Assembly (NCBI GenBank): GCA_937960435.1
Contig: CALGPN010000015.1
Location: forward strand, 1 to 64,000
Reading direction: 5' to 3'
DNA from: an uncultured Desulfosoma sp.
GTDB taxonomy: Bacteria; Desulfobacterota; Syntrophobacteria; Syntrophobacterales; DSM-9756
Length of the DNA: 64,000 bases
Position 1 is the stretch's first letter. The number at the start of each line of letters is the position of its first letter. Positions 1-64,000 of this stretch are shown piece by piece. Below the pieces are notes generated by a model. That model worked only from the letters and a program-made list of their open reading frames with translations, did not search any database and was not told where the DNA came from. The position numbers were made by a program, and so were the translations under genes.

Positions 1-3000
1 CGAGCACGTCGGCGATGCTTACCCCCCGATAGGCGATGCCCAGCGTTTCCCTGTTGAATCGCCGTCCCAAACACACCTCGCAGGGGACCGTCACATCCGG
101 GAGGAAACTCATGGCCACTCGAGTCCGCCCCTGGCCTTGGCATGTCTCGCAACGTCCCCCTTTGACGTTGAAAGAAAAGCGGCCGGCCCGAAAGCCCCGC
201 GCCCGGCTTTCGGGAACCGCGGCAAAAAGCTTCCGGATCTCATCCCAAATCCCCACGTAGGTCGCAGGGGTCGATCGCGGGGTTCTCCCGATGGGCGTAT
301 GGTCCACCTCCACCACACGCCGGACGGCTTCATGACCCTCGACGGCATCCGCAGGAATGCTGGGGTCAAGGCGACCATTGTGTTTTATGGCAGTCATGGC
401 CTCTTTGAGCACGCCGTAGACGAGGGAACTCTTGCCCGACCCGGAAACCCCGGTCACGCACACGAGCGCCCCCAGCGGGATGCGCACGTCGATGCTTTTG
501 AGATTGTTGGCCCGGGCTCCTCGAAGCACGAGCCATCCCACGGGTTCGGGCCTTTCGCTCTTGAGCGGCGGATTTTTATGGGAATCCGCTGTGCCGAACC
601 ATTTTCCCGTCAAAGTCTCCGGACGATGCACCAAAATGTGGAAGGGGCCTTCGGCCACCACCCGGCCGCCCCCGCGGCCGGCTTCCGGACCCAATTCCAC
701 CACATGGTCGGCTTCCCGCATGGTGTCCACGTCGTGTTCTACCACAAGAACCGTGTTGCCTTTGTCGGCAAGGGTCCTCAAGTTTTTCAAAAGCTTGGCG
801 TTGTCCGTGGGATGGAGCCCTATGGTCGGCTCATCGAGAATGTAGCAAACACCCCGAAGGTTTGAACCGAGTTGAGCGGCCAAGCGGATTCTCTGGGCTT
901 CGCCGCCCGAAAGGGTCTCACCGGAACGGCTCAACGTCAGGTAATCCAAGCCCACATTCATGAGGAAGGCCAGTCTTTCGGCCATTTCCCGCGTGACCGG
1001 CTCCGCCACCGCCTTCTCGGCACCTTCAAAACGCAGATCCCTCCAAGCTTTATCAAAATCTCTCAGGGGCAAATCCACCAAATCCATGAGGGACAAACCC
1101 TTCAGGCGGACCGCCCGGGCCTGGGCATTCAGACGCGCCCCTCGGCATTCGGCACAAAGAACGTTCCCGTCCCATCCGGTGCCTTGGCAGCGCGGACACA
1201 TGCCGTGACGGCTGTTGAAGGAAAAGAGCCGAGGATCCAACGGCGCATAACTTTTCTCGCAGGCGGGGCACATCAAGTGGCGGCTGAAAAAGCGGTCTTG
1301 CGATCCCGAGACCACGACGGTTCCCCCTCCCAGTCGGAGGGCTTCCAGGATGCGCTTCTGCAATGCGCCATCGCTCAACCCGTCCGCAGCCGCCGTGTCC
1401 AAGACGACAAGCTCGATGTCGTGTTCCCGATGCCGGGCAATGGCAGGCACAGGGGTGAGGGACTGGAGAACGCCGTCGATCCGCACGCGCTCAAATCCCA
1501 TCCGGGACAGTCGGAAAAACAGGTCTCGGTAAATGCCCTTGCGACCCCGCACAAGAGGGGCCAGCAGCAGGCCGTGCCCTTGGCGCATTTCTTCTTCCAC
1601 CAGCCGCACAATGGCATCGGGGCTCATGGCTTCCAGAAGTTTTCCGCAGGACGGGCAGTGCTGTCGGCCAAGCCGTGCGAAAACCAACCGGAGAAAATGG
1701 TAAATCTCGGTGATGGTTCCCACGGTGGATTTTCGACCCAGCTGGGACGTTCGCTGCTCGATGGCCACCGTGGGAGGAAGCCCGAGGATCTGATCCACAT
1801 CGGGTTTTTCCAAGATTTTGAAGTACTGGCGCACGAACGTGGAAAGGCATTCCAGATAACGCCGTTGTCCCTCCGCAAAAAGGATATCGAAGGCCAGAGA
1901 CGATTTTCCGGAACCGCTGAGGCCGGTGAAAACGGTCATGCCGTACAGCGGCAGTTTGAGTTCATCCACCTTGAGGTTGTGTTCCCGTGCCCCCCGGACA
2001 ATGATATGGGTGGGCTTTTCCAGGGGTTCCCGATTTCGGGTTTTGCTTTTCACATCCAAACCAATCTGCGCTTCCTTCACGGCGCGGGGTCCACCAAGTC
2101 CGCGCCTTCTAAGGTACCGACCTGTGTGGCTCGTTTCATGGCCCGCCACCTGGTCCGGGGAACCGCAGGCGACCACATATCCTCCGGCGTCGCCGCCTTC
2201 GGGCCCCAAGTCGATGATCCAGTCGCACGCGCTCAGAAAGTCCAGGTTATGTTCAACAACGAGGACCGTATGGCCTTCGTCCACCAGCCGCTGGAGCACG
2301 GCGATCAGTTTTTGGAGGTCGTGGGGATGGAGGCCCACAGTGGGCTCATCCAAAATAAAAAAGAGGTCTTTGCGGGGTGAACCCCATCGGTTGATTCCCA
2401 GGTAGCGCAAAAGCTTGACTCTTTGGGCTTCCCCGCCGGACAGCATGCTCAAAGGCTGGCCTAAACGAATATAATCCAGCCCGATGGCCACCACGGGTTC
2501 CAATGCCTTGCGGATGAACCCGTGGTCGGGGAAAATTTCCAGGACTTCCTGCGCCGTTTTGTCCAAAAAATCTGCAATGGAAAAGCCACGCACGCGGATG
2601 TCCAGAATTTCGTCGCGAAAGCGCCGACCGTCACAGGCCGGGCAGCGCACGTAGGCATCCGCGAGGAACTGCATCTCGATTTTGAGAAAGCCCTCGCCTT
2701 TGCAGTGATCGCATCGTCCCCCGGGGACGTTGAAGGAGAAGTGCCCTTCTCCATACCCCCTCAGGCGCGCCTCTGGGGTTGCGGCGAAAAGCTTTCTCAG
2801 GGGGTCCAAGACCTTCGTATAGGTCAGCAGGTTGGCTCGAGGGGACCGTCCCACAGGCTTTTGATCCACCAAGACCATTTCGGCCACAGCCTCCACACCT
2901 TCCAAAGCGAGGCACCGGCCCGGCGTTTCCCCGGGAAGGCCACGAAGACGGCGCCAGCCGTGATACAGGGTCGTTTCCACGAGTGTGCTCTTCCCCGATC

Positions 3001-4882
3001 CGGAAACTCCACTGACGCCAATCAGGCAGCCGAGAGGGAAAGAAACCGTGATATCTTTCAGATTGTTTTCCGACGCGCCCACGACGGTGACGGCCCCCTG
3101 AGAACCGACATGGGCCCGGGGCTTTCTCATGTTTTTTCCCAGGGCGGCGGGCTGATAGAGGTAGCGTCCCGTGAGGCTTTGCGGTACGGACGGCAAACCC
3201 TCCGGGGGACCTTGATAGAGAACTTCTCCTCCCTTTTCCCCCCCGGACGGACCCAAGTCGATGACCTCATCGGCCATGCGAACCATCTCGGGGTCGTGTT
3301 CCACAAGGACCACCGTGTTTCCCAAAGAGACCAGTCGGCGCAAAGGCCCCATCAGCCGTTCCTGGTCCCTCGCATGCAGCCCCGCGCTTGGTTCATCCAG
3401 CACATAAAGGACGTGGGTCAGGGCGGAACCCAGGGCCCGGGTCAAATGGACCCGCTGCACCTCGCCTCCTGAAAGGGTTCGGGATTGCCGGTCCAGCGTC
3501 AGATAATCGAGCCCTACGTCCGAAAGAAATTGCAGCCGACCGCGGATTTCTGTGATGAGCAGAGCCGCTGCGGGGTCCTTTCGGCACTGCTCCCACAACG
3601 TATCGAAAAATGTCAGGCACCGTTTGACGGACCAAGCGCACAATTCGTCGATGGCCGCCCCGTTTAGGCGATAGACTCGGGCGGCGTCCCGATATCGGCT
3701 GCCGCCGCACGCATGACACGGCACATAGGCTCGATACCGCGACAGGAAAACCCGCACGTGCATTTTGTAGGTTTTGGATTCGAGCCATTGGAAAAAACCG
3801 CGAACGCCGTAGAAGCCGTCGTGGCCGTCGAGGACTTTGCGGCGATGCTCGGCGGAAAGTTCCCTAAAGGGAATGTCCACGGGGATGCGTTCCCGGCGGC
3901 AAAAATCCAGCAGCTCTTCGTACTCCATCCGGTCCGGTGTCCATGGGCGGATGGCTCCCTGACGAAGGGAAAGCCCGGGATTCGGAACGACCAGGTCCAT
4001 GTCCACGTCGATGACGCGACCAAAACCTCGACAGTGTGGACACGCCCCCAGGGGACTGTTGAAAGAAAAAAGGTTCGGCGAGGGCGGCTCGACGCTCACG
4101 GCGCATCGAGGGCATTTTAGGTCTTGGGAGAATCGCAGGAGTTCCCCATCCACAATGCCCACCGCCGCTTCGCCCCCGCCCATGGCAAATGCGGTGCGCA
4201 GAGAATCCAGCACCCTGGGCGGTTCGGCCTTGGCCCACAGGAGACGATCCACCACAACGACAAGATCTCCTCCAGCCTTTTTGGGGAGTTGTTCTCGGGG
4301 CAAGGCCTCCAAATCCAGGACTTTTCCCGAAACGTAGATGCGGAGAAAACCCTGGGAGACGAGGTCCTGAACCCATTGTTTCCCCTGAGGGTGATACGGA
4401 AAACCGATTACGAGTCGAGACTCGGGGGGCAGCCCATGAAGCCTCTCCAGAACGGACTCGGGGTCCTCCTTGCGGATGACGGCTCCACATTGGGGGCAGT
4501 ACGGCACCGCGATGCGGGCATAAAGGTATTTCAAGTGGTCGGTGATTTCCGTCATGGTCCCCACGGTGGAACGGGAACTACGCACCGTGGTGGCCGATTC
4601 GATGGCGATGGCCGGAGGGATCCCTTCGATGACATCGGCATCGGGGCGGTCCATTCTTTCCAAAAACTGGCGCGCGTACGGGGAAAAGGTCTCCACGTAC
4701 CGGCGTTGGCCTTCGGCGAAGAGCGTATGAATGGCGAGACTGGATTTCCCCGACCCGCTGACGCCGCTCACGGCCACAAGACGATAAAGGGGAATATCCA
4801 AATTCAAATTCTTGAGGTTGTGCTGGCGCACGCCGCGCAGTCGGATGTGTGCGCCCTTTTCGGGAATGTCTTTTCGGGCCAT
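1..4882 (-). CDS. uvrA: Double-length (tandem-fused) excinuclease ABC subunit UvrA, 3' end outside the window
   Basis: UvrA is the DNA-damage-sensing ATPase of UvrABC nucleotide excision repair. Reading from the ATG at 4882, one frame stays open to the window edge (at least 1627 codons), against about 940 aa for a normal UvrA. A first full copy has Walker A GVSGSGKS near residue 41, a first signature (LSGGEVQR) near 469, a second Walker A near 620 and a second signature (LSGGEAQR) near 811, with CxxC zinc pairs between. After a short linker, at about residue 943, a second UvrA begins with its own Walker A motifs near 986 and 1475 and its own LSGGEAQR signature. I found no stop codon in the frame across the junction (2040-2240). 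The CarS/phosphoesterase gene lies 65 bp upstream on the same strand. Family assignment is certain; how common the double form is, I cannot check. Confidence 0.93.
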   Translation of the reverse strand, partial: MARKDIPEKGAHIRLRGVRQHNLKNLNLDIPLYRLVAVSGVSGSGKSSLAIHTLFAEGQRRYVETFSPYARQFLERMDRPDADVIEGIPPAIAIESATTVRSSRSTVGTMTEITDHLKYLYARIAVPYCPQCGAVIRKEDPESVLERLHGLPPESRLVIGFPYHPQGKQWVQDLVSQGFLRIYVSGKVLDLEALPREQLPKKAGGDLVVVVDRLLWAKAEPPRVLDSLRTAFAMGGGEAAVGIVDGELLRFSQDLKCPRCAVSVEPPSPNLFSFNSPLGACPHCRGFGRVIDVDMDLVVPNPGLSLRQGAIRPWTPDRMEYEELLDFCRRERIPVDIPFRELSAEHRRKVLDGHDGFYGVRGFFQWLESKTYKMHVRVFLSRYRAYVPCHACGGSRYRDAARVYRLNGAAIDELCAWSVKRCLTFFDTLWEQCRKDPAAALLITEIRGRLQFLSDVGLDYLTLDRQSRTLSGGEVQRVHLTRALGSALTHVLYVLDEPSAGLHARDQERLMGPLRRLVSLGNTVVLVEHDPEMVRMADEVIDLGPSGGEKGGEVLYQGPPEGLPSVPQSLTGRYLYQPAALGKNMRKPRAHVGSQGAVTVVGASENNLKDITVSFPLGCLIGVSGVSGSGKSTLVETTLYHGWRRLRGLPGETPGRCLALEGVEAVAEMVLVDQKPVGRSPRANLLTYTKVLDPLRKLFAATPEARLRGYGEGHFSFNVPGGRCDHCKGEGFLKIEMQFLADAYVRCPACDGRRFRDEILDIRVRGFSIADFLDKTAQEVLEIFPDHGFIRKALEPVVAIGLDYIRLGQPLSMLSGGEAQRVKLLRYLGINRWGSPRKDLFFILDEPTVGLHPHDLQKLIAVLQRLVDEGHTVLVVEHNLDFLSACDWIIDLGPEGGDAGGYVVACGSPDQVAGHETSHTGRYLRRRGLGGPRAVKEAQIGLDVKSKTRNREPLEKPTHIIVRGAREHNLKVDELKLPLYGMTVFTGLSGSGKSSLAFDILFAEGQRRYLECLSTFVRQYFKILEKPDVDQILGLPPTVAIEQRTSQLGRKSTVGTITEIYHFLRLVFARLGRQHCPSCGKLLEAMSPDAIVRLVEEEMRQGHGLLLAPLVRGRKGIYRDLFFRLSRMGFERVRIDGVLQSLTPVPAIARHREHDIELVVLDTAAADGLSDGALQKRILEALRLGGGTVVVSGSQDRFFSRHLMCPACEKSYAPLDPRLFSFNSRHGMCPRCQGTGWDGNVLCAECRGARLNAQARAVRLKGLSLMDLVDLPLRDFDKAWRDLRFEGAEKAVAEPVTREMAERLAFLMNVGLDYLTLSRSGETLSGGEAQRIRLAAQLGSNLRGVCYILDEPTIGLHPTDNAKLLKNLRTLADKGNTVLVVEHDVDTMREADHVVELGPEAGRGGGRVVAEGPFHILVHRPETLTGKWFGTADSHKNPPLKSERPEPVGWLVLRGARANNLKSIDVRIPLGALVCVTGVSGSGKSSLVYGVLKEAMTAIKHNGRLDPSIPADAVEGHEAVRRVVEVDHTPIGRTPRSTPATYVGIWDEIRKLFAAVPESRARGFRAGRFSFNVKGGRCETCQGQGRTRVAMSFLPDVTVPCEVCLGRRFNRETLGIAYRGVSIADVL

Positions 4883-4947
4883 GGCATCCCTTCCACGCAC
4901 GGGTGTCGACTCCACACACCTCGCGCGCGGGCGAATTTCAAACGCCG

Positions 4948-6345
4948 CTAGGCTTTCTTAAGTGTGATGAAGACTATCTCGCCCTCGGTCCGGAACCGCA
5001 CCGGAGAGCCGGAAACACCGACACCGGCACTCGTATAACCGATCATGTCTTTGAGTTTCCAGAGCCCTTGGACGAGGGAACGAGGGGATCGGGTATGGGT
5101 GAAAACGGGGCCGATGCGGGGGACTTGAATCTGGCCCGCGTGAGTGTGTCCGCACAGATACAGCGGCACACCGCAACGGGCGGCCTCTTCGGCGATTTCC
5201 GGGGAGTGCACGAGCAGAATGACGAAGGCCCCTGGGGGAACTTGGGCCAAAGCGGACGGGAGATCGTCGGCGCGAAAGTAATGGGGATCATCCACGCCGA
5301 CGATGCACAGACGATCCGAGCCTCTCTCCACGCATTGGGCTTCGTTGACGAGAAAACGAATCCCCTCGTCTTTCAGGGCGGCAACCATTTCCGGACAGTC
5401 GTGATTGCCTAAAACAGCCAAAACGCCGTCTCGAGCCTGGATGTGCGGCAAAAGGCGACGTAGCCGCCGAATGGCCTCTTCGCTGGGCCCGTAGTTTTCC
5501 ATCCGGTAATCGCCCCCGAGAAGGCACAGATCCACGGGCTCATCGGCAAGCCATTCCTGAAGGCGTTCCACCAAGCCGTCCAAACCGTCCAGATGAAGGT
5601 CCGTCATGAGGAGCATGGAATAGCCGTCGAAGGCGAAGGGAAGGTTCGGGAAAGACAGAGTCAGGCGCCTTTTTGTCACATTGAGCGCATTGGCCTTACC
5701 CTTATCGATAAGCCGCAGCCATCGAAATACGGTGTTCATCACGACTCTGTAGAGCATGACGTCTTCGAAATGAAACATATGAGCCCACGGTGCCGTGCGG
5801 ATTTGACAACTGGTCAACTCCCGAAGGCGGACTCGCGTGTTGACCGGGCGGGGATAGCCTTCGAAAGGTTGCTGGGAAAGAATCTTTTTGAAAAAATGCG
5901 ACCCTACGTAGGCCCCGGCACAAAAGAGCAACACCAGAAGGGCAATCACGACGGGATGGGTCCCGACGTACGGGAAAAGCGCGATGAGAGGAAAAGCCCC
6001 CTCGAAAATTTGGTCCAAAAACGGCACGGTGCTGCCGCTGCCGAAGTTCAGTCGACGCTTGATGAAGCTGGAAAGAAGATCCCCGGCCATGCTCAAAACG
6101 GCGGCAGCACCGCCCGCAAACCAAGGCAAACCGAGAACGGGGGCTCCCACCACGCCCGTCGCCACAGCCCCTATGATGCCGCGAATGGTTTTGTTCGGTC
6201 CGAAAAGCGGCTTGCCGTCCCAAAAAAGCCGGCCTCCATCCACCGGGGCGGCCCATCGTTTGTCGAAAAAGAACGCGAGCAGGGGAGGGGCGAAATTGAC
6301 AGCCCATAACAGAACGAGAGCACTCAGAAAAGCTTGGATATGCAT
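4948..6345 (-). CDS. CDP-archaeol-synthase-like membrane domain fused to a metallophosphoesterase
   Basis: 465 aa with two parts. Residues 1-150 are hydrophobic and carry the CarS/DUF46 signature: GPNKTIRG near 49, GDLLSSFIKRR near 88 and FLDQIFEGAF near 109. In archaea this family moves CTP onto archaeal lipid; bacterial members presumably act on another polyprenyl or lipid substrate. Residues 240-465 are a calcineurin-like phosphoesterase of the YkuE type, with DLH at 249, GGDY near 277, GNHD near 311, a VHSP His and GHTHAGQ near 406, which supply the usual metal ligands. The linker (150-240) is soluble. The phosphoesterase is probably tethered at the membrane and acts on lipid or nucleotide phosphates; its side of the membrane is not obvious. 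It is divergent from the radical SAM gene across a 65-bp gap. The domain calls are seen in the sequence; the substrate is unknown. Confidence 0.82.
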   Translation of the reverse strand: MHIQAFLSALVLLWAVNFAPPLLAFFFDKRWAAPVDGGRLFWDGKPLFGPNKTIRGIIGAVATGVVGAPVLGLPWFAGGAAAVLSMAGDLLSSFIKRRLNFGSGSTVPFLDQIFEGAFPLIALFPYVGTHPVVIALLVLLFCAGAYVGSHFFKKILSQQPFEGYPRPVNTRVRLRELTSCQIRTAPWAHMFHFEDVMLYRVVMNTVFRWLRLIDKGKANALNVTKRRLTLSFPNLPFAFDGYSMLLMTDLHLDGLDGLVERLQEWLADEPVDLCLLGGDYRMENYGPSEEAIRRLRRLLPHIQARDGVLAVLGNHDCPEMVAALKDEGIRFLVNEAQCVERGSDRLCIVGVDDPHYFRADDLPSALAQVPPGAFVILLVHSPEIAEEAARCGVPLYLCGHTHAGQIQVPRIGPVFTHTRSPRSLVQGLWKLKDMIGYTSAGVGVSGSPVRFRTEGEIVFITLKKA

Positions 6346-6410
6346 CGCACGGATCCCTTATCATCGTCTGGCCGAAAAACGCCCCGCGTCGCTCCTCGAA
6401 GGAGGAGAAA

Positions 6411-7676
6411 ATGCCTCATAAGGGCGCCGTCGTTTTTCGGTATCATCCTTCGAATCGATACAGTTTCTTGGCTCTTTTGGCTTCCTTAGAAGCCCGAAAG
6501 GGCGGTGATGATACACCGATTCTTTGGCTGGATACCAGCAGAAACGCCGAGGTGCTCTCCGCGCTCCATCGATGGCTCGAAGACTACGACAAACTCCTTG
6601 TCGCCTATTCTTTCATGACACCTCAATGGGCCGAAACGGCCCGGGAAGTGAAAACACTCTCCGGCCTTCGAGACCGAAACCGATGCCTTCTTGCGGCCGG
6701 GGGGCCCCATCCCTCTGCCAGTCCACGATCGGTTCTCGAAGCCGGCTTCGATGTGGTGTGCCGGGGAGACGGCGAGCCGGTTTTCCCGGAATTGATTCAG
6801 CGGTGGGCGGAAGGGATGCCGCTGAAGCCTATTCCCGGGCTCTACCTGCGCACCTCTCAAGGGCCTCTCTATACAGGGCCGCCCCGAAGGGCCCCTCTGG
6901 ACATGGTCCCGGCGCTCCCCCTGGCCCGCGGGAAATACGGTCCCATCGAAATCACCCGGGGATGTCCCTACAGGTGCCGGTACTGCCAAACCCCGCGGCT
7001 TAAAGGACGCACCGTTCGTCACAGGAGCCTTGAAGCGATTTTTCGGGCGGTGGAAGCGATGATCAAAGCCGACCGAAGGGACATCCGCTTTATTTCCCCC
7101 AATGCTTTCGCATACGGTTCGCCCGACGGACTTCAGCCCAACCTCAGCGCACTCCAAGCCCTTTTGTCGGGCCTTCGGGAGCGCCTCTCCAGCGCAGGGC
7201 GGGTTTTCTTCGGCACGTTTCCCTCGGAGGTCCGCCCGGAATGGGTCCGGCCGGACACTTTGGCTCTGCTCGTTCGCTACGCCGACAACCGCCAACTTGT
7301 CATGGGGGCGCAAAGCGGTGACCCGGAAATGCTCCGTCGCATGGAGCGCGGCCACACCACGGATGACGTGCGCAGGGCCTGCGCTCTCATGAAGACTTTC
7401 GGGATTCGGCCCATCATCGATTTCATCCTCGGATTGCCCGGGGAAAGTCGAGAACAAATGGCACGTTCTATGGATTTCATGGAGGAGCTGGCCGAAGAAG
7501 GCGCCCGCATCCACGCCCACGCCTTTATCCCCCTTCCCGGTTCCCCGTGGGCCGTCCGAAAGCCCGAACCCATCCCCGACGACATCCGATCCCGTCTCGA
7601 ACGCCTCATCTCCCGGGGAAAACTCTTCGGTCAGTGGAAAGCCCAGGCCCACCTGGCCCAATGTCAATCCCTTTAA
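6411..7676 (+). CDS. B12-binding/radical SAM protein, MJ_1487-like
   Basis: 421 aa. The N-terminal part (1-150) resembles a cobalamin-binding Rossmann domain (LLAAGGPHPSA, then CRGDGEPVFPEL). The radical SAM [4Fe-4S] motif CPYRCRYC has Cys at 185, 189 and 192. It is followed by family-typical stretches RDIRFISPNAFAYG, FFGTFPSEVRPEWV and FILGLPGE. These match my memory of the TIGR04013 (MJ_1487) family, found in methanogens and some anaerobic bacteria; the substrate is unknown. The start is well supported by AAGGAGGAG seven bases upstream of the ATG. It is a single gene transcribed away from the CarS/phosphoesterase gene. Confidence 0.88.
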   Translation: MPHKGAVVFRYHPSNRYSFLALLASLEARKGGDDTPILWLDTSRNAEVLSALHRWLEDYDKLLVAYSFMTPQWAETAREVKTLSGLRDRNRCLLAAGGPHPSASPRSVLEAGFDVVCRGDGEPVFPELIQRWAEGMPLKPIPGLYLRTSQGPLYTGPPRRAPLDMVPALPLARGKYGPIEITRGCPYRCRYCQTPRLKGRTVRHRSLEAIFRAVEAMIKADRRDIRFISPNAFAYGSPDGLQPNLSALQALLSGLRERLSSAGRVFFGTFPSEVRPEWVRPDTLALLVRYADNRQLVMGAQSGDPEMLRRMERGHTTDDVRRACALMKTFGIRPIIDFILGLPGESREQMARSMDFMEELAEEGARIHAHAFIPLPGSPWAVRKPEPIPDDIRSRLERLISRGKLFGQWKAQAHLAQCQSL

Positions 7677-8322
7677 TGAGATTCACTTTTGTGTGGTCGT
7701 TCGGACCGCATTTTGATAGCTATTCTTTTGTGACATCGAGCCGTGTGTTGCACCATTTTCCCCCAAGAGACTTCCGTCGGCCTGCGGAGAACGTGGATGT
7801 CATCCCCAACGTCCCCCCCTGTTCGAAACCCCGTTTGTCGTTCGACTCAGCCCCGCGGTGTCTTTTGCCTGTCTCGCCGGCCCTTGCGCCCATGGGAGAA
7901 CGGATCATTTCAAGAAGCACACCCTGACCATGGGGTACGGGAGGACGAAACATATCGTGCCCCTGAACCGTTTCTTGAAGAAATTCGGGGAACGCCACCC
8001 CCGTATTCGTTTCCTTTTCGATCCCTCGGCGGTGCCCCAGACCTCTTCTCTATTCGCTCGTGCAGCAATCTCGCAGGCTTTACGACCAGGGTCTTTGGGA
8101 AGCGTGAAAGCGCTACCCGGGGCTTGTGGAGAATTTTGACTCGCAAACACCGCGTCCATGGACGGGAGCCGACGGCCATGTCTGGGGTATTCCTCTGATC
8201 GATACGTCTCATGCCGTTTCGTCCTTCGGAACTCTTTAATTTTCGAAGAGCCGGCACGAGGCGTCCCAAAGGCCCTGGAAACCTGGCATGATCCGGCCGG
8301 GCGATGTGGGAGGCCAAGACGC
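7677..8322 (+). other. Non-coding stretch upstream of the PAS sensor gene
   Basis: About 650 bases with only short ORFs (e.g. 7858-8139) that lack ribosome binding sites and recognisable protein character. I see no RNA gene, repeat or convincing terminator. The ORF of the following gene can be read in frame back to 8158, but that part is proline/arginine-rich filler, and the true start is placed at 8323. Confidence 0.5.
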
Positions 8323-10365
8323 ATGGTCCCGTGGATTCGACGGCATCTCGGGAGGCAGATTCTCGCCGGCTATGGCGCCTTGTGCGCCGTGGTCATGGCT
8401 TTGGGCGCATACGCCTTTCATAGCGTACACAAAGTGGCTCAGCACATCGAGCACATGGGCGAGGATTTCAGTCGATCCGCCACGCTCAGCATGAACATCG
8501 ACCATAATCTCGCCATGTTGCGCCAATACGCTACAGGGCGCATAAAAGGACGCCACCAGGCGGATCTGAGCGGCATCGAGCAAATACACGATCTGCTGAA
8601 AAACCAGATTTCCAAAGCGCGGGCGGTTCTTCGCGCCCGACAAGATCCGACGGCCGTGGAAAGCCTCGAAAAAGCCGCGGCGCAATACGGCGCCGTGTTC
8701 GGGGAAATTGTGCAACTCGGTCAAAAAGATCAAGATCTTTTGCTGAAAGATCTGAACCATTACAAATACCTGGGGGAAGACAACTTGAGCGCCCTCAGGG
8801 TCTCTTTGACGTCCCTTCATGATAGGGACGCGCTCTTGCTTTTGGAAAGCCTGACCAAGAGCTTCCTCGAGGTTCAAGTCAACGGTCTCAGATTTAGTGA
8901 AACGAGCGATGAAAAAGATTTTGTCTCAGGGGACAAATCGCACCAAAGGGCGCTCGAGGAGGCCACGGCTTTGCGTCGCCGGATCCGGGAAACGGAATTT
9001 CAGGCCTTGGACTCCGCCGTGGAAAGTTTGGAGTCGTACTGGGAAATCGTCGGTTGGATCAAAAACGACGCCCAGCTTTTGAACCGGAAAATGGTCGAGC
9101 TGCTTCAACTGGAAGACAAGATCCGCGAAGGCACTTCCCTAATGGCAAAGAATGTGGAGAATCTCTTTTACTCCTATCGTCGAGAATCGGAAAATCTTTC
9201 CTTCCGCACCGGGCTAGCTGTCGCCTTGTTCGCCGTCCTTGCCATTCTCGGCGCCTTCGTGCTCGCCTTCCTTCATACACGGCGCCTTATAAATCCCCTG
9301 CGTCGCGTCATGGAAACCTCGCAACAGATCGCTCAACGGGATCTCCAATGCCTGATCACCCAGCTGCAGCGCTTGGCCCGTGGAGAACTCAATGTGGATT
9401 TTTCGGTAAGCACCCAACCTCTCAACCTCCAGCGTCTGGATGAAGTCGGGGTGACAGCGGATGCTTTCGATATCATTATTCAAGAACTCCACGAGGCTCA
9501 AGGAGCGTTTCAAGCAATGAGCCAATATCTCAGGCGCACGGCCGCCACAGCCCAAGACGTCGCGGCAGGAAACTTGGATGCGGCGGTCTTGCTCGCCTCA
9601 AAAGACGATGCTTTGGGTAAAGCCCTGGACCATATGCTGGAGAGCCTTCGCCTTGCCGATAATGAAGTGGCCTGGCACCGGCAATGTCTCGAGGAGCAAG
9701 TGGAGAGAAGGACGGCCGAACTGCAGGAGAGCCGGCGCATGCTTTGGACCCTCTTGAGCAATCTCCAAGGGATGGCCTATCGATGCCGCAACGATCCCCA
9801 TTGGAGCATGGAATTTGTCAGCGAGGGCGCGCTGGCCCTGACAGGCTATGAGTCCGACGAACTGACGGGGAAGAAGCGGATAAGTTATGGCGAGTTAATC
9901 CATCCGGACGATCGGGACATTGTGTGGCATACCGTTCAAGAGGCTCTTTCCGAACGTCGGCCGTTTATTTTGCTTTACCGTATCCGCAGCAAAGCCGATG
10001 AAGAAAAATGGGTATGGGAAAAAGGCCGAGGGGTCTGGGCGGACGATGGAGCCTTAATAGCTCTGGAAGGGTTTATCACAGATATCACCGTCCTGAAGCG
10101 TCTTGAGGAAGAGCGGGAACGCCTGATAGCGGACCTGCAGCACGCCCTTTCCCAGGTGAAAACGCTGAGTGGGCTGCTGCCCATTTGCAGCGTTTGCAAA
10201 AAGATCCGAGACGATCAAGGCTATTGGGAACAGTTGGAAAGCTATTTCAAAAAGCACAGCGACATCCTCTTCAGTCACGGCATTTGTCCGGATTGCTTGA
10301 AAAAGCTCTACCCTGAGATCTATGAAAGAATGCAGCGGGAAAAGTCGAAGAAATCCGAAAAATGA
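8323..10365 (+). CDS. Membrane-bound HAMP/PAS sensor with a C-terminal Cys-rich block and no kinase domain
   Basis: 680 aa. The start is ATG 8323, with GGGAGG at 8308-8313 (9-base spacing). TM1 is at about residues 8-30. An all-helical periplasmic sensory region of about 260 residues follows, of the four-helix chemoreceptor type. TM2 lies at about 296-318, and then a HAMP region begins (RRLINPLRRVMETSQQIA). A PAS domain with the S-box style FVSEGALALTGYESDEL lies at about 480-590. The protein ends in LLPICSVCKKIRDDQGYW ... HGICPDC, a four-Cys block (CxxC...CxxC) that I recall at the C-terminus of many deltaproteobacterial PAS proteins. It may bind a metal. There is no histidine kinase, GGDEF, EAL or methyl-accepting domain, so the output is unknown. 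It stands alone upstream of the lipoprotein gene. Confidence 0.82.
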   Translation: MVPWIRRHLGRQILAGYGALCAVVMALGAYAFHSVHKVAQHIEHMGEDFSRSATLSMNIDHNLAMLRQYATGRIKGRHQADLSGIEQIHDLLKNQISKARAVLRARQDPTAVESLEKAAAQYGAVFGEIVQLGQKDQDLLLKDLNHYKYLGEDNLSALRVSLTSLHDRDALLLLESLTKSFLEVQVNGLRFSETSDEKDFVSGDKSHQRALEEATALRRRIRETEFQALDSAVESLESYWEIVGWIKNDAQLLNRKMVELLQLEDKIREGTSLMAKNVENLFYSYRRESENLSFRTGLAVALFAVLAILGAFVLAFLHTRRLINPLRRVMETSQQIAQRDLQCLITQLQRLARGELNVDFSVSTQPLNLQRLDEVGVTADAFDIIIQELHEAQGAFQAMSQYLRRTAATAQDVAAGNLDAAVLLASKDDALGKALDHMLESLRLADNEVAWHRQCLEEQVERRTAELQESRRMLWTLLSNLQGMAYRCRNDPHWSMEFVSEGALALTGYESDELTGKKRISYGELIHPDDRDIVWHTVQEALSERRPFILLYRIRSKADEEKWVWEKGRGVWADDGALIALEGFITDITVLKRLEEERERLIADLQHALSQVKTLSGLLPICSVCKKIRDDQGYWEQLESYFKKHSDILFSHGICPDCLKKLYPEIYERMQREKSKKSEK

Positions 10366-10566
10366 GGCTCGCCCGATCTTTGGCGAGTCCTGAGCACATC
10401 AAGGGAAAAAGATACGACCTTATGACGACAAAATACTGAGAAGGGAGGCGATAGAATCGGCCCTTGAGGAAAAGGTCCAGATTCGCTTCGGGGTGAGCAT
10501 GGGCTTCGGTTCGGGTTGAGGTTTCTTTTTAAAGTCTAAAAATTACATCAGCAAAGGAGCGTGTCC

Positions 10567-11598
10567 ATGTGGGGAAAAAGATTTTTGTCGATCCTCGCCG
10601 TGTGTCTCGTGGGAGTCATGTTCTATGGATGCGGAAGCATGCCGGTTCAAGTCGGAGATTCTTCGGCCAAAACGGTGGCTACGGGGAGTGCCGGGGGGGC
10701 GACCAGTCAAAACGTGAACGCCTCCTTGGAACGCTGCGACCGGCCCTTGGGCACCATCGCGGTCGAAGAAGATCAAAATTCGGATTGGTACCACTACATT
10801 ACGGGTCAATACAAGCTCACTTCAACGGTTCCTGTTTTGCGGCTTTTAATCCAACAGTCCAACTGCTTTATCGTGGTCGACCGCGGCCGAGCCATGAAAA
10901 CCATGATGGGCGAGCGGGCCTTACAGCAAACCGGCGAGTTGCGCGCGGGCAGCAACTTCGGTAAGGGTCAGATGGTCAGCGCGGATTACACGCTGACGCC
11001 CGAAGTGATGATCAGCCAAAAAGGCACGGGCGGTGCGGCTGGGGCTTTGGGAGCTTTCGGCATCGGAGGCGCCGTGGCCGGCGCCGTCCTGGGCGGGATA
11101 AAAGCGAACGAAGCGGCCGTCATGCTCATGCTCGTCGACAATCGCTCCGGGGTGCAGGTGGGCGTTGCCGAAGGCAGTTCGAAAAACTTCGACTGGGGTC
11201 TCGGGGGCGCCATCTTCGGCGGCAGCGCAGGCGGCGGGCTTGGAGGATACACCAACACGCCGCAAGGGAAAGTGATCGCCGGCGCTTTTCTTGATGCGTA
11301 CAATCAACTAGTGCGGGTGGCCAAAAATTATACCCCTCAAACCATGGGGGACCGCCAGTTGGGGACGGGAGGTCGCCTTGGGGTTGAGGGAAGCAGCCAG
11401 AGCGGCGGGTACAAGGGCGCCACCCTTTCTCTGAAAGAGGCCCAAAGAAAACTCAACGCCCTGGGCTACGAAGCAGGAACACCGGACGGCAAGATGGGTG
11501 AGGCCACACGACAGGCGTTGATGAATTTTCAAGCGGACCGAGGGTTACCCGTGACGGGGCGCCTGGATGCCGCGACGGCGGCCGAGCTTGCCAAATAG
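10567..11598 (+). CDS. CsgG-like lipoprotein with C-terminal peptidoglycan-binding domain
   Basis: 343 aa. A short lipoprotein signal peptide ends in the lipobox FYGC, with the acylated Cys at residue 22. Residues 55-260 resemble the CsgG/curli-assembly family: a C-D-x-P-L-G-T-I-A-V opening, NCFIVVDRGRAMKTMMGER, a Gly/Ala-rich hydrophobic stretch, then VGVAEGSSKNFDW. The last 60 residues are a PG_binding_1 repeat (LNALGYEAGTPDGKMGEATR ... FQADRGLPVTG). It is therefore an envelope protein, probably an outer-membrane secretion or anchoring component fixed to the cell wall. A GTG six bases earlier is in frame, but AAGGAG at 10554-10559 fits the ATG at 10567. Its substrate or partner is not visible here; no curlin genes are nearby. 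Confidence 0.82.
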   Translation: MWGKRFLSILAVCLVGVMFYGCGSMPVQVGDSSAKTVATGSAGGATSQNVNASLERCDRPLGTIAVEEDQNSDWYHYITGQYKLTSTVPVLRLLIQQSNCFIVVDRGRAMKTMMGERALQQTGELRAGSNFGKGQMVSADYTLTPEVMISQKGTGGAAGALGAFGIGGAVAGAVLGGIKANEAAVMLMLVDNRSGVQVGVAEGSSKNFDWGLGGAIFGGSAGGGLGGYTNTPQGKVIAGAFLDAYNQLVRVAKNYTPQTMGDRQLGTGGRLGVEGSSQSGGYKGATLSLKEAQRKLNALGYEAGTPDGKMGEATRQALMNFQADRGLPVTGRLDAATAAELAK

Positions 11599-11689
11599 GG
11601 CGTCTCCTTGAAAGCTCGCCGGCATGAAACCTTACTAAAAACATAAACCCTCTGGGGAATGCTTGCGCCACGTCGGAGGAATGCGGACC

Positions 11690-12475
11690 ATGGGGCTCAA
11701 AGAACACGAGTATGTGCGGCAGACGTTAGAGCGCTACACGAATTTTCCTCTGGACCGGATGTGCGAGCATTTCCTCGTCACCAATTTCAAGAGGTATGCC
11801 GATTGGTTTCAGAAAAAGACCGGAGGGGAGTCCAGCGAAGGCAATTTTCGGCTGGTCAACGCCCCCGATCTCCACTGCACCCTCATCGATTTCGGCATCG
11901 GCTCCCCTCAAGCGGCTCTGCTGATTCATTGCCTGGCCTATCTGGACCGGCTTAAATCGGTCATCATGTTGGGCATGTGCGGCGGCATCGATGACACCCT
12001 GGAAATCGGCCATTTCGTCGTGCCTTCGGCGGCCATTCGCGGCGAAGGGACAAGCCGCCATTACCTGCCGCCGGAGTTTCCGGCTATCCCGGCGTCTTCC
12101 GTCAATCTTTTCTGCATCGGGGCCGTAAAAAAAGCCGGACTGCTGCCCCGGTGCGGTATCGTCTACACAACGGATCGCCGGTTGTGGGAATTCGACGACA
12201 CCTTCATCGAATACCTGCGAAAACAGCGCATCTTGGCCATCGACATGGAATTGGCTACTCTGTTTTCCGTCTCCTACCACTACGAGGTGCCCATCGGATC
12301 CATCATGCTGGTTTCCGACATGCCCTTGCAGCGCAAAGGTATCAAGAGCAAGGAATTGCACGAGAAAATTTACGCCGATTACATGCCGACCCATCTGGAG
12401 TTGGGGCTCGAAGCCATCCAATCCTTGGAAGCCAACTGGGCGGACGTGTCGCGGCGCTTAGCCAGCGAATGGTAA
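11690..12475 (+). CDS. amn: AMP nucleosidase
   Basis: 261 aa, a phosphorylase-superfamily enzyme that hydrolyses AMP to adenine and ribose 5-phosphate. Visible family features are IDFGIGSPQAALLIHCLAY, VIMLGMCGGIDD, the purine-site stretch YTTDRRLWEF and AIDMELATLF with the ribose-binding Met-Glu near residue 190. The ORF opens at a TTG (11663), but GGAGGA at 11675-11680 lies nine bases before the ATG at 11690, so that start is chosen. The length matches the short form without the N-terminal regulatory domain of the E. coli enzyme. The flavodoxin gene follows after 30 bp and could be co-transcribed. Confidence 0.87.
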   Translation: MGLKEHEYVRQTLERYTNFPLDRMCEHFLVTNFKRYADWFQKKTGGESSEGNFRLVNAPDLHCTLIDFGIGSPQAALLIHCLAYLDRLKSVIMLGMCGGIDDTLEIGHFVVPSAAIRGEGTSRHYLPPEFPAIPASSVNLFCIGAVKKAGLLPRCGIVYTTDRRLWEFDDTFIEYLRKQRILAIDMELATLFSVSYHYEVPIGSIMLVSDMPLQRKGIKSKELHEKIYADYMPTHLELGLEAIQSLEANWADVSRRLASEW

Positions 12476-12505
12476 ACTTCCCAAGCCAAAAGGAGTACGG
12501 TAGCG

Positions 12506-12994
12506 ATGAACGTTCTGGTGCTTTATTACTCGCGAAGCGGCAATACGAAAAAGCTTGCGGAACATGTGGCCGAAGGGATCCGCTCCGTGGATGGCGTCTC
12601 GGCCGTCGTGCGAAGCACCCAGGAAGTGACCCGGGACGATTTCGTCAACGCAGCGGGCATCATCGCGGGTTCTCCCGTTTATTTCGGGGTCATGGCCACC
12701 GATCTCAAACGGGTCTTCGACGATTTTGTCGGGATTCGCAAAAAGATGGAAAACAAGGTGGGGGCGGCTTTCGCCACGTCAGGAGACCCCACAGGAGGAA
12801 AGGAAACCACCATTCTGTCCATCCTGCAGTGTTTTCTCATCTACGGCATGATCGTGGTCGGGGATCCCTTGTCCGCAACCGGCCATTACGGCGTCGCGTG
12901 CGTGGGGGCTCCTGACGAAAAGACCGCGGAAAACGCCCGCAAATTGGGACGCCGCGTGGCCGAATTGTGCCTCAAGCTCCACGCGGCCCCCTGA
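12506..12994 (+). CDS. Flavodoxin-fold (WrbA-like) FMN protein
   Basis: 162 aa. It opens with the FMN phosphate-binding loop LYYSRSGNTKKLAE (residues 6-19), typical of flavodoxin and NADPH:quinone reductase folds. GSPVYFGVMATDLKRVFD near residue 58 and FATSGDPTGGKETT near 92 follow the WrbA/flavodoxin pattern. It probably carries FMN and acts in the cytoplasm as an electron carrier or quinone reductase; the partner is unknown. An AGGAG lies upstream of the ATG. Confidence 0.82.
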   Translation: MNVLVLYYSRSGNTKKLAEHVAEGIRSVDGVSAVVRSTQEVTRDDFVNAAGIIAGSPVYFGVMATDLKRVFDDFVGIRKKMENKVGAAFATSGDPTGGKETTILSILQCFLIYGMIVVGDPLSATGHYGVACVGAPDEKTAENARKLGRRVAELCLKLHAAP

Positions 12995-13009
12995 ATCAGA
13001 CCACGGAGA

Positions 13010-13039
13010 GGCGGCCCTCGCCCTTTGGGCGGGACCGCC
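13010..13039 (+). terminator. GC-rich hairpin after the flavodoxin gene
   Basis: GGCGG...CCGCC encloses an inner CGCCC-ttt-GGGCG stem, 15 bases after the flavodoxin stop codon. There is no T-tract, so it could be a weak terminator or an RNA-stability hairpin. Confidence 0.4.
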
Positions 13040-13167
13040 CCGGAGCGCTTCTCACGCCCCCGCGATGCCCGCAGCGGAAGCTTCCCCTCGCCGAGGCTTC
13101 CCGTGTACGGGAGGCCTGCACTTTAAAATCTTGCACGCCGTCGGCAAGAACCGTCACCCCAGCAGAC

Positions 13168-13596
13168 TCACGACGCGTTCGGTAAAGAAATTTTGGGGGA
13201 TCGGCCTTCTTCCAAGGCACCGGCATCCGGAGCACGGTAAAGCACGACCATATGACCGACCAATTGGACGAAATGCGCCCCTACAATGCGCGCCAAATCC
13301 AAGGCCTGCGCCTTTTTCGGGCCGTCTTCTCCCGATAGGCCCAACCATTTGACTTTGATCAACTCGTGGTGAAGGAGCTGCTTGCGGATCTCCGTAATCA
13401 CCGCCGCCGTGACTCCTTCCTGCCCGATACGCACCACGGCGGACAACTGATGGGCCAGAGACTTAAGATACCCTCGCTGCTTGCCGGTGAGCCCCCCGGG
13501 TGGAAGAGGTTCCCAATGGAGGGTAGAAAGATCCACGCCTTCCTGCCACCATGGCCCTTTCGACCGACCGTTCATCACATCCCTCATTTCCCGCAT
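13168..13596 (-). CDS. yhbY: YhbY/CRS1-type RNA-binding protein
   Basis: 142 aa. The CRM domain reads LTGKQRGYLKSLAHQLSAVV, RIGQEGVTAAVITEI and HHELIKVKWLGL, the core of YhbY, which associates with pre-50S ribosomal particles. The N-terminal 30 residues are less conserved, and an internal ATG (13575) could be the true start. The C-terminal extension (APDAGALEEGR...) is unusual but short. A 24-base inverted repeat (13094-13117) lies just beyond the 3' end. Confidence 0.85.
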   Translation of the reverse strand: MREMRDVMNGRSKGPWWQEGVDLSTLHWEPLPPGGLTGKQRGYLKSLAHQLSAVVRIGQEGVTAAVITEIRKQLLHHELIKVKWLGLSGEDGPKKAQALDLARIVGAHFVQLVGHMVVLYRAPDAGALEEGRSPKISLPNAS

Positions 13597-13662
13597 CGCG
13601 ACAAAAAAGATCCGGCATCCCGACGGGGTGCCGGATCAAAAAATTTCTCTCGTGCCGATTTC

Positions 13663-14988
13663 TCAGTCCAAATAAGGCCTCAAGAGGTCTTGCTTACTGG
13701 GGTGTCGAAGCTTTCGCAAGGCCTTTTTTTCGATCTGTCGGATCCTTTCCTTTGAGACCTTAAAGCTCTTGCCGATCTTTTCCAAGGTCTCCCCCGGTTG
13801 CCCATCTAGGCCGAAGCGGAGCCTCAGAATCTTTTCCTCCCTCGGCTGCAGGCTCGCCAGAATTTCCCTTGTGATCTCACTCAGTTCATTGGCCTCACAG
13901 CCTTCCGCAGGCGATTCGCACTCCACGTCCTCAATGAAATCGCTCAGCCGCTGCTCGTCCTCCCCCACGGGCATCTCCAACGACAAGGGTTGACTCACCA
14001 GGCTAAGGACCATCTCCACCTTCTCCGGCGGGATATTGGCCCGAAGGCTGATCTCTTCCGCGGTGGGCTCCCGACCTAGCTCCTTCACCAGCTCGTGAAA
14101 CACCTTAAAAAAGAGATTCTTCAGTTCGATGAAATGGACCGGCAAGCGAATGGTGCGCGTCTTGTCATATATCCCGCGAATGATGCTCTGACGCACCCAC
14201 CAGGTGGCGTATGTGCTGAATCGGTTGCCTTTTGTGTGATCGTAACGGCCCACAGCCTTCAGCAACCCCAAATTCCCTTCTTGGATGAGGTCGTCGAAAC
14301 TCATGCCGCGACCCCGGTACCGCTTGGCGATGCTCAGAACCAAACGCAAATTGGCCTTGACCATCTGATGTTTCGCTTCATCGATCTCCGCAATGATCCG
14401 GTCGCTCTCCTCCTTCATGGCCGCCAGCGTCGTCTCGTGGGGTTCGTCCGCCACGGCCTGCCGTAAGGTTCGGGTGATGACTTTGAGCACCTTGTCCCGA
14501 ACTCCCGGGAATGTCTTCGCCTGTCCCAAAAGGTTTCGCACCTTGCCGTACAATTCCTTAATCGTCGGATGATCCTCTCGATGGGTTTCCACCAGGCGCA
14601 CCAATCGATCTTGACCGTCCCGGATCCTTTTGGCCAGCTCGATTTCCATTTCCGGGGTCAACAACGGAAAAGAAGAGACTTCGCGCAAATAGCACGTGAC
14701 GTGATCCTCTTCAAACTCAACCGTTGCCTCTTCTTCCACGTCCGTGTCGTCGGGCGTTTCGGCCGTTGTGAGCTGAAGCGCATTGGACCGAAGATCATTC
14801 TCGTCATCATGAAATAGCCCGTTGCGATTGTGCTCCACGGAGTTGTCCTCTTCCAGTTGTTCTGCGAAAAGATCGTCGTCGGATCCCAGGATTCCCATCT
14901 CCAGGAGGCGCTCAAAATCTTCCTCCCCTTCGCCCTGCGGGCGAAAGCGGTACAGAGGATCTAATCGGTCTCCATGCAGACTTTTCAT
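13663..14988 (-). CDS. RNA polymerase sigma-70 family factor (group 2, RpoS/RpoD-like)
   Basis: 441 aa. Region 1.2 begins near DHVTCYLREVSSFPLLTPEM. Region 2 carries NLRLVLSIAKRYRGRGMSF, DLIQEGNLGLLKAVGRYD and NRFSTYATWWVRQSIIR. Region 3 follows, and region 4 ends in ETLEKIGKSFKVSKERIRQI. The N-terminal 90 residues are acidic and unlike RpoD region 1.1. A spacer of roughly 70 residues separates regions 1.2 and 2.1, shorter than in RpoD. It is best read as an alternative or stationary-phase factor rather than the principal sigma. The start is ATG 14988, with GGAGG centred about nine bases upstream; a longer ORF to 15027 lacks support. Confidence 0.85.
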   Translation of the reverse strand: MKSLHGDRLDPLYRFRPQGEGEEDFERLLEMGILGSDDDLFAEQLEEDNSVEHNRNGLFHDDENDLRSNALQLTTAETPDDTDVEEEATVEFEEDHVTCYLREVSSFPLLTPEMEIELAKRIRDGQDRLVRLVETHREDHPTIKELYGKVRNLLGQAKTFPGVRDKVLKVITRTLRQAVADEPHETTLAAMKEESDRIIAEIDEAKHQMVKANLRLVLSIAKRYRGRGMSFDDLIQEGNLGLLKAVGRYDHTKGNRFSTYATWWVRQSIIRGIYDKTRTIRLPVHFIELKNLFFKVFHELVKELGREPTAEEISLRANIPPEKVEMVLSLVSQPLSLEMPVGEDEQRLSDFIEDVECESPAEGCEANELSEITREILASLQPREEKILRLRFGLDGQPGETLEKIGKSFKVSKERIRQIEKKALRKLRHPSKQDLLRPYLD

Positions 14989-15054
14989 GGCGATCCTCCT
15001 TTTCGGGCACCCTAGGTTGTGAAACACCGCATCTCTTAGGAATTAATGGTCGTG

Positions 15055-15065
15055 CTCCTCCTTTC
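15055..15065 (-). promoter_or_regulatory. Orphan Shine-Dalgarno-like sequence in the sigma-factor leader
   Basis: On the minus strand this reads GAAAGGAGGAG, a near-perfect anti-16S match, but no ATG, GTG or TTG follows within 4-14 bases. The nearest ATG starts a 6-codon frame ending in TAG. It lies about 70 bases upstream of the sigma-factor start, in an otherwise empty 290-base leader, and could be a ribosome standby site or a relic. Confidence 0.3.
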
Positions 15066-15278
15066 ACCGGGGGTTCACACCGCACAGCGTGCCTACGCAC
15101 TTTAAAGCACCTTATTAACGCTAAGCTCGAGTGGGTCCCAAGTCAATGGAATCCGAAAAGGTGAGGTGCTTACGACCAGTTTCCGGAAAATGCGTGTTCG
15201 GAGGCTGAAGGTTATCCCGAGGAACGCGCCGCAGAACGAAAATTGCGGGGAACGCGTCCACGCAACGATTCGGGGGCT

Positions 15279-16265
15279 TCAGATGCGAAATTCCACCACA
15301 TCGCCGTCTTGCAGCACATAGTCTTTTTGAACCATTTGACCGTCGAAAACCGCCTTCCCCCATATTCTAGCGAATTTGAGTTTTTCCACAAAGTCCTTGT
15401 GAATTTTTTCCGCAAGGTCTTGGAGGGTGCTCTCTCGGGGCAGGACGAAAGGCGCCGACTTATCGGGTTCCTTGCCCGGAGCCTTGGTGTAGACTCGGAT
15501 GACGCCCGAGTGCTCAAAGATGGTTTCTAACAGCGCGTGAAGCCCGCGCCCGGAGGCCGCGGACACCCCCACACACGGCAACCCGCATTGACTCAGTTCC
15601 ACGAAGGCCTGGAAATCTTCCATGTCGGCATCCGTATCCACCTTGTTGACCACAACAATGATTTTTTTACGGAACGGTTTTTTCGGAAGATCCGGCGGCA
15701 CAGGTTTCCCCTCAGGAAAAACGCGCAATTCAGCCAGCACATCCAGGGTATCTTCCAGCTGTTGCAAGGGGTCGGCTTTCAGGTCCACCATAAGGACCAC
15801 CAGATCGGCTTTGCGGATGAGGTCGGCCATCCAGGGATCAATAAAGTTCTTACTGATGGGCGGGGTGTCGATGAGCTGGAACTGGATGTTTTCATAAGGC
15901 GCCATGCCCGGCGTGGGCTTCCACGTGGTGTGCGGAAATTCCGCCACTTCCGGCGACGCGTTGCTCAACACCCCCACCAAGGACGACTTTCCCACATTGG
16001 GCGCCCCCAGCACCACAACCTGAGCGGCCCCTTCCTTGTCAATCGCGTAGGCAATTCCCTTCCGGCCGGCGCCCTTTCGCTGCTGCGCCTCGGATTTGAA
16101 TTTGGCGATCTTACGGCGCAAGTCCGCGCGCAGCTTATCCGTGCCCTTGTGTTTGGGCATGATGGTGAGCATCTCTTCCAGGGCTTCGATCTTGGCTTCA
16201 GGGGTCTTGGCTTCGCGATATCGTTTTTCGGCTTCGAAATAGGGCGGGGGGAGATTCGCCGGCAT
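15279..16265 (-). CDS. Obg/DRG-family GTPase with TGS domain
   Basis: 328 aa. A Lys/Arg-rich N-terminal helical region (residues 1-85) precedes the G domain: G1 GAPNVGKSS, G3 DTPP (where most relatives have D-x-x-G) and G4 NKVD. The last 65 residues form a TGS domain ending GDVVEFRI, as in DRG and OLA1-type proteins. It probably has a ribosome- or tRNA-linked role. The start at 16265 has GAGGAGGTG just upstream; upstream in-frame residues are translated non-coding DNA that overlaps the opposing zinc-ribbon ORF. It is a monocistronic-looking gene. Confidence 0.85.
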   Translation of the reverse strand: MPANLPPPYFEAEKRYREAKTPEAKIEALEEMLTIMPKHKGTDKLRADLRRKIAKFKSEAQQRKGAGRKGIAYAIDKEGAAQVVVLGAPNVGKSSLVGVLSNASPEVAEFPHTTWKPTPGMAPYENIQFQLIDTPPISKNFIDPWMADLIRKADLVVLMVDLKADPLQQLEDTLDVLAELRVFPEGKPVPPDLPKKPFRKKIIVVVNKVDTDADMEDFQAFVELSQCGLPCVGVSAASGRGLHALLETIFEHSGVIRVYTKAPGKEPDKSAPFVLPRESTLQDLAEKIHKDFVEKLKFARIWGKAVFDGQMVQKDYVLQDGDVVEFRI

Positions 16266-16395
16266 GGACCACACCTCCTCGCCGTCGCATGATCGTCTCA
16301 GGTTTTCTGAACCTACAAAATGACATCCAGGCTTGTCAATGACGTCTCCACAAGGTATAGACGGCTTGGCGGCCTCCCACGGGAAAGGAGCTTCC

Positions 16396-16566
16396 ATGGT
16401 GCCATGCCCCCAGTGCGGTAGACCTCTCCAATGGATTCGGCAATGAAGGCGCCAGCTGTGGCGCTGCACGGTGTGCCGCGTGGATTATACTTTGGAAAAT
16501 CTCGCCGCTTTGTTGGATGACGACCTTGAAGAGGAGCTGGGCGCCATCCGCGTGGACAGGCTCTAG
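16396..16566 (+). pseudogene. Small zinc-ribbon ORF interrupted by an in-frame TGA
   Basis: AAAGGAG at 16384-16390 precedes ATG 16396. The frame gives MVPCPQCGRPLQWIRQ, then TGA at 16444-16446, then continues in the same frame for 39 codons (RRQLWRCTVCRVDYTLENL ... GAIRVDRL) to TAG at 16564. The two CxxC pairs (CPQC and CTVC) flank the TGA, so both halves are needed for one treble or zinc ribbon. One base change (GGA to TGA) would restore a 56-aa protein. Selenocysteine recoding is possible, but the only hairpin I see (GCGCCA-gctg-TGGCGC) begins 2 bases after the TGA, closer than usual for a bacterial SECIS. The interpretation is open: nonsense mutation, sequencing error or recoding. Confidence 0.55.
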
Positions 16567-16567
16567 G

Positions 16568-16601
16568 CGCAGACCCGTACCCGAGCCTGCGGCCCTTTTT
16601 T
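16568..16601 (+). terminator. Weak terminator after the zinc-ribbon ORF
   Basis: CGCAG (16568-16572) pairs with CTGCG (16587-16591), followed by a six-T run at 16596-16601. The stem is short with a 14-base loop. Confidence 0.35.
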
Positions 16602-16632
16602 GTCCCAAAACCCGGGAAGGTGCCTCCTTGGT

Positions 16633-19296
16633 TTAGGAAGTCAGTTTCGCTTCGAGGATTTCTTCCGCGCGCTTCAAAGCTTCAGGAAGTTTATCCGGCA
16701 GGTTTCCCCCGGCCTGAGCCATATCGGGCCGGCCCCCGCCGCTTCCTCCCACCACCCGGGCCACTTCCTTGATCACTTCACCGGCGTGGATTTTCGACGT
16801 CAAATCCTTGGTCACCCCAACCAGCAGGAACACCTTGCCGTCGTGAGAGGCGCCGAGCACCATCACCCCGGAACCGACGCGCTCCTTGAATCGATCATTC
16901 ATTTCCCGAAGGGCCTTGGGATCGGAGGCCTCGACCTGCCGCACCAAGACCTTAACCCCGGCCACCTCCTTGGCTTGGTCCAAGAGATCCAGGGATTTTT
17001 TCGCCGCCATGGAACTCTGGATGGCCTCAAGCTGCTTTTCCAACTCTCTGACCTGTCCCAGGAGCTTTTCGATGCGATCCGGGACTTCTTCGGGTTGCGC
17101 TTTCAGGCGTCGCGCCGCCGTTTCCAGCAGTCGGCGCTGCTCGTGCCAAAAACGCAAGGCATGACGGCCCGTAAGCGCTTCGATGCGGCGGACTCCCGCG
17201 GCAACGCTCGATTCCTGAACAATGACGAAGGAGCCGATGTTTCCACTGCGTTCCGTATGAGTGCCACCGCACAGTTCCTTGCTAAAATCGACGATTTCCA
17301 CAAGACGCACCGTCTCGCCGTATTTTTCTTCGAAAAGGGCCATGGCTCCCGTTCGTAATGCCTCATCGAAGGCCATGACGTGCACCCGAAGAGGTCGGTT
17401 TTCCAAAATGGCTTGGTTCACACGCCATTCGATTTCTTGGAGCTCTTCCGGTGTCAGGGCCGCAAAATGGGTGAAATCGAATCGGAGCCTTTCGGGCGCC
17501 ACCAAGGACCCCGCTTGTTTGACGTGATCCCCGAGCACGTCTCGCAGCACACGATGGAGGATGTGGGTTGCCGTGTGGTTGAGGGCCGTGTCTGTGCGGC
17601 TCTGGGGATCCACTTTCAGGGTGACCGTGTCGCCCGGTCGAAGTTCCCCGTTTTCGATGCGCACCACGTGGACCCAAATGTCTCCGGGGAGCCGCTGTGT
17701 GTCTTCAACCACGGCCGAAACCCCGGGGCCTTCCAAGGCACCTTTATCCCCCACCTGGCCCCCGGCTTCCCCATAAAACGGCGTGACATCCACCACCACT
17801 TCCACGCGGCTTCCCGGTCCCGCCGCCTCCACCAGGTTCCCGTCCCGGATGAGCGCCGAAACGCGGCTTTGCGCTTCCAATCGTTCGTAACCCACAAACT
17901 CCGTGCGGACTCCTTCCGCAGAAAGCTTTCGGTAAACTTCGGAAATTTCGCGTTCCCCGCTGCCTTTCCAATGGCGACGGGACTGCTCCCGTTGACGCTC
18001 CATGTGTTCATCGAATCCCGCTTGATCTACCTGCATGCCCAGCTTTCGGGCCATGTCGGTCACGATGTCGATGGGAAAGCCGTAAGTGTCATAGAGTTTG
18101 AACACGAGGGAGCCTGGAACCGTCCGAGCCCCTTCGTCTTGGAGACGAGCCATCTCGTTGTGCAAAAGTTTCAGCCCGTGGTCGAGGGTTTCGCTGAAAC
18201 GTTCTTCTTCATGGAGAATGACCCGGGAGATGTATGCCCGGTTTTCCAGCAGTTCGGGATACACGTCCGCCATGGCCTGCATGACGGCCTCCACCACGCT
18301 ATGCAGGAAAGGCCGTTCCAGGCCCAAGAACCTCCCGTGGCGCAACGCCCGCCGGATCACACGCCGCAGCACGTACCCACGGCCTTCGTTGCTGGGCAGC
18401 ACCCCATCCCCGATGAGAAACGCCGCCGCCCGACCGTGATCGGCTATGACTTTGAAAGAGACGTCCTTTTCCGGATCTTCCCCGTAGCGCATGCCCGCAC
18501 AGGCGCCGATGGCTTCCATGACGGGTCGAAACAGGTCCGTGTCGTAGTTGGACGGCACCCTTTGGATGACGGCCGCAATCCGTTCCAAGCCCATTCCCGT
18601 ATCGATGCTGGGCCTGGGCAAAGGTTCCAGCGTCCCGTCCTCTTTTCGGTTAAACTGCATGAAAACCAGGTTCCACAACTCCAGGAACCGGTCACAATCA
18701 CACCCCGGCCGGCAGTCCGGCCTCCCGCAGCCCATGGCCTCCCCTTGGTCGATGAGGATCTCCGAGCACGGACCGCAGGGGCCGGTGTCCCCCATGGCCC
18801 AAAAGTTGTCTTTAGTGGAAAAGGCCAGGATTCGTTCTTCCGGGAGGTAACGTTTCCAGTATTCCCGCGCTTCTTCATCCGGCCCCAAAGCCATCGCGGC
18901 ATCGCCCTCATGGATCGTGGCGTAAAGTTTGTCTTTGGGAAGGCCCATTTCCGATGTCAGAAACTGCCAAGCAAATTCTACCGCCTCTTTCTTGAAATAG
19001 TCGCCGAAGGAGAAATTGCCCAACATTTCGAAGAAGGTGTGGTGGCGCGCCGTATAGCCGACATTTTCCAGGTCGTTGTGTTTTCCCCCCGCCCTCATGC
19101 ATTTTTGGCTCGTGGTGGCCCGGCTGTACTCCCTTTTCTCTTCTCCCAGAAAACACCGTTTGAATTGGTTCATCCCCGCGTTGGTAAAAAGCAGGGTGGG
19201 GTCATCATGGGGAATGAGCGAAGAACTTTTGACGATGGTATGGCCTCGATCACGAAAGAATTCCAAGAATCTCTTGCGAATTTCACTGGCCTTCAT
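16633..19296 (-). CDS. alaS: Alanyl-tRNA synthetase
   Basis: 887 aa, full length. Class II catalytic core opens SEIRKRFLEFFRDRGHTIV and contains LLFTNAGMNQFK, ENVGYTARHHTFFEMLGNFS and GLERIAAVIQ. The editing domain carries the HTATHILH zinc/His motif and CGGTH, followed by the DHHA1/C-Ala region. It charges tRNA-Ala and clears mis-charged Ser and Gly. The TTG at 19299 also opens the frame, but ATG 19296 with AGGAG nine bases upstream is preferred. It follows recA after 48 bp and closes the lon-larC-cinA-thpR-recA-alaS run. No recX lies between recA and alaS. Confidence 0.97.
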   Translation of the reverse strand: MKASEIRKRFLEFFRDRGHTIVKSSSLIPHDDPTLLFTNAGMNQFKRCFLGEEKREYSRATTSQKCMRAGGKHNDLENVGYTARHHTFFEMLGNFSFGDYFKKEAVEFAWQFLTSEMGLPKDKLYATIHEGDAAMALGPDEEAREYWKRYLPEERILAFSTKDNFWAMGDTGPCGPCSEILIDQGEAMGCGRPDCRPGCDCDRFLELWNLVFMQFNRKEDGTLEPLPRPSIDTGMGLERIAAVIQRVPSNYDTDLFRPVMEAIGACAGMRYGEDPEKDVSFKVIADHGRAAAFLIGDGVLPSNEGRGYVLRRVIRRALRHGRFLGLERPFLHSVVEAVMQAMADVYPELLENRAYISRVILHEEERFSETLDHGLKLLHNEMARLQDEGARTVPGSLVFKLYDTYGFPIDIVTDMARKLGMQVDQAGFDEHMERQREQSRRHWKGSGEREISEVYRKLSAEGVRTEFVGYERLEAQSRVSALIRDGNLVEAAGPGSRVEVVVDVTPFYGEAGGQVGDKGALEGPGVSAVVEDTQRLPGDIWVHVVRIENGELRPGDTVTLKVDPQSRTDTALNHTATHILHRVLRDVLGDHVKQAGSLVAPERLRFDFTHFAALTPEELQEIEWRVNQAILENRPLRVHVMAFDEALRTGAMALFEEKYGETVRLVEIVDFSKELCGGTHTERSGNIGSFVIVQESSVAAGVRRIEALTGRHALRFWHEQRRLLETAARRLKAQPEEVPDRIEKLLGQVRELEKQLEAIQSSMAAKKSLDLLDQAKEVAGVKVLVRQVEASDPKALREMNDRFKERVGSGVMVLGASHDGKVFLLVGVTKDLTSKIHAGEVIKEVARVVGGSGGGRPDMAQAGGNLPDKLPEALKRAEEILEAKLTS

Positions 19297-19344
19297 CAAA
19301 GGGTCTCCTGTTTTTCAAACCGTCGGCGTTCGACCGAACAGAGC

Positions 19345-20379
19345 TCAGTTTTCCGCATCTTCGGCCGGGGCAAGGGATGGCAGGACATGGCGCTCCCGAA
19401 CCTTGTTTTCGATTTCAAAGAGCAGGTCGGGATTTTCTCTGAGAAAGTTTTTCACATTTTCCCGGCCCTGACCGAGGCGTTCGCCGTTGTAGGAGTACCA
19501 CGTCCCGGACCGTTCCACGATATTGGCCGCCACGGCCAAATCCAGCACGTCCCCTTCCCGGGAAATCCCTCGGCCGTATACGATGTCGAACTCCACTTCC
19601 TTGAAGGGCGGGGCGATCTTGTTCTTGACCACCTTGACTCGGGTGCGGTTGCCCACCACTTCTTGCCCTTCTTTTATGGGCCCCACGCGTCGGATGTCCA
19701 ATCGCATGGTGGCGTAAAATTTGAGAGCATTGCCTCCCGTGGTGGTCTCCGGGGATCCGTACATGACGCCGATTTTCATGCGGATTTGGTTGATGAAGAT
19801 CACCGACGTTTGGGACTTGCTGATGGCAGCCGTCAGCTTTCTCAAAGCCTGACTCATGAGCCGCGCCTGAAGTCCCACATGGGGATCGCCCATCTCGCCG
19901 TCGATTTCCGCCTTGGGCACCAAAGCGGCCACGGAATCCACAACGATGACATCAATAGCGTTGCTGCGCACGAGAATTTCGGCGATTTCCAGAGCCTGTT
20001 CCCCGTAGTCGGGTTGGCTGATGAGCAGATCGTCCACCTTGACGCCCAACTTGCGCGCATAGTGGACGTCCAAGGCGTGTTCCGCGTCGATGAAAGCGGC
20101 CAACCCTCCCTTCTTTTGGGCCTCCGCGATGACATGCAAAGCCAAGGTCGTTTTTCCGGACGATTCCGGGCCGTAAATTTCCACGATCCGGCCCCGGGGA
20201 ATACCACCGATGCCCAGTGCCAAATCCAGAGACAGACACCCTGTGGAAATCACCGGAACCTCGACCGCCTGAGCTCCTTCGCCCAGGCGCATAATGGACC
20301 CCTTGCCGCACTGACGCTCGATCTGCGCCACGGCCATGTCGATGGCCTTCTGGCGATCGTTGCCTCCCGGTGCCGTCAT
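19345..20379 (-). CDS. recA: Recombinase A
   Basis: 344 aa, standard length. Walker [10 protein letters not shown] (near residue 70), the MAW-like region, Walker [13 protein letters not shown] and the L1/L2 region [22 protein letters not shown] are intact. It performs homologous strand exchange and is the SOS co-protease. GAGGAGG precedes the ATG. The gap to thpR upstream is 42 bp. I see no LexA-box candidate I would defend, so if it is SOS-regulated the control probably lies further upstream in the operon. Confidence 0.97.
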
Positions 20380-20421
20380 GGCACGGTCCTCCTCATGATG
20401 GGATTGCAGTTACCCCAGACG

Positions 20422-20991
20422 CTACGGCCCGCCTCGAAAGGGCAATCTTTTCAGAGGGGTATATTGGGCTCCGTCGGGCTTGAGATCACTTTTATACAAC
20501 ACCACCTCCGAGACGTCAAAAATAACCCCTTGATAGCCCTGGCGGTCCACGAGTGCCTCCTGAAGGGACTTGAGCCGGCTCCGTCCCTTCACCCTGCCGA
20601 GAGTGAGATGGGCTCGGAACGGACGGTTTTCCTTAGCGAAACCCAACCGTTCCAAGGCCTCTTCCACGCGACGATGCAAGTCTCTGAGCGGTTCCAGGTC
20701 TCCCTGCACGCCCACCCAGACCACGCGCATCTCCCGCAAGGAAGGAAAGGCGCCGCAGCCCGCCGGTTGCAGTCGAAAAGGGCGCACCGTTTCCACGGCA
20801 GACCTTAGGGCTTCCCCAAGGGGATCCACAGCCGATTCTTCCACATTCCCGAGGAACTTCAACGTCAGGTGGATCCGATCAGGCCGAATCCAGCTCACGG
20901 CCGCATCGAGTTTTTGCAGAGGGGCACAAAAGGCGGCAAGGTCCTTTTGCACATCCGCCGGGAGATCCAGGGCCACGAAAGTGCGTATCAT
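20422..20991 (-). CDS. thpR: RNA 2',3'-cyclic phosphodiesterase
   Basis: 189 aa, 2H phosphoesterase family. The two catalytic HxTx motifs are HLTLKFLG and HLTLGR. The family (formerly LigT) hydrolyses 2',3'-cyclic phosphates on RNA. ATG 20991 overlaps the cinA stop as ATGA, which fixes the start; a longer in-frame start at 21009 is less likely. cinA-thpR-recA is a familiar bacterial order. Confidence 0.92.
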   Translation of the reverse strand: MIRTFVALDLPADVQKDLAAFCAPLQKLDAAVSWIRPDRIHLTLKFLGNVEESAVDPLGEALRSAVETVRPFRLQPAGCGAFPSLREMRVVWVGVQGDLEPLRDLHRRVEEALERLGFAKENRPFRAHLTLGRVKGRSRLKSLQEALVDRQGYQGVIFDVSEVVLYKSDLKPDGAQYTPLKRLPFRGGP

Positions 20992-22253
20992 GACCGCAAC
21001 ATCCTCCACAAGAGAGCCAAGGCTTCCTGAACCGATTGTTCCTGTATGAGCCGCCGAGTACCGTAAAACTGGTGCCTTTCCACCATCACCCGCGCCTGTA
21101 GCGAACAGCCGATGAAAACGGTCCCTACGGGTTTTTCAGCGGAACCGCCCGAAGGGCCTGCAATGCCGGTGACGGCTAGGGCGGCATCGGCACCGCAATG
21201 GCGACGCACCCCCAGCACCATGGCTTCACAGACGGGGCGGCTCACCGCTCCATATTCTTTAAGGAGTTCCTCGGGCACCCCGAGAAGATCCCGTTTGGCT
21301 TGATTGCTGTACGTCACAAGGCCTCTGTCGAAATAATCAGAAGCCCCGGCCACGGCGACGATCCGGGCCGCAAGGAGCCCGCCGGTGCAGGATTCCGCCA
21401 CGGCCAGCTTCCAGCCTCGATCCCGCAACATGGCCCCGACGATCGATTCCAAAGTTTCCTCATCCCGGCCGATGACGTGGGCTTCCCCCAAAAGGGCCGT
21501 GAGCTTTTCCTCCGCCTTTTGCAGGAGCTTGTCCGCCTCGTGTTCGTCACAGGAGGAGGCCAACAGGGTCACCCAGTTCTCCCCGGTTTGTGGAAGGTAC
21601 CCCAGCTTGATGCCGTGCATTGAAGGATCGAATGCCTTCAGGCGCTCATTGATTTCCGATTCCATCAGACCCTGGATGCGCAGAATGCGCTTTCGGCACA
21701 CAGGTCTGTGGGGAAATCGTCGCCCGAGATCCGGCAGGACCACTTCCGCCAGAAGTGTTTCCATTTCGTGGGGAACGCCGGGAAGGAAATAGCAAGGAAC
21801 CCCTCGATGTTCTAAAAGGAACCCCGCCATCGGCCGTCCCGGCGCCAGGCGTGTCGCCCCTTGCGGCAACTCGGCAAGACGACCCAAGCTCTCGCTCCAT
21901 GTGCCGCCTCGAGCCTCCACCCGGGCCATCAAATGTTTCAGATCGGCTTCGTTCACGGCCATGGGAACCGAAAAGGCTCGCGCCACGGCCGACTTGGTCC
22001 GATCGTCGTCCGTGGGGCCAAGACCGCCCGTTACGATGACGAATCGGCTTTCCGCCGTGAGCTGTTCCAGCTGAAAGGCGATGGCCTCTTCCGCATCTTC
22101 CACGACGACGACCTTGGCCAGCCGAAACCCGTGAGCCCTCAACGCACCGGCAATATGATGAGCGTTGGTGTTGAGGATATCTCCCAGAAGGATTTCGTCC
22201 CCGATGGTGAGCAGCGATCCGCGAACATCCTGAGGGCTTTGTTGATTCATCAA
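20988..22253 (-). CDS. cinA: CinA: competence/damage-inducible protein with NMN-deamidase domain
   Basis: 421 aa, two domains. The N-terminal MoCF-like part (GDEILLGDILNTNAHHIA, FVIVTGGLGPTDDD) is an ADP-ribose/CoA pyrophosphatase fold. The C-terminal CinA domain (AVAESCTGGLLAARIV, VTGIAGPSGGSAEKPVGTV) is the nicotinamide-mononucleotide deamidase (PncC) part. It recycles NMN back into NAD synthesis and therefore complements the pncA/pncB pair at 31.6-33.5 kb. ATGA overlaps join it to larC upstream and thpR downstream; an ATG three bases later (22250) is an alternative. Confidence 0.94.
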   Translation of the reverse strand: MMNQQSPQDVRGSLLTIGDEILLGDILNTNAHHIAGALRAHGFRLAKVVVVEDAEEAIAFQLEQLTAESRFVIVTGGLGPTDDDRTKSAVARAFSVPMAVNEADLKHLMARVEARGGTWSESLGRLAELPQGATRLAPGRPMAGFLLEHRGVPCYFLPGVPHEMETLLAEVVLPDLGRRFPHRPVCRKRILRIQGLMESEINERLKAFDPSMHGIKLGYLPQTGENWVTLLASSCDEHEADKLLQKAEEKLTALLGEAHVIGRDEETLESIVGAMLRDRGWKLAVAESCTGGLLAARIVAVAGASDYFDRGLVTYSNQAKRDLLGVPEELLKEYGAVSRPVCEAMVLGVRRHCGADAALAVTGIAGPSGGSAEKPVGTVFIGCSLQARVMVERHQFYGTRRLIQEQSVQEALALLWRMLRS

Positions 22254-23443
22254 GGCTCCGTCCCGGTGTGTGGGGCGCTCTGCTCCCGACAGATCCTTTG
22301 GACTTCGTCATAAACAACAGGCAGCGGCGTGGCGGTGCGCCTGGCGACGGCTCGACATGCCTCGTATTCGGGATGATACCGCACCGTGCCGTCGGGAAGG
22401 GTCGCCGCTTTGACCCGCATGGGCCCCCACGGCGTCGCCACCTCGCATGTCCTACGTTCCAGCTCCAACCGATCCACCTCATGAAATCGAACACCCAGCG
22501 TCGTGCTTTCGGCAAAGACGCGCGAGGCAATGCGTTCCTTCAGGGAAGGCTCCAAGAGGACGCGGACCAAAGTGGCGGGCCGGTTCTTTTTCATGAGCAC
22601 GGGAACGAGAACTACATCCAAAGCCCCTTCGGCAAAACACGATTCCACCAGGTGTTCGTACAATTCAGGATTCATATCGTCAATTTGGGTTTCCATGAGG
22701 AGCAGCCGCCGGGTCTTGAAAAAAGGTTTCGATTCGCCCACCATGAGCCGCAACACATTGGGCGGATCCGCCGCCGGATGAGCCCCGACACCGTATCCTA
22801 CCGCCCCGAGAACCATCGGGGGAAGAGGGCCGAACTCGGCGCACAGGGTGCTCAAAATGGCGGCGCCGGTCGGGGTGACCAGCTCTCTTTCCACACCGCC
22901 GTCACGCACGGGGACCCCTTCCAGAAGGGCCACGGTGGCCGGCGCCGGCACGGGAAGGACCCCGTGGGCGCAGGAGACGCGACCTCGACCCAAAGGAAGC
23001 GGGGAAGCATGGAGGCTTTCAATGCCCAAGGCCTCCAGCCCGATCACGGTCCCAACCACATCGATGAGGGTATCCACCGCGCCGATTTCGTGAAAATGGA
23101 CGTCTTCCACATGCATCCCATGGACCCTGGCTTCCGCCTTGGCCAACCGTTCCAAAATGTGGAGCGATTTTTCTTTGATTCCGTCAGGCAGTCGGGAGGT
23201 CGAAAGGAGCGATCGAATGTCCCGAAAATGCCGTAAAGGCGCCGAGCCGTCATCGTGGATGAGCACTCGCGTGCCTGTGATCGCCCCCCGGGCCTCTTTG
23301 CGCACCTCGAGGCGCCACCCGGAAAAGGGCACACCCTGCAAAGCCTCCTTCAAAGCCTCAGGAGAAAGGCCGGCATCGATGAGGGCGCCGAGGATCATGT
23401 CCCCGCTGGCCCCCGAAAATGCGTCCACATAACCCAACCGCAT
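22250..23443 (-). CDS. larC: LarC, nickel insertion protein for the nickel-pincer cofactor
   Basis: 397 aa. It opens with the family signature YVDAFSGASGDMILGALIDAG and has HFHEIGAVDTLIDVVG, ELVTPTGAAILSTL and TQIDDMNPELYEHL. LarC uses CTP to load Ni into pyridinium-3,5-bisthiocarboxylate mononucleotide, the lactate-racemase cofactor. It is one uninterrupted frame, unlike the frameshifted larC1/larC2 of Lactiplantibacillus. larA, larB and larE are not in the window. It starts 5 bp after the lon stop and overlaps cinA, so it is translated as part of the operon. Confidence 0.93.
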   Translation of the reverse strand: MRLGYVDAFSGASGDMILGALIDAGLSPEALKEALQGVPFSGWRLEVRKEARGAITGTRVLIHDDGSAPLRHFRDIRSLLSTSRLPDGIKEKSLHILERLAKAEARVHGMHVEDVHFHEIGAVDTLIDVVGTVIGLEALGIESLHASPLPLGRGRVSCAHGVLPVPAPATVALLEGVPVRDGGVERELVTPTGAAILSTLCAEFGPLPPMVLGAVGYGVGAHPAADPPNVLRLMVGESKPFFKTRRLLLMETQIDDMNPELYEHLVESCFAEGALDVVLVPVLMKKNRPATLVRVLLEPSLKERIASRVFAESTTLGVRFHEVDRLELERRTCEVATPWGPMRVKAATLPDGTVRYHPEYEACRAVARRTATPLPVVYDEVQRICREQSAPHTGTEP

Positions 23444-23447
23444 CCCG

Positions 23448-25790
23448 TCACTCGCCCTCGACGTCGAAAAGCCGCATCAAGACCTGATCCATATGGCTCA
23501 TAGGGACAAACGCCACGGATCGGGTGATATACGTGGGAAGTTTTTCCACATCGGCCGCATTGGCCCGAGGAATGAGCACCGTAGCCACACCGAAACGAGC
23601 CGCCGCCAGCGCCTTTTCCCGAAAGCCTCCCACAGGCAGCACATCCCCTAAAAGAGAAATTTCTCCCGTCATGGCGCAGGCTTCCCCAATGGGCTTCTTG
23701 AGCACGGCGGAGACAAGAGCGGCGCACAGGGCCATGCCCGCGGACGGCCCGTCCTTGGGCACGGCACCGGCTGGCACATGGATGTGGATATCGGCTTTTT
23801 CATGGAAATCCACGGGCACACCGAGCCGGTCCGCCCGCGTGCGAAGGAAGCTCAGGGCCGCTTGAGCCGATTCCTTCATAACGGTTCCCAAGTGCCCCGT
23901 AAGCACCACATGACCTTTGCCCGGCATGACGGCCGCTTCGATGCGCAGCACCTCGCCGCCGTGGGGTGTCCAGGCCAGAGCCAAGGCCACGCCGGGAATG
24001 CCCGGCGCCGCGCGGGTGAAGAGATCCGGTTCAGGAGGCCCCAGATACCGTTCGAGACTGCTCCTCGTGATCCGTAACGGCGACACTTTCCCTTCGGCTT
24101 TTCTCCGGGCGGCCTTGCGGCAGAGCGTGGCGAGGGCCCGTTCCAACTGGCGGACGCCGGACTCCCGGGTGTAGCGGTGCACGAGATCCATGAGGGCCGC
24201 ATCGCTGAGGGACAACTCGCCGGGTTGCAGTCCATGTTCTTGGATCTGGCGAGGAAGCAGGTACGATTTGGCGATGACCACCTTTTCCCGATCCGTGTAG
24301 CCGGAAAGATAGAGAACCTCCATGCGGTCCACCAATGCCGGTGGGACGTTTTCCAGGCTGTTGGCAGTGGCGATGAACAGCACCTGAGAAAGATCAAACG
24401 CCACGTTCAGATAGTGATCGGAAAAGGCCCGGTTTTGCTCCGGATCCAGGACCTCCAGAAGGGCCGCCGCAGGATCGCCCCGGGCATCCGACCCGATCTT
24501 GTCGATTTCATCGAGCATAAAGACCGGGTTCTTGGTCCCCGCATTGCGCAGCCCTTGGATAATACGCCCGGGCAGAGCGCCGAGATAGGTGCGACGGTGC
24601 CCTCGGATTTCCGCCTCGTCCCGCACGCCCCCAAGGGACACGCGCACAAAACGACGGCCCATGGCTTTGGCGATGGAGCGCCCGAGGGACGTTTTGCCGA
24701 CGCCGGGCGGCCCCACGAGGCAGAGGATGGAGCCTTTGAGACTGCCTTTGAGGCTGCAGACGCCGAGAAAATCCAGGATGCGCTCTTTGACCGTGTCCAT
24801 GTCATGGTGATCGGCGTCCAACACGCGGGCGGCTTCGGTAAGATCCAAACGATCGACCGTCGAGCGCTGCCACGGCATCTCGATGAGCCAGTCCAGATAG
24901 GTGCGCACGATGGAAGCTTCCGCAGCGTCACTTTGCATCGTGGTGAGTCGGTCGAGTTCGCGCATGGCTTCCCGATAAGCTTCGGGACTCATCCCTGCGG
25001 CCTGAATCTTTTCTCTGTAAAGGTGTTCTTCTTTGTCCTCATCCCATTCCCCCAGCTGGCGGCGGATGGCCTTGAGCTGCTCTCTGAGGTAGCGCTCCCT
25101 TTGGCGTCGAAGTAGGGCGCTTTGGGCTTCGGATTCGATCTCCAGTTGGACTTCGGCTTTCTGGAGTTCATCGGCCAACGCTTCGGCGACCCTTTCCAAG
25201 CGCTGCGCCGGGTCGGCGAGGGCCATGAGACGGCAACATTCATGGGGGTCCAAGCGCAGGTTAAAGGCCAAAAGATCGGCGAGTCGCCCGGCAGAGGAGG
25301 CGCTTTGGAGCACGGCTTCCGCATCGGCGGGATGCATGCCTCGCAGCGTGAAAAGCTTCAAGCCCATGCGGCGCACCCGCGCCAATAAAGGAAGAAGGCT
25401 TTCCCCGAGAGGAGAATCGCTGTCCAAGAGAGGTTCCACGCGAACCCGCATTTCCGGCTCCTGGGCGATGACTTGAGACACCTTGGCTTTCGCGATGCCT
25501 TGAACGAGAATTTTATGGCGCCCGTCTTCCATGGCCGTGTTTTTCAGGATGAGCGCAACGCAGCCCAAGGCCCCTTCCCACGCAGGTTCGGAAGGCTCTT
25601 CGAAGCCGCACTGCCCGTCTTGGGCACAGCACGCCGCCAAGAACACATAGCGGCCCGATTTTTCCGCGGCGGCCAAAGCGGCCTTTTCGCCGGGATCGGA
25701 GAGGAACAAAGGGAGGATCATGGCGGGGAAGAGCATTGTGTGGCGAAGGGGCAATACGGGCAAGTCCGTAGGCCATGCGGGTGTGGTCAT
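23448..25790 (-). CDS. lon: ATP-dependent Lon protease
   Basis: 780 aa. A LON substrate-binding domain (residues 1-200, VLPLRHTMLFPAMILPLFL) is followed by a coiled-coil, the AAA+ module with GPPGVGKTSLGRSIA and FMLDEIDKIG, and a Ser-Lys protease domain (PKDGPSAGMA with the catalytic Ser; VGGFREKALAA with the catalytic Lys). It degrades misfolded and regulatory proteins in the cytosol. The reading frame stays open upstream to 26759, but that extension runs antisense through both tRNA-Ser genes and moaC, so ATG 25790 is used; its ribosome site (GGGAGG) is slightly far. It is the first gene of the minus-strand operon. Confidence 0.93.
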   Translation of the reverse strand: MTTPAWPTDLPVLPLRHTMLFPAMILPLFLSDPGEKAALAAAEKSGRYVFLAACCAQDGQCGFEEPSEPAWEGALGCVALILKNTAMEDGRHKILVQGIAKAKVSQVIAQEPEMRVRVEPLLDSDSPLGESLLPLLARVRRMGLKLFTLRGMHPADAEAVLQSASSAGRLADLLAFNLRLDPHECCRLMALADPAQRLERVAEALADELQKAEVQLEIESEAQSALLRRQRERYLREQLKAIRRQLGEWDEDKEEHLYREKIQAAGMSPEAYREAMRELDRLTTMQSDAAEASIVRTYLDWLIEMPWQRSTVDRLDLTEAARVLDADHHDMDTVKERILDFLGVCSLKGSLKGSILCLVGPPGVGKTSLGRSIAKAMGRRFVRVSLGGVRDEAEIRGHRRTYLGALPGRIIQGLRNAGTKNPVFMLDEIDKIGSDARGDPAAALLEVLDPEQNRAFSDHYLNVAFDLSQVLFIATANSLENVPPALVDRMEVLYLSGYTDREKVVIAKSYLLPRQIQEHGLQPGELSLSDAALMDLVHRYTRESGVRQLERALATLCRKAARRKAEGKVSPLRITRSSLERYLGPPEPDLFTRAAPGIPGVALALAWTPHGGEVLRIEAAVMPGKGHVVLTGHLGTVMKESAQAALSFLRTRADRLGVPVDFHEKADIHIHVPAGAVPKDGPSAGMALCAALVSAVLKKPIGEACAMTGEISLLGDVLPVGGFREKALAAARFGVATVLIPRANAADVEKLPTYITRSVAFVPMSHMDQVLMRLFDVEGE

Positions 25791-25923
25791 GGTGCGGCAT
25801 TGTCCTCCCGCATCCCCCTTAACAGTGAGCTCCCCCCTTGTCAACAGACGACGAAGATCCCGGACCTTCTCTTGACAGCCAAGGGGTCCAATGGTAGTTA
25901 GTCGGCACCCAGCTTCACCCTGT

Positions 25924-26016
25924 GGAGGGATGGCCGAGTGGTTTAAGGCGGCGGTCTTGAAAACCGTTGGTCGGTTCGCAGCCGGCCCGTGGGTTCGAAT
26001 CCTACTCCCTCCGCCA
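25924..26016 (+). tRNA. tRNA-Ser (anticodon TGA)
   Basis: The acceptor stem GGAGGGA (25924-25930) pairs with TCCCTCC (26006-26012), then G and an encoded CCA. The anticodon loop is CTTGAAA. The long variable arm typical of serine tRNA is present, and the T loop reads GTTCGAAT. Confidence 0.96.
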
Positions 26017-26032
26017 CGACGTTTCGTCGCTC

Positions 26033-26126
26033 GGAGAGATGGCCGAGTCGGCTGAAGGCGCTCGCCTGCTAAGCGAGTGTACTCCGAAAAGGGGTACCGA
26101 GGGTTCGAATCCCTCTCTCTCCGCCA
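26033..26126 (+). tRNA. tRNA-Ser (anticodon GCT)
   Basis: The acceptor GGAGAGA (26033-26039) pairs with TCTCTCC (26116-26122), followed by G and CCA. The anticodon loop is CTGCTAA, and there is a long variable arm. It lies 16 bases after the first tRNA-Ser, so the two are probably processed from one transcript. Confidence 0.96.
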
Positions 26127-26140
26127 CCTGATCCAATCCG

Positions 26141-26172
26141 CCCGACCCACGGGGGTCGGGCTTTCGTCTTTT
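26141..26172 (+). terminator. Rho-independent terminator after the tRNA-Ser pair
   Basis: CCCGACCC-acgg-GGGTCGGG forms an 8-bp stem followed by ctttcgtctttt, 15 bases beyond the second tRNA. Confidence 0.8.
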
Positions 26173-26198
26173 CCGGGGAACGGACGACGGGAGGCCGC

Positions 26199-26726
26199 AT
26201 GGCGGAAGAAAAACGGGATTGGACGCACCTGGATGGCAAAGGTCGCGTCACGATGGTGGACGTGAGCGAAAAGCCGCCCACATGGCGGGAAGCTCGTGCC
26301 CGGGCCCGGGTGCGCATGGCCCCGGAAACCCTGCAGCGTATCCTCGAGGGGACCGTCGCCAAAGGCAACGTCTTCGACACGGCCCGACTCGCGGGAATCA
26401 TGGCAGCCAAAAAAACGTGGGAACTCATCCCCCTGTGCCACCCGGTGCCCCTGACCGCGGTGAATGTCTTTTTGGAACCCGACCCCCATCTGCCCGGCGT
26501 GCGGGTCGAGGCCCACACCAAAACGTGCGATCGGACCGGCGTGGAAATGGAAGCCCTGATGGCCGTGACCCACGCCGCCTTGACCATCTACGACATGTGC
26601 AAAGCGCTGGATCGGTCCATGATCCTCGAAGACATCCGACTGACCTACAAAAGCGGCGGTCGAAGCGGCACCTTCCGCCTCCAAGAGCCTCCAGAGGTCC
26701 TCTCCGGCACGCCGCCCGAGGCGTAG
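26199..26726 (+). CDS. moaC: Cyclic pyranopterin monophosphate synthase
   Basis: 175 aa. MoaC makes cPMP in molybdenum-cofactor synthesis after MoaA. Characteristic stretches are [44 protein letters not shown] and [16 protein letters not shown], with the active-site Lys and Asp in the last. GGGAGG lies just ahead of the ATG. It follows the tRNA terminator, so it should have its own promoter, or be read through. No other moa/moe genes are in the window. Confidence 0.94.
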
Positions 26727-26843
26727 GCCAAGGCTCAGGGTCAAAGGGCCGCAGAGCATGATTTTCGCCGCATTTTAGGCTTTACAACCCGGCATGCCCT
26801 GTGCTAGCGAACTGCCTTCATCACAGCGCGTGGAGGATTCGCC

Positions 26844-27206
26844 ATGGATCAAGAGACTCTGGCTTATTTCAAGGAAATTCTCGAACAGCGACTGCGCGAG
26901 CTTATCGAGGAGGCCGAAAAAACGGTCACGGGCATGACCGACGAAGGGGAAACGTTCCCCGACCCCACCGACAGAGCGTCGTTGGAATCGGACCGGAATT
27001 TCATGCTCCGCATCCGCGACCGGGAGCGCAAGCTCATCACGAAGATCCGCGAAGCACTTCAACGTATCGAGGACGGTTCTTTCGGGATCTGTGAGGCCTG
27101 CGGGGATGACATCGGCGTCGAGCGTTTGAAGGCTCGGCCCGTGACCACTCTGTGCATCGAGTGCAAACGCCGACAAGAGGCTTTGGAAAAGATCCGGGAA
27201 GCCTGA
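26844..27206 (+). CDS. dksA: DksA/TraR-family zinc-finger regulator
   Basis: 120 aa. A coiled-coil N-terminus with the tip DPTDRASLE is followed by the C4 zinc finger CEAC-x17-CIEC near residues 84-107. The length is shorter than E. coli DksA (151 aa), and it falls within the DksA/TraR/RpoS-suppressor family. Such proteins enter the RNA polymerase secondary channel and, with ppGpp, tune rRNA and amino-acid promoters. GGAGG precedes ATG 26844. It is convergent with birA across 3 bases. Confidence 0.9.
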   Translation: MDQETLAYFKEILEQRLRELIEEAEKTVTGMTDEGETFPDPTDRASLESDRNFMLRIRDRERKLITKIREALQRIEDGSFGICEACGDDIGVERLKARPVTTLCIECKRRQEALEKIREA

Positions 27207-27209
27207 ACG

Positions 27210-28271
27210 TCAAACTTTTGGCGAGACATTCACGCTTGAACAAACCGGGGCGGGGCGCAGGTGAAGAATGTCGCCGACCCAAACGGTTTCCAACGTCCCG
27301 TCCGGCGTTTCCAGCACCAACCCGCCACGGTCCGTCAAATCGCGGGCAATGCCTTCGAGCGTGCGTTCCCCGACGTGGAGGCGCACGAACCCTCCGAGAA
27401 CGGCCGAAAGGTTTTTCAAATCTTCGCCTAGGGATGCCAGCCCTTCGTTGAGATATACGCTGTAGAGCTCTTCCATCGTGTTAAGAAAAGCCGCCAAGAC
27501 TCGCGCTCGACTCAGGCTCAGGGCTTCTTCGGCGCCTTCGGAAACCTGTTTCCACTCCAAAGCGAGCGAGGTGGCCGGATAGAGGACCTCTGCAGGGAGA
27601 TCATCCTCTGCATGAAAAACATTGATGCCCACGCCCACCACAAGAAACTGGATCCTATCCGGATCGCACTGCATTTCCGTTAAGATACCCGCAACCTTTT
27701 TTCCCGAGATCAAGACGTCGTTGGGCCATTTGATGCGGGCGTTCACGGCCCATTGCTCCCGAAAAGATCGGGCCAAAGCCAAGGCCGTCACCAACGTGAA
27801 TTCCGGTCCACAGCGGGGCAAGAGCTCGGGCCGAAAAATCATGGACACGTAAATCCCCACGCCCTTAGGCGAATGCCACGGCCGGCGAAGCCTGCCGCGT
27901 CCCGCCGTCTGCTCTTCGGTCACCACAATCGTTCCGTGGGGCGCTCCGTCTCGGGCCAGATCCATGGCACGGTCGTTGGTGGAGCCGATCGTTTCGTGAT
28001 AGTCGTAACAGCGTCCCAGCTCTTGGGTGCGCAACAAGGGAATGACTTCTTCCGGCCTCAAGGACTGGCTGAGCCCCGTCAGCCGATAGCCTTTCTTGGC
28101 CACGCTCTCGATGAGATAGCCTCGGGAGCGAAGCGTGCAGATGTGTTTCCAAACCGCCGTGCGCGATATCCCCAAAGAGTTCGCAAGCTCTGCGCCCGAG
28201 ACGGTTTCCCCTCGACGTTTTTTGAGTTCCGTCAACACGGCGAGCATCGTATCCGGTCGTTGCCTCATCAT
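27210..28271 (-). CDS. birA: Bifunctional biotin-[acetyl-CoA-carboxylase] ligase / biotin operon repressor
   Basis: 353 aa. An N-terminal winged helix (SGAELANSLGISRTAVWKHI, residues 23-42) precedes the biotin protein ligase core with TIGSTNDRAMDLA, TAGRGRLRRPW (the GRGRRG-type AMP-biotin loop) and KWPNDVLISGKKVAGIL. It activates biotin and attaches it to carrier domains; the HTH suggests it also represses biotin genes. The true start is the ATG at 28271 (or 28268), overlapping the cobS stop. The ORF upstream to 28484 is cobS DNA in another frame. Confidence 0.93.
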   Translation of the reverse strand: MMRQRPDTMLAVLTELKKRRGETVSGAELANSLGISRTAVWKHICTLRSRGYLIESVAKKGYRLTGLSQSLRPEEVIPLLRTQELGRCYDYHETIGSTNDRAMDLARDGAPHGTIVVTEEQTAGRGRLRRPWHSPKGVGIYVSMIFRPELLPRCGPEFTLVTALALARSFREQWAVNARIKWPNDVLISGKKVAGILTEMQCDPDRIQFLVVGVGINVFHAEDDLPAEVLYPATSLALEWKQVSEGAEEALSLSRARVLAAFLNTMEELYSVYLNEGLASLGEDLKNLSAVLGGFVRLHVGERTLEGIARDLTDRGGLVLETPDGTLETVWVGDILHLRPAPVCSSVNVSPKV

Positions 28272-29026
28272 CCCACCCTTCCGGTCAACATCAACGCCGC
28301 ATGGTAGAGGATGATTTCCGTCACCTCGTTGACCGCACCCAACATGTCCCCCGTCATGCCGCCGATCCACCGTTTCGAGGTGTTTCGAAAAGGCACGGCC
28401 GCCGCGGTCGCCATCCCCAGCAGCACGGCGCCCCACAGCCTTTCCAGCGCCACTGCGGCCGTCGCCGCCCAGAGCGCGGCCCACACGACTTCACGACGCC
28501 CCACGTGGTCCAAGAAAGCCTTCCCCAAACCGCCTTCAGCCCGAGCGTAAGGGATTTTGCAGGTACAGAGGACCATGGTGTAACGGCTGAGCGCGGGCAC
28601 CAGAATGATGGCCGACCACCGGTGGGCGGCGAGAAGCCCCGAGATGGAAAACACTTTGAGTCCCACGCCGAAAAGCAGCGCCAACACGCCAAAGGTCCCC
28701 ACGCGGCTGTCTTTCATGATGGCAAGTCGCCGCGCCGGCTCATAGGCGCCGCCGACACCGTCCGCCACATCCGCCAACCCATCCAGGTGAAGACCCCGGG
28801 TGAGCCACGCGCCGAGAACCACGATCCATAAAGCACTCAACGTGTCGGAGAAAGACCACGCCAGCCCCCAGCCCGCCGCAGCCTGGACACCGCCAAGGAT
28901 GAGCCCCACGAGTGGAAAGGCGGCAAGGGAACGCGCCACCTCCTCAGGCCCGGAGATCCCCGTTCCCCGCCCGGGAAGGCGCCATCGCGTCAAAAACCCC
29001 AGTGCCATGGTCAAATCTTTCCACAT
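28268..29026 (-). CDS. cobS: Adenosylcobinamide-GDP ribazoletransferase (cobalamin synthase)
   Basis: 252 aa, an integral membrane protein. Family marks are FLTRW near the N-terminus, the metal-binding HLDGLADVADG near residue 80 and DSRVGTFGVLALL. It joins alpha-ribazole to adenosylcobinamide-GDP, the last steps of cobalamin assembly. It overlaps birA by 4 bases and follows cobU after about 37 bp, so cobU-cobS-birA is probably one unit. Confidence 0.93.
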   Translation of the reverse strand: MWKDLTMALGFLTRWRLPGRGTGISGPEEVARSLAAFPLVGLILGGVQAAAGWGLAWSFSDTLSALWIVVLGAWLTRGLHLDGLADVADGVGGAYEPARRLAIMKDSRVGTFGVLALLFGVGLKVFSISGLLAAHRWSAIILVPALSRYTMVLCTCKIPYARAEGGLGKAFLDHVGRREVVWAALWAATAAVALERLWGAVLLGMATAAAVPFRNTSKRWIGGMTGDMLGAVNEVTEIILYHAALMLTGRVG

Positions 29027-29063
29027 GGGGATGCGTCATCCTTCAAGGGCCGCCGTGGGCCCC

Positions 29064-29594
29064 TCATCGAGGCTTCAAGGCGAGGGGGATGCCGGCGACG
29101 ACATAGGTGACGGCCCGGCACGCCTTGGCCACCTGCTGGTTGGCCCACCCCGCCACATCACGATAGCTTCGGGCCAAGGCGTTCTCAGGCACGATGCCGC
29201 AGCCGACTTCGTTGGACACAAGCAGCACAGGGGACGACACCGTCGAGAGCACGTCACAGAGAGCCATGACGGAGGTTTTCACCGCGCGTTCGCCCGAACG
29301 GAGCAGCAGGTTGGAGTACCACAAGGTCAGGCAGTCCACCAGTATGGGAGCCGGATTGGCGGCCAAATGCACGAGAGTTTCCGGAAGGGCCAAAGGGCAT
29401 TCGACCGTTTGCCACAAAGTGCCGCGTCGGCTCTGATGATCGGCCACACGCCGGGCCATTTCTTCATCCAAAACCTCAGCCGTCGCCACATAGCGGTACG
29501 GCGGCGAAAAAGCGCTCATGAGCGCTTCGGCATGCGTGCTTTTGCCGCTTCGCGCCCCTCCCAAAATCAGATGCGGGGTCGGAGGTCGGTTCAT
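29064..29594 (-). CDS. cobU: Adenosylcobinamide kinase / adenosylcobinamide-phosphate guanylyltransferase
   Basis: 176 aa. The P-loop LILGGARSGKSTHAE (residues 9-23), the ADHQSRRG guanylation region, VDCLTLWYSNLLL and VSNEVGCGIVPE are all typical of CobU. It phosphorylates and guanylylates cobinamide for CobS. Its ATG overlaps the parB stop (ATGA), linking it to the parAB transcript. Confidence 0.94.
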   Translation of the reverse strand: MNRPPTPHLILGGARSGKSTHAEALMSAFSPPYRYVATAEVLDEEMARRVADHQSRRGTLWQTVECPLALPETLVHLAANPAPILVDCLTLWYSNLLLRSGERAVKTSVMALCDVLSTVSSPVLLVSNEVGCGIVPENALARSYRDVAGWANQQVAKACRAVTYVVAGIPLALKPR

Positions 29595-30478
29595 GGGAGG
29601 GGATCATCCTCGGTCAATTGCGGATCGACTCCCAGGTAGCGGAGCAATTTGTCCAGCTGGTCAGGATTACGAAAGGCGATGGTCACCGTCCCGCGATTCC
29701 CCTGTCTTCTTACGGTGACGGGAAGATCCAGCCGTCGGCACAGCCTCTTTTCCAACTCCGGCCAACGGGACCGCACGGGAGCCGGCTCCGGTCGGTTCCG
29801 GGCCTCAAGCGCGGCGTTGATGCGCCGTTCCGTCTGGCGTACGGACAAGTCCCCGCGCAGGATGGCGTCACGCATGGCAATTCGGGACGCCTCATCGGGC
29901 AAGGCCAGCAACGCCCGGGCGTGTCCCATGGAAAGCCGCCCGTCCAGAATGTCCTGTTGGATGGTGAGCGGCAGCTGGACCAGCCGCATGATGTTTGCCA
30001 CGGTGGACCGGTTCTTGCCCACGCGTTGGGCGATTTCCGCCTGGCTCAGTCCGAATTCGTCGTGGAGTCTTCGGTAGGCCGCCGCCTGTTCAATGCAATT
30101 CAAATCCTGGCGCTGCAAGTTCTCCACCAAGGCCAGTTCCAGAGCCTGGCGCGGCGTCGCCTCCCGAACCACCACGGGCACTTCCCCAAGCCCGGCCGCC
30201 TTGGCCGCTTGCCAGCGCCTTTCCCCCGCAAGGATCTGGTATTTTCCTTGTTCGGCGGCGCGGGTCACCAGGATCGGCTGCAGGATGCCGTTTTCCCGCA
30301 CCGATTGGACCAGATCCTGAAAACTTTCGTCTTCCACCTTTTGGCGGGGCTGGAACGGATTGGGCACCAGTCGGTCCACAGGACAGTAAAAGACCTGCAC
30401 CTCCTCGCTCTTCAGCCAATCGGTGGAAGGCAAAAGGTCTTGCAATCCGCGCCCCAGTCCCTTTTTCTTTTCAGTCAC
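29591..30478 (-). CDS. parB: Chromosome-partitioning protein ParB
   Basis: 295 aa. The N-terminal CTP-binding/clamp region has VPNPFQPRQ, ILQPILVT, YQILAGERRWQAAKAAG and ENLQRQDLN. The HTH follows (AEIAQRVGKNRSTVANI), then a C-terminal dimerisation domain. It loads on parS, slides as a CTP-gated clamp and hands origins to ParA. The start is a GTG (30478) inside the 3' end of parA, because the ORF upstream is parA in another frame. A perfect parS (41942) lies 11 kb away. Confidence 0.95.
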   Translation of the reverse strand: MTEKKKGLGRGLQDLLPSTDWLKSEEVQVFYCPVDRLVPNPFQPRQKVEDESFQDLVQSVRENGILQPILVTRAAEQGKYQILAGERRWQAAKAAGLGEVPVVVREATPRQALELALVENLQRQDLNCIEQAAAYRRLHDEFGLSQAEIAQRVGKNRSTVANIMRLVQLPLTIQQDILDGRLSMGHARALLALPDEASRIAMRDAILRGDLSVRQTERRINAALEARNRPEPAPVRSRWPELEKRLCRRLDLPVTVRRQGNRGTVTIAFRNPDQLDKLLRYLGVDPQLTEDDPLP

Positions 30479-31241
30479 CGGAAGCTTCTGTCTCCAGCAG
30501 TTCGTCGGCCAGCGACATATAGGCCTTCGCCCCGGCCGAATGGCGATCATAGAGCGTCACGGGCAGCCCGTGACTCGGGCATTCGCTTAGGCGCACGTTG
30601 CGCGGAATCACGGTCTTGAGCACGTGACCTCCTAGGTGGTTGCGCACCTCCACGGCCACCTGATGGCACAGGTTGTTGCGCCGGTCAAACATGGTGAGCA
30701 CGATGCCTCGAATGCGAAGCTCAGGATTCCACCGCATTTTGATTTTGCGCAGGGTCTCCAAAAGCAGCGTCAGCCCCTCCATGGCAAAGTATTCGCACTG
30801 GAGCGGGATGAGCACGCTGTGGGCGGCACACAAGCTGTTCACGGTCAAAAGGCCCAGGGACGGAGGGCAATCCAAAAGAATGAAATCGAATTCTCGGCCG
30901 AGCGGCTCCATTTTTTGGGCCAAGACCGTCTCTCCGCCTCCTTGGGCGGCCAGTTCCCATTCAGCCGCGGCCAAGGAGGAATTGGCCGGGAGGAGCCACA
31001 GGGGCAGGTTTTGGATGGGTCGATGCAGGGGAGGATCCATGGGATGGCGCAAGAAGCCATAGAGGCCGGCGTCGGCCCCGGTGATCCGCACACCGAGCCC
31101 GCTGGAGGCATTCCCTTGAGCGTCGCAATCCACCAAAAGGACGCGTTGGCCTTTGGCCGCCAGCGCCGCACTCAAGTTGATGGCCGTGGTGGTCTTGCCC
31201 ACACCGCCTTTTTGGTTGGCAATGGCCATGATGGAGGTCAT
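30471..31241 (-). CDS. parA: Chromosome-partitioning ATPase ParA (Soj)
   Basis: 256 aa. The deviant Walker A is KGGVGKTTTAINLSAALA (residues 11-28). Walker B is FDFILLDCPPSLGLLT. The length is that of chromosomal Soj without an N-terminal HTH. It drives segregation of ParB-parS complexes. It overlaps parB by 8 bases and the small upstream gene by 4. Confidence 0.96.
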   Translation of the reverse strand: MTSIMAIANQKGGVGKTTTAINLSAALAAKGQRVLLVDCDAQGNASSGLGVRITGADAGLYGFLRHPMDPPLHRPIQNLPLWLLPANSSLAAAEWELAAQGGGETVLAQKMEPLGREFDFILLDCPPSLGLLTVNSLCAAHSVLIPLQCEYFAMEGLTLLLETLRKIKMRWNPELRIRGIVLTMFDRRNNLCHQVAVEVRNHLGGHVLKTVIPRNVRLSECPSHGLPVTLYDRHSAGAKAYMSLADELLETEASGD

Positions 31242-31501
31242 GAGGAAACCTCCTCCCGCCGTGGGACCACCATGCTCCAGGTGTCGAAAAGTTCATGGTA
31301 GCGCACCAAGAATCGTTCCCCCGTATCCACAAGCAGGCGATAATACCGCATGGGCACGCGATGGGAGGCGAGGAAGCCTTCGTACCACCGATCTTCCACC
31401 GCCTCAACCCGATAGCGGCGGCCGCGCCACTCCAATGCCGCGGGTTCCTGAACCCCGCAGTAATGATCCCGGGTCTTCACCGTGATGCGTTCCAGACGCA
31501 T
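31238..31501 (-). CDS. Small conserved protein upstream of parA (DUF6504-like)
   Basis: 87 aa. The centre reads WRGRRYRVEAVEDRWYEG and later LLVDTGERFLVRYHELFDTW. This is the pattern of DUF6504-like proteins as I remember them; function unknown. The ATGA overlap with parA and the absence of any other frame support its being real. It may simply be a passenger of the par operon. Confidence 0.55.
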   Translation of the reverse strand: MRLERITVKTRDHYCGVQEPAALEWRGRRYRVEAVEDRWYEGFLASHRVPMRYYRLLVDTGERFLVRYHELFDTWSMVVPRREEVSS

Positions 31502-31606
31502 GGCGCTGATTGATCCCTCACCGCGTTTGGGAAAGAATGACTAATATACCGGGGAAACCTTATGATACAATCTTTTTTAACCCTAGCCTGCAAGGAGGTG
31601 CATCTC

Positions 31607-32128
31607 ATGGCACGCAAGGCGCTTTTGGTTATCGACATGCTCAACGATTTCGTCGATCCCCGCGGCGCCCTCTATTGCGGGGAGTCGGCCCGGGCGATCA
31701 TTCCCGCCGTCCGCCGGATCATGGAGGACTTTACGCGTCAGGGTCATCTCATCGTCCTCGTGAAGGACGCCCACCGCAGCGACGATCCCGAATTTCGGCT
31801 CTTCCCGCCGCACGCCGTGCGCGGCACCTGGGGCGGGGAGGTCATTCCGGAGCTTCCCATGCCGCAGGATGCGCTCATCGTAGAAAAGACTCGCTACAGC
31901 GCCTTTTTCGGAACCGACCTCGAAGGAACGCTCAAGAAGTACGCCCCCGAGGAGGTATGGGTCGTGGGCGTGTGCACGTCCATCTGCGTCATGGACACGG
32001 TGGGGGATCTTCGCAACCGCGACTATGCCGTAATCGTCCCGTCGGAGGCTGTCGCCGATTTCGACCCTGAGTTTCACGCTTTCGCCCTCAAGCGCATGGA
32101 ACGCGTTTACGGAGCCGCCGTTCGGTGA
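31607..32128 (+). CDS. pncA: Nicotinamidase (isochorismatase family)
   Basis: 173 aa. The cysteine-hydrolase triad is visible: Asp in LLVIDMLNDFVDP, Lys in VEKTRYSAFFGTDLE and Cys in VVGVCTSICVMDT. It converts nicotinamide to nicotinate. The metal-binding D-x-H is seen in KDAHRSDD. AAGGAGGTG at 31592-31600 fixes the ATG at 31607; the longer ORF from 31562 is unlikely. It is followed after 35 bp by pncB, so the two form an NAD-salvage pair. Confidence 0.88.
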   Translation: MARKALLVIDMLNDFVDPRGALYCGESARAIIPAVRRIMEDFTRQGHLIVLVKDAHRSDDPEFRLFPPHAVRGTWGGEVIPELPMPQDALIVEKTRYSAFFGTDLEGTLKKYAPEEVWVVGVCTSICVMDTVGDLRNRDYAVIVPSEAVADFDPEFHAFALKRMERVYGAAVR

Positions 32129-32163
32129 ATGCCTGAGGAAACCGCGCAAAGGAGGCCCCCATT

Positions 32164-33531
32164 ATGGCGTTGTGGCACGGCTATCGACCGGAACTGCTCA
32201 CCGATCTCTACCAGTTCACCATGACGGCAAGTTACTGGAAGGAAGGCATGCACGGCCGGGCCGCTTTCAGTCTGTTTATCCGCGACTTGCCTCCTAACCG
32301 CGCCTACTTCGTTTCGGCGGGCCTCCAGGACGTTCTCGCCATCCTCGACGACTTCCACTTCGACCCCGATTCCATCGATTATCTTCGCTCCCTCGGGCGC
32401 TTTCCCGAAGGCTTCCTCGACTCTCTCAAGGCGATGCGCTTCACGGGCACGGTGCGGGCCATCCCCGAAGGACGAATCTTCTTCCCCAACGAGCCGCTCA
32501 TCGAAGTGACCGCACCGATTCTAGAAGCCCAACTTTTGGAAACGGTCATTCTCAACACCCTTCATCTGGAAACCTTGGTGGCTTCAAAGGCCGCCCGCTG
32601 TTTTGCCGCCGCCTGCGGGCGGCCTCTGATCGACTTTTCGCCTCGGCGCACCCACGGCGCCGACGCCGCGTTGAAAACGGCCCGATGCAGCTACATCACC
32701 GGTTTTCTCGGCACGAGCAACGTCCTTGCCGGCCGAATTTACGGCATCCCCGTTTTCGGCACCATGGCCCATTCCTATATCACGAGTTTTCTCCATGAAA
32801 TGGACGCGTTCCGAGCCTACGCCGCGGCCTTTCCGGACAATACCGTGTTGCTCCTGGACACTTACGACACCCTGAAAGCCGCCGAAAAAGCCGTCGTCAT
32901 CGCCCGGGAACTCCAGGCCCAAGGAAAGAAGCTGCGCGGCGTAAGGCTCGACAGCGGGGACCTTAAAGCTTTGAGCCGCCAAGTCCACGAGCTTTTTTGC
33001 CGGCATGGATTCCCGGACGTGGCGATCATGGCCAGCGGCAATCTGGACGAGTACCGCGTCGAGGACCTCTTGCGCTCGGGGGCGCATATCAATCTCTTCG
33101 GCATCGGCACACGGCTTGGGGTTTCCGCCGACGCCCCATATCTGGACATGGCCTACAAGTTGGTGGAATACGACGGGCGGCCCGTCCTCAAGTTGAGCCC
33201 CGGCAAGATCACGTGGGTGGGGGAAAAACAGGTCTTCCGTTCCTATGACCCGTCGGGCCTCATGGAACACGACACCCTGGGACTGAAACAAGAAAACCAC
33301 CCCGGCGCGGAACCCCTCTTGGTGCCCGTGGTGGTGCAGGGGCGGCGAACCGCCCCCGAAGAATCTCTCGCCGACATCCGAGCCCGCTTTCAGGCTGACT
33401 GGGACCGGTTGCCCGAGGCCTACAAAGCTTTACGGCCGGATAAGATCTATCCGGTCCGTCCCAGCGGTCCCCTTCTCGCCTTGCAGGAGCGAGTCCGTCA
33501 GGCTCGGGTAGGTCAGGAAATCCGCTCATGA
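32164..33531 (+). CDS. pncB: Nicotinate phosphoribosyltransferase
   Basis: 455 aa. It carries LLTDLYQFTMTASYWKEGM at the start, the active-site FSPRRTHG stretch (with the phosphorylatable His), GTMAHSYITSFLHE, the Asp-rich TYDTLK/VRLDSGDL region and the PRPP site NLFGIGTRLG. It makes nicotinate mononucleotide from nicotinate and PRPP, completing salvage from pncA. AAAGGAGG lies 8 bases before the ATG. Its 3' end overlaps rsmG by six bases, convergently. Confidence 0.93.
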   Translation: MALWHGYRPELLTDLYQFTMTASYWKEGMHGRAAFSLFIRDLPPNRAYFVSAGLQDVLAILDDFHFDPDSIDYLRSLGRFPEGFLDSLKAMRFTGTVRAIPEGRIFFPNEPLIEVTAPILEAQLLETVILNTLHLETLVASKAARCFAAACGRPLIDFSPRRTHGADAALKTARCSYITGFLGTSNVLAGRIYGIPVFGTMAHSYITSFLHEMDAFRAYAAAFPDNTVLLLDTYDTLKAAEKAVVIARELQAQGKKLRGVRLDSGDLKALSRQVHELFCRHGFPDVAIMASGNLDEYRVEDLLRSGAHINLFGIGTRLGVSADAPYLDMAYKLVEYDGRPVLKLSPGKITWVGEKQVFRSYDPSGLMEHDTLGLKQENHPGAEPLLVPVVVQGRRTAPEESLADIRARFQADWDRLPEAYKALRPDKIYPVRPSGPLLALQERVRQARVGQEIRS

Positions 33532-34230
33532 GTCCCGGCGCACCCAGCGGATAAGGCGCCGGCGGCCTCCCCTGCACGGCAATTCATAGGCCTCGTCCTC
33601 CAGTCGCTCCACAACCGTTGCGCCTTCGAGAACGATGCGTGCCGGAACAAGAGCCTGCGACGACGACGGCCCCGCCCAATAGGCGATGACACCGCGCGGC
33701 GCAAGGAGCGCGCCCATCTTTTGGAGCATCCCTGCATGGATTTTTACCGCGCGGACAGTAATCACGTCGAAGCCCCCCTTCATCTCCGCTTCTTGGGGGG
33801 ACACCTTGGGCAACCCGGGCGGTGAAACCCATGGGACGTCTTCAAGTCGGCCGAGAATCACCGTGACGTTTTTCAAACCGAGATCCGTTACGGCCACTTT
33901 CAGGAAACTGGCCTTTTTTCGATCGGAATCCAGCAAAAAAAACCGAAGGCCGGGACGGACGACGCCCAGAGGAAGGCCGGGAAAACCCGCGCCGCTGCCC
34001 ACATCCAAAGCCAGGCCTGCTTCGGGCAGCCATCGAGCCGGAAGGACGCTGTCCACCACGTGCTTCACCAGGGCCTCGAAGCCGGTGACCCGTGTGAGGT
34101 TCACGCGCCGATTCCACAGTGAGACCAGATCCAAATGCCGACAGCACAACACCGCTTGGTCGCGGCTTAGGGGAATCCCGCATTCGGCACACAAATCCTG
34201 GAGTTTTTCCCGGCATTCGGTTTCGTTCAC
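33526..34230 (-). CDS. rsmG: 16S rRNA (guanine527-N7)-methyltransferase
   Basis: 234 aa. The SAM-binding motif is ALDVGSGAGFPGLPLGVV (near 94-111), preceded by the family start HLDLVSLWNRRVNLTRVTG and the VKHVVDSVLPA stretch. It methylates G527 of 16S rRNA, linked to streptomycin resistance. It sits directly downstream of mnmE, as in many origin-proximal clusters. Confidence 0.93.
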   Translation of the reverse strand: MNETECREKLQDLCAECGIPLSRDQAVLCCRHLDLVSLWNRRVNLTRVTGFEALVKHVVDSVLPARWLPEAGLALDVGSGAGFPGLPLGVVRPGLRFFLLDSDRKKASFLKVAVTDLGLKNVTVILGRLEDVPWVSPPGLPKVSPQEAEMKGGFDVITVRAVKIHAGMLQKMGALLAPRGVIAYWAGPSSSQALVPARIVLEGATVVERLEDEAYELPCRGGRRRLIRWVRRDS

Positions 34231-34258
34231 GAAGAAAACCCCAAAAAGCTCCCGCCCG

Positions 34259-35665
34259 TCATTTGCCGATACAAAAACGGGAAAAAATCCGCTCCAACAC
34301 CGCGTCGTCCACGTGCACCCCGAGGACTTCCTCCATGGCCAATCGGGCTATGCGGATTTCTTCGGAAATCAGTTCGGGAAGGCCCTGAGTCCGCGCCACG
34401 TCCACGGCCGCTCTGAGGGCTTCGGCCGCCCGCTCGAGACACTCTTTTTGCCGCACATTCACCGCAAAGGTCGATTCGGCCCCGAGGATCATCTCCCGAA
34501 GAACGGCCTCTTCCAGAAAAGCCTTGAGACGTTGGATATCCCGCGGATCGTGAGCGCACAAAGGGATCACCGGGTCGGACAGGGCATAACGGGCCGAAAG
34601 AGCTTGCGGGGTCGTCACCGCAGGGCAATCGCTTTTGTTCAACACCACGATTCGGCGCTTCGCCCGGGTTTTTTCCTCGATCCGATCGTCATCCCCATCC
34701 AAGGGCCAGCTTTGGTCCACGATCCACAGGATAAGGTCGGCTTCGTCCACCGAACGCAAGGTCCGTTCGATCCCCAACGATTCGATGACATCGGGCTTTT
34801 CGCGGATGCCCGCCGTATCCAACACGCGCACCCATAGGCCTCCCACGAGAAAGCCGTCTTCGATGACATCGCGCGTCGTTCCGGCAATGGGGGTGACAAT
34901 GGCGCGGTCCTGACCCACCAGGGCGTTCAAAAGGGATGATTTGCCCACATTGGGTTTTCCCACTAGAACCATGGAGACGCCTTCGCGAAGCACACGAGCT
35001 TCGTCGTAATGGTCCACAATCGTCCGGACCCCGGGAAGGACGCACCCCTCTAGGCGGGAGGCCAACTCTTCGAGCTCGGAGGGCTCTGCCTCACTATCCA
35101 TTTCGTCTGGAAAATCCATAAGCGCTTCCAGACGCGCCTCCATATCCAGAAGATCCTCCCTCCATCGGGACACCGCTTCGCCCAAACCTTTTCGCAGCTG
35201 GCGTCCGGCCGCTTCCAGAGCCTTCTCCGACCGGGCATGGATCACATCAACGACGGCTTCCGCCTGAGAAAGATCCAGCCGACCGTTGAGAAAGGCACGC
35301 AGGGTAAACTCACCCGGCCGCGCCAGGCGAGCCCCTCGGGCCAAAACCAGCGTGAGGATGCGATTGAGCACGGCGTATCCGCTGTGGCAGTTGATTTCCA
35401 CCACGTCTTCGCCCGTATAGGACCGGGGCCCGGCCATGTAACTCGCCAAAACCTCATCGACCGGCGTTTCCGAGGCCGGGTCGACGATCCATCCGTAAGT
35501 CAGTTTGTGGGACGGGGGAGGGAAGGAGGACGATGAGGACGGTGTGAAGATTTCTTTGAGGATGGTGAGGGCATCGGGGCCACTGATTTTGATGATCCCG
35601 ATGCCCCCGATGCCGATGGGAGTCGCGATGGCGCAGATTGTCTCGGATCGGCAGGCAATGTCCAT
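34259..35665 (-). CDS. mnmE: tRNA-modification GTPase MnmE
   Basis: 468 aa. An N-terminal folate-binding domain (ETICAIATPIGIGGIGIIKI) and helical region (GEFTLRAFLNGRLDLSQAEA) precede the G domain: GKPNVGKSSLLNAL, DTAG and NKSD. The protein ends in the catalytic CIGK. With MnmG it makes the cmnm5 wobble-uridine side chain. A Ser-rich insert (SSSSSFPPPSH, near 43-53) is unusual but short. Confidence 0.97.
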   Translation of the reverse strand: MDIACRSETICAIATPIGIGGIGIIKISGPDALTILKEIFTPSSSSSFPPPSHKLTYGWIVDPASETPVDEVLASYMAGPRSYTGEDVVEINCHSGYAVLNRILTLVLARGARLARPGEFTLRAFLNGRLDLSQAEAVVDVIHARSEKALEAAGRQLRKGLGEAVSRWREDLLDMEARLEALMDFPDEMDSEAEPSELEELASRLEGCVLPGVRTIVDHYDEARVLREGVSMVLVGKPNVGKSSLLNALVGQDRAIVTPIAGTTRDVIEDGFLVGGLWVRVLDTAGIREKPDVIESLGIERTLRSVDEADLILWIVDQSWPLDGDDDRIEEKTRAKRRIVVLNKSDCPAVTTPQALSARYALSDPVIPLCAHDPRDIQRLKAFLEEAVLREMILGAESTFAVNVRQKECLERAAEALRAAVDVARTQGLPELISEEIRIARLAMEEVLGVHVDDAVLERIFSRFCIGK

Positions 35666-35687
35666 CGTGCGCGGATGCAGCCTCCGC

Positions 35688-36371
35688 TCACTGTGCGTTG
35701 GATTTCGCTTCGGTCATGGAGTCTGGAATGTTTTTCGTCTTCTTGGCCGGATAAATGACCACCCGGCGCAGGTTGCCTTCGCCTTTGCTCTTGGTGCGCA
35801 CGCCCTGGTCTTCCTTCAGGGCCATGTGGATGATACGGCGGTCCTGGGCGTTCATGGGGCCTGTCGTCACCGGACGTCGAGACTTTTTCACGCGCTCACC
35901 GAGCTGCAGAGCCATTTCCGTGAGGTTGCTTTCCCGTTTGGAGCGGTAATTCTCCGTATCCACGATGACGGGCACGGTGTCGCCGACCTCTCGGCTGACA
36001 ATCTTGCTCACCAGGTATTGCAAGGCGTTCAAGGTCTTGCCCCGCTTGCCGATGAGCAGTCCGGACCCGTTGCTCACGATGTTCAAATAGACGCTTTCTT
36101 CCCGCACCTCGCTTTCCACGACCGTGGGCACGTCCACATATTTGAGAATCTCCGTGAGCACTTCCTTGGCCCGTTCACATGCCTTGCCGAGAGGCGTTTC
36201 CTTGGGGGTGGCGCGAATGCGCGCCTTGCGGGCCCCGACAATGCCGAAAATGCCTGAAGAGCCTTTGGACAGGATTTCAATGTCCAACTTTTCCTGAGGC
36301 AGCTGGAACGCCTCGCAGGCCGATCGGATGGCGTCGTCGAGGGTTTTCCCTTCAAATTCCTGCGTTGGCAT
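35688..36371 (-). CDS. khpB: KhpB/Jag RNA-binding protein
   Basis: 227 aa. A Jag_N domain (FEGKTLDDAIRSACEAF) is followed by a KH domain with the GKRG loop (GLLIGKRGKTLNALQYL) and an R3H domain (NAQDRRIIHMAL). It binds RNA and is linked to cell division and elongation control. The true start is ATG 36371, with GGAG just ahead; the frame runs further to 36812 through yidC DNA. It lies 65 bp downstream of yidC. Confidence 0.94.
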   Translation of the reverse strand: MPTQEFEGKTLDDAIRSACEAFQLPQEKLDIEILSKGSSGIFGIVGARKARIRATPKETPLGKACERAKEVLTEILKYVDVPTVVESEVREESVYLNIVSNGSGLLIGKRGKTLNALQYLVSKIVSREVGDTVPVIVDTENYRSKRESNLTEMALQLGERVKKSRRPVTTGPMNAQDRRIIHMALKEDQGVRTKSKGEGNLRRVVIYPAKKTKNIPDSMTEAKSNAQ

Positions 36372-36436
36372 ACTCTCCTCCGTTCGTCGTCCGAAGCGCA
36401 CGCGCGATCGCCAATCTGAAGCGGAGAGGCGCCTGG

Positions 36437-38116
36437 TTAAGCGTAACGGTTGATCCAGTACTGCTGCACGATGGACAAGACATTGTTCACAAACCAATAT
36501 AGCACGAGACCCGACGGAAAGTTGACAAAGAATACGGTGAAGATGACGGGCATCATGAGCATCATCTTTTCCTGCCGGGGATCTCCCGCCGACGGGGTCA
36601 TTTTTTGCTGAACGAACATGCTCGCCCCCATGAGTAGGGTGAGGACGGGGATGCCTCCCAGATAGGGCACGTCGAAACCGATAAACAAACGATCGGGCGC
36701 GGTGAGATCGTTGATCCATAGCCAGAACGGCTGGTGACGCAGCTCGATGGCCCCGTAAAGCATGCGGTAGAGCGCAAAGAACACTGGAATCTGCAACACC
36801 ATGGGCAGGCACCCTCCCAAGGGGTTCACCTTATAGGTGCGGTAGAGCATCATGAGTTCCTGATTGAGCTTTTCCCGGTCGTCTTTGTACTTTTCCCGGA
36901 TCTGGGCCATCTTGGGCTGAATCTTTTTCATGACCTGCATGGACTTATAGCTCTTGTGCGTCAAAGGCCAGAAGAGGATCTTGATGAGCACCGTCAGGAC
37001 GATGATGGCCACGCCGTAGTTGTGCGCATAATTATAGAGCCATCGCAGAAAAATCAACAAGGGTTTGGCCAGGAAGCTGAACCAGCCGAAGTCCAAAGCG
37101 CGTTCCAGGCGGGCGTCGGCCCGTTTGAGCGCTTCCAGTTCCTTCGGCCCCCAATAATAAGTGTTGGAAACCGTCATAGCGGCGCCCGGGGCCACCGTGA
37201 AAGGATCCGTCAAATAGACAAGTTGCAGCAGCCCGGAATCGGGGTCGAGCAGCCGAGGGGCCACCTGGAAGCGCTCTTGGACTCCCGGCAGCATGGCTTG
37301 GATGAAATAGTTGTTTTCAAACCCGATCCAATGCATGGGCGGTTTCAGAATCGGCGTTTCCTTCTTCAGGGCCTTTTGTTCGAACTTTTCCAAGGAGCCG
37401 TTTTTAAATACGGTCACGTGAGACATATTGTAGGAAGACTCCACCCCATCAAAGGGCATGGCGTAGGAACTGATGCCCAGCTGGTCGGTCAGGGGAGCCT
37501 CGGAAAGATTTTCCACGGCGATTTCCACCCCCACAGCGTAGGTTTCCGGAGAAAATCGCAAGGTCTTTCGCACGCGGACGGCCCCGGGAACTTCCGCCGA
37601 GAGGGCCAAGGTCTTTTCCCCGTCCCCCGGCGCAAGGCGGATCTCCGTCGGCGCCTCACCGTTGTAAGGCATGGTGGCCAAAGGCCAGTCCCTGTGCTGG
37701 AGCAGGTCCACCGCTAGAGGGAAATACCCGGTGCCTTTTGAAGGAATGAGGTCCATGAGGGGCGATGCGGGATCCACTGTCTGCCGGTGTTTTTTCAGCG
37801 TAAAACTCTCGATCCGCCCGCCTGCGGAAGAAATCTTTGCCGTGTAAAGCGGCGTGTCCACGACCCATGTCTTGGCCGCGGCCGGAATCGGGTGCGCATG
37901 CTGCTCAGGGACGCTTTTTAAATCCACTGACGGCTGGGACTCCGACTTGGAAAAGGAAGCCGTCGGCGCCGCAGGGCTTTCAGGCTGGGCCTGCGTCGCT
38001 GTTTGGGGCGCGGAAGCTTGCTTGCCTTTCCGAGAAGCGTCGGGCGAGAGAAAAATCTCCCAGAGGAACAAGACGGCCAAAGATAAAGCAAACGCCAACA
38101 AGGCTCGTTTTTCCAT
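36437..38116 (-). CDS. yidC: Membrane protein insertase YidC
   Basis: 559 aa. TM1 is at the N-terminus (KRALLAFALSLAVLFLWEIF), followed by a large periplasmic beta-sandwich domain with a Pro/Ala-rich linker, and a C-terminal core of five TM segments (GGCLPMVLQIPVFFALY; YWFVNNVLSIVQQY). It inserts proteins in the inner membrane with or without Sec. ATG 38116 is preferred over a GTG at 38125 because GGAGTG lies seven bases upstream. Confidence 0.97.
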   Translation of the reverse strand: MEKRALLAFALSLAVLFLWEIFLSPDASRKGKQASAPQTATQAQPESPAAPTASFSKSESQPSVDLKSVPEQHAHPIPAAAKTWVVDTPLYTAKISSAGGRIESFTLKKHRQTVDPASPLMDLIPSKGTGYFPLAVDLLQHRDWPLATMPYNGEAPTEIRLAPGDGEKTLALSAEVPGAVRVRKTLRFSPETYAVGVEIAVENLSEAPLTDQLGISSYAMPFDGVESSYNMSHVTVFKNGSLEKFEQKALKKETPILKPPMHWIGFENNYFIQAMLPGVQERFQVAPRLLDPDSGLLQLVYLTDPFTVAPGAAMTVSNTYYWGPKELEALKRADARLERALDFGWFSFLAKPLLIFLRWLYNYAHNYGVAIIVLTVLIKILFWPLTHKSYKSMQVMKKIQPKMAQIREKYKDDREKLNQELMMLYRTYKVNPLGGCLPMVLQIPVFFALYRMLYGAIELRHQPFWLWINDLTAPDRLFIGFDVPYLGGIPVLTLLMGASMFVQQKMTPSAGDPRQEKMMLMMPVIFTVFFVNFPSGLVLYWFVNNVLSIVQQYWINRYA

Positions 38117-38121
38117 GAAGA

Positions 38122-38358
38122 TCACTCCATTGACTTCAAGATTTTTTCCGGCACGGGATCAAACCCGCCGGGGTGAAAAGGATGGCACCGGAGAAGCCTC
38201 CGAGCCCCGAGGAGCACCCCGACCAGTGCGCCGTGCCTTTCGATGGCTTCATAGGTATAGGCGGAACAGGACGGATAGAATCGACAGTGGGCTCCAAGAA
38301 GGGGAGAAAGACAGACTTGGTAAAATTTCACCGCATAAAGAAGCAGCCGTTTCATCAT
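38122..38358 (-). CDS. yidD: Membrane protein insertion efficiency factor YidD
   Basis: 78 aa. [17 protein letters not shown] and [13 protein letters not shown] are diagnostic. The N-terminal helix ([16 protein letters not shown]) is amphipathic. The start overlaps the rnpA stop (ATGATGA), and the gene ends 5 bp before yidC. Confidence 0.95.
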
Positions 38359-38753
38359 GCCATTCGCAAACCGCCTTTCCTCAAGCATTCGCGGAAAAGG
38401 TCGGCCAGGTGCGGTGTGGAAAAATTTTCCGCGCCGGGCCGGGCAACGACCACGATGTCCAGGCCCGGCAAGGAGAGTGCGTGTTTATGGAGCCGAAACC
38501 ATTCGCGGAGGCGCCTTTTGATGCGGTTCCTTTGGGCGGCCTTCCAAAACCGCTTTTCCACCACCAGGCCGAGACGATGGTGGGAAAGGCCGTTGGAGAC
38601 CCAATTCACGATGAAGGCGCCGCAGAAAAGACGTCGGCCCTCCTTTTTCACCCGCAGGTATTCCGAGCGTTTTTTCAGCCGCTCCTCAGGTCGAAAAGAT
38701 CGCGGGCCGAAGCGTCTTGCCGGCTCGACCGCCCTGGGTCCCTTAGAATTCAC
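38355..38753 (-). CDS. rnpA: Ribonuclease P protein component
   Basis: 132 aa. The RNR motif [12 protein letters not shown] and [16 protein letters not shown] are typical. The protein part of RNase P aids tRNA 5' maturation. The start is GTG 38753, overlapping the rpmH stop as GTGA; a longer upstream frame runs through rpmH. A normal-sized member, slightly long at the N-terminus. Confidence 0.9.
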
Positions 38754-38884
38754 ACGGAAAGGCGCTTTCGACCCTTGGCCCGCCTGCGGTTGATCACGGC
38801 GCGACCCGACTTTGTGGCCATGCGGACTAAAAACCCATGCGTGCGTTTTCTTCTCAAGTTGTGCGGTTGGAATGTGCGTTTCAT
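38750..38884 (-). CDS. rpmH: 50S ribosomal protein L34
   Basis: 44 aa, starting [20 protein letters not shown] and ending [11 protein letters not shown]. It fits the L34 consensus throughout. It overlaps rnpA by 4 bases (GTGA) and opens the rpmH-rnpA-yidD-yidC-khpB-mnmE-rsmG series. Confidence 0.97.
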
Positions 38885-39236
38885 AAGTTCTTCCTGCCCC
38901 TTTCATGGCAAAGTTGACCACGCGGGAGACGTCCTCTCCCGCGTCTTCCCTCTTCGGGCACACGTCACCTCTTCGCTCTGGAAGCGAATTGTTGCTTATA
39001 GTCAAGGGCCCGATTCCTTGTCAAGCCTTCGAGCCTCTTCATATGGGCGCGTGGCCCCGGCGGCTTTCCCGGTGGCATGCGACCAGGATCATTGTTAGTC
39101 TATTTGGCAAAAAGGCACACTGAGCCGGACCGGCCCGCAGCGGTCACCGCTTTACCATGGGCGTCGGGGCACGTCAGAGGAGGCCAGAACACACCCGACA
39201 ACTCGATCCCACGACAAAGAAAGGAGGCATGAGCCG
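38885..39236 (-). other. Leader/promoter region of rpmH, and plus-strand spacer
   Basis: About 350 bases with no gene. It must hold the promoter of the rpmH operon and, on the other strand, that of the Old-Yellow-Enzyme remnant/YeeE genes. I looked for TTATCCACA-type DnaA boxes and saw none, although in many genomes dnaA and oriC lie here. There is no dnaA in the window. Confidence 0.5.
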
Positions 39237-39350
39237 ATGGATCGCTATCCCACCCTGTTTTCCTCTTTTCATCTCGATGGCCTTAGCCTCGCCAACCGCA
39301 TCCCCATGGCGCCGATGTATAGAGGCTATCCGCCTTTGGCCACACAGTGA
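39237..39350 (+). pseudogene. N-terminal remnant of an Old-Yellow-Enzyme-family flavin oxidoreductase
   Basis: 37 codons starting MDRYPTLFSSFHLDGL and continuing SLANRIPMAPMYRGYP match the beginning of OYE/NADH:flavin oxidoreductase proteins (LF-P-L-LKNRI-MAPM). AAGGAGG lies nine bases before the ATG. After TGA at 39348 the same frame continues for 20 codons (MRVRDAPEDPAKDMEDD), not recognisable as OYE, then stops. About 300 residues of a TIM barrel are missing, so this is a deletion relic. Confidence 0.6.
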
Positions 39351-39465
39351 GTCCGCATGCGCGTTCGGGACGCTCCCGAAGATCCAGCCAAGGACATGGA
39401 AGACGATGTTTTTTGAAGGTTCTCCAAGTGCGCAACGGGAAGAGACGCTAAGAAGGAGGAGGCTC

Positions 39466-39987
39466 ATGAGAGACAAAGATGATGGGTGGAGTCCTTACGT
39501 CGCCGGGGCCCTGAGCGGCCTTGTGGGAGTTTTGTCGGTCTGGCTCTCAGGACACTATTTCGGGGCATCCACATCTTTTGTGCGTACCGCCGGCATGATC
39601 GAAAGACTGTTGGGGCCGGACCACGTGGCGCGTCTCGAGTATTTCGCCAAAATCGCTCCCCGCATCGATTGGCAATGGATGTTCGTCGTCGGCATTTTCT
39701 TCGGCGCCCTCGTTTCTGCCCTCACGTCGAGATCTTTCAAGCTGCAGGGCGTGCCGGACATGTGGGCCGAGCGGTTCGGCCCCCGGAGCACGGGCAAGAG
39801 GGCCGTCATCGCCTTTGGGGGAGGGGTCGTCGCCATGTTCGGGGCTCGGCTCGCCGACGGCTGCCCCAGCGGCCACGGGTTGAGCGGATCGCTTCAACTG
39901 GCGGTCAGTGGGTTCATCGCGCTGGTGTGCTTTTTCCTCGGCGGCATCCTTTCGGCTCGCTGGATCTATTCGGGAGGGAACAAATGA
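39466..39987 (+). CDS. YeeE/YedE-type transporter, N-terminal half
   Basis: 173 aa, membrane protein with several TM segments. The signature GCPSGHGLSG lies in the second half (about residue 132). YeeE/YedE (TsuA-type) proteins carry thiosulfate or related sulfur compounds; here the protein is split in two as in many proteobacteria. AAGGAGGAGG precedes ATG 39466, and the stop overlaps the next gene by ATGA. Confidence 0.82.
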   Translation: MRDKDDGWSPYVAGALSGLVGVLSVWLSGHYFGASTSFVRTAGMIERLLGPDHVARLEYFAKIAPRIDWQWMFVVGIFFGALVSALTSRSFKLQGVPDMWAERFGPRSTGKRAVIAFGGGVVAMFGARLADGCPSGHGLSGSLQLAVSGFIALVCFFLGGILSARWIYSGGNK

Positions 39988-40511
39988 ACATGCTCATCTA
40001 TGGATTGGTCACGGGGTTCCTTTTCGGCTTTTTCCTCCAAAAGGGCCGGGTGCTTCGCTACGACAAGCAGCTGGGCGCCTTGCGGCTTCGGGATATGACC
40101 ATCGTCAAATTTATGCTCTCCAGCGTCATGGTGGGCATGGTGGGAGTGTATGTTCTTCATGATCTGGGCATGGCCAAACTCTCCATCAAGCCCGCGATTT
40201 TGGGTCCGGTGATCCTCGGTGGCCTTGTTTTTGGCCTGGGTTGGGGGCTTTTGGGCTACTGTCCCGGAACGTCCATGGGAGCCCTTGGCGAAGGCCGATG
40301 GGACGCCCTGTGGGGCATTCTGGGAATGATCGTCGGGGCGGGTCTTTTTGCGGAAGCCTATCCCTTTCTTCAAAAAACCGTCTACACCTGGGGAAATTTG
40401 GGAAAGGTCACCGTGCCTCAAGTTCTGGGGGTCTCGCACTGGATCGTGATTCCTGTGTTTATCGCCGCAGGCCTCGGCCTCTTTGCGTGGCTGGAAAAGA
40501 AGGGCTTGTGA
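39984..40511 (+). CDS. YeeE/YedE-type transporter, C-terminal half
   Basis: 175 aa membrane protein with GYCPGTSMG near residue 92, the second signature of the family. ATG 39984 overlaps the preceding stop; GGGAGGG lies just upstream. The two halves probably form one channel for a sulfur compound, useful to a sulfate reducer. Confidence 0.82.
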   Translation: MNMLIYGLVTGFLFGFFLQKGRVLRYDKQLGALRLRDMTIVKFMLSSVMVGMVGVYVLHDLGMAKLSIKPAILGPVILGGLVFGLGWGLLGYCPGTSMGALGEGRWDALWGILGMIVGAGLFAEAYPFLQKTVYTWGNLGKVTVPQVLGVSHWIVIPVFIAAGLGLFAWLEKKGL

Positions 40512-40549
40512 AGCCGCGGAGGCCGACGGACAGAAGCGGCCGAAAGAAT

Positions 40550-41395
40550 TTACGCCCCTCGCGAAGGGAACACGGGCAGCCCCAAGTCGGCGGCAAGGCG
40601 ACGGCGCACCGCCGGATCGTCCAAAGAGGCCACCCGGCCGTGATAGTCCTCGGCGAAGGGTGTGGCCAGCCACCAGATGAGCGCCGCCGGTTCCTCCGGG
40701 GGGCGTAGAACTCCATGGGCATGATAGGCCCGGAAGGCTTCCACGCGTGGGAGGCGCTCCGGGGGCGTTTCTCGGATCTTTTGTTGCATGGCGGTATCCA
40801 CCACCCCGGGATAAAGGACGTGCACCCGGATTCCTGATTGCGCCGCCTCAAGTTCTTCGGCCAGGGTCTTGGCGAAAAGGTCCACGCCGGCCTTGGCGGC
40901 GCAGTAGGCGCTCCACCCCGCCACGGGATGGGTCGCCGCCCCGCTGGACGTGAAGATGAGGACCCCGCGGCCCACTTCCATCATGGCCGGGAGAAAGGCC
41001 CGGACCATGTGAAAAGCTCCCAGAAGATTCACGGCCACGTTGTCGGCCCACGCGTGGGGATCCAGTGTCCAGCTCATCCCGACGGGTTCGATCACGCCGG
41101 CGTTAGCGACGACAATCCGAGGCGGTCCGAGGGTTTCAAGAACGAACTCGGCCAGACGGCGCACATCCGCCCATTGAGACACATCGGCCGCGAAGGCAGA
41201 CGCTTGGCCACCCTGGGCGGCGATGGCTTTCGCTGCCTCTTCCACTTGGTACGGGGTTCGAGAGGTAAGGACCACTCGGGCTCCGGCCCGGCAGAGGCGC
41301 TCGGCCGCCGCCCGTCCGATCCCTCGGCCCGCGCCGGAAATGACGGCCACCTGATGGTCGAGCCTCGCTTTTTGGGGAATGGTGTCGCGCTGCAT
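40550..41395 (-). CDS. Short-chain dehydrogenase/reductase
   Basis: 281 aa. The NAD(P)-binding GAGRGIG (about residue 22), the NAG motif, a catalytic Ser (TSSGAA) and YCAAK form the SDR catalytic set. The C-terminal 50 residues are not typical of the fabG subgroup and may decide substrate. The start at ATG 41395 (AGAGGCG upstream) is chosen over a TTG at 41431. The substrate is unknown; it stands alone next to the non-coding region. Confidence 0.83.
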   Translation of the reverse strand: MQRDTIPQKARLDHQVAVISGAGRGIGRAAAERLCRAGARVVLTSRTPYQVEEAAKAIAAQGGQASAFAADVSQWADVRRLAEFVLETLGPPRIVVANAGVIEPVGMSWTLDPHAWADNVAVNLLGAFHMVRAFLPAMMEVGRGVLIFTSSGAATHPVAGWSAYCAAKAGVDLFAKTLAEELEAAQSGIRVHVLYPGVVDTAMQQKIRETPPERLPRVEAFRAYHAHGVLRPPEEPAALIWWLATPFAEDYHGRVASLDDPAVRRRLAADLGLPVFPSRGA

Positions 41396-41941
41396 GGATC
41401 GCCTCTTAATGATTGAAGCAGGTTCTTTCAAAGACGGCCCTTGGCGAATGATCCGTTTCTGCCTTGCGATGTGGCTCTTGAGTTCCGTATTTCTTCCATC
41501 ACGTCAGTCGCAGAGGCTTTGGGCCGAGGACAAAAGCTTTTTGTGAACGAGACCCTCAACTTTGGGTTTCGAAAATTTCTTGTGCCCCTGCCACAGTAGG
41601 ACAGTGAAGGGACGTGGGCCAAATCACCCGTTTAACCGAAACGCTTTAAAAATAAATGAAAGTTTTCGGCTCTTCAACGAAGGGCCGGCAACCTTTTCGG
41701 TTTCCGGCGAGGGGACCTTTTGGCCACCCTCGGCCGCCCGAAGCCCCGTATTGGTTCCTCAGAGGAAAAGAGCGCATGTCCATGCAGGCTCTAGCCGCAA
41801 GCATGCCGACCGGGGCCGGTGGGTAACTTATCGGTCACGGGTTCCATTTCAAATCCGAAGGACTTTGACCGTCCGATCCGTAGGGACGGTTGTTGTGAGG
41901 ACGTGGACCGACGCTTTCTCAAAACGAATGGGCATTCCCGG

Positions 41942-41957
41942 TGTTCCACGTGGAACA
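41942..41957. promoter_or_regulatory. parS centromere site for ParB
   Basis: TGTTCCACGTGGAACA, a perfect 16-bp palindrome. It belongs to the parS family recognised by bacterial ParB (B. subtilis: TGTTTCACGTGAAACA). A parAB pair is encoded 11 kb away. Confidence 0.9.
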
Positions 41958-42850
41958 TGCTCTCTGATCCGCCCAAAACCCATCGCCGCGCATCCCCAAA
42001 ACAACCGCGACATCTCTCTCTTCCGCCCCACGGTCCTTCATTTCCCCGTGACTCGGCCGTGAGTTCTTTCCCCTCTTTCACCTCAGTCCGCCGACCTCCA
42101 GGTTATTCTTCCTGCGAGTTCTTGGTCCAGCAGCCTTTAGCCGCTGTAGCACACGTCCCGTCCTCAAAAAACCTCTTCATGCAATCCCCATATTATTCGG
42201 CCCACGCCGCCCCTTCCCCCACGATGCCCCCATCGCCTTCCCCGTGAGCTCGTGTGGGCCCGCCTAGCCCGAAGCACGTGCTCGCCAAGACAATCCGATC
42301 CCCCTTGCAACGATCGACCATCATAAAGCCGCTCAAAGAACCGCGGATGTCCACGAACAGGAAGTTCCCGCGCTCTTCCCAGCCCGTAAGCCCCCATAAC
42401 CTCCATCCCCGAACGTTCAAGCAGTGGGTCTTGAACGGCTGATTCCGCCCTTTCCCCCCAGAGGGTGCCGAAGCCGGTACTTTTGCCCCTTCAAGGCGCC
42501 TCAAACAGCCATTCACCCACCAATCGGACATTCAGGGTTTCCTCCTCCCGCACGCCTCCAAAAGCTCGCCCTATGAACGCAAAAAACCGGTTTCAAAATT
42601 TCTGGTCTTCACGCTCCTGCGCCAGTCGGCCTTGCCTCCATTGGATACGCCGCCTTGGCAGCTCCATAAGATCCCCGCACAATATGAGCCCCCTGGACGG
42701 CCTCACCTCGCCCTACCCCATAGGCGGTCGATCATCGTTTGCCAGTTCAGCACCGGTCTCTGGGTAGAGGCGGATCTGAATGTTCGCGCGTGCCTCTTTT
42801 GCGACAGCAGCCTGCCCTCTCATGTTGTCAAAATGGGGCTGCCTTTTGTG

Positions 42851-42875
42851 TTGGGGTTCGCTCCGCTCACCCCAA
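42851..42875. repeat. Palindromic dispersed repeat (TTGGGGT...ACCCCAA)
   Basis: TTGGGGT-tcgctccgctc-ACCCCAA forms a 7-bp stem with an 11-base loop. The minus strand reads out VGWGERSEPQ, a spurious peptide well known from intergenic repeats of this type across bacteria. It is a REP/MITE-like element rather than a gene. Confidence 0.65.
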
Positions 42876-43059
42876 CCTACGGGGCTCAGCTCCGGCGCCT
42901 TCCCAATGATCGCTGTGACCTTGCGCCGAGCTGCCATCGGCGCTATAGCACTTCCTGTCTGATCATCCTGCGGCCCTCGCTACCCCTGCAATTGGCTTGA
43001 GGCCCCATACCTGCTTCAGATGCCAAAAGGAAGTCTCTTTGCTTGAGGAGATGTCAACC

Positions 43060-43479
<420 letters not shown>

Positions 43480-43550
43480 CCCAAGAACACCGTGCCCCCG
43501 ACGCTGCGCCGTGGCCGGCGGGTGTGAGCACAAAGCCGAAGGTGACTCGC

Positions 43551-44804
43551 CTATCGGGGATAGGTTTCTTTCATGAAGAACGTACAGCCCGTGGTGACAA
43601 GACCTGCCGCCAGCAAGGCCAGAAGCATGGCCCTGTAAGCTTCCACGGGATAGCCCAGCCCGGGGTGGCCTCCATAGGCATCCAGCAAACGCCCCAATAG
43701 GGGCATGGCCGCTGCGCCGCCCAAGAAAGGAAACAGGTTCAGCGTGCCGAGGCACGTCCCCGCAATGTCCAGCGGAAAAAGCTCTTTGGCCGCCGTGAAA
43801 GCCACAACCACCACCGAGGACGAACTGACGGAGAAAAGGAAAAAGAAAACAGCCAATGCCGTCATGGGGAGCCCGCAAGGAAAAATAAAAAGCAAAGCCA
43901 ATGCTACGGTCATGGTCACCGCGCACCCCACCAAGAGCTTCTTTCGGCTTTTGAGCACTCGGTCGGAAAGGACGCCCATGAGCGGCCCGCCCAGGATCAT
44001 TCCCCAGGCGATGAGGCTCAGCACCGCGCCGGCTTTCTCTCGGCTCATGCCGTACACATGCATGAGATACGGACCGCTCCATAGGCCCCCGAAGCCGAAA
44101 AAAATCCCGTAGTTCACGAAACACCAGAGCGCAAAAATCCAAAACTGGCCGGATCGCATCACCCTCCCCAGACCATGGAAAAGGACCGAAGCGCCAGGGT
44201 TCGGACGGGAAACCTCGGCCGATCCCAACGGCCCCCCGGCCGGCTCGGGCCGATCCCGAACCACACCCCACACCACAAGGGCGATGGCCGCCGTGAGCCC
44301 TCCGATCACTTGAAAAGAGGCCCGCCAGCCCAGAACACCGGCAAGGTAGGCGAGGAGCCACGTGGCCGCCAGAATGCCCAACCCTCCGACGGCATTGAGC
44401 AGCCCGGAGACTGAGGCGAATTCGGTGGGGCGAAACCACTGGGAGAGAATTTTCATGGTGGGGATAAAAACCATGGCGGCGCCGATCCCCACCAAAAACC
44501 GACCCGCAAAAGCCCACCCAAAAGACGGCGCCAAACCGAAGACCGCACTGCCAACCGCCGCAATGACCGTAAAAAAAGCCACCGTCTTTCGGGGCCCGAG
44601 GGAATCGGAAAGGAGCCCTGCAGGGAATTGCATGAAAGCGTAACAATAGAAGTAGACGGAGCCCAAGAGGCCCAAAGAACCGGCCGACGTGCGAAAAGCC
44701 GATGACAGTTCTTCCGCCACCACCGTGAAGGACAGTCGATGGAAATACACAAAGAGATAGGCACAGGCCAAAGCGCCGAAAATAAACCACCGCTGATGTC
44801 GCAT
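43551..44804 (-). CDS. Major facilitator superfamily transporter
   Basis: 417 aa with about 12 TM segments. The motif-A-like stretch GLLSDSLGPRKTVAFFT lies near residues 63-79, and a related GVLSDRVLKSRKK in the second half. It looks like a permease of the anion:cation/hexose-phosphate kind; substrate unknown. It lies 35 bp behind the JAMM peptidase gene and may be the last gene of that operon or a separate unit. Confidence 0.85.
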   Translation of the reverse strand: MRHQRWFIFGALACAYLFVYFHRLSFTVVAEELSSAFRTSAGSLGLLGSVYFYCYAFMQFPAGLLSDSLGPRKTVAFFTVIAAVGSAVFGLAPSFGWAFAGRFLVGIGAAMVFIPTMKILSQWFRPTEFASVSGLLNAVGGLGILAATWLLAYLAGVLGWRASFQVIGGLTAAIALVVWGVVRDRPEPAGGPLGSAEVSRPNPGASVLFHGLGRVMRSGQFWIFALWCFVNYGIFFGFGGLWSGPYLMHVYGMSREKAGAVLSLIAWGMILGGPLMGVLSDRVLKSRKKLLVGCAVTMTVALALLFIFPCGLPMTALAVFFFLFSVSSSSVVVVAFTAAKELFPLDIAGTCLGTLNLFPFLGGAAAMPLLGRLLDAYGGHPGLGYPVEAYRAMLLALLAAGLVTTGCTFFMKETYPR

Positions 44805-44839
44805 TCAGATCGCCTCAGATCCTTCAGGGTGCCGTGCCG

Positions 44840-45640
44840 TTAGAGCCGTTCCAGGTGTTCCGGAGGATCGGCGCCCGGCGGTCGGATCTTCCGCTGGACC
44901 TCCTCGCGCAGCTTTTCCTTTTCCGACTCCGTCAGAGCCCGCTCGGGCTCTTCCAGCACAAGGGGAGCCTCCAGCGTTCCATAGACCGTCGTGCCGGTGA
45001 GGATGCCTCGCGTCTTGGTGACAATGAGCTGGAGGATCCATCCCGAATCCCCGATGAGCACGGCGAAGCAAAACGCGCCGTAAACCGTTTCCAGAATCCT
45101 CGCCCACCTGACCGGCACATCGGTCACAATGGTTACCGTCCCTTCTGTAAGTTTCTTTTCATCCCCGTCATGGGCTACGGCCAACGTCAGTCCGTCGACC
45201 CGGATTTCTTTTTTCACTAGGGGGCGGCGCAGCCGAGAGGCCACATAATCGAGCACCACGCGGTGATTCGCTTCATCGACCGGAGAAAAACCATGATAGT
45301 TCAAATCGCCATGGGAATGGATCCACCCGTTGACCACCCGCCCCGGTTGAAGTTCTTCTTGAAAGGCCAAAAGATCCGCGCTCTCGAGACTGGTGTACTG
45401 CTGAAAGTTGGCGGCGTTTCGCGGCAGCCCGATGTCCGTAATGACCTCGGGACGGCTCTCGTCCCCCAAGGTGAGGCCGTACCACTCGCAACTTTGCCCG
45501 TAGAGTTCCCGCACCAGGGCGCACACCGTCAAGGCCTTGTTCCGGGCATACCCCGTCATGACCACCCGATCCGGAAATCGCCCCAAGGGGATTTCCATCA
45601 TGGAAGGTCTTTTTAAATCGGCCAGTCTCTTCACCCTCAT
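44840..45640 (-). CDS. JAMM/MPN-type metallo-isopeptidase
   Basis: 266 aa. A complete JAMM ligand set is visible: Glu52 (CEWYG), His108 and His110 (WIHSHG), Ser119 and Asp122 (FSPVD). The distance between the second His and Ser is eight residues instead of the canonical seven (Rpn11 type), so the loop is one residue longer. Fold-typical flanks are VCALVRELYG and NGWIHSHGDLNYHGF. A C-terminal part (180-266) contains a hydrophobic hairpin and an acidic/basic tail. Such proteins cut isopeptide bonds of ubiquitin-like modifiers or release their C-termini. AAGGAG 11 bases before ATG 45640 fixes the start; the gene follows the AAA+ gene directly. Role in this operon inferred. Confidence 0.75.
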   Translation of the reverse strand: MRVKRLADLKRPSMMEIPLGRFPDRVVMTGYARNKALTVCALVRELYGQSCEWYGLTLGDESRPEVITDIGLPRNAANFQQYTSLESADLLAFQEELQPGRVVNGWIHSHGDLNYHGFSPVDEANHRVVLDYVASRLRRPLVKKEIRVDGLTLAVAHDGDEKKLTEGTVTIVTDVPVRWARILETVYGAFCFAVLIGDSGWILQLIVTKTRGILTGTTVYGTLEAPLVLEEPERALTESEKEKLREEVQRKIRPPGADPPEHLERL

Positions 45641-45656
45641 CGCCGTAAAAACTCCT

Positions 45657-46760
45657 TCAGGCCAAAGCCGCCTTGACATGCATGGCGTTCACCTCGTATT
45701 CGCCTGTGTGGGTGCCGGGCAAAGAAAACATGGGTTCCAGAAGCACGCGATGGAGGATGCTCGTCAGCCCCCGGGCGCCCACCCCCTCCTGCTCCGCACG
45801 CCGCGCCACCTCCAAAACAGCCTCTTCCGTAAAGACCAGGCGAATGCCCCAGGCTTCAAAATCCTTGATAAAGGCCTGAAGCGGGCTGTCTTCGCTCTTG
45901 GTGAGGATATCCCGTAGGTTCGCCGTCGTGAGCGCATTGTAGACCACGCGAACGGGCAGCCGGGCCATAAGCTGGCGTTCCATGCCGTAGCGGACCAAGT
46001 CGTCCGGCAGGAGGTGCTCACGCCAAAACCCCTTGGCGCCGTGCCGCTCCATGCGTTTCTGGACAATTTCTTCCAACCCGTCGAAGGCGCCCCCGGCGAT
46101 AAACAGCACATGGCGGGTGGACAGGGTGAGGCGATCCTTGCCGAATTCGATGGTGTTCTCCATCCCCTCCAGCATTTTCAGGAGTCCCTTCTGAACTCCC
46201 TTGCCCGAAACATCTTTCGTCAGAGTTTTTTCGGAAGCGATCTTGTCGATTTCGTCGAGGTAGACCATGCCCGTTTGAGCCGTCAGGGTATGCCCGCCGG
46301 CTGAAACCAGAAGGTCCACTAAAATGTCCGACGTGCTTTGCCCCACGTAACCCGTTTCGCTGAATTTCGTCAGATCTTCCACCACGAAAGGCACTCCCAC
46401 CAACCGAGAGGCCACCTCGCACGTGTAGGTTTTTCCGCAGCCCGTCGGTCCCACGATGAGGATATTGGCCTTGGGCGTCTTGACCCTTTGCAAAGCCTTT
46501 TCCACATCGCCGCCGCTGGTCACGGCCGCTTCCTGCAACGCCGCCCCCAAACGCCGGTAATGGTAGGCGATGGCCGTGGCCAAGACCTTCTTTCCTCGCT
46601 CTTGGCCGATGACATAGCGATCCATTTCGGCCTTGAGCTGAGACGGCGTCTTGTCGAAACTCGTGATGTGTTCCACGGTCTGCGCGGTTTTACGGTCCCG
46701 CACTCCATCCATTTTTTCTCGAATTCTCAAACGGCTTTCGGGAGCCATGGATTCAGCCAT
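45657..46760 (-). CDS. ClpX-like AAA+ unfoldase without zinc-binding domain or ClpP loop
   Basis: 367 aa. Walker A GPTGCGKT (104-111), pore-1 loop GYVG (137-140), Walker B MVYLDEID (165-172), sensor-2 region GARGLTSIL (328-336) and the RLPV stretch (near 267) are intact, so ATP hydrolysis and polypeptide threading look possible. The N-terminal ClpX zinc-binding domain is absent. Where ClpX has its IGF loop for ClpP docking, this protein has a shortened GAKGFWREHLLPDD (near 241-254). So it is not the housekeeping ClpX and probably does not feed ClpP. The start at ATG 46760 overlaps the preceding gene; an inner ATG (46748) is possible. It is flanked by the 148-aa gene and the JAMM peptidase. 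Confidence 0.88.
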   Translation of the reverse strand: MAESMAPESRLRIREKMDGVRDRKTAQTVEHITSFDKTPSQLKAEMDRYVIGQERGKKVLATAIAYHYRRLGAALQEAAVTSGGDVEKALQRVKTPKANILIVGPTGCGKTYTCEVASRLVGVPFVVEDLTKFSETGYVGQSTSDILVDLLVSAGGHTLTAQTGMVYLDEIDKIASEKTLTKDVSGKGVQKGLLKMLEGMENTIEFGKDRLTLSTRHVLFIAGGAFDGLEEIVQKRMERHGAKGFWREHLLPDDLVRYGMERQLMARLPVRVVYNALTTANLRDILTKSEDSPLQAFIKDFEAWGIRLVFTEEAVLEVARRAEQEGVGARGLTSILHRVLLEPMFSLPGTHTGEYEVNAMHVKAALA

Positions 46761-47199
46761 GAGACGCCTCCGGGGCCCGTTTCTTGGCTGCATAATACCG
46801 GTACAGAAAGGCGTAGCTGTACCGTTTGAGCCGTTGCGGAGGAATGCTCGGGTCAAGGGCGTAAAGGGGACGGCTCAACAACACTTCTTCCGGGGATGCA
46901 GCCCACGGAAGGTAAGGACATTGAACGCGGGAGAGGATGGTCTCCAAAGGGGCAAACTCTGAGGGATCGACCAGGGCAAAAAGGGGGAGCGGCACCGAGG
47001 CTTTGCGGGGACCTTCCCGGGCAAGGGCCCGAGCCACCGTGCGTGATACCGGCTCCTCGTCCAGCAACCTCAAGAAGCTTTCCCCGTTCAGCCCAAAAGC
47101 CTCAAGGATCGCCGCCACACGGGTGAAGGCGTCCGGTTCAAAAACCTCCGGCGTCTTGCTTCTCTCTCTTCGCTTTTGGATGGAATCCTTTAAGCCCAC
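46753..47199 (-). CDS. Uncharacterised 148-aa protein in the Ubl/E2/AAA+/JAMM operon
   Basis: I do not recognise this protein. From GTG 47199 it is rich in helices with an early basic segment (SIQKRRERSK) and a central hydrophobic part (VPLPLFALVDPSEF, RVQCPYLPWAASPEEVLL), ending RYSYAFLYRYYAAKKR. There is one Cys and no zinc motif, so it is not a RING or E1. The frame also opens at GTG 47280, but that extension has no ribosome site. It overlaps the AAA+ gene by 8 bases, so it is translationally coupled and likely an adaptor or subunit of it; that is inference. Confidence 0.55.
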   Translation of the reverse strand: MGLKDSIQKRRERSKTPEVFEPDAFTRVAAILEAFGLNGESFLRLLDEEPVSRTVARALAREGPRKASVPLPLFALVDPSEFAPLETILSRVQCPYLPWAASPEEVLLSRPLYALDPSIPPQRLKRYSYAFLYRYYAAKKRAPEASHG

Positions 47200-47370
47200 G
47201 TTTTTCTTTCCCTCAAACCATGGGGCCACCTCCGCCGAAGGCGGCCAGGCGAATTGTCGCGCTGTCGTCGCCGGCGACACTTTTCAACCCCGGAAAGCGC
47301 CATCCACACTTTTTTGGGTGGCGCGCCGCAATTGTGCCTCCCCCCGCCCGGTTCCTCCACGATACTCCGG

Positions 47371-48606
47371 TCATGAAAAAGCGTTGGTTATGGGAATTTC
47401 CCCGGAAAGACAGCGCGGGTCGTCCAAAGGAATCTTTAAGTCTTCGAAATGAATGTCTCTCTGAAGACCGGGCAATTGATCCAGCGGATGATAGCCGTTT
47501 CGCTTTCGTGGGTCGTACCCGTGATATAAGGCGTTGAGGCCGTCTTCCAGGGACCGAATGATGTGAGCCGCCGTAAAGGATCGCCCTGCCGGGGAGCGCC
47601 CGAGACAGATTCTCTGCCACGGCTGATGGCGAGCCAAAAGAGGATGCTTGTAGTTGTCCATGACGACCGGCCAAAGGTCCTGCGAGGTTACCGCCACACG
47701 ACAATCGGGGAAAAGGTAAAGCCGGTTGTAATAATCCCGCAGGGCATAAGGGCCGCTGCGTTTGTAAATCACCACCGCTCCATCAAAAGCCCTTCTCAAA
47801 AAACCATAGCCGTCCACTTCTAGGGCTCCCCGACTCAAGACAAAAAGCATGAAACCCACCGCGGCTGAAGGCCAGTCCCGATACGGGCGCAGGGCTTCCC
47901 GCAGCCTGTCTTGTTCCCGCCTGATGGATTCCCGGTATGTCCTCTCCAGGGCATCTTCCAGAGCCTGCTGCAACGCACGGGCTCCAACAATCCATTCTTC
48001 CTCAGGGTTCGGAACCCCGGCGAGGAAGGAATCCGCCCCATGGGTTCCTTTCGAATCTCTGGCGTCCCTCCGGATATCCTCGGCCCAGCGAACGAACCGC
48101 TCCGGGATGCCGATCTTCTTCGAAAGCCACAACGCCAGGGCCGCCGGTTTGGTCTCTGCCGATTTCACCCAAGAGGGCAGACGCACAAACCGAGGCAGGA
48201 CCTCGAAAAGCGCCGTCTCGAGATGAGCCCTGCTTGCCATGGAAGGCAGAGGTTTTCTGTCGCCGAAAAGCTCTCGCTGGACCTTTTCCCGGACGCGCCG
48301 TGCAAGCCGAGGGAAAAGAATATGAGCATGGCGCACAAGCCCTTCCCACGGGATGTTCTCCACATAAGGGATCCCTTGTTCAAAGACGATCCTCGGTCCT
48401 CGTTCGTCCCTTCGAGACATCTGGGATGGGGTCTCAGGATCGGCCGCCTTCTTCATCTCCGTGGCGATTTGCGGATCCATAAGGCACGGAAGATAGATGG
48501 CCCCGTCTTTCAAAAGAGCGCACCGGCCACCAAAGCTAAGAAAAAATCGACCGAAATCGTTTTTCTCTCGTCTCTTTTCCGATCGCCCGCTCATTGGGAC
48601 TCTCAT
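47371..48606 (-). CDS. E2-like (UBC-fold) protein of a ubiquitin-like system
   Basis: 411 aa. Residues 290-370 resemble an E2 core: LFPDCRVAVTSQDLW, then HPLL (321-324), then RICLGRS with Cys334, then a helix (IIRSLEDGLNAL). The HP...ICLG pattern is that of E2 enzymes and of prokaryotic E2 domains such as the Prok-E2_D/PRTRC_B type as I recall them. The larger N-terminal portion (1-280) is unrecognised; it contains basic helices. The start codon ATG directly follows the Ubl stop (TGA-ATG), with AAGGGGG in the Ubl C-terminus serving as ribosome site. No E1 is encoded alongside. The E2 call rests on a short motif and on context. Confidence 0.55.
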   Translation of the reverse strand: MRVPMSGRSEKRREKNDFGRFFLSFGGRCALLKDGAIYLPCLMDPQIATEMKKAADPETPSQMSRRDERGPRIVFEQGIPYVENIPWEGLVRHAHILFPRLARRVREKVQRELFGDRKPLPSMASRAHLETALFEVLPRFVRLPSWVKSAETKPAALALWLSKKIGIPERFVRWAEDIRRDARDSKGTHGADSFLAGVPNPEEEWIVGARALQQALEDALERTYRESIRREQDRLREALRPYRDWPSAAVGFMLFVLSRGALEVDGYGFLRRAFDGAVVIYKRSGPYALRDYYNRLYLFPDCRVAVTSQDLWPVVMDNYKHPLLARHQPWQRICLGRSPAGRSFTAAHIIRSLEDGLNALYHGYDPRKRNGYHPLDQLPGLQRDIHFEDLKIPLDDPRCLSGEIPITNAFS

Positions 48607-48969
48607 TCAGCCCCCTTCTTGCGGCCTGAGAGCCCTCACAGCCACGTAGTAGTACTTTTCCCCGTCATCGGTTTCTTCCACCCGGGCTCTCTCCAAAGGA
48701 TCCCCGTCAATGGGCCGCCCGGCGCACAAAAGAACCCCTCGTTCCATCTGCGCCAAGATATCGTCGAGAACCTCCCGCTCTTCGACGGACAGATCCTGTC
48801 TCGCAAGAATGGCATCGACCAGTTCCTGAAGCGTTCTGCCTTCATAAGTTCCCGGCTCAAAGACCTCCAGGAGCCCTTCGGCCGCCTGCCCCGGAATGAT
48901 TTCCACCACCAGAGGCACCGGCATTTTTCGCAATTCTTTATCTTTTTCCTCGAGAACTCGAACCGTCAT
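48607..48969 (-). CDS. Small ubiquitin-like protein ending in Gly-Gly
   Basis: 120 aa, first gene of the operon. The C-terminal half, VLLCAGRPIDGDPLERARV (79-97) and the final strand YYYVAVRALRP with EGG at the end, follows ubiquitin's own RLIFAGKQLEDG...VLRLRGG. The N-terminal half (LVVEIIPGQAAEGLLEVFEP; TLQELVDAILAR) fits a beta-hairpin and helix with an insert. Gly119-Gly120 is the natural C-terminus, so no maturation cut is needed before activation. It presumably is the modifier handled by the E2-like and JAMM genes next door. Weak similarity only; not tested by search. Confidence 0.6.
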   Translation of the reverse strand: MTVRVLEEKDKELRKMPVPLVVEIIPGQAAEGLLEVFEPGTYEGRTLQELVDAILARQDLSVEEREVLDDILAQMERGVLLCAGRPIDGDPLERARVEETDDGEKYYYVAVRALRPQEGG

Positions 48970-49275
48970 GATGCACCCCGATTTTCTCGCCTTTTTTCGT
49001 TTATTTTGACATGGATTTTTCAGAAGTCAAAAAAGAGCCGAGAAATCCTGTTCTGGAGATCGGCATGCAGCGGACGGTACCCTGGCCACAGGCCGTGTTG
49101 AGCGGCCGACAACCTTCTTGGGAGGCTCTTACGGCACGAAAGGTGTCACGGCATCCCGGTCGGTTCTTCGTGCAGAGATCGGCAGGTCTTTTGTCGCCCT
49201 TTCGGCCCAAAGGGAAGAGACACATCCTTTGGGGTTTTGTCGCCCCTCTTCCGTCGATCGCCGGGTTGCACGCGC
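48970..49275 (-). other. Intergenic region, promoter of the Ubl operon
   Basis: About 300 bases without a supported gene. On the minus strand a TTGACT lies roughly 55 bases ahead of the Ubl start, but no good -10 is seen at the right distance. The GGGGTG before ATG 48969 is a moderate ribosome site. A plus-strand ORF (49011-49424) is the antisense of malQ. Confidence 0.4.
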
Positions 49276-51561
49276 CTACGGCCGTCGCGGCCTTTTTTCC
49301 TGGACGGCGGCAAGGATCGCCTGAACCCTGGGATGGACCTTCATGGTCTGCAGGTCGAAGGGCAGTTTGCGGCGCCAGTTGGGGTGTTCGGTCACGGTTC
49401 CCGGCACGTTCACCTGTTCGGTGACACCGCACAGGTCTTCCAAAGAGACGGCCAGAAGTTTCGACCCGCTCGCCGCCAGATAACGGTAGAGAGCCGCCGC
49501 CCGACGTCGGGTCCGGGTTTCTTCGTCCGCAGGCGGGGACGGGCCGTTATCTTCCTCCACGAAACCCCATGACTTTAGGAGCTCGCGCAAAGAGGCCTGA
49601 TCGGCGGTTCGGCCCAAGAGGATCTTTTCACGGATTTCCGGGCTCGGGAAAAGCTTCAACCTGTCCCGAACTTGAAGGTCTTCCCCCTCCCAAAAGCCCT
49701 CCACCGTGGGAAGATCATGAGTCGCGAAGGAAGCCATGGTAAAGGGCGGATAACGGTCCGGCGGCGGGAAAGAGCCATCTTCCGTTCTCTCGAAAAAACA
49801 CAGCCGGCAGCCGAAAACGCGCGTCTCATCCATGGCGGCGCGCACGCGATCCGGCACCGTCCCCAAATCCTCACCCACCACAAGACAACGGTTTCTTTCG
49901 CTTTCCAGAAGAACAATGCCCAGAAGATCCTCGAAAGGATAACGCACGTAGGCCCCGTGCCGCGCATCCAGCCCGGCCGGAATCCAGAACTGGCGCATGA
50001 GCCCCATCACATGGTCGATGCGAAGGGCGCCGAAATCGCTCATTGCGGCGCGAAGCATGGCGATAAAGGGTTTATAGGCCGCTTCCTTGAGAGCTTGGGG
50101 GAGATACGGACAGACGCCCCATTCCTGTCCCTTCGGGTTGAAATCGTCCGGCGGGGCGCCGATGCGGACCTCAAGAGCGAAAATCGAGGGGTCCAACCAC
50201 GTGTCCAGGCCGGCAGGGTCCACCCCCACGGGAAGGTCCCCATAAAGCCCCACGGCCAAACCCCGCTCCCACGAACGACGCCCGCACGCGGCGAGCTGCT
50301 CCCACGCGTTCCATGCCACATACTGGTGGAACATCACGGCCTCTCTGTGTTCCGCCGCAAATTTCGCCACCGCGGAGGATCGGGGGTCGTGATACGGGCT
50401 TGGCCATAGCGGCCATCCCCATGTCGAGGGATTCTCCCTCCGGAAATAGGCATCCAGGGCATGGAAAACCCCGTAGCTTTCCATGTCGTTGCCGCTGTGT
50501 TCGAGAAATCGCCGAAAGCTCCGAGCCCGGGCCGAGTCTTTATCCAGATGGTGCTCGCGAAAATGCCCGTAAAGTTTCTCCAAGGCTTGCTTTTGAATTC
50601 GCCAGACCCTTTCGTAATCCACCAGAGGGGCCCGTCGAGCGGATTCGCACGCTTCGCGAATCCGGTCTTGGCCGAACCATCGGCGCACCTCCTCCGATTC
50701 CCCGAATTCGGGAACGGCCTCCACATCCACATACCAGGGCTGGAGAAAGCGGCGGCTCGAGGGACCGTAAGGACTGATTTTGCTTGGATCCTCCGGAAAC
50801 AGCAAATGAACGGGGTTGATTCCCACAAAAGCCGCACCTGTTTCGGCGGCCCAATCCACAAGAGCCTTGAGATCGGAAAAGGATCCGACGCCCCAATTAT
50901 TCCCGGAACGGATGCCGTAGAGCTGCGCCGTGAAACCCCACAGTTTCGCATCGCCCTGCAGCGCTTCGGGCACATAGGCTTGACGAGGAACAACGATCAC
51001 GGCCTGGCTTGCCGTTCTTTCACCCTTTTTGTCATCCACGCGGACGCTCAGGCGGTGATAGCCCGCCCCTAAAGGTTCGTGCAGGAAAAAGACCTTACGA
51101 AACGACCGTCCCTCGACGGTTTGGATCTCTTCGAGCCATTGCAGGTCGTTCAGAAAACCTTCCCCTTGCGCCTCCGCGCCGTCCTCACGGCGCAGAGACC
51201 AACGATATCGAGAGGAACTACAAGATTCGTCGTGGGTGATGACCACCGCAACGGGAACCGTTCCCACGGGGACCACCTGGACGGGGTCCACGAGGGTTTG
51301 CCGGCGGCGTTCATCGAGCACGGCACATGCCTCCACGAGATCGCTTTCGGTTCGGACCGGAAATCCGAAAGCGTCCAGCAGCGCCTTCAGTACGGTGTCG
51401 TCCACGTCGTGCCGCTCGCCCGATATGTCCACGTAGTGCGCCTCGATACCGCACCGGGCCGCCACTTGTTCCAGCAGGAGCCGCTCCCGGCTGACCGCCT
51501 TTCCCACAGCACTCCTCCCGGTCGGGAGACCCGGAACATCTCCAAGACGTCTACGAGACAT
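49276..51561 (-). CDS. malQ: 4-alpha-glucanotransferase
   Basis: 761 aa. The GH77 core has AQLYGIRSGNNWGVGSFSDL, VGINPVHLLFP, GLYGDLPVGVDPAGLDTW (nucleophile-region Asp), LRIDHVMGLMRQFWIP (catalytic Asp), VVGEDLGTVP (acid/base Glu) and FATHDLPTVEGFW. An N-terminal beta-sandwich of about 190 residues precedes it. It rearranges maltodextrins in glycogen metabolism. ATG 51561 overlaps the perM-like stop by 11 bases; a longer start (51576) is possible. Confidence 0.94.
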   Translation of the reverse strand: MSRRRLGDVPGLPTGRSAVGKAVSRERLLLEQVAARCGIEAHYVDISGERHDVDDTVLKALLDAFGFPVRTESDLVEACAVLDERRRQTLVDPVQVVPVGTVPVAVVITHDESCSSSRYRWSLRREDGAEAQGEGFLNDLQWLEEIQTVEGRSFRKVFFLHEPLGAGYHRLSVRVDDKKGERTASQAVIVVPRQAYVPEALQGDAKLWGFTAQLYGIRSGNNWGVGSFSDLKALVDWAAETGAAFVGINPVHLLFPEDPSKISPYGPSSRRFLQPWYVDVEAVPEFGESEEVRRWFGQDRIREACESARRAPLVDYERVWRIQKQALEKLYGHFREHHLDKDSARARSFRRFLEHSGNDMESYGVFHALDAYFRRENPSTWGWPLWPSPYHDPRSSAVAKFAAEHREAVMFHQYVAWNAWEQLAACGRRSWERGLAVGLYGDLPVGVDPAGLDTWLDPSIFALEVRIGAPPDDFNPKGQEWGVCPYLPQALKEAAYKPFIAMLRAAMSDFGALRIDHVMGLMRQFWIPAGLDARHGAYVRYPFEDLLGIVLLESERNRCLVVGEDLGTVPDRVRAAMDETRVFGCRLCFFERTEDGSFPPPDRYPPFTMASFATHDLPTVEGFWEGEDLQVRDRLKLFPSPEIREKILLGRTADQASLRELLKSWGFVEEDNGPSPPADEETRTRRRAAALYRYLAASGSKLLAVSLEDLCGVTEQVNVPGTVTEHPNWRRKLPFDLQTMKVHPRVQAILAAVQEKRPRRP

Positions 51562-52615
51562 GACTCTCCACCTCATTCCTCGGCCAGGCCATGATGATGG
51601 ACTGGATCAAGGTCGCCAAGGGGATGGCAAAAAACACCCCCCAGAACCCATACAATCCCCCGAAAAACAAAACGGCGCTCACAATGGCGATGGGGTGCAA
51701 ATTGACCACTTCCGAAAACAACAACGGAGCTAGGACATTCCCGTCCAGGATCTGGATGACGGTGTACGCCACAACAGCCCATCCGAACTGGGAACTCCAT
51801 CCCCACTGGAAATAAGCGATCAAGGCCACTGGAACAACCATGGCCCCCGCCCCAATATAAGGGATAAGAACGGAAAGGCCTGTAAAAAGCCCCAATAGCA
51901 AAGCATAATCCAGCCCCAAAAAGGTGAAAACCACCGTCGTGACCGACCACAAGATAAAGATCTCCCACACCTTACCGCGGATATAGTTGCCGATTTGACG
52001 ATCCACTTCCTGCCAAATCTTCACCGCCAAGCTTCGCTCCCGGGGAAGAAAACCCGTGAACCACTGCAGCAAGAGGTCCTTGTCCTTCAAGAAAAAGAAC
52101 ACCATCAGGGGCACCAAAAAGAGATAGACCACAACGGAAATGACACCTATCACCGAAGCGATGGAATAGGATAACACTTTTTGGCCTAAGACTGTGATTT
52201 CACTTCGAATGAAACTGATCAATTCGCTCACCTGCTGTTCGGTGATGTACTCCGGATAGGTTTCGGGAAGGCGCATGAGCTGGCTCTGGATCCACTGGAC
52301 AATAACCGGCAGCTGCGTGAAGAGCTGTTGAATCTGCCGGACGATCAAGGGAACGAGAAAGACCAAAAGAACGATGCACAAGCACAGAAACAGACTGAAA
52401 ACCAAAATCACGGCGAGGAAGCGGGGCACTTTGATTTTCTGCAGCATCCCCACGAGCCCTTCCAAAAGATACGCCAGCACGAGGCTCACCAGCACCGGTG
52501 TGAGCTTTTTGGAAAGTAAAGTGATCACAAGGAAGCCCGCACCGAGCAGGAGAATCAGCACGACAATTTGAGGATCGCTCAAGTGTCGTCGCAACCAATG
52601 GCGCAGGGCTTCCAT
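51551..52615 (-). CDS. AI-2E family (PerM) membrane transporter
   Basis: 354 aa. About seven TM segments with the family arrangement: two N-terminal TMs, a soluble helical region (PVIVQWIQSQLMRLPETYPE), then VVYLFLVPLMVFFFLKDKD, GLFTGLSVLIPYIGAGAMVV and GGLYGFWGVFFAIPLATL. Members export autoinducer-2 or act as Na+/H+ antiporters; substrate unknown. The frame opens from a GTG at 52669, but the ATG at 52615 is chosen as nearer the first TM; the choice is uncertain. Confidence 0.82.
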   Translation of the reverse strand: MEALRHWLRRHLSDPQIVVLILLLGAGFLVITLLSKKLTPVLVSLVLAYLLEGLVGMLQKIKVPRFLAVILVFSLFLCLCIVLLVFLVPLIVRQIQQLFTQLPVIVQWIQSQLMRLPETYPEYITEQQVSELISFIRSEITVLGQKVLSYSIASVIGVISVVVYLFLVPLMVFFFLKDKDLLLQWFTGFLPRERSLAVKIWQEVDRQIGNYIRGKVWEIFILWSVTTVVFTFLGLDYALLLGLFTGLSVLIPYIGAGAMVVPVALIAYFQWGWSSQFGWAVVAYTVIQILDGNVLAPLLFSEVVNLHPIAIVSAVLFFGGLYGFWGVFFAIPLATLIQSIIMAWPRNEVESHVS

Positions 52616-52672
52616 GCTTTTCGTTTCGCTCCAGCCCGAAATTCCCTCGTGGGCGCCGGGGTTCGACACTGG

Positions 52673-54331
52673 CTAGAACTCGAACAGCAAAAGCGGCGGG
52701 TCGTAAAAATCCGGGGGGGTGACCCCCAAGAGCTGCATGAGGGTGGCGGCGATGTGGGTGAGTCCAGGACTTTTTACAGAGGGGTCCAGTCGAACCGTAA
52801 GACCCTTCACGGTGCTGTAGACAATAAACCACACGGGGTTGAGGGTGTGGGCCGTCTTGGCTTTGGGTTCGCCGTTGGCGTGGCGCTTGGCCAGCCCCGT
52901 TTTCTTGTCGATTTCATACATTTCGTCGGCGTTGCCGTGATCGGCCGTCACAAGGAGGATGCCGCCGGCTTCACGAACCGCTTTCATGATTCGCCCCAAG
53001 CACAGGTCCACCGTTTCCACGGCGATGTGCGCCGCTTGATAAATCCCTGTATGGCCCACCATATCTCCATTGGCGAAGTTCAAACGGATAAAGTCGAATC
53101 GTTTCCCGGCGATCTCCTCCAGAACCCGGTCGGTGATTTCCGCCGCTTTCATCCACGGTCTTTGCTCAAACGGCACGCGATCCGAGGGAATTTCCACATA
53201 CTCTTCCAAGGTTTCGTCAAATTTTCCCGATCGGTTCCCGTTCCAGAAATAGGTGACGTGACCGAATTTCTGGGTCTCACTGATGGCGAGCTGCCTGAAG
53301 CCCTGAGCACACAAAAACTCGCTGACCGTCTTTTCGATGTGCGGCGGTTCCACGAGGTAGCTCTTCGGGATGTGCAAGTCGCCGTCGTATTCCATCATCC
53401 CCGCGTAGGCCACCTTAGGATAAGGTTTCCGCTCGAATTTCTGAAAATTTTCCTCTTCGAAGGCTCGGCTGATTTCGATGGCCCGGTCGCCACGAAAATT
53501 GAAAAAGATCACGGCGTCGCCATCTCGAATGGGGCCTACGGGTCCCTCGGCATCGGCGATGACAAAGGGCGGCAGGTCCTGGTCAATCACGCCGGGAATT
53601 TCTTTTCGGTAGGTTTCAATGGCTTCTCGCGCAGAGGCGAAGGCCCGGCCTTCGCCCGCCACGTGGGTTTTCCATCCGAGGGCCACCATGTCCCAGTTGG
53701 CTTCATAACGATCCATGGTGATGGCCATGCGGCCGCCGCCGCTGGCAATGCGGTAATCGACCCCGGCCTGCCGGTTCAAGGCCGCCAGGTATTCTTCGAA
53801 CGGAATAACGTAGTCCAAAGCCGATGTCTCTCCCACATCCCGCCCGTCCAAAAGGATGTGGATGCGGCACCGGGGAATTTTTTCCACCAAAGCGGCATGT
53901 TCCAACATCTTTTTCAAATGATCCAGATGACTGTGCACATTGCCATCGGAAAAGAGCCCCATGAAGTGGAGCGTCCCCTGGTTTTCCCGACAGTATTCGA
54001 TGAGACGCCGCCATGTTCTGCCTTGGAAAAGCCGCCCCGTCGCCAAAGCTTCATTGACCAAGCGAGCCCCCTGGGCATAGACCCTGCCGGCTCCCATGGC
54101 ATTGTGGCCCACCTCGGAGTTGCCCATGTCGGCATCGGTCGGAAGCCCCACGGCGGTCCCGTGGGCTTTCAGCAACGTGTATGGGCAGTGCGCCAAAAGC
54201 CAGTCCAAATGCGGGGTACAGGCATCGGCCACGGCGTTTCCCACGGCACTCGTCGAATAGGCGATGCCGTCCATGATCACCAGAACCAAGGGGCGCGGGC
54301 CGTCTTTCGGCAAAAGACGCGTCGACTTCAT
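52673..54331 (-). CDS. gpmI: 2,3-bisphosphoglycerate-independent phosphoglycerate mutase
   Basis: 552 aa. Alkaline-phosphatase-superfamily signature: LVLVIMDGIAY (metal Asp), DADMGNSEVGHNAMGAGR with the nucleophile Ser, FFNFRGDRAIE, RLNFANGDMVGHTG and TADHGNADEM. It interconverts 3- and 2-phosphoglycerate using two Mn ions. The start is ATG 54331 (GAGG nine bases upstream); in-frame ATGs at 54340 and 54367 exist. Confidence 0.95.
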   Translation of the reverse strand: MKSTRLLPKDGPRPLVLVIMDGIAYSTSAVGNAVADACTPHLDWLLAHCPYTLLKAHGTAVGLPTDADMGNSEVGHNAMGAGRVYAQGARLVNEALATGRLFQGRTWRRLIEYCRENQGTLHFMGLFSDGNVHSHLDHLKKMLEHAALVEKIPRCRIHILLDGRDVGETSALDYVIPFEEYLAALNRQAGVDYRIASGGGRMAITMDRYEANWDMVALGWKTHVAGEGRAFASAREAIETYRKEIPGVIDQDLPPFVIADAEGPVGPIRDGDAVIFFNFRGDRAIEISRAFEEENFQKFERKPYPKVAYAGMMEYDGDLHIPKSYLVEPPHIEKTVSEFLCAQGFRQLAISETQKFGHVTYFWNGNRSGKFDETLEEYVEIPSDRVPFEQRPWMKAAEITDRVLEEIAGKRFDFIRLNFANGDMVGHTGIYQAAHIAVETVDLCLGRIMKAVREAGGILLVTADHGNADEMYEIDKKTGLAKRHANGEPKAKTAHTLNPVWFIVYSTVKGLTVRLDPSVKSPGLTHIAATLMQLLGVTPPDFYDPPLLLFEF

Positions 54332-54373
54332 GGGCTCCATCCTCAGATTCGGGAAAAAGCTCGACAACTTATT

Positions 54374-55153
54374 TCAGCGTTCCTTCCACACGGGCTTGCG
54401 CTTTTCCATGAACGCCGCCACGCCTTCCTTGGCGTCTTCCGTGGTGCACAGCCGCGCAAACACTTCGTTCATGTATGCAAAAGCCTTGTGGTATTCCATG
54501 TCCGCCGCCACGTAGAAGCCTCGCTTGGCGATCTGCACGGCGATGGGGCTTTTCTGAGCCAGCACGGCCGCCCAGTCTTGAGCCGCCTTTTCCAGATCGT
54601 CCGTCGGCACCACGCGGTTGACCAGCCCTCTGGCCTGGGCCTCCTTGGCATCCAACAGCTCCCCGTAAAGGAGCATCTCCAGGGCGATTTTTCGGCCCAC
54701 CGACTTGGAAACAGGAATAACCGGTCCCACACAATTGAGCCCCACATTGATGGCGGTCAGGCCGATTCGAGCCGTGTCCGCCGCAATGGCCAAATCGCAG
54801 GCCGCCACAAGTCCCGCCCCGTTGGCCGCCGCCACCCCGTGCACTTGGGCGATCACCGGTTTTTTCATTTCGCCGATGGTGACCAGAGGGGTTTCCATGC
54901 GCTCGATCCATGCGCGCAGTTCCATGGCCGTCTTGCCGCTCATTTCGCTCACATCGATCCCGGCACAGAAGTGCTTTCCGGCCCCCTTGATGACGATGAC
55001 CCGCACATTCGGGTCGGCGTCCAAGGACATGAGAGCCCGGGTCAGTTCGTCCGCCAAGGGCTTCGTGAAAGTGTTGAGCTGGTTCGGGCGGTTCAGGGTT
55101 ACCGTCGCCACATAATTTTCACCGACCTGCACAAGCAACGTTTCATAAGACAT
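54374..55153 (-). CDS. Crotonase-family enzyme (enoyl-CoA hydratase/isomerase-like) with one catalytic Glu missing
   Basis: 259 aa, crotonase fold. The oxyanion-hole strand reads GKHFCAGIDVSEM, and ANGAGLVAACDLAIAA follows. In the motif where rat hydratase has Glu144 (PEILLG) this protein has TAINVG, an Ala at residue 134, while the second Glu (AMEM in rat; ALEM here, residue 159) is kept. It is therefore unlikely to be a standard hydratase and may be an isomerase-like or hydrolase-like relative. GGGAGG lies just ahead of the ATG. It is 7 bp upstream of the gpmI frame. Confidence 0.8.
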   Translation of the reverse strand: MSYETLLVQVGENYVATVTLNRPNQLNTFTKPLADELTRALMSLDADPNVRVIVIKGAGKHFCAGIDVSEMSGKTAMELRAWIERMETPLVTIGEMKKPVIAQVHGVAAANGAGLVAACDLAIAADTARIGLTAINVGLNCVGPVIPVSKSVGRKIALEMLLYGELLDAKEAQARGLVNRVVPTDDLEKAAQDWAAVLAQKSPIAVQIAKRGFYVAADMEYHKAFAYMNEVFARLCTTEDAKEGVAAFMEKRKPVWKER

Positions 55154-55223
55154 GGCGATCTCCTCCCTTGAGGTTTTTATCTTTCCCTTGCCCGTCGCCT
55201 ATCCTTCCGCACGCTGCTATCGG

Positions 55224-55243
55224 AGGGCGGCATTGTCCGCCCT
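55224..55243. repeat. GC-rich inverted repeat downstream of the htrA gene
   Basis: AGGGCGG-cattgt-CCGCCCT, 7-bp stem, between the crotonase and HtrA genes. There is no T-tract on either side, so a terminator is doubtful. Confidence 0.4.
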
Positions 55244-55297
55244 GCTAACCGAAGCAGGGGTGCCGGCCGGCTCGGTCCCATCCAGCGGCACTCCGGG

Positions 55298-56386
55298 CTA
55301 ACGCATGCGGTAACCCTGGGGCCTCTCCCCCAAAACCACGCTCACCCGATCCCGGCTTCCTTCCCAGTGCACCACGTCCAACGTCACCCTGTCCCCGGGC
55401 CGGTATCGTCTAAGAATCCTCATGAAATCTTCCGTACTTTCCACCGGCTTGCCGTCGATTCCCACAATAATGTCTCCGCCCACGATGATGATGTAATTGC
55501 CGACCTGGGCCCGCGTCTTGCCGCCTCGCAGCCCTGCCTTGTCCGCCGGGCCTCCAGGGACCAATTCCACAATCATCGCCCCCTTGGACACTTTGAGTTG
55601 GAGGGCTTCCGCGAAATCGGGGAAAAGGGTCATGAGGGTCGCCCCGATCCATGGGTAGCCGTAGGATCCCTTATCGATGAGTTCCTTGACGACTTCTTTG
55701 ACCGTATCGATGGGAATGGCGAACCCGATTCCCACGCTGGCTCCGGTGGGACTGAAAATGGCGGTATTCACCCCGATCATGTAGCCTGAGGAATCGATAA
55801 GCGGCCCGCCGGAATTCCCGGGATTGATGGATGCGTCCGTCTGGATCACATCTTCCACCAAAGCGCCTCCCGGAGCCCGCAAGGTCCTTCCCACGGAGCT
55901 GACAACTCCCGTGGTCAGGGTCTGTCCCAGGCCGAAGGGGTTTCCGATGGCCAAGACCTTCTGGCCGACTTTCAAGTCCTTGGAACTGCCCATGGGGATG
56001 ACCGTCAAGTCTTTCTTGGGGGCGTCAATTTTGAGGACCGCGATGTCGCTATTGGGATCGGAGCCGATGAATTTGGCCGGGTATTTCTTCCCGCTGAAAA
56101 GGGTCACTTCCAGTTTCCGAGCGTCTTCAATTACATGATGGTTCGTCAGGATATAGCCCCGGTCGTCGATCACCGAACCTGACCCGGCCCCTTGACGGGG
56201 CACGATGTTCAAGAAAAAGTCCCGCTCCAGCACCGTGCTCGTGATGTTCACCACACCGCGAGACAGCCTCTCGTAAAGTTCGATGTTATTCTTTTCATCG
56301 TCCGTAAGGCTCCAGACAGTTGAGGGAACCGCCGACATCGCAAGAAAGACCCACAAGATCCAAGCCCAGAGAATTTTTCCTCGCAT
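55298..56386 (-). CDS. HtrA/DegP-type trypsin-like periplasmic protease
   Basis: 362 aa with an N-terminal signal peptide or anchor (KILWAWILWVFLAMSAVPST). The catalytic triad is His in LTNHHVIEDA, Asp in SDIAVLK and Ser in INPGNSGGPLID, followed by one PDZ domain (residues 270-350, VPGGPADKAGLRGG). It fits a DegS/HhoB-like protein. It has a quality-control role in the periplasm. GGAGG lies ahead of the ATG. Confidence 0.9.
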   Translation of the reverse strand: MRGKILWAWILWVFLAMSAVPSTVWSLTDDEKNNIELYERLSRGVVNITSTVLERDFFLNIVPRQGAGSGSVIDDRGYILTNHHVIEDARKLEVTLFSGKKYPAKFIGSDPNSDIAVLKIDAPKKDLTVIPMGSSKDLKVGQKVLAIGNPFGLGQTLTTGVVSSVGRTLRAPGGALVEDVIQTDASINPGNSGGPLIDSSGYMIGVNTAIFSPTGASVGIGFAIPIDTVKEVVKELIDKGSYGYPWIGATLMTLFPDFAEALQLKVSKGAMIVELVPGGPADKAGLRGGKTRAQVGNYIIIVGGDIIVGIDGKPVESTEDFMRILRRYRPGDRVTLDVVHWEGSRDRVSVVLGERPQGYRMR

Positions 56387-56548
56387 ACGCCGCCACCTCC
56401 GAAGTCATCGGTTGCCCAGAGCCACGTTGCTGTCTCCCGCATCCAGAACTATGGCCCAAACCCGATGCGGTGCAAAGCACAAACTCTTTGATCCATCGGA
56501 CCTAGAACGTTATTCTTCGGACCTTACAGACTTTCTGGAGGTCACTCC

Positions 56549-57280
56549 ATGCCGTTAATTCGCACGCAAAGTCCCAAAACCGCCTCGACTTCTCAAACGG
56601 CGAAGGGTCTATCCCTCGGCTCGTTCGCAGCACAACTTTGCGCTCTCGTCCGCACCGGCGCCCGCCGTCTTCGACACGCTCCCCCGTGGACTCATCTGGC
56701 GACGCTCTTCACCTTACACATCGTTGGCGCTTTGCTCATCAAAGGATTTTTGAACAGCCGTCATCCCGGACGTCTTGCGGCCCTTTCGGGGCTTGTGGCG
56801 GGCCTCGCCGTCTGTCTCTGGGCGCGGAAGCGCTTCACCGGGAAATTGCCTTCCCCGTGGGTTCGCCTGCTCCCTGCCTTGTGCTACGCTTTTTTCATCG
56901 CCTCCATGTCCCATCAGCCGCTCGGCGGCGTTCGACTGCCGGTTTCCGGGGATGCGTTCCATCCGGTGGTCTACGCCTGTTTGGCTGTCTTTTTGGGCTG
57001 GTTTCGTCTCCCGGTTTTGCAGGAACGGCGACTCGTCCCTTTCGCTCTGTGGGTCGCGGTGCCCGGAGCCCTTTTCGCCTTCACCGATGAATGGCATCAG
57101 AGTTGGATTCCCGGGCGGTGCCGCAGCGCGTCCGATGTTTTGTTGGACCTCATAGGGTTGTGCCTGGGCACAGGGGGCGTCGTCTTCCTCCACCGGTGGG
57201 CTCCGCAATGGAAAACCACCGAGGCGAAAACGGCCACTCAGGAACCCAGCACGGCCAAAGTCACAGCCAGCAGGCCATGA
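56549..57280 (+). CDS. VanZ-family membrane protein
   Basis: 243 aa. Several TM segments; the VanZ signature is TDEWHQSWIPGRCRSASD followed by VLLDLIGLCLGTGG. The N-terminal 45 residues are Ser/Thr-rich and may not all be translated. GGAGG lies before the ATG. Function unknown in this family beyond teicoplanin resistance in enterococci. Its 3' end overlaps pgpA by 43 bases, convergently. Confidence 0.75.
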   Translation: MPLIRTQSPKTASTSQTAKGLSLGSFAAQLCALVRTGARRLRHAPPWTHLATLFTLHIVGALLIKGFLNSRHPGRLAALSGLVAGLAVCLWARKRFTGKLPSPWVRLLPALCYAFFIASMSHQPLGGVRLPVSGDAFHPVVYACLAVFLGWFRLPVLQERRLVPFALWVAVPGALFAFTDEWHQSWIPGRCRSASDVLLDLIGLCLGTGGVVFLHRWAPQWKTTEAKTATQEPSTAKVTASRP

Positions 57281-57720
57281 GCGTAAAGTCCTGCGGCCAC
57301 ATCATCGGCCACAATCCCCAGTCCCCCTTTCAGTTGCCTGTCCATGACGCAGACGGGCCACGGTTTGAGAATATCCATGGCCCGAAAATACAAAACGGCC
57401 AGGAAGAGCGACAGGGGCGTGACAACGATGCCGACGGTCGTAAACAAAAAGCCGACGAGTTCGTCGATCACCACCTCTTGGGGATCGTCCCGACCCAGAC
57501 GCCGTTCGGCTTCCCCGCACACCCAACAGGCCCCAAGGAAAAGAACACCGAGGATCAGGCAGGCCCATCCGTAGGGGCAGAGGGACAGAACAGAAGCCAG
57601 GGGAACCCCCACCCCCACGGTGGCCGCCGTGCCCGGCGCTATGGGGATCTTGCCGAAAAAGCCCAGTCGCGCGATCCCGACAACGACCGAGCCCCGGAGT
57701 TGCTGGGGATCAACTGTCAT
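57238..57720 (-). CDS. pgpA: Phosphatidylglycerophosphatase A
   Basis: 160 aa. KIPIAPGTAATVGVG, DPQEVVIDELVGF, YFRAMDILKPWPV and GIVADDVAAGLYA fit PgpA, which removes phosphate from phosphatidylglycerophosphate in membrane lipid synthesis. Start ATG 57720 with AAGGAG 5 bases upstream; the ORF to 57780 is not supported. Confidence 0.93.
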   Translation of the reverse strand: MTVDPQQLRGSVVVGIARLGFFGKIPIAPGTAATVGVGVPLASVLSLCPYGWACLILGVLFLGACWVCGEAERRLGRDDPQEVVIDELVGFLFTTVGIVVTPLSLFLAVLYFRAMDILKPWPVCVMDRQLKGGLGIVADDVAAGLYAHGLLAVTLAVLGS

Positions 57721-57824
57721 TCGGGCTCCTTGAACGGCGCCGTTTACACCCGGGGCTCCTGTGAGGATAACAACCGGCAAAGACCATGACGTTTCCGCAT
57801 TGGCCCCTTGGGCCGAGGTTTCCT

Positions 57825-60800
57825 ATGAACGAGAGAAAACGCCCTGAGGATCTGGACCCCCATTGCGCTTTCCGGATCATCGTGCCGGAAGAGTATGCCT
57901 CTTTCGGCATCAACCCTCAAGACATTCCCATGGGGACTTTCGCCGCCCACGATCATCCGTCCTTTCTCCTCAGTCGGTACGGCGGCAATGCCTACGGGTT
58001 CGGCCTGCTGGAACAAAACAAGCTGAACTCGGACGATTACGATTTCCTCGAACGCATCGATCTCAGCGACCGGCACGCCATCATTCGTCATGTCGATCGA
58101 CTGAACGACATCTACAAGAAGCTCGGGCTCCTCATGCGCTTCTCGAGCCAGGGAAAACCTTATTACCTCATCCCTATCAATCTTGTGGCCCAATCCCTCC
58201 AGGACGTAAAAGCCAAAGCGGAAGCCATCGAAAAGGTCGTCATGGAGCACGCCCGTTCGACGGGCTCGGAACGCCTGGACATCATTCTTTTCACCACGGC
58301 CAAAGATCTCATCGCCCACGATTTGACCGCTCGGTTGTCCAGCCACCGGCTTCATATTCTCGACGACATCCGCAAGCTCAAAGCGTGGCGCACGTTTTTC
58401 GATGTGGCCGTCTTTCCCCGGGATCCCTACGACTACGTTCTGGCACACCCTCTGCCGAAACCCGTGCGGCCCATGTCTCGAAAGAGGCGTCTTTTGCGAT
58501 ACGCGGGATATGTAGCGGGAAAGATTTATGACCTCCTGGAATCGACGGGAAAGGTCGTCGTCCTTGCGGACTGCCTCGGTTGTGCGGAAAAGGCTTCGGC
58601 CTATGAAATTGAATTTCTCACCACGGAGGAGATCAAGAAATTTCTCCTGTTCAGCCACATTTTTAAGACGCACAAGCCATACCGTTCCCAAAGCCTTCCT
58701 TTCCTTATCCATCCCATGGATCTGCATTTTTATCTACAGCACGATCCCGTTACGGACAATATGCTTCGAGAAACTTTCGGTATGACTCACATCCATGATG
58801 TGACCTTGGAACAGATCGACCGCCTTCCGCACCTCAACCGACCGATGCCGCTTCAATACCGCAAAGAGGCGCCACTCCCATGGGAAAAAGCCTTTACGCC
58901 CTATTTCGATCTTCACATGGTGCACACTACGAGCACATGGGATTACGCAAAACGTTGGGGACAGCGCCTGCGTCTGGACCGACCATGGCCCGGCAATGTC
59001 GGCGTCTTTGCCGGGATCCCGCGTTCGGCGCCGGTCTCCAGAGAGGATGTGGAAGATTCCGCCAAAAAGAGCGGCATGATGGGATGCCAACCGGCTTTGA
59101 CGGCATCGTACCGCAACTCCTTCCGGTATGTGTGCGACGTGCTTCGCGCCCTGGCACAAATTCGGGACGGCTTCTTCGTTCACATCGGCGAGGTTGAGCG
59201 GGACCGCCTCATCAATCCCTTCCGCCGCAAAGAACTCAGCGACCATCTGTTCTTGCCCATCCGGCAGTTGCTGCGCCAGGTGGAGAAATTGCAGGCCATT
59301 GAAGAGTCCCTGAACCCCGACCACTTGGAAGGGACTTCCACGCCCGTTTTGGAAAATCTCGAAAAACTCTCTCTCCATGGCTTCACGCCCGCCCAGCTGA
59401 GGGAACTCGTGCTCATCGTCACCGGCCACAGCGCCATGAGCCGGATCGTCTTGGGCAAAATGCCCGCCCGAAACCTCAAGCCCCTCACCGATACCACCTC
59501 TGGCGCCGAAGCCCACGCCGTCGTAGATCGGCTCCGCATCTGCCGGCTCATGAGCGTCGCCGAAATCACGGCCTCTTTCGGACATCCCTTGACCCCGGCC
59601 CAAGCCGAGGAAGTCTTCCGCATCTATCACGACGCCGTGCGCGTCGCCACGAACCCCTACTTAACTTGGGACTCTTTGGAAGACCTTCGCATCAGCGAAA
59701 TGGGCGGCGTGCAGTACAAAGCCCTAAGAGAAATGCTTAAGTTTTTTAATCTCTTCGATTTCCTCAACACCTGGCACGAATTTCTCGGCAAGGGTCCTTT
59801 CGAAAGAGAAGTCCTCTGCGATTATGACCCTGAAAAGGTCGCCGCGATCGAGAACGTCCTTCAGCTTGCCGACATTGTCGAACGTTTTCGGTCGCGAAAT
59901 CCGGATGGATCGATCCCGAGGCAAACCTTTTTTTTCCGACAGTTCTTGCAAACGGAATTCCACGGCACCGGTCACCTTTTTCCCTCCCTCGGGCCGGAAC
60001 TGGGCTTCAAACTTCTGTGGGCGACAGTTCAAATCAGCCCGCACCGGATCGTCAACTTTAACCCCCTGTTGGCTTCCATCCCGCCGGAGAAAAAACCGGC
60101 TCGATTGGAGAAGATCAAGGAGGCCCTCCGGCGCCTGCCCATAGAAGCGATGAATGAGGAACATTTGGAAGACATTCGCAAAAAGGTCGTCTCAGGGCAC
60201 GCGATCTTTCTTTCCAATACAGGTCTTCGGCTCCACCACAATCCCACCACCAAAGCCATCGACGTCTCCTTTGTGGACGTCGAAGAAAACCTTGAGCTTA
60301 TCGACGAGCTTTTGGGGCGATTCGAGACATTAAAGCTCCATGATTTGAGCCTTAAAGATATCTCCGACCTGGAGCGTCTCTTTTCAGAACTATCGAGTTA
60401 CAAGCTGTACTTGTTCCAGGAAGGGCACAGTGAGCCCGATATCCATCAGGAGGGGCCTCCAAGCCCTTCTTTCATGGGTTTGCGGCTCAATGAGATCGAA
60501 GACAGAATCCGCAAGGTGTTTCTGTCCCAGATCCTCGTCCCGGAAGAAATTTACGATACGGTCAGCCTTCTGGTCGCACACTGCCCGAACCTCCTGAGTT
60601 TCGTCATGCCCGATCTCCATCGTCTAGGGCAATTGATGGAAAACCGCCCGACGCGGAAGCGGCAATCCGTCGGCGCTTACGTGATGCGGTGCCTCGGCAA
60701 GTTTCAAGCCCTCATCCTCAAAGACAGGGAAAGCTTCCAAGATCTCAGCACTTTCTACCAAATGGCCAAGCAGGAGTTCGGTCCCTTGGCGGCAGAAGAT

Positions 60801-62528
60801 ATCGGCGCCAAACACCATCAGTTGGAAATTTTGGAACACATGTTGGAACGCATCCAAGAGGAAAACCCCTTTTTGCACCAAGCCTTGACCCTGGCTTTGC
60901 TTTTCCAGGATCTGGGCAAATTGGAAACCTACACCAAGGAGCACAAAATCCTCGGACGCATCTGGACCCACGCGGAACGAAGCGTCCACATTCTGCGTCA
61001 GCGAGGGATTTTGGACCACTATGGGCTGAAGGAAGAAGCCGGGGCCCTCACCCTCGAACTCATCCGCCATCACGGCCTTATCGGCCATGTCATCCAAGGT
61101 TCGGAACCCTCATCGGCCATCTCTCAGCTGACCCAGGCCAACGACAAGGATCTTTTGGACGCCTTCGTCTTGCACGCCGTTCTCGCTGCGGCATCCGTCG
61201 AAGAGGGTCTCATGACGGAAGACCTTCTGGACCTTTTTTTAGAATATCGCCACGCGGCTCTTCATGTCATCAAAACCGGCATTTCGTGGGAGGAACACCA
61301 CAAGGACAAACTCCGCGACAAGGGACGCGCTGTTCTTTACGGATCGAAACCGTTTCCCGAATTCCTGTCCTTTCAGGCCGCGTGGGAACATATCCCAAAC
61401 GTTTATGAGAGGGAACCGGACGGAGACGAGCTTTTGTGGTGCGGCCGCCAGATCGAGGCTTTCGAAAGGCTGCTGCGCCTCATGGGCGTTCCCTGGGTGG
61501 ACTTTCATGATCTCCAGATGCACTTCATGAACGTGCCGGTGGCCTTCATCCACCACCAAAAACAACTCCGGAGCCTCGGACTGGAACATTTCAAAAAATC
61601 TTTTGACGAATCTCTGGAAATCTTTGAAGCGCTGCAAAAACTGGCGCCTTCCTTCAGAACCTATCTCCTTTACAGCCTCGATCCCTATGGAGGCGGTTTT
61701 CGCATCTACGACTTCCAGAATCTTCCCCCATTCCTCTCGGTGGAAGCCTCTCTGAAAATGTTGCTCATCGGTCTGATGGCCTATCACCGGCATATCCCTG
61801 TGAACGCCTCAGGAGGCCTTGTGAGTTTTCGCCCGCTCAGCCGGATCGTGCGGCACCGCCATGAATTGCTCCATCAGCATTTGGATGCGCTGTGCTTGGA
61901 AAGTCTCTCCGATTGGTCGTTGGGGACAAAGTCTTTGGAGGGTTTAGACGCGCTTCTTTTGATCGAAACCAGCCCGTTCGGCCCCGGCGTCCGTTTGAGC
62001 CTCCGGGGCAGCCTTCAAATAGAGGTTCTCATGCGCGCCATTTCGGAGGCGGACACCCACGAGGAACTGCGCCACCTTTACAGAGAACAGATCAAAAAGA
62101 TGCAGAGCTTTCCTTTCACGACCCCCGAACAAATGGAGGCCATCAAAAGTACCTACCACAAGCGCATGGATGAGATCAGCCGATCTGTGCTGCTTCACAT
62201 TCAAAACGAGTTGGCGCAACTCGGTTCTTTCGGCGACCTGGATGAATTCCGCTCACGGCTGAGCCGATTCCTTCACAAAGCGGCTCTCTCGGAAGAGGAT
62301 CACTTCTTGATTCAAGAGATGTTGGACCACCACCGAAGCCGCCTTCGAGATGAATTCCTCACCAGAGTGTCTGAAAAAGTCTATGCGATCACGGACCCTG
62401 AAGCTTTGATTGCTTATTGGAACATGGTCAAGCAGGACCTGTTTCGGTTCCGTCAGTACATCGGCAAAGAGTACGAAGCCATGATCGCCTCTTATATCGA
62501 CACAAAGCTGCAGCAGATCGTATCTTAG
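57825..62528 (+). CDS. Giant uncharacterised protein (1567 aa) with a degenerate HD-type region
   Basis: I recognise no complete named domain in this 1567-residue protein; it has no signal peptide or TM segment. Around residue 1020-1110 the sequence ALTLALLFQDLGKLETY ... THAERSVHIL ... LIRHHGLIGH has the layout of an HD phosphohydrolase, but the first ligand His (HD) is replaced by Gln (QDLGK). The rest is long helical stretches with repeated Leu/Glu-rich segments. It shares a 4-base overlap at its 3' end with a convergent histidine kinase. The start at ATG 57825 has GAGG six bases upstream. It is divergent from pgpA across about 100 bp. Possibly a GlnD-like or regulatory HD protein that lost catalysis. 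Confidence 0.7.
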   Translation: MNERKRPEDLDPHCAFRIIVPEEYASFGINPQDIPMGTFAAHDHPSFLLSRYGGNAYGFGLLEQNKLNSDDYDFLERIDLSDRHAIIRHVDRLNDIYKKLGLLMRFSSQGKPYYLIPINLVAQSLQDVKAKAEAIEKVVMEHARSTGSERLDIILFTTAKDLIAHDLTARLSSHRLHILDDIRKLKAWRTFFDVAVFPRDPYDYVLAHPLPKPVRPMSRKRRLLRYAGYVAGKIYDLLESTGKVVVLADCLGCAEKASAYEIEFLTTEEIKKFLLFSHIFKTHKPYRSQSLPFLIHPMDLHFYLQHDPVTDNMLRETFGMTHIHDVTLEQIDRLPHLNRPMPLQYRKEAPLPWEKAFTPYFDLHMVHTTSTWDYAKRWGQRLRLDRPWPGNVGVFAGIPRSAPVSREDVEDSAKKSGMMGCQPALTASYRNSFRYVCDVLRALAQIRDGFFVHIGEVERDRLINPFRRKELSDHLFLPIRQLLRQVEKLQAIEESLNPDHLEGTSTPVLENLEKLSLHGFTPAQLRELVLIVTGHSAMSRIVLGKMPARNLKPLTDTTSGAEAHAVVDRLRICRLMSVAEITASFGHPLTPAQAEEVFRIYHDAVRVATNPYLTWDSLEDLRISEMGGVQYKALREMLKFFNLFDFLNTWHEFLGKGPFEREVLCDYDPEKVAAIENVLQLADIVERFRSRNPDGSIPRQTFFFRQFLQTEFHGTGHLFPSLGPELGFKLLWATVQISPHRIVNFNPLLASIPPEKKPARLEKIKEALRRLPIEAMNEEHLEDIRKKVVSGHAIFLSNTGLRLHHNPTTKAIDVSFVDVEENLELIDELLGRFETLKLHDLSLKDISDLERLFSELSSYKLYLFQEGHSEPDIHQEGPPSPSFMGLRLNEIEDRIRKVFLSQILVPEEIYDTVSLLVAHCPNLLSFVMPDLHRLGQLMENRPTRKRQSVGAYVMRCLGKFQALILKDRESFQDLSTFYQMAKQEFGPLAAEDIGAKHHQLEILEHMLERIQEENPFLHQALTLALLFQDLGKLETYTKEHKILGRIWTHAERSVHILRQRGILDHYGLKEEAGALTLELIRHHGLIGHVIQGSEPSSAISQLTQANDKDLLDAFVLHAVLAAASVEEGLMTEDLLDLFLEYRHAALHVIKTGISWEEHHKDKLRDKGRAVLYGSKPFPEFLSFQAAWEHIPNVYEREPDGDELLWCGRQIEAFERLLRLMGVPWVDFHDLQMHFMNVPVAFIHHQKQLRSLGLEHFKKSFDESLEIFEALQKLAPSFRTYLLYSLDPYGGGFRIYDFQNLPPFLSVEASLKMLLIGLMAYHRHIPVNASGGLVSFRPLSRIVRHRHELLHQHLDALCLESLSDWSLGTKSLEGLDALLLIETSPFGPGVRLSLRGSLQIEVLMRAISEADTHEELRHLYREQIKKMQSFPFTTPEQMEAIKSTYHKRMDEISRSVLLHIQNELAQLGSFGDLDEFRSRLSRFLHKAALSEEDHFLIQEMLDHHRSRLRDEFLTRVSEKVYAITDPEALIAYWNMVKQDLFRFRQYIGKEYEAMIASYIDTKLQQIVS

Positions 62529-63925
62529 CCGGCTTCCTGAGACGAAACGTCCGGAGATTCCTTGAGGGGCAGGATGAAATAGATCGTGTTTCCATATTTT
62601 TTCGGCTCGCAGCCCACTTCCCCGCCGTGGATTTCCACAACGTTTTTTACAAAGTGCAAGCCGTGCCCGGTTCCTTTTTCGCGACCCACGTTGGAGGCGC
62701 GAAAACCTTCGTCGAAAAGTTTCTTCGCTTCCTCGACAGAAAGCGGTTGGCCCGTCGTAAAAATCCCGAACTGAACGCCGTGGATTCCTTCCCCGAAATG
62801 GTTCTTCAGAATTTTTCGGTGGTACGAAACCATTTTGATCTTTTGGCCCCGCGCGTCCTCCACTTCCCGGGCGTATTTGACGGCGTTGGAAAAGAGGTTA
62901 TCAAAGACTTGGGAAATCAAGCCCTTGTCCACAAAAAGCGTCACCTCTTCGTCGGGGATGTCCTCCAGTTTGTTGTCGACCATGATGCCGGCCTTGGCGA
63001 AGAAGGGCCTATACCGCTCCAAAAGCGGCTCTATGATCTCCGTCCGAAAGTTGCACGGCTGGCGCCGCAAAACGTAGGTGCCCTTCTCAAAGTGATCCCG
63101 CCGCAAAAGGGTTTCCAGAAACAAACTGGTGTGTTCGTAATGTTTTTTTAAAGCCTTGTATTCTTCTTCAAGCTCGTCATTGCCCGTAGACAGGAGGTGA
63201 TATAGTTCGCACAGTTCTCGGCACAGAGTACTGTCCTCGGTTTGAGTAAACATAATGATATCTTTGAGCTTTTCCTGCATCTCTCTGTAGTTTTCTATGG
63301 ACTTTTTCAGCTTCAAAATAAACAATTTGTAATAAAGATTCGGCGAAATGACATTATGTTCAATATCCGCGACCAACTGGTTGATGAATTTGATGTGCTG
63401 AATGTTTTGCTGAAGCAGCAATTTTTGGTGCAGATTATATCCGATTCGATTGCTGAATTTTTCAAGGAAGAAGAGCCCTTTATCGTTTACGCGGTCTTTG
63501 GGGTAGATTTCGAAGAGTCCCAAGATCCCTTGGCCTCCGGCAAAAGGCAGCCATTGGACCAGGGCCATGTTGCCGCGGATGGGCAGAAGATAAGACTGAT
63601 CGGTTTCCGTGATTTTGTCGGAAAGGGAGGGGCCAGCAAGATCCGGCCTTTGCCCTTCGGTGACCAAACCTTCTTCGCTGGTGCATACCTTCTCCAGCCG
63701 CCCGGTCTTGTGATGGATCACATAGAGGCGGCTTTCCAAATTGAAAAACTCCTTCGGCACCGTGACGCAAATGAGATAAAGATTTTCCAAGCTTGTGTAT
63801 TCTTGGGCCAAATCGAAGAAAGTGGCGAAGGCCTCTTCCTGAAGCCTCTCGAAATTGTATCGTTCGTAGGCCGATTTTTTTTCGCGCACCCGCGCGGTCA
63901 TTTCCTCAAGCTCTTTGCGGCTCAT
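62525..63925 (-). CDS. Cytoplasmic histidine kinase (GAF-like N-terminus)
   Basis: 466 aa. An N-terminal 160-residue sensory part of GAF type (LENLYLICVTVPKEFF, YLLPIRGNMALVQWLPFAGG) has no TM segment. A dimerisation helix region with a His (LVADIEHNVISPN) follows near residue 190. The ATPase domain has an N-box (QVFDNLFSNAVKYA) and a G2 box (GTGHGLHFVKNVVEIHGG). The G1 box usually DxGxG reads FTTGQPLS, so nucleotide binding may be weak. It overlaps the giant HD-like gene at its 3' end by 4 bases, convergently. No response regulator lies in the window. Confidence 0.8.
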   Translation of the reverse strand: MSRKELEEMTARVREKKSAYERYNFERLQEEAFATFFDLAQEYTSLENLYLICVTVPKEFFNLESRLYVIHHKTGRLEKVCTSEEGLVTEGQRPDLAGPSLSDKITETDQSYLLPIRGNMALVQWLPFAGGQGILGLFEIYPKDRVNDKGLFFLEKFSNRIGYNLHQKLLLQQNIQHIKFINQLVADIEHNVISPNLYYKLFILKLKKSIENYREMQEKLKDIIMFTQTEDSTLCRELCELYHLLSTGNDELEEEYKALKKHYEHTSLFLETLLRRDHFEKGTYVLRRQPCNFRTEIIEPLLERYRPFFAKAGIMVDNKLEDIPDEEVTLFVDKGLISQVFDNLFSNAVKYAREVEDARGQKIKMVSYHRKILKNHFGEGIHGVQFGIFTTGQPLSVEEAKKLFDEGFRASNVGREKGTGHGLHFVKNVVEIHGGEVGCEPKKYGNTIYFILPLKESPDVSSQEAG

Positions 63926-63963
63926 GGAACCTCGTACTCCTCGCGCCCCTCGTGAAGAGGGGG

Positions 63964-64000
63964 TCAGTCCAGGGAAAATTCCAATTCGGATTTCAGGTCC
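63964..64000 (-). CDS. 3' end of another minus-strand gene
   Basis: The window edge reads in from the minus strand as DLKSELEFSLD followed by TGA at 63966-63964. The gene starts outside the window and ends 38 bases before the histidine kinase, so the two are probably one transcription unit. Too short to name. Confidence 0.5.
   Translation of the reverse strand, partial: DLKSELEFSLD

Follow-up and report, generated by a model that had tools for sequence, protein, structure and literature searches.

The window (the whole stretch of DNA that was analysed, 64,000 nucleotides long) encodes, in one chain, a real fusion of a CarS-like membrane domain and a calcineurin-like metallophosphoesterase (MPE), and the bacterial kind of CarS-like domain to which it belongs has a phosphoesterase partner in every genome of the phylum sample that carries it. 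Read on the minus strand from 6345 to 4948, the frame starts with ATG, holds 0 internal stops, and gives 465 aa (Table 1). Its N-terminal part matches PF01864 (CarS-like) with 41.6 bits and its C-terminal part PF00149 (Metallophos) with 38.9 bits, above the Pfam gathering cut-offs of 22 and 21.5, respectively. The ligand motifs of calcineurin-like MPEs are D-x-H, GD, GNHD, H, and GHTH, and the metal site of the window protein is presumably formed by D249, H251, D279, N314, H315, D316, H380, H400, and H402. These residues are invariant in 26/26 aligned fusions, with the motif set of the superfamily complete, and the same holds for the CarS-type residues K52, T53, D89, S93, K96, R97, D111, Q112, and E115; even the most distant of the 26, at 38-39% identity to the window protein, keep both sets. 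The preliminary description of a CarS-like membrane domain and a phosphoesterase on a single chain, each with its motifs kept, is thus confirmed.

Table 1. Features of the fusion gene and its product, in window coordinates
Feature	Position	Strand	Basis or remark
CarS-like + calcineurin-like MPE fusion gene, whole	4948..6345	minus	465 aa; stop codon 4948-4950
CarS-like CTP-transferase domain, residues 1-155	5881..6345	minus	PF01864, model, 5GUF fold match, hydropathy and charge
KTIRG motif, residues 52-56, first loop predicted cytosolic	6178..6192	minus	K52, T53, R55 invariant
GDLLSSFIKRR...DQIFE, residues 88-115, carrying the bacterial D[QH]xxE signature and presumed to form the CTP/metal site	6001..6084	minus	alignment against ApCarS DQLDF
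Conserved linker/helical block, residues 156-241	5623..5880	minus	alignment
Calcineurin-like MPE domain, residues 242-465, predicted cytosolic	4951..5622	minus	PF00149, fold matches
DLH (D249, H251), presumed metal-ligand motif	5593..5601	minus	alignment of fusions
GGD (D279), presumed metal-ligand motif	5509..5517	minus	alignment of fusions
GNHD motif (N314-D316)	5398..5409	minus	alignment of fusions
GHTH (H400, H402), presumed metal-ligand motif	5140..5151	minus	alignment of fusions

The joining of the two domains is not the product of a frame error, since full-length, single-frame, stop-free matches (from residue 21 or earlier to residue 442 or later) are present in 37 of the 59 genomes searched. 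Specifically, the full-length fusion is found in 35/39 genomes of the window's order and in two genomes of another family outside it (G041, G043), and three of the order's copies lie on single-contig genomes (G005, G015, G031), so that the fusion survives the comparison with other assemblies; within the order, G028, G033, and G036 give partial matches and G023 gives none. In the tree of CarS domains, all 19 fused rows lie on one side of one branch (support 100/99), which is compatible with the fused type having arisen once. The tree of phosphoesterases, with a support of 69/76 and two long outgroup branches, does not resolve a single split between fused and unfused proteins. From about residue 188, the linker block also occurs near the N-terminus of unfused phosphoesterase relatives. 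Two apparent architectures were discarded: the 792-aa frame of G306 is an ordinary fusion with an upstream open-frame extension taken for spurious, and the seeming RsmG-CarS fusion of G180 (L108) consists of a separate overlapping RsmG ORF (L108:9337-10170) and a 356-aa frame in which Pfam finds only CarS. The locus L006 is labelled Myxococcota, and apparently the same locus occurs in G123, labelled as belonging to the sampled phylum.

The AlphaFold2 model of the fusion, built from the 26 aligned fusions, has a mean pLDDT of 88.3 and a pTM of 0.81, with low confidence at residues 182-191. Its residues 1-155 match the CarS structure of Aeropyrum pernix (5GUF; Z 16.4, rmsd 2.6, 145 residues aligned of 158, 26% identity), and residues ~240-465 match Mre11 (Z 15.9), aq_1956 (15.7), GpdQ (15.4), and Rv0805 (15.2). 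LpxH is absent among the best 50 PDB fold matches listed, which is uninformative on kinship, and the named matches listed from a viral structure library are general phosphoesterase folds only. The model has five membrane helices (2-27, 54-70, 75-98, 110-127, broken at 118, and 131-156); mean hydropathy rises above threshold within residues 1-148 only, with the fourth helix just under it. Positive charge is concentrated in the loops 25-58 and 88-113 and in the tail after residue 150, the remaining loops having nearly none, and the positive-inside rule predicts from this an N-out/C-in orientation. Given this pattern and the model, the MPE is predicted to be cytosolic, on the same side as CTP binding by CarS, whose active site is placed on the cytosolic side in a passage of PMC9385802.

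The comparison with known enzymes delimits what each half is likely to be. With the CarS of A. pernix, the fusion shares the five-helix fold, the KT.RG/KT.EG loop, the GD...S...KRR and DQ motifs, and a predicted cytosolic active site; it differs in its DQxxE motif, in the fused or paired phosphoesterase, and in a genome without GGGPS match. CdsA belongs to the same CTP-transferase superfamily, and CTP_transf_1 reaches 17.3 bits on the fusion, below the cut-off of 24; unlike CdsA, the fusion has a short CarS core, and its genome holds a separate CdsA-like gene. The label 'YkuE-type', initially given to the MPE half, holds at the level of the superfamily and fails at a closer one, the best NCBIfam matches being YaeI with 70 bits (cut-off 188) and LpxG with 55.2 (cut-off 350). 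YaeI and YkuE proteins, including polytopic YkuE, have in common with the fusion the phosphoesterase superfamily and the order of a membrane part followed by the MPE. Part of PMC5449189 describes polytopic YkuE proteins as exported by Sec and Tat; unlike these, the fusion has an MPE predicted to be cytosolic and lacks a twin-arginine immediately ahead of its last membrane helix, as the RR of KRR (97-98) lies before helix 4 and belongs to the CarS motif. Hydropathy and the model give no strongly hydrophobic segment between the last membrane helix (131-156) and the MPE, and Sec-Tat export of the MPE was rejected, a suitable helix and motif being absent. The LpxG of Chlamydia, a UDP-2,3-diacylglucosamine diphosphatase, is likewise a membrane-associated calcineurin-like phosphoesterase with partial similarity to the MPE half, and a passage of PMC4807358 describes it as cleaving a nucleotide-lipid diphosphate; conversely, the score of the fusion is far under the LpxG cut-off, its genome has LpxI, and its five-helix CarS-like part contrasts with the one predicted helix of LpxG.

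That the two domains belong together is indicated more strongly than by this one gene by the phylum sample of 395 genomes, searched with the bacterial-type CarS alignment as query (match at E ≤ 1e-8). The DQxxE CarS-like domain is present in 36/395 genomes: in 22 of them it is fused to an MPE (16 in the window's order, together with G123, G183, G344, G397, G415, and G306), and in the other 14 it stands alone, each time with a same-strand downstream gene for a PHP-fold phosphoesterase, which overlaps it or follows within 131 bp in 13/14 cases and lies 1.45 kb away in one. Thus, the same membrane protein is accompanied by two unrelated phosphoesterase folds, and a partner of either fold in 36/36 CarS-bearing genomes supports the earlier suggestion that both domains serve one lipid pathway. 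The presumed metal-site His/Asp/Glu residues of the PHP partner are invariant in 10/10 aligned proteins. A close relative of this partner (E < 1e-110) occurs, across the 395 genomes, in exactly the 14 with stand-alone CarS, and no match at E <= 1e-10 is found in any of the 22 fusion genomes. Eleven more genomes, without this CarS, have a clear weaker PHP relative (E 8e-75 to 1e-84), with no DQxxE-type CarS within the fetched flanks, and nineteen far weaker PHP matches (E 3e-26 to 6e-11) occur in the sample. The fold of the PHP partner matches TM0559 (2anu, Z 21.6), PsfC (7rty, 19.1, third-ranked), and RNase AM (9etk, 15.4). PHP-family phosphoesterases, which are absent from this window and unrelated to the MPE fold, provide the fold of this alternative partner, and the partner differs from the known ones compared in being tied to a homologue of lipid CTP transferases. 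In one PHP partner (L118:9143-9838, plus strand), a long C-terminal helix is predicted at residues 208-230, basic-rich by eye, which could possibly serve as a membrane-contact element.

Outside this sample, a protein search found bacterial-type CarS in three of 72,556 plasmid records, all from Pseudomonadota. On the alphaproteobacterial megaplasmids of Methylobacterium nodulans and Bosea, CarS and MPE are neighbouring convergent genes, and the MPE shares 36-38% identity with the window protein over residues 188-464 of the latter; the Variovorax plasmid is an exception to the pairing, as neither an MPE nor a PHP gene lies within 6 kb of CarS. The phosphoesterase is also met by itself: in G046 without a CarS match, in G017 as a second, unfused copy besides the fusion, and on a Bradyrhizobium plasmid, of which the 10.8 kb fetched contain no CarS. 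The genome that carries the window has, moreover, a separate 372-aa calcineurin-like phosphoesterase (L062:7397-8512, plus strand, G000:C37) with an N-terminal part hydrophobic by eye and 25% identity to the MPE half of the fusion.

The CarS domain itself falls into two kinds. Among the 41 domains examined, D[QH]xxE is found in 36/36 of the bacterial type (19 fused, 14 with PHP, 2 beside MPE, and 1 alone) and DQxD in 5/5 of the archaeal type (L109, L110, L111, L113, and L116). At the corresponding site, ApCarS has DQLDF and the fusions have DQ.FE or a similar sequence. The window domain is of the bacterial kind; its score against the NCBIfam equivalog for CDP-2,3-bis-(O-geranylgeranyl)-sn-glycerol synthase is 65.7 bits, below the cut-off of 148. 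GGGPS/PcrB (PF01884) has no match in the window's genome, which is 95% complete, all absences from it being subject to that figure. On the other side, 9/45 genomes have PF01884 matches of 20-31 bits, and six of these nine reach the cut-off of 23.9; in 8/9 matching genomes, however, they cover only ~45-60 of 226 positions, the exception being G005. Two genomes of the f82 family carry a run of genes for a UbiA prenyltransferase, a CDP-alcohol phosphotransferase, a PS decarboxylase, and an archaeal-type CarS (L113:8132-11142, minus strand; L116:6045-9045, plus strand), assigned by Pfam for L113 and, for L116, by Pfam for the transferase and by cluster for the others, which looks like an archaeal-type phospholipid route. 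In both, the DQxxE CarS, with its PHP, lies on another contig. A radical SAM gene adjoins the archaeal-type CarS at L110:7174-8919 (plus strand, PF04055), and one of the same cluster does so at L109:5455-7204 (minus strand).

The genome of the window is also equipped with the usual lipid enzymes. It has a separate CTP_transf_1 gene (PF01148, 193 bits), taken as CdsA, a PgpA inside the window (57265-57675), which is found in 44/45 genomes, five CDP-alcohol phosphotransferase matches, and LpxI_C (170 bits), present in 50/58 genomes, this one included; LpxH has no match in it at 95% completeness. As CdsA-like, PgpA, and LpxI_C genes are present and GGGPS is not found, no gap in the synthesis of PG, lipid A, or archaeal lipids accounts for the fusion. 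Accordingly, four roles were set aside: sole CDP-DAG synthase (because of the separate CdsA-like gene), sole PGP phosphatase (because of PgpA), LpxG filling a lipid A gap as a necessary function (because of LpxI_C), and archaeal lipid synthesis (because no GGGPS match was found in this genome). Together with DQxxE in place of DQxD, the same observations make the name 'CDP-archaeol synthase' unlikely, and the activity of that name is not supported, the NCBIfam cut-off being missed as well. A polyprenyl substrate, one of those suggested in the preliminary description, receives neither support nor contradiction from the data. This name is also given to CdsA. A Liberibacter 'CDP-archaeol synthase', met in a passage of PMC7936317, was dropped as evidence, its name being ambiguous. 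The LpxI_C match at G000:C59:8440-8829 (minus strand) sits in an open frame of ~650 aa, likewise in many relatives, which suggests that LpxI is joined there to a second protein, perhaps LpxB.

Some gene neighbourhoods point to the envelope. In 6/14 PHP-type loci, a same-strand gene for an MsbA-like ABC transporter is found upstream at a distance of 0-49 bp (in L112, its best NCBIfam match is MsbA, with 514 bits against a cut-off of 602), and LptD is found downstream by BLAST in 5/14, while a sixth locus, L121, has a fragment of the LptD cluster at the contig end; neither MsbA-like nor LptD genes are present in the fetched stretches of L118 and L120. In G123, the fusion follows, on the same strand, genes for an epimerase, for LptF/LptG, and for a WecA-like glycosyl transferase 4 (PF00953). 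The f104 family has two genomes with the fusion, and in both a same-strand gene for a PgsA-like CDP-alcohol phosphotransferase (62 and 69 bits, against a pgsA cut-off of 109) directly precedes it, at 39 and 115 bp. Conversely, the window's order has no constant lipid operon around the fusion in 29 full-length loci from 27 genomes (among which L004 and L005 repeat L040 and L042, with neighbour families scanned in part). Its fusion loci mostly adjoin genes without evident lipid role (uvrA, TIGR04013 radical-SAM, sigma factor, GTPase), and the neighbour hints are therefore suggestive and not general.

The reading we favour, with rather less than even confidence, is that of a bifunctional enzyme within an envelope-lipid pathway of bacteria: the fusion would form a CDP-lipid and then act on that lipid through the tethered MPE. 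Judging from fold and motifs, the CarS-like domain would use CTP to attach CMP to a lipid phosphate at the cytosolic face of the inner membrane, yielding a CDP-lipid, and the attached or neighbouring cytosolic phosphoesterase would process this CDP-lipid or the next product. PgpA acts after CdsA and PgsA; by analogy with it, the first choice for the second step would be that, once a CDP-alcohol phosphotransferase has consumed the CDP-lipid, the phosphoesterase removes the terminal phosphate left behind; in a close second, it would free CMP from a CDP-lipid that had been modified. The lipid is unlikely to be the DGGGP of archaea, and a link to the biogenesis of the outer membrane or of LPS is possible. 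Several observations speak against this bifunctional reading. The ordinary PG pathway does not need the fusion, as PgpA and a CdsA-like gene are present in the same genome, and the PgsA-like neighbour is found in 2 fusion genomes only, both of one family. The phosphoesterase is also met without CarS (G046, the second copy of G017, and the Bradyrhizobium plasmid), the Variovorax CarS is without a phosphoesterase neighbour, eleven genomes have the more distant PHP relative and not this CarS, and the loci of the window's order mostly adjoin genes of no evident lipid role.

An unlikely but serious alternative is that the CarS-like domain would cap a lipid phosphate with CMP, that the capped lipid would be modified by another enzyme, and that the MPE would cleave the diphosphate to give CMP and the finished lipid phosphate. 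LpxH, LpxI, and LpxG release UMP from UDP-diacylglucosamine, and PsfC acts on a CMP-linked phosphonate; the place of LpxG, a cleaver of a nucleotide-lipid diphosphate, among the two best NCBIfam matches of the MPE half and that of PsfC as third-ranked fold match of the PHP partner (7rty, Z 19.1) are consistent with such a scheme, and a direct fusion favours the hand-over of the CarS product itself. However, it amounts to a futile CTP cycle unless there is an intervening step, for which no enzyme is consistently linked, and LpxG reaches 55 of 350 bits. An improbable alternative is the supply of undecaprenyl phosphate, since the CTP-transferase superfamily also holds CTP-dependent polyprenol kinases: the CarS-like domain would be a kinase of the dolichol-kinase kind and the MPE a cytosolic undecaprenyl-diphosphate phosphatase, so that each half would provide carrier lipid for the glycans of the envelope. 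The weak CTP_transf_1 similarity (17.3 bits against 24, with 25.8, just above, for the stand-alone L112 protein) and the glycosyl transferase 4 (PF00953) directly upstream of the fusion in G123 speak for it, whereas the GD...S...KR...DQ motifs and the fold match CarS, in a comparison that included no kinase, and the loci scanned show no undecaprenyl gene with consistent linkage. It is very improbable that the MPE half is a missing lipid A pyrophosphatase (LpxG) with the CarS half as membrane anchor or accessory only: the LpxG-like similarity and a genome without LpxH match are offset by its LpxI_C (170 bits; 50/58 genomes), by CarS motifs that are invariant and unneeded for an anchor, and by the PHP partner in other lineages. 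Finally, a true CDP-archaeol synthase for archaeal-type lipids with the MPE as a helper has the Pfam family name and the fold on its side and is barely credible beside the DQxxE motif, the absence of a PcrB/GGGPS match from the same genome, and the separation of archaeal-type from DQxxE CarS in f82.

If the bifunctional reading is followed beyond the window, we propose tentatively that diderm bacteria of several lineages have a second, CdsA-independent CTP-dependent route of lipid activation. In it, a CarS-derived cytidylyltransferase, regularly coupled to a cytosolic phosphoesterase (of the calcineurin type through fusion or a neighbouring gene, or of the PHP type through an operon), would make an undescribed envelope lipid or LPS-linked lipid modification. 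If true, envelope lipid synthesis would have a hitherto unknown branch that depends on CTP and is encoded beside LPS export in some lineages. Bacterial genes of the DQxxE kind named 'CDP-archaeol synthase' are probably unrelated to archaeal lipids, and the regular pairing gives such annotations a concrete, testable hypothesis and two enzyme systems, the fusion and the operon, in which to address it. Both folds and the superfamily of each half are already known, and the conserved coupling to two phosphoesterase folds, by fusion or in an operon, appears to be new; among the matches listed from the open-licence PMC literature, the portions consulted contain no description of a CarS-phosphoesterase fusion or pairing.

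The non-lipid surroundings of the fusion recur to different extents in the order. Of the 29 loci, 16 have a sigma-factor cluster (c1) inside the fetched stretch and 8 have the radical-SAM cluster of TIGR04013 (c6), the latter corresponding to 7/27 genomes with a fetched full-length fusion, from two families. In the window, the gene of this B12-binding radical SAM protein (TIGR04013, MJ_1487 family; 6411-7676, plus strand) is divergent from the fusion, with 65 bp between them. On the other side, an over-long UvrA is encoded at 2-4915 on the minus strand and cut by the window start, with 1638 aa within the window; its residues 22-937 make up a complete UvrA, after which come more UvrA/ABC-type stretches, and the corresponding ORFs of relatives reach 1789-1832 aa.

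Follow-up and report, generated by a model that had tools for sequence, protein, structure and literature searches.

Bacterial operons of the Bil, Bub and CBASS type II systems, and the operon classes of Iyer 2006, are organized in whole or in part around the logic of a ubiquitin-like modifier (Ubl), an E1, an E2 and a JAB peptidase (PMC11354881, PMC12687455, PMC13373217, PMC10097602, PMC1779556). The described Bil, Bub and CBASS type II systems act mostly in phage defence, whereas the cassette analysed here, found in a 64,000-nucleotide stretch of DNA (the window) from an uncultured Desulfosoma sp., is linked almost constantly to a dedicated relative of ClpX. In the papers examined on these systems, a link to a ClpX-like unfoldase is not described, although an earlier mention is possible. 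We conclude that the E2-like protein of this cassette is probably a diverged E2-type enzyme of a complete bacterial Ubl conjugation system that is coupled to a ClpP-independent unfoldase. The pairing of a Ubl system with a ClpX-type machine suggests that a tag-and-unfold pathway of their own has evolved in some bacteria.

The cassette resembles several described systems in part. With BilABCD it shares a Ubl, an E1 with two adenylation-type halves, an E2 and a JAB peptidase, found together (PMC11354881). In Bil, the Ubl precursor is trimmed by the JAB, BilA has two beta-grasp domains, and the E2 carries a CEHH motif in which Glu, His and His follow the Cys at +6, +8 and +13 (PMC11354881). In contrast, the 120-aa Ubl of our cassette has one predicted beta-grasp domain, and CEHH is absent from the E2-like protein, where the window has Ala, Arg and Ala at +6, +8 and +13 from Cys334. 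An extra N-terminal region in the E2, an added ClpX-like AAA+ protein, an added protein termed P175 and the lack of a defence neighbourhood further set the cassette apart from BilABCD. Bub operons likewise combine a Ubl, an E1, an E2 and a protease, and the E1 described below weakly matches Citrobacter BubCD in the PDB (E 0.0066). The regulators of Bub operons, namely CapW, CapH with CapP, or CapK with CapS (PMC13373217), are not recognised here, and a ClpX-like partner is present. Class 6d of Iyer 2006 (Ubl, JAB, E1, E2 and an alpha-helical protein) has five like components, including an extra uncharacterised protein, but its E2s lack the conserved His and no AAA+ protein is named for it (PMC1779556), whereas His-Pro is invariant in our E2-like proteins. 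The Caldiarchaeum modifier CsUb is a GG-tailed precursor that the JAMM enzyme CsRpn11 cuts exactly after Gly-Gly (PMC6043591). The homologues of our Ubl resemble the CsUb precursor in their pattern of GG followed by a tail, and our Ubl has CsUb among its structural matches, whereas the Caldiarchaeum system is archaeal and includes a RING E3. To our knowledge, that system has no ClpX-like partner.

Organization and distribution of the cassette

The cassette is ordered Ubl, E2-like protein, P175, ClpX-like AAA+ protein and JAB. The second gene, encoding the E2-like protein of 411 aa, lies on the minus strand at 47371..48606, exactly where the initial annotation, which gave no strand, had placed its open reading frame, and its ATG, preceded by a purine-rich stretch, abuts the TGA of the 120-aa Ubl gene (48607..48969, minus strand). 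Of the cassette proteins of the window, the AAA+ protein alone is matched in library scans; the E2-like protein has no family match in Pfam, NCBIfam, PADLOC or PHROGs. P175 (46753..47280, minus strand) is a conserved partner, present in 20/20 of the first loci and likewise free of family matches, whose true start is perhaps the GTG at 47199, as judged from the alignment and a purine-rich upstream stretch. Its match to ribosomal protein L20 in a PDB search was weak and was judged to be chance.

Of 196 related genomes searched, 28 have the E2-like protein, and 18 of the 20 loci first examined hold all five genes in the same order. Scanning the genome contigs with a single-sequence query returned no loci; an alignment query returned 46 loci from named genomes, and the cassette order recurs in most of them. 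The carriers are almost all metagenome-assembled genomes of the Deltaproteobacteria/Desulfobacterota type (Desulfobacca, Syntrophobacteraceae, Desulfarculales and Desulfobacterales), with one Methylomirabilota among them (L068). Desulfoferrobacter suflitae DRH4 (L095), the only strain with a name, has the E1 adjacent to its cassette and may be workable at the bench. Several incomplete cassettes run to a contig end or sit in gapped assemblies (three checked). In one genome (G044), Ubl-E2-P175 (L052) and ClpX-JAB-E1 (L120) lie far apart on one chromosome; L052 contains runs of N, and the split is probably an assembly artefact.

No E1 is encoded within the operon of the window, whose genome holds five ThiF-family matches. 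The E1 of the system, a 471-aa protein, is encoded on another contig (G000:C5:23130-24542; L004/L101) and matches ThiF (PF00899, 8.8e-29). By eye it consists of two Rossmann-like halves, a C-terminal ThiF domain and an N-terminal half with no Pfam match; its PDB matches are Uba4, UBA5, Uba1, Cap2 and BubCD, and its NLNRQ motif is conserved in 41/41 sequences. Strong orthologues of this E1 (E below 1e-60) were observed in 28/28 genomes with the E2-like gene and in 1/168 genomes without it, and in that lone genome the contig starts inside the ClpX-like gene and continues with JAB and E1. The Fisher test on this co-occurrence takes no account of the ancestry that the genomes share, and its value should not be read as the probability of independent events. 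Outside the genus of the window, the E1 adjoins the cassette in most genomes, either after JAB or before Ubl; within the genus it stands apart from the other five genes (G000:C5, and also G001:C14 and G002:C5). The distant E1 of the window counts against the Ubl-system reading, but the co-occurrence and the adjacency elsewhere point to a six-gene system from which one gene has split off in this genus.

The same cascade might serve anti-phage defence, in the manner of Bil or CBASS type II, rather than protein maintenance, and we regard this as a real though rather unlikely possibility. Ubl conjugation in Bil and CBASS does function in defence (PMC11354881, PMC10097602, PMC12687455), and the presence of the cassette is patchy, at 20 of the 395 genomes of the phylum. 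The genes that flank it, however, are mainly of housekeeping types. When 107 flanking ORFs, picked mechanically so that some may not be genes, were compared with PADLOC, only the DndA and SspA models matched, with two ORFs each, and we read these matches as IscS-type cysteine desulfurases; a defence island thus found no support in this set. PADLOC also fails to recognise the E2-like, Ubl, P175 and JAB proteins themselves, and searches of plasmid, phage and viral-contig sequences turned up no relatives. Together, the housekeeping flanks and the lack of such mobile carriers argue weakly against a mobile defence system.

A predicted ubiquitin-like modifier with an invariant PQEGG motif

In the AlphaFold model of the Ubl (50 sequences, pLDDT 85.4), two strands and then two helices are followed by three strands, a predicted beta-grasp with an extra helix. 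Foldseek alone found no significant match for this model. After structural re-ranking, the 50 matches listed were nearly all SUMO, ISG15, NEDD8, ubiquitin and archaeal CsUb, with Z between 5.1 and 6.0 over about 75 residues among those listed. Residue 120, the last of the protein, is in register with the terminal glycines of the mature forms, residue 93 of SUMO-2 and residue 76 of ubiquitin. Comparison of the Ubl profile with PDB sequences gave only weak matches that were judged to be chance, and hhalign against small hand-typed ubiquitin profiles, a comparison of low power, gave none.

The PQEGG motif that ends the Ubl of the window is invariant in 51/51 homologues. Nothing follows it in the window and in five homologues; in most others a tail of between 1 and 64 residues comes next, and three Desulfobacca-type loci continue directly and in frame into a GNAT acetyltransferase domain. 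A constant GG with unrelated tails or a foreign domain behind it is typical of a precursor that is cut after GG. The Ubl-GNAT fusions (L037:10799-11626, L056:7057-7929 and L058:7051-7917; Acetyltransf_1 E 6.7e-18 in L037) recall ubiquitin fusion precursors.

Sulfur-carrier operons likewise contain GG tails, E1-like proteins and JAB (PMC1779556, rows 4a-4e), and the Ubl could in principle be a sulfur carrier in the style of ThiS, MoaD or CysO, with E1 and JAB serving thiocarboxylate chemistry and the E2-like protein acting in sulfur transfer or as a scaffold through its two invariant cysteines, Cys302 and Cys334. We consider this improbable: the structural neighbours of the Ubl among the chains compared are SUMO, ISG15, ubiquitin and NEDD8, the E2-like protein has a predicted E2-like fold, and the genes that recur beside the cassette include no rhodanese, cysteine synthase or other sulfur gene.

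Conservation and predicted fold of the E2-like protein

The initial annotation had noted His-Pro at residues 321-322 and a catalytic-type cysteine at 334, and had made conservation of Cys334 in homologues a test of its proposal. Both features are where it placed them, and in our alignment of 53 sequences (the window and 52 distinct loci) His321, Pro322 (codons at 47641..47646, minus strand) and Cys334, the proposed thioester cysteine (47605..47607, minus strand), are identical in 53/53. Equally invariant (53/53) is a second cysteine that the initial annotation had passed over, Cys302 (47701..47703, minus strand), within the segment YLFPDCRVAV. The HPN-like motif lacks its Asn, the position being occupied by Phe in 45 sequences and Leu in 8, so that the protein departs from textbook E2s in this substitution and in the extra invariant Cys302. 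The HPN Asn is missing in several bacterial E2-like families too. Conservation is hardly detectable in residues 1-29, moderate in 30-117 and 146-259, and strong in a core at 260-378; P40, D44, P138 and F140 in the N-terminal region are invariant or almost so.

The AlphaFold model of the full-length protein has a pLDDT of 78.6, with a well-predicted C-terminal part that comprises a helix at 247-259, strands within 261-307 and a helix at 346-362. His321-Pro322 and Cys334 lie in the loop that precedes this last helix. Foldseek with the full-length model gave no significant match. Structural alignment (VIA) against the PDB returned 11 rows at Z of at least 2, of which the top eight all belong to E2 or UEV proteins: UBE2N (4.9), Ubc13 (4.6), UbcH7 (4.3), UbcH5b (3.8), Ubc1 (3.6), Ubc3 (3.5), UBE2Z (3.0) and Uev1a (3.0). 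The remaining rows, three unrelated proteins, have Z of at most 2.2. Taken alone, E2/UEV values of 3.0-4.9 for a predicted model are middling, favouring a UBC fold yet staying under a firm threshold, and the missing HPN Asn, the Foldseek result and the lack of a sequence-level match to any E2 family speak against an E2. The near-exclusive E2/UEV matches, the invariant His-Pro and Cys and the context of Ubl, E1 and JAB nevertheless make an E2 the best reading. Whether the segment from His-Pro to Ile-Cys belongs to a UBC fold had been raised at the outset; it sits in a region that aligns almost only to E2/UEV proteins, with Z not above 4.9 and no significant Foldseek match. In sequence-based comparisons, hhalign against small hand-typed eukaryotic E2 profiles, again of low power, gave no match, and a match of the E2-like profile to SOS among PDB sequences was weak and judged to be chance.

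The extent of the E2-like part exceeds the roughly 80 of 411 residues first estimated, given that conservation spans about 260-378 and the E2/UEV alignments about 122-392. Because these alignments start near residue 122, the E2-like fold probably takes helices from the N-terminal region, with an insertion ahead of the sheet. The 280-residue N-terminal part that was initially described as unrecognised therefore has to be divided: residues from about 122 onwards probably lie within the E2-like fold or are inserted into it, and the description holds for about 30-117, probably the nearer limits of the wholly unrecognised module. The N-terminal region has no match in the family libraries, and residues 27-281 used as a query found nothing credible among PDB sequences. 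A putative role in binding the AAA+ partner or the substrate, as the initial annotation had suggested, fits the variability of this region.

Two other assignments of the chemistry deserve weighing. Since Cys302 is as invariant as Cys334, it could carry the Ubl in place of Cys334, or the two might form a structural or redox pair. We find this improbable as well, because Cys302 falls inside a predicted strand (296-307), whereas Cys334 follows His-Pro and precedes the helix at 346-362, an E2-like layout. In E2s, the catalytic Cys comes after HP and ahead of a helix. Alternatively, the protein could be catalytically inactive, like RWD or UEV proteins, and merely present the Ubl or the substrate, with transfer carried out by E1 or P175. 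The missing HPN Asn and the presence of Uev1a among the structural matches are compatible with this, and inactive E2-like proteins are described in bacterial Ubl operons by Iyer 2006 (PMC1779556). RWD/UEV proteins lack the cysteine, however, whereas Cys334 and His-Pro are invariant here (53/53), and we judge an inactive protein very improbable.

A JAB peptidase and a ClpX relative without a ClpP-docking loop

The AAA+ protein of the cassette (45657..46856, minus strand; true start perhaps the ATG at 46760) is clearly a ClpX relative, scoring 240.2 bits against TIGR00382, under the NCBIfam cut-off of 370.75, and matching ClpX in the PDB. With ClpX it shares the AAA+ core, the Walker motifs and the GYVG pore loop, which is kept in 43/44 members. 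It differs from ClpX in that the zinc-binding domain is absent from the members aligned and that the ClpP-docking (IGF-type) loop is lost, being shortened by at least 8 residues in 44/44. The genome of the window also encodes a canonical ClpX beside ClpP, as well as a proteasome-family peptidase beside HslU-like matches. Given the lost docking loop, the retained pore loop and the separate canonical ClpXP, the simplest inference from these sequences is that the ClpX-like protein would unfold proteins without ClpP. A third ClpX-like protein in this genome (G000:C3:145680-146783, L152; an open frame of 615 aa that scores 315 bits against TIGR00382) retains an IGF-type loop, GVGF.

The last gene encodes a 279-aa JAB/JAMM peptidase (44840..45679, minus strand; true start perhaps the ATG at 45640, after AGGAG). 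Prok-JAB (PF14464) matches 10/19 related JAB proteins, with a best E of 1.7e-4, and the metal-site residues, the Glu of EWYG and an HxH...SxxD motif, are present in 42/42. The top PDB match, 6fju (CsRpn11-type), is insignificant (E 0.56).

Proposed pathway

From gene content, conserved residues and predicted folds we infer all of the enzymatic steps, as well as the roles of the E2 N-terminal region and of the unfoldase. The E1, encoded elsewhere in the genome, would adenylate the C-terminal Gly of the Ubl and transfer the Ubl onward, to be held as a thioester on Cys334 of the E2-like protein, beside His321-Pro322. The E2-like protein would then pass the Ubl to target lysines, and the choice of targets might be helped by its variable N-terminal part or by P175. 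The ClpX-like hexamer may pull or unfold the tagged proteins without handing them over to ClpP, and JAB may both trim tailed Ubl precursors after GG and strip the Ubl from targets. More tentatively, and as a possibility rather than an expectation, we propose a self-contained ubiquitin-unfoldase pathway for protein maintenance instead of phage defence, in which Ubl tagging by E1 and the long E2 would feed a ClpX-derived, ClpP-independent segregase that works with JAB. This would be an independent bacterial counterpart to the logic of Cdc48 and Rpn11, in which the E2 N-terminal module or P175 would connect tagging to the unfoldase. The cassette offers a small, testable system for joining tagging and unfolding where no proteasome takes part, with a bearing on the origin of the link between ubiquitin and AAA+ machines.

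A further protein family accompanies some of these loci. It is about 90 aa long, probably coiled-coil, and its members mostly end in PPHG (e.g., L054:6580-7167, L053:10142-10486 and L099:12746-13132). Its genes stand before E1 in the E1-first layouts and, in a few others, beside E2 or after E1. The family was not found in the genome of the window; it occurs, often in several copies, in 24/196 genomes, and 19 of these also carry the E2-like gene. A role as partner or substrate is possible.
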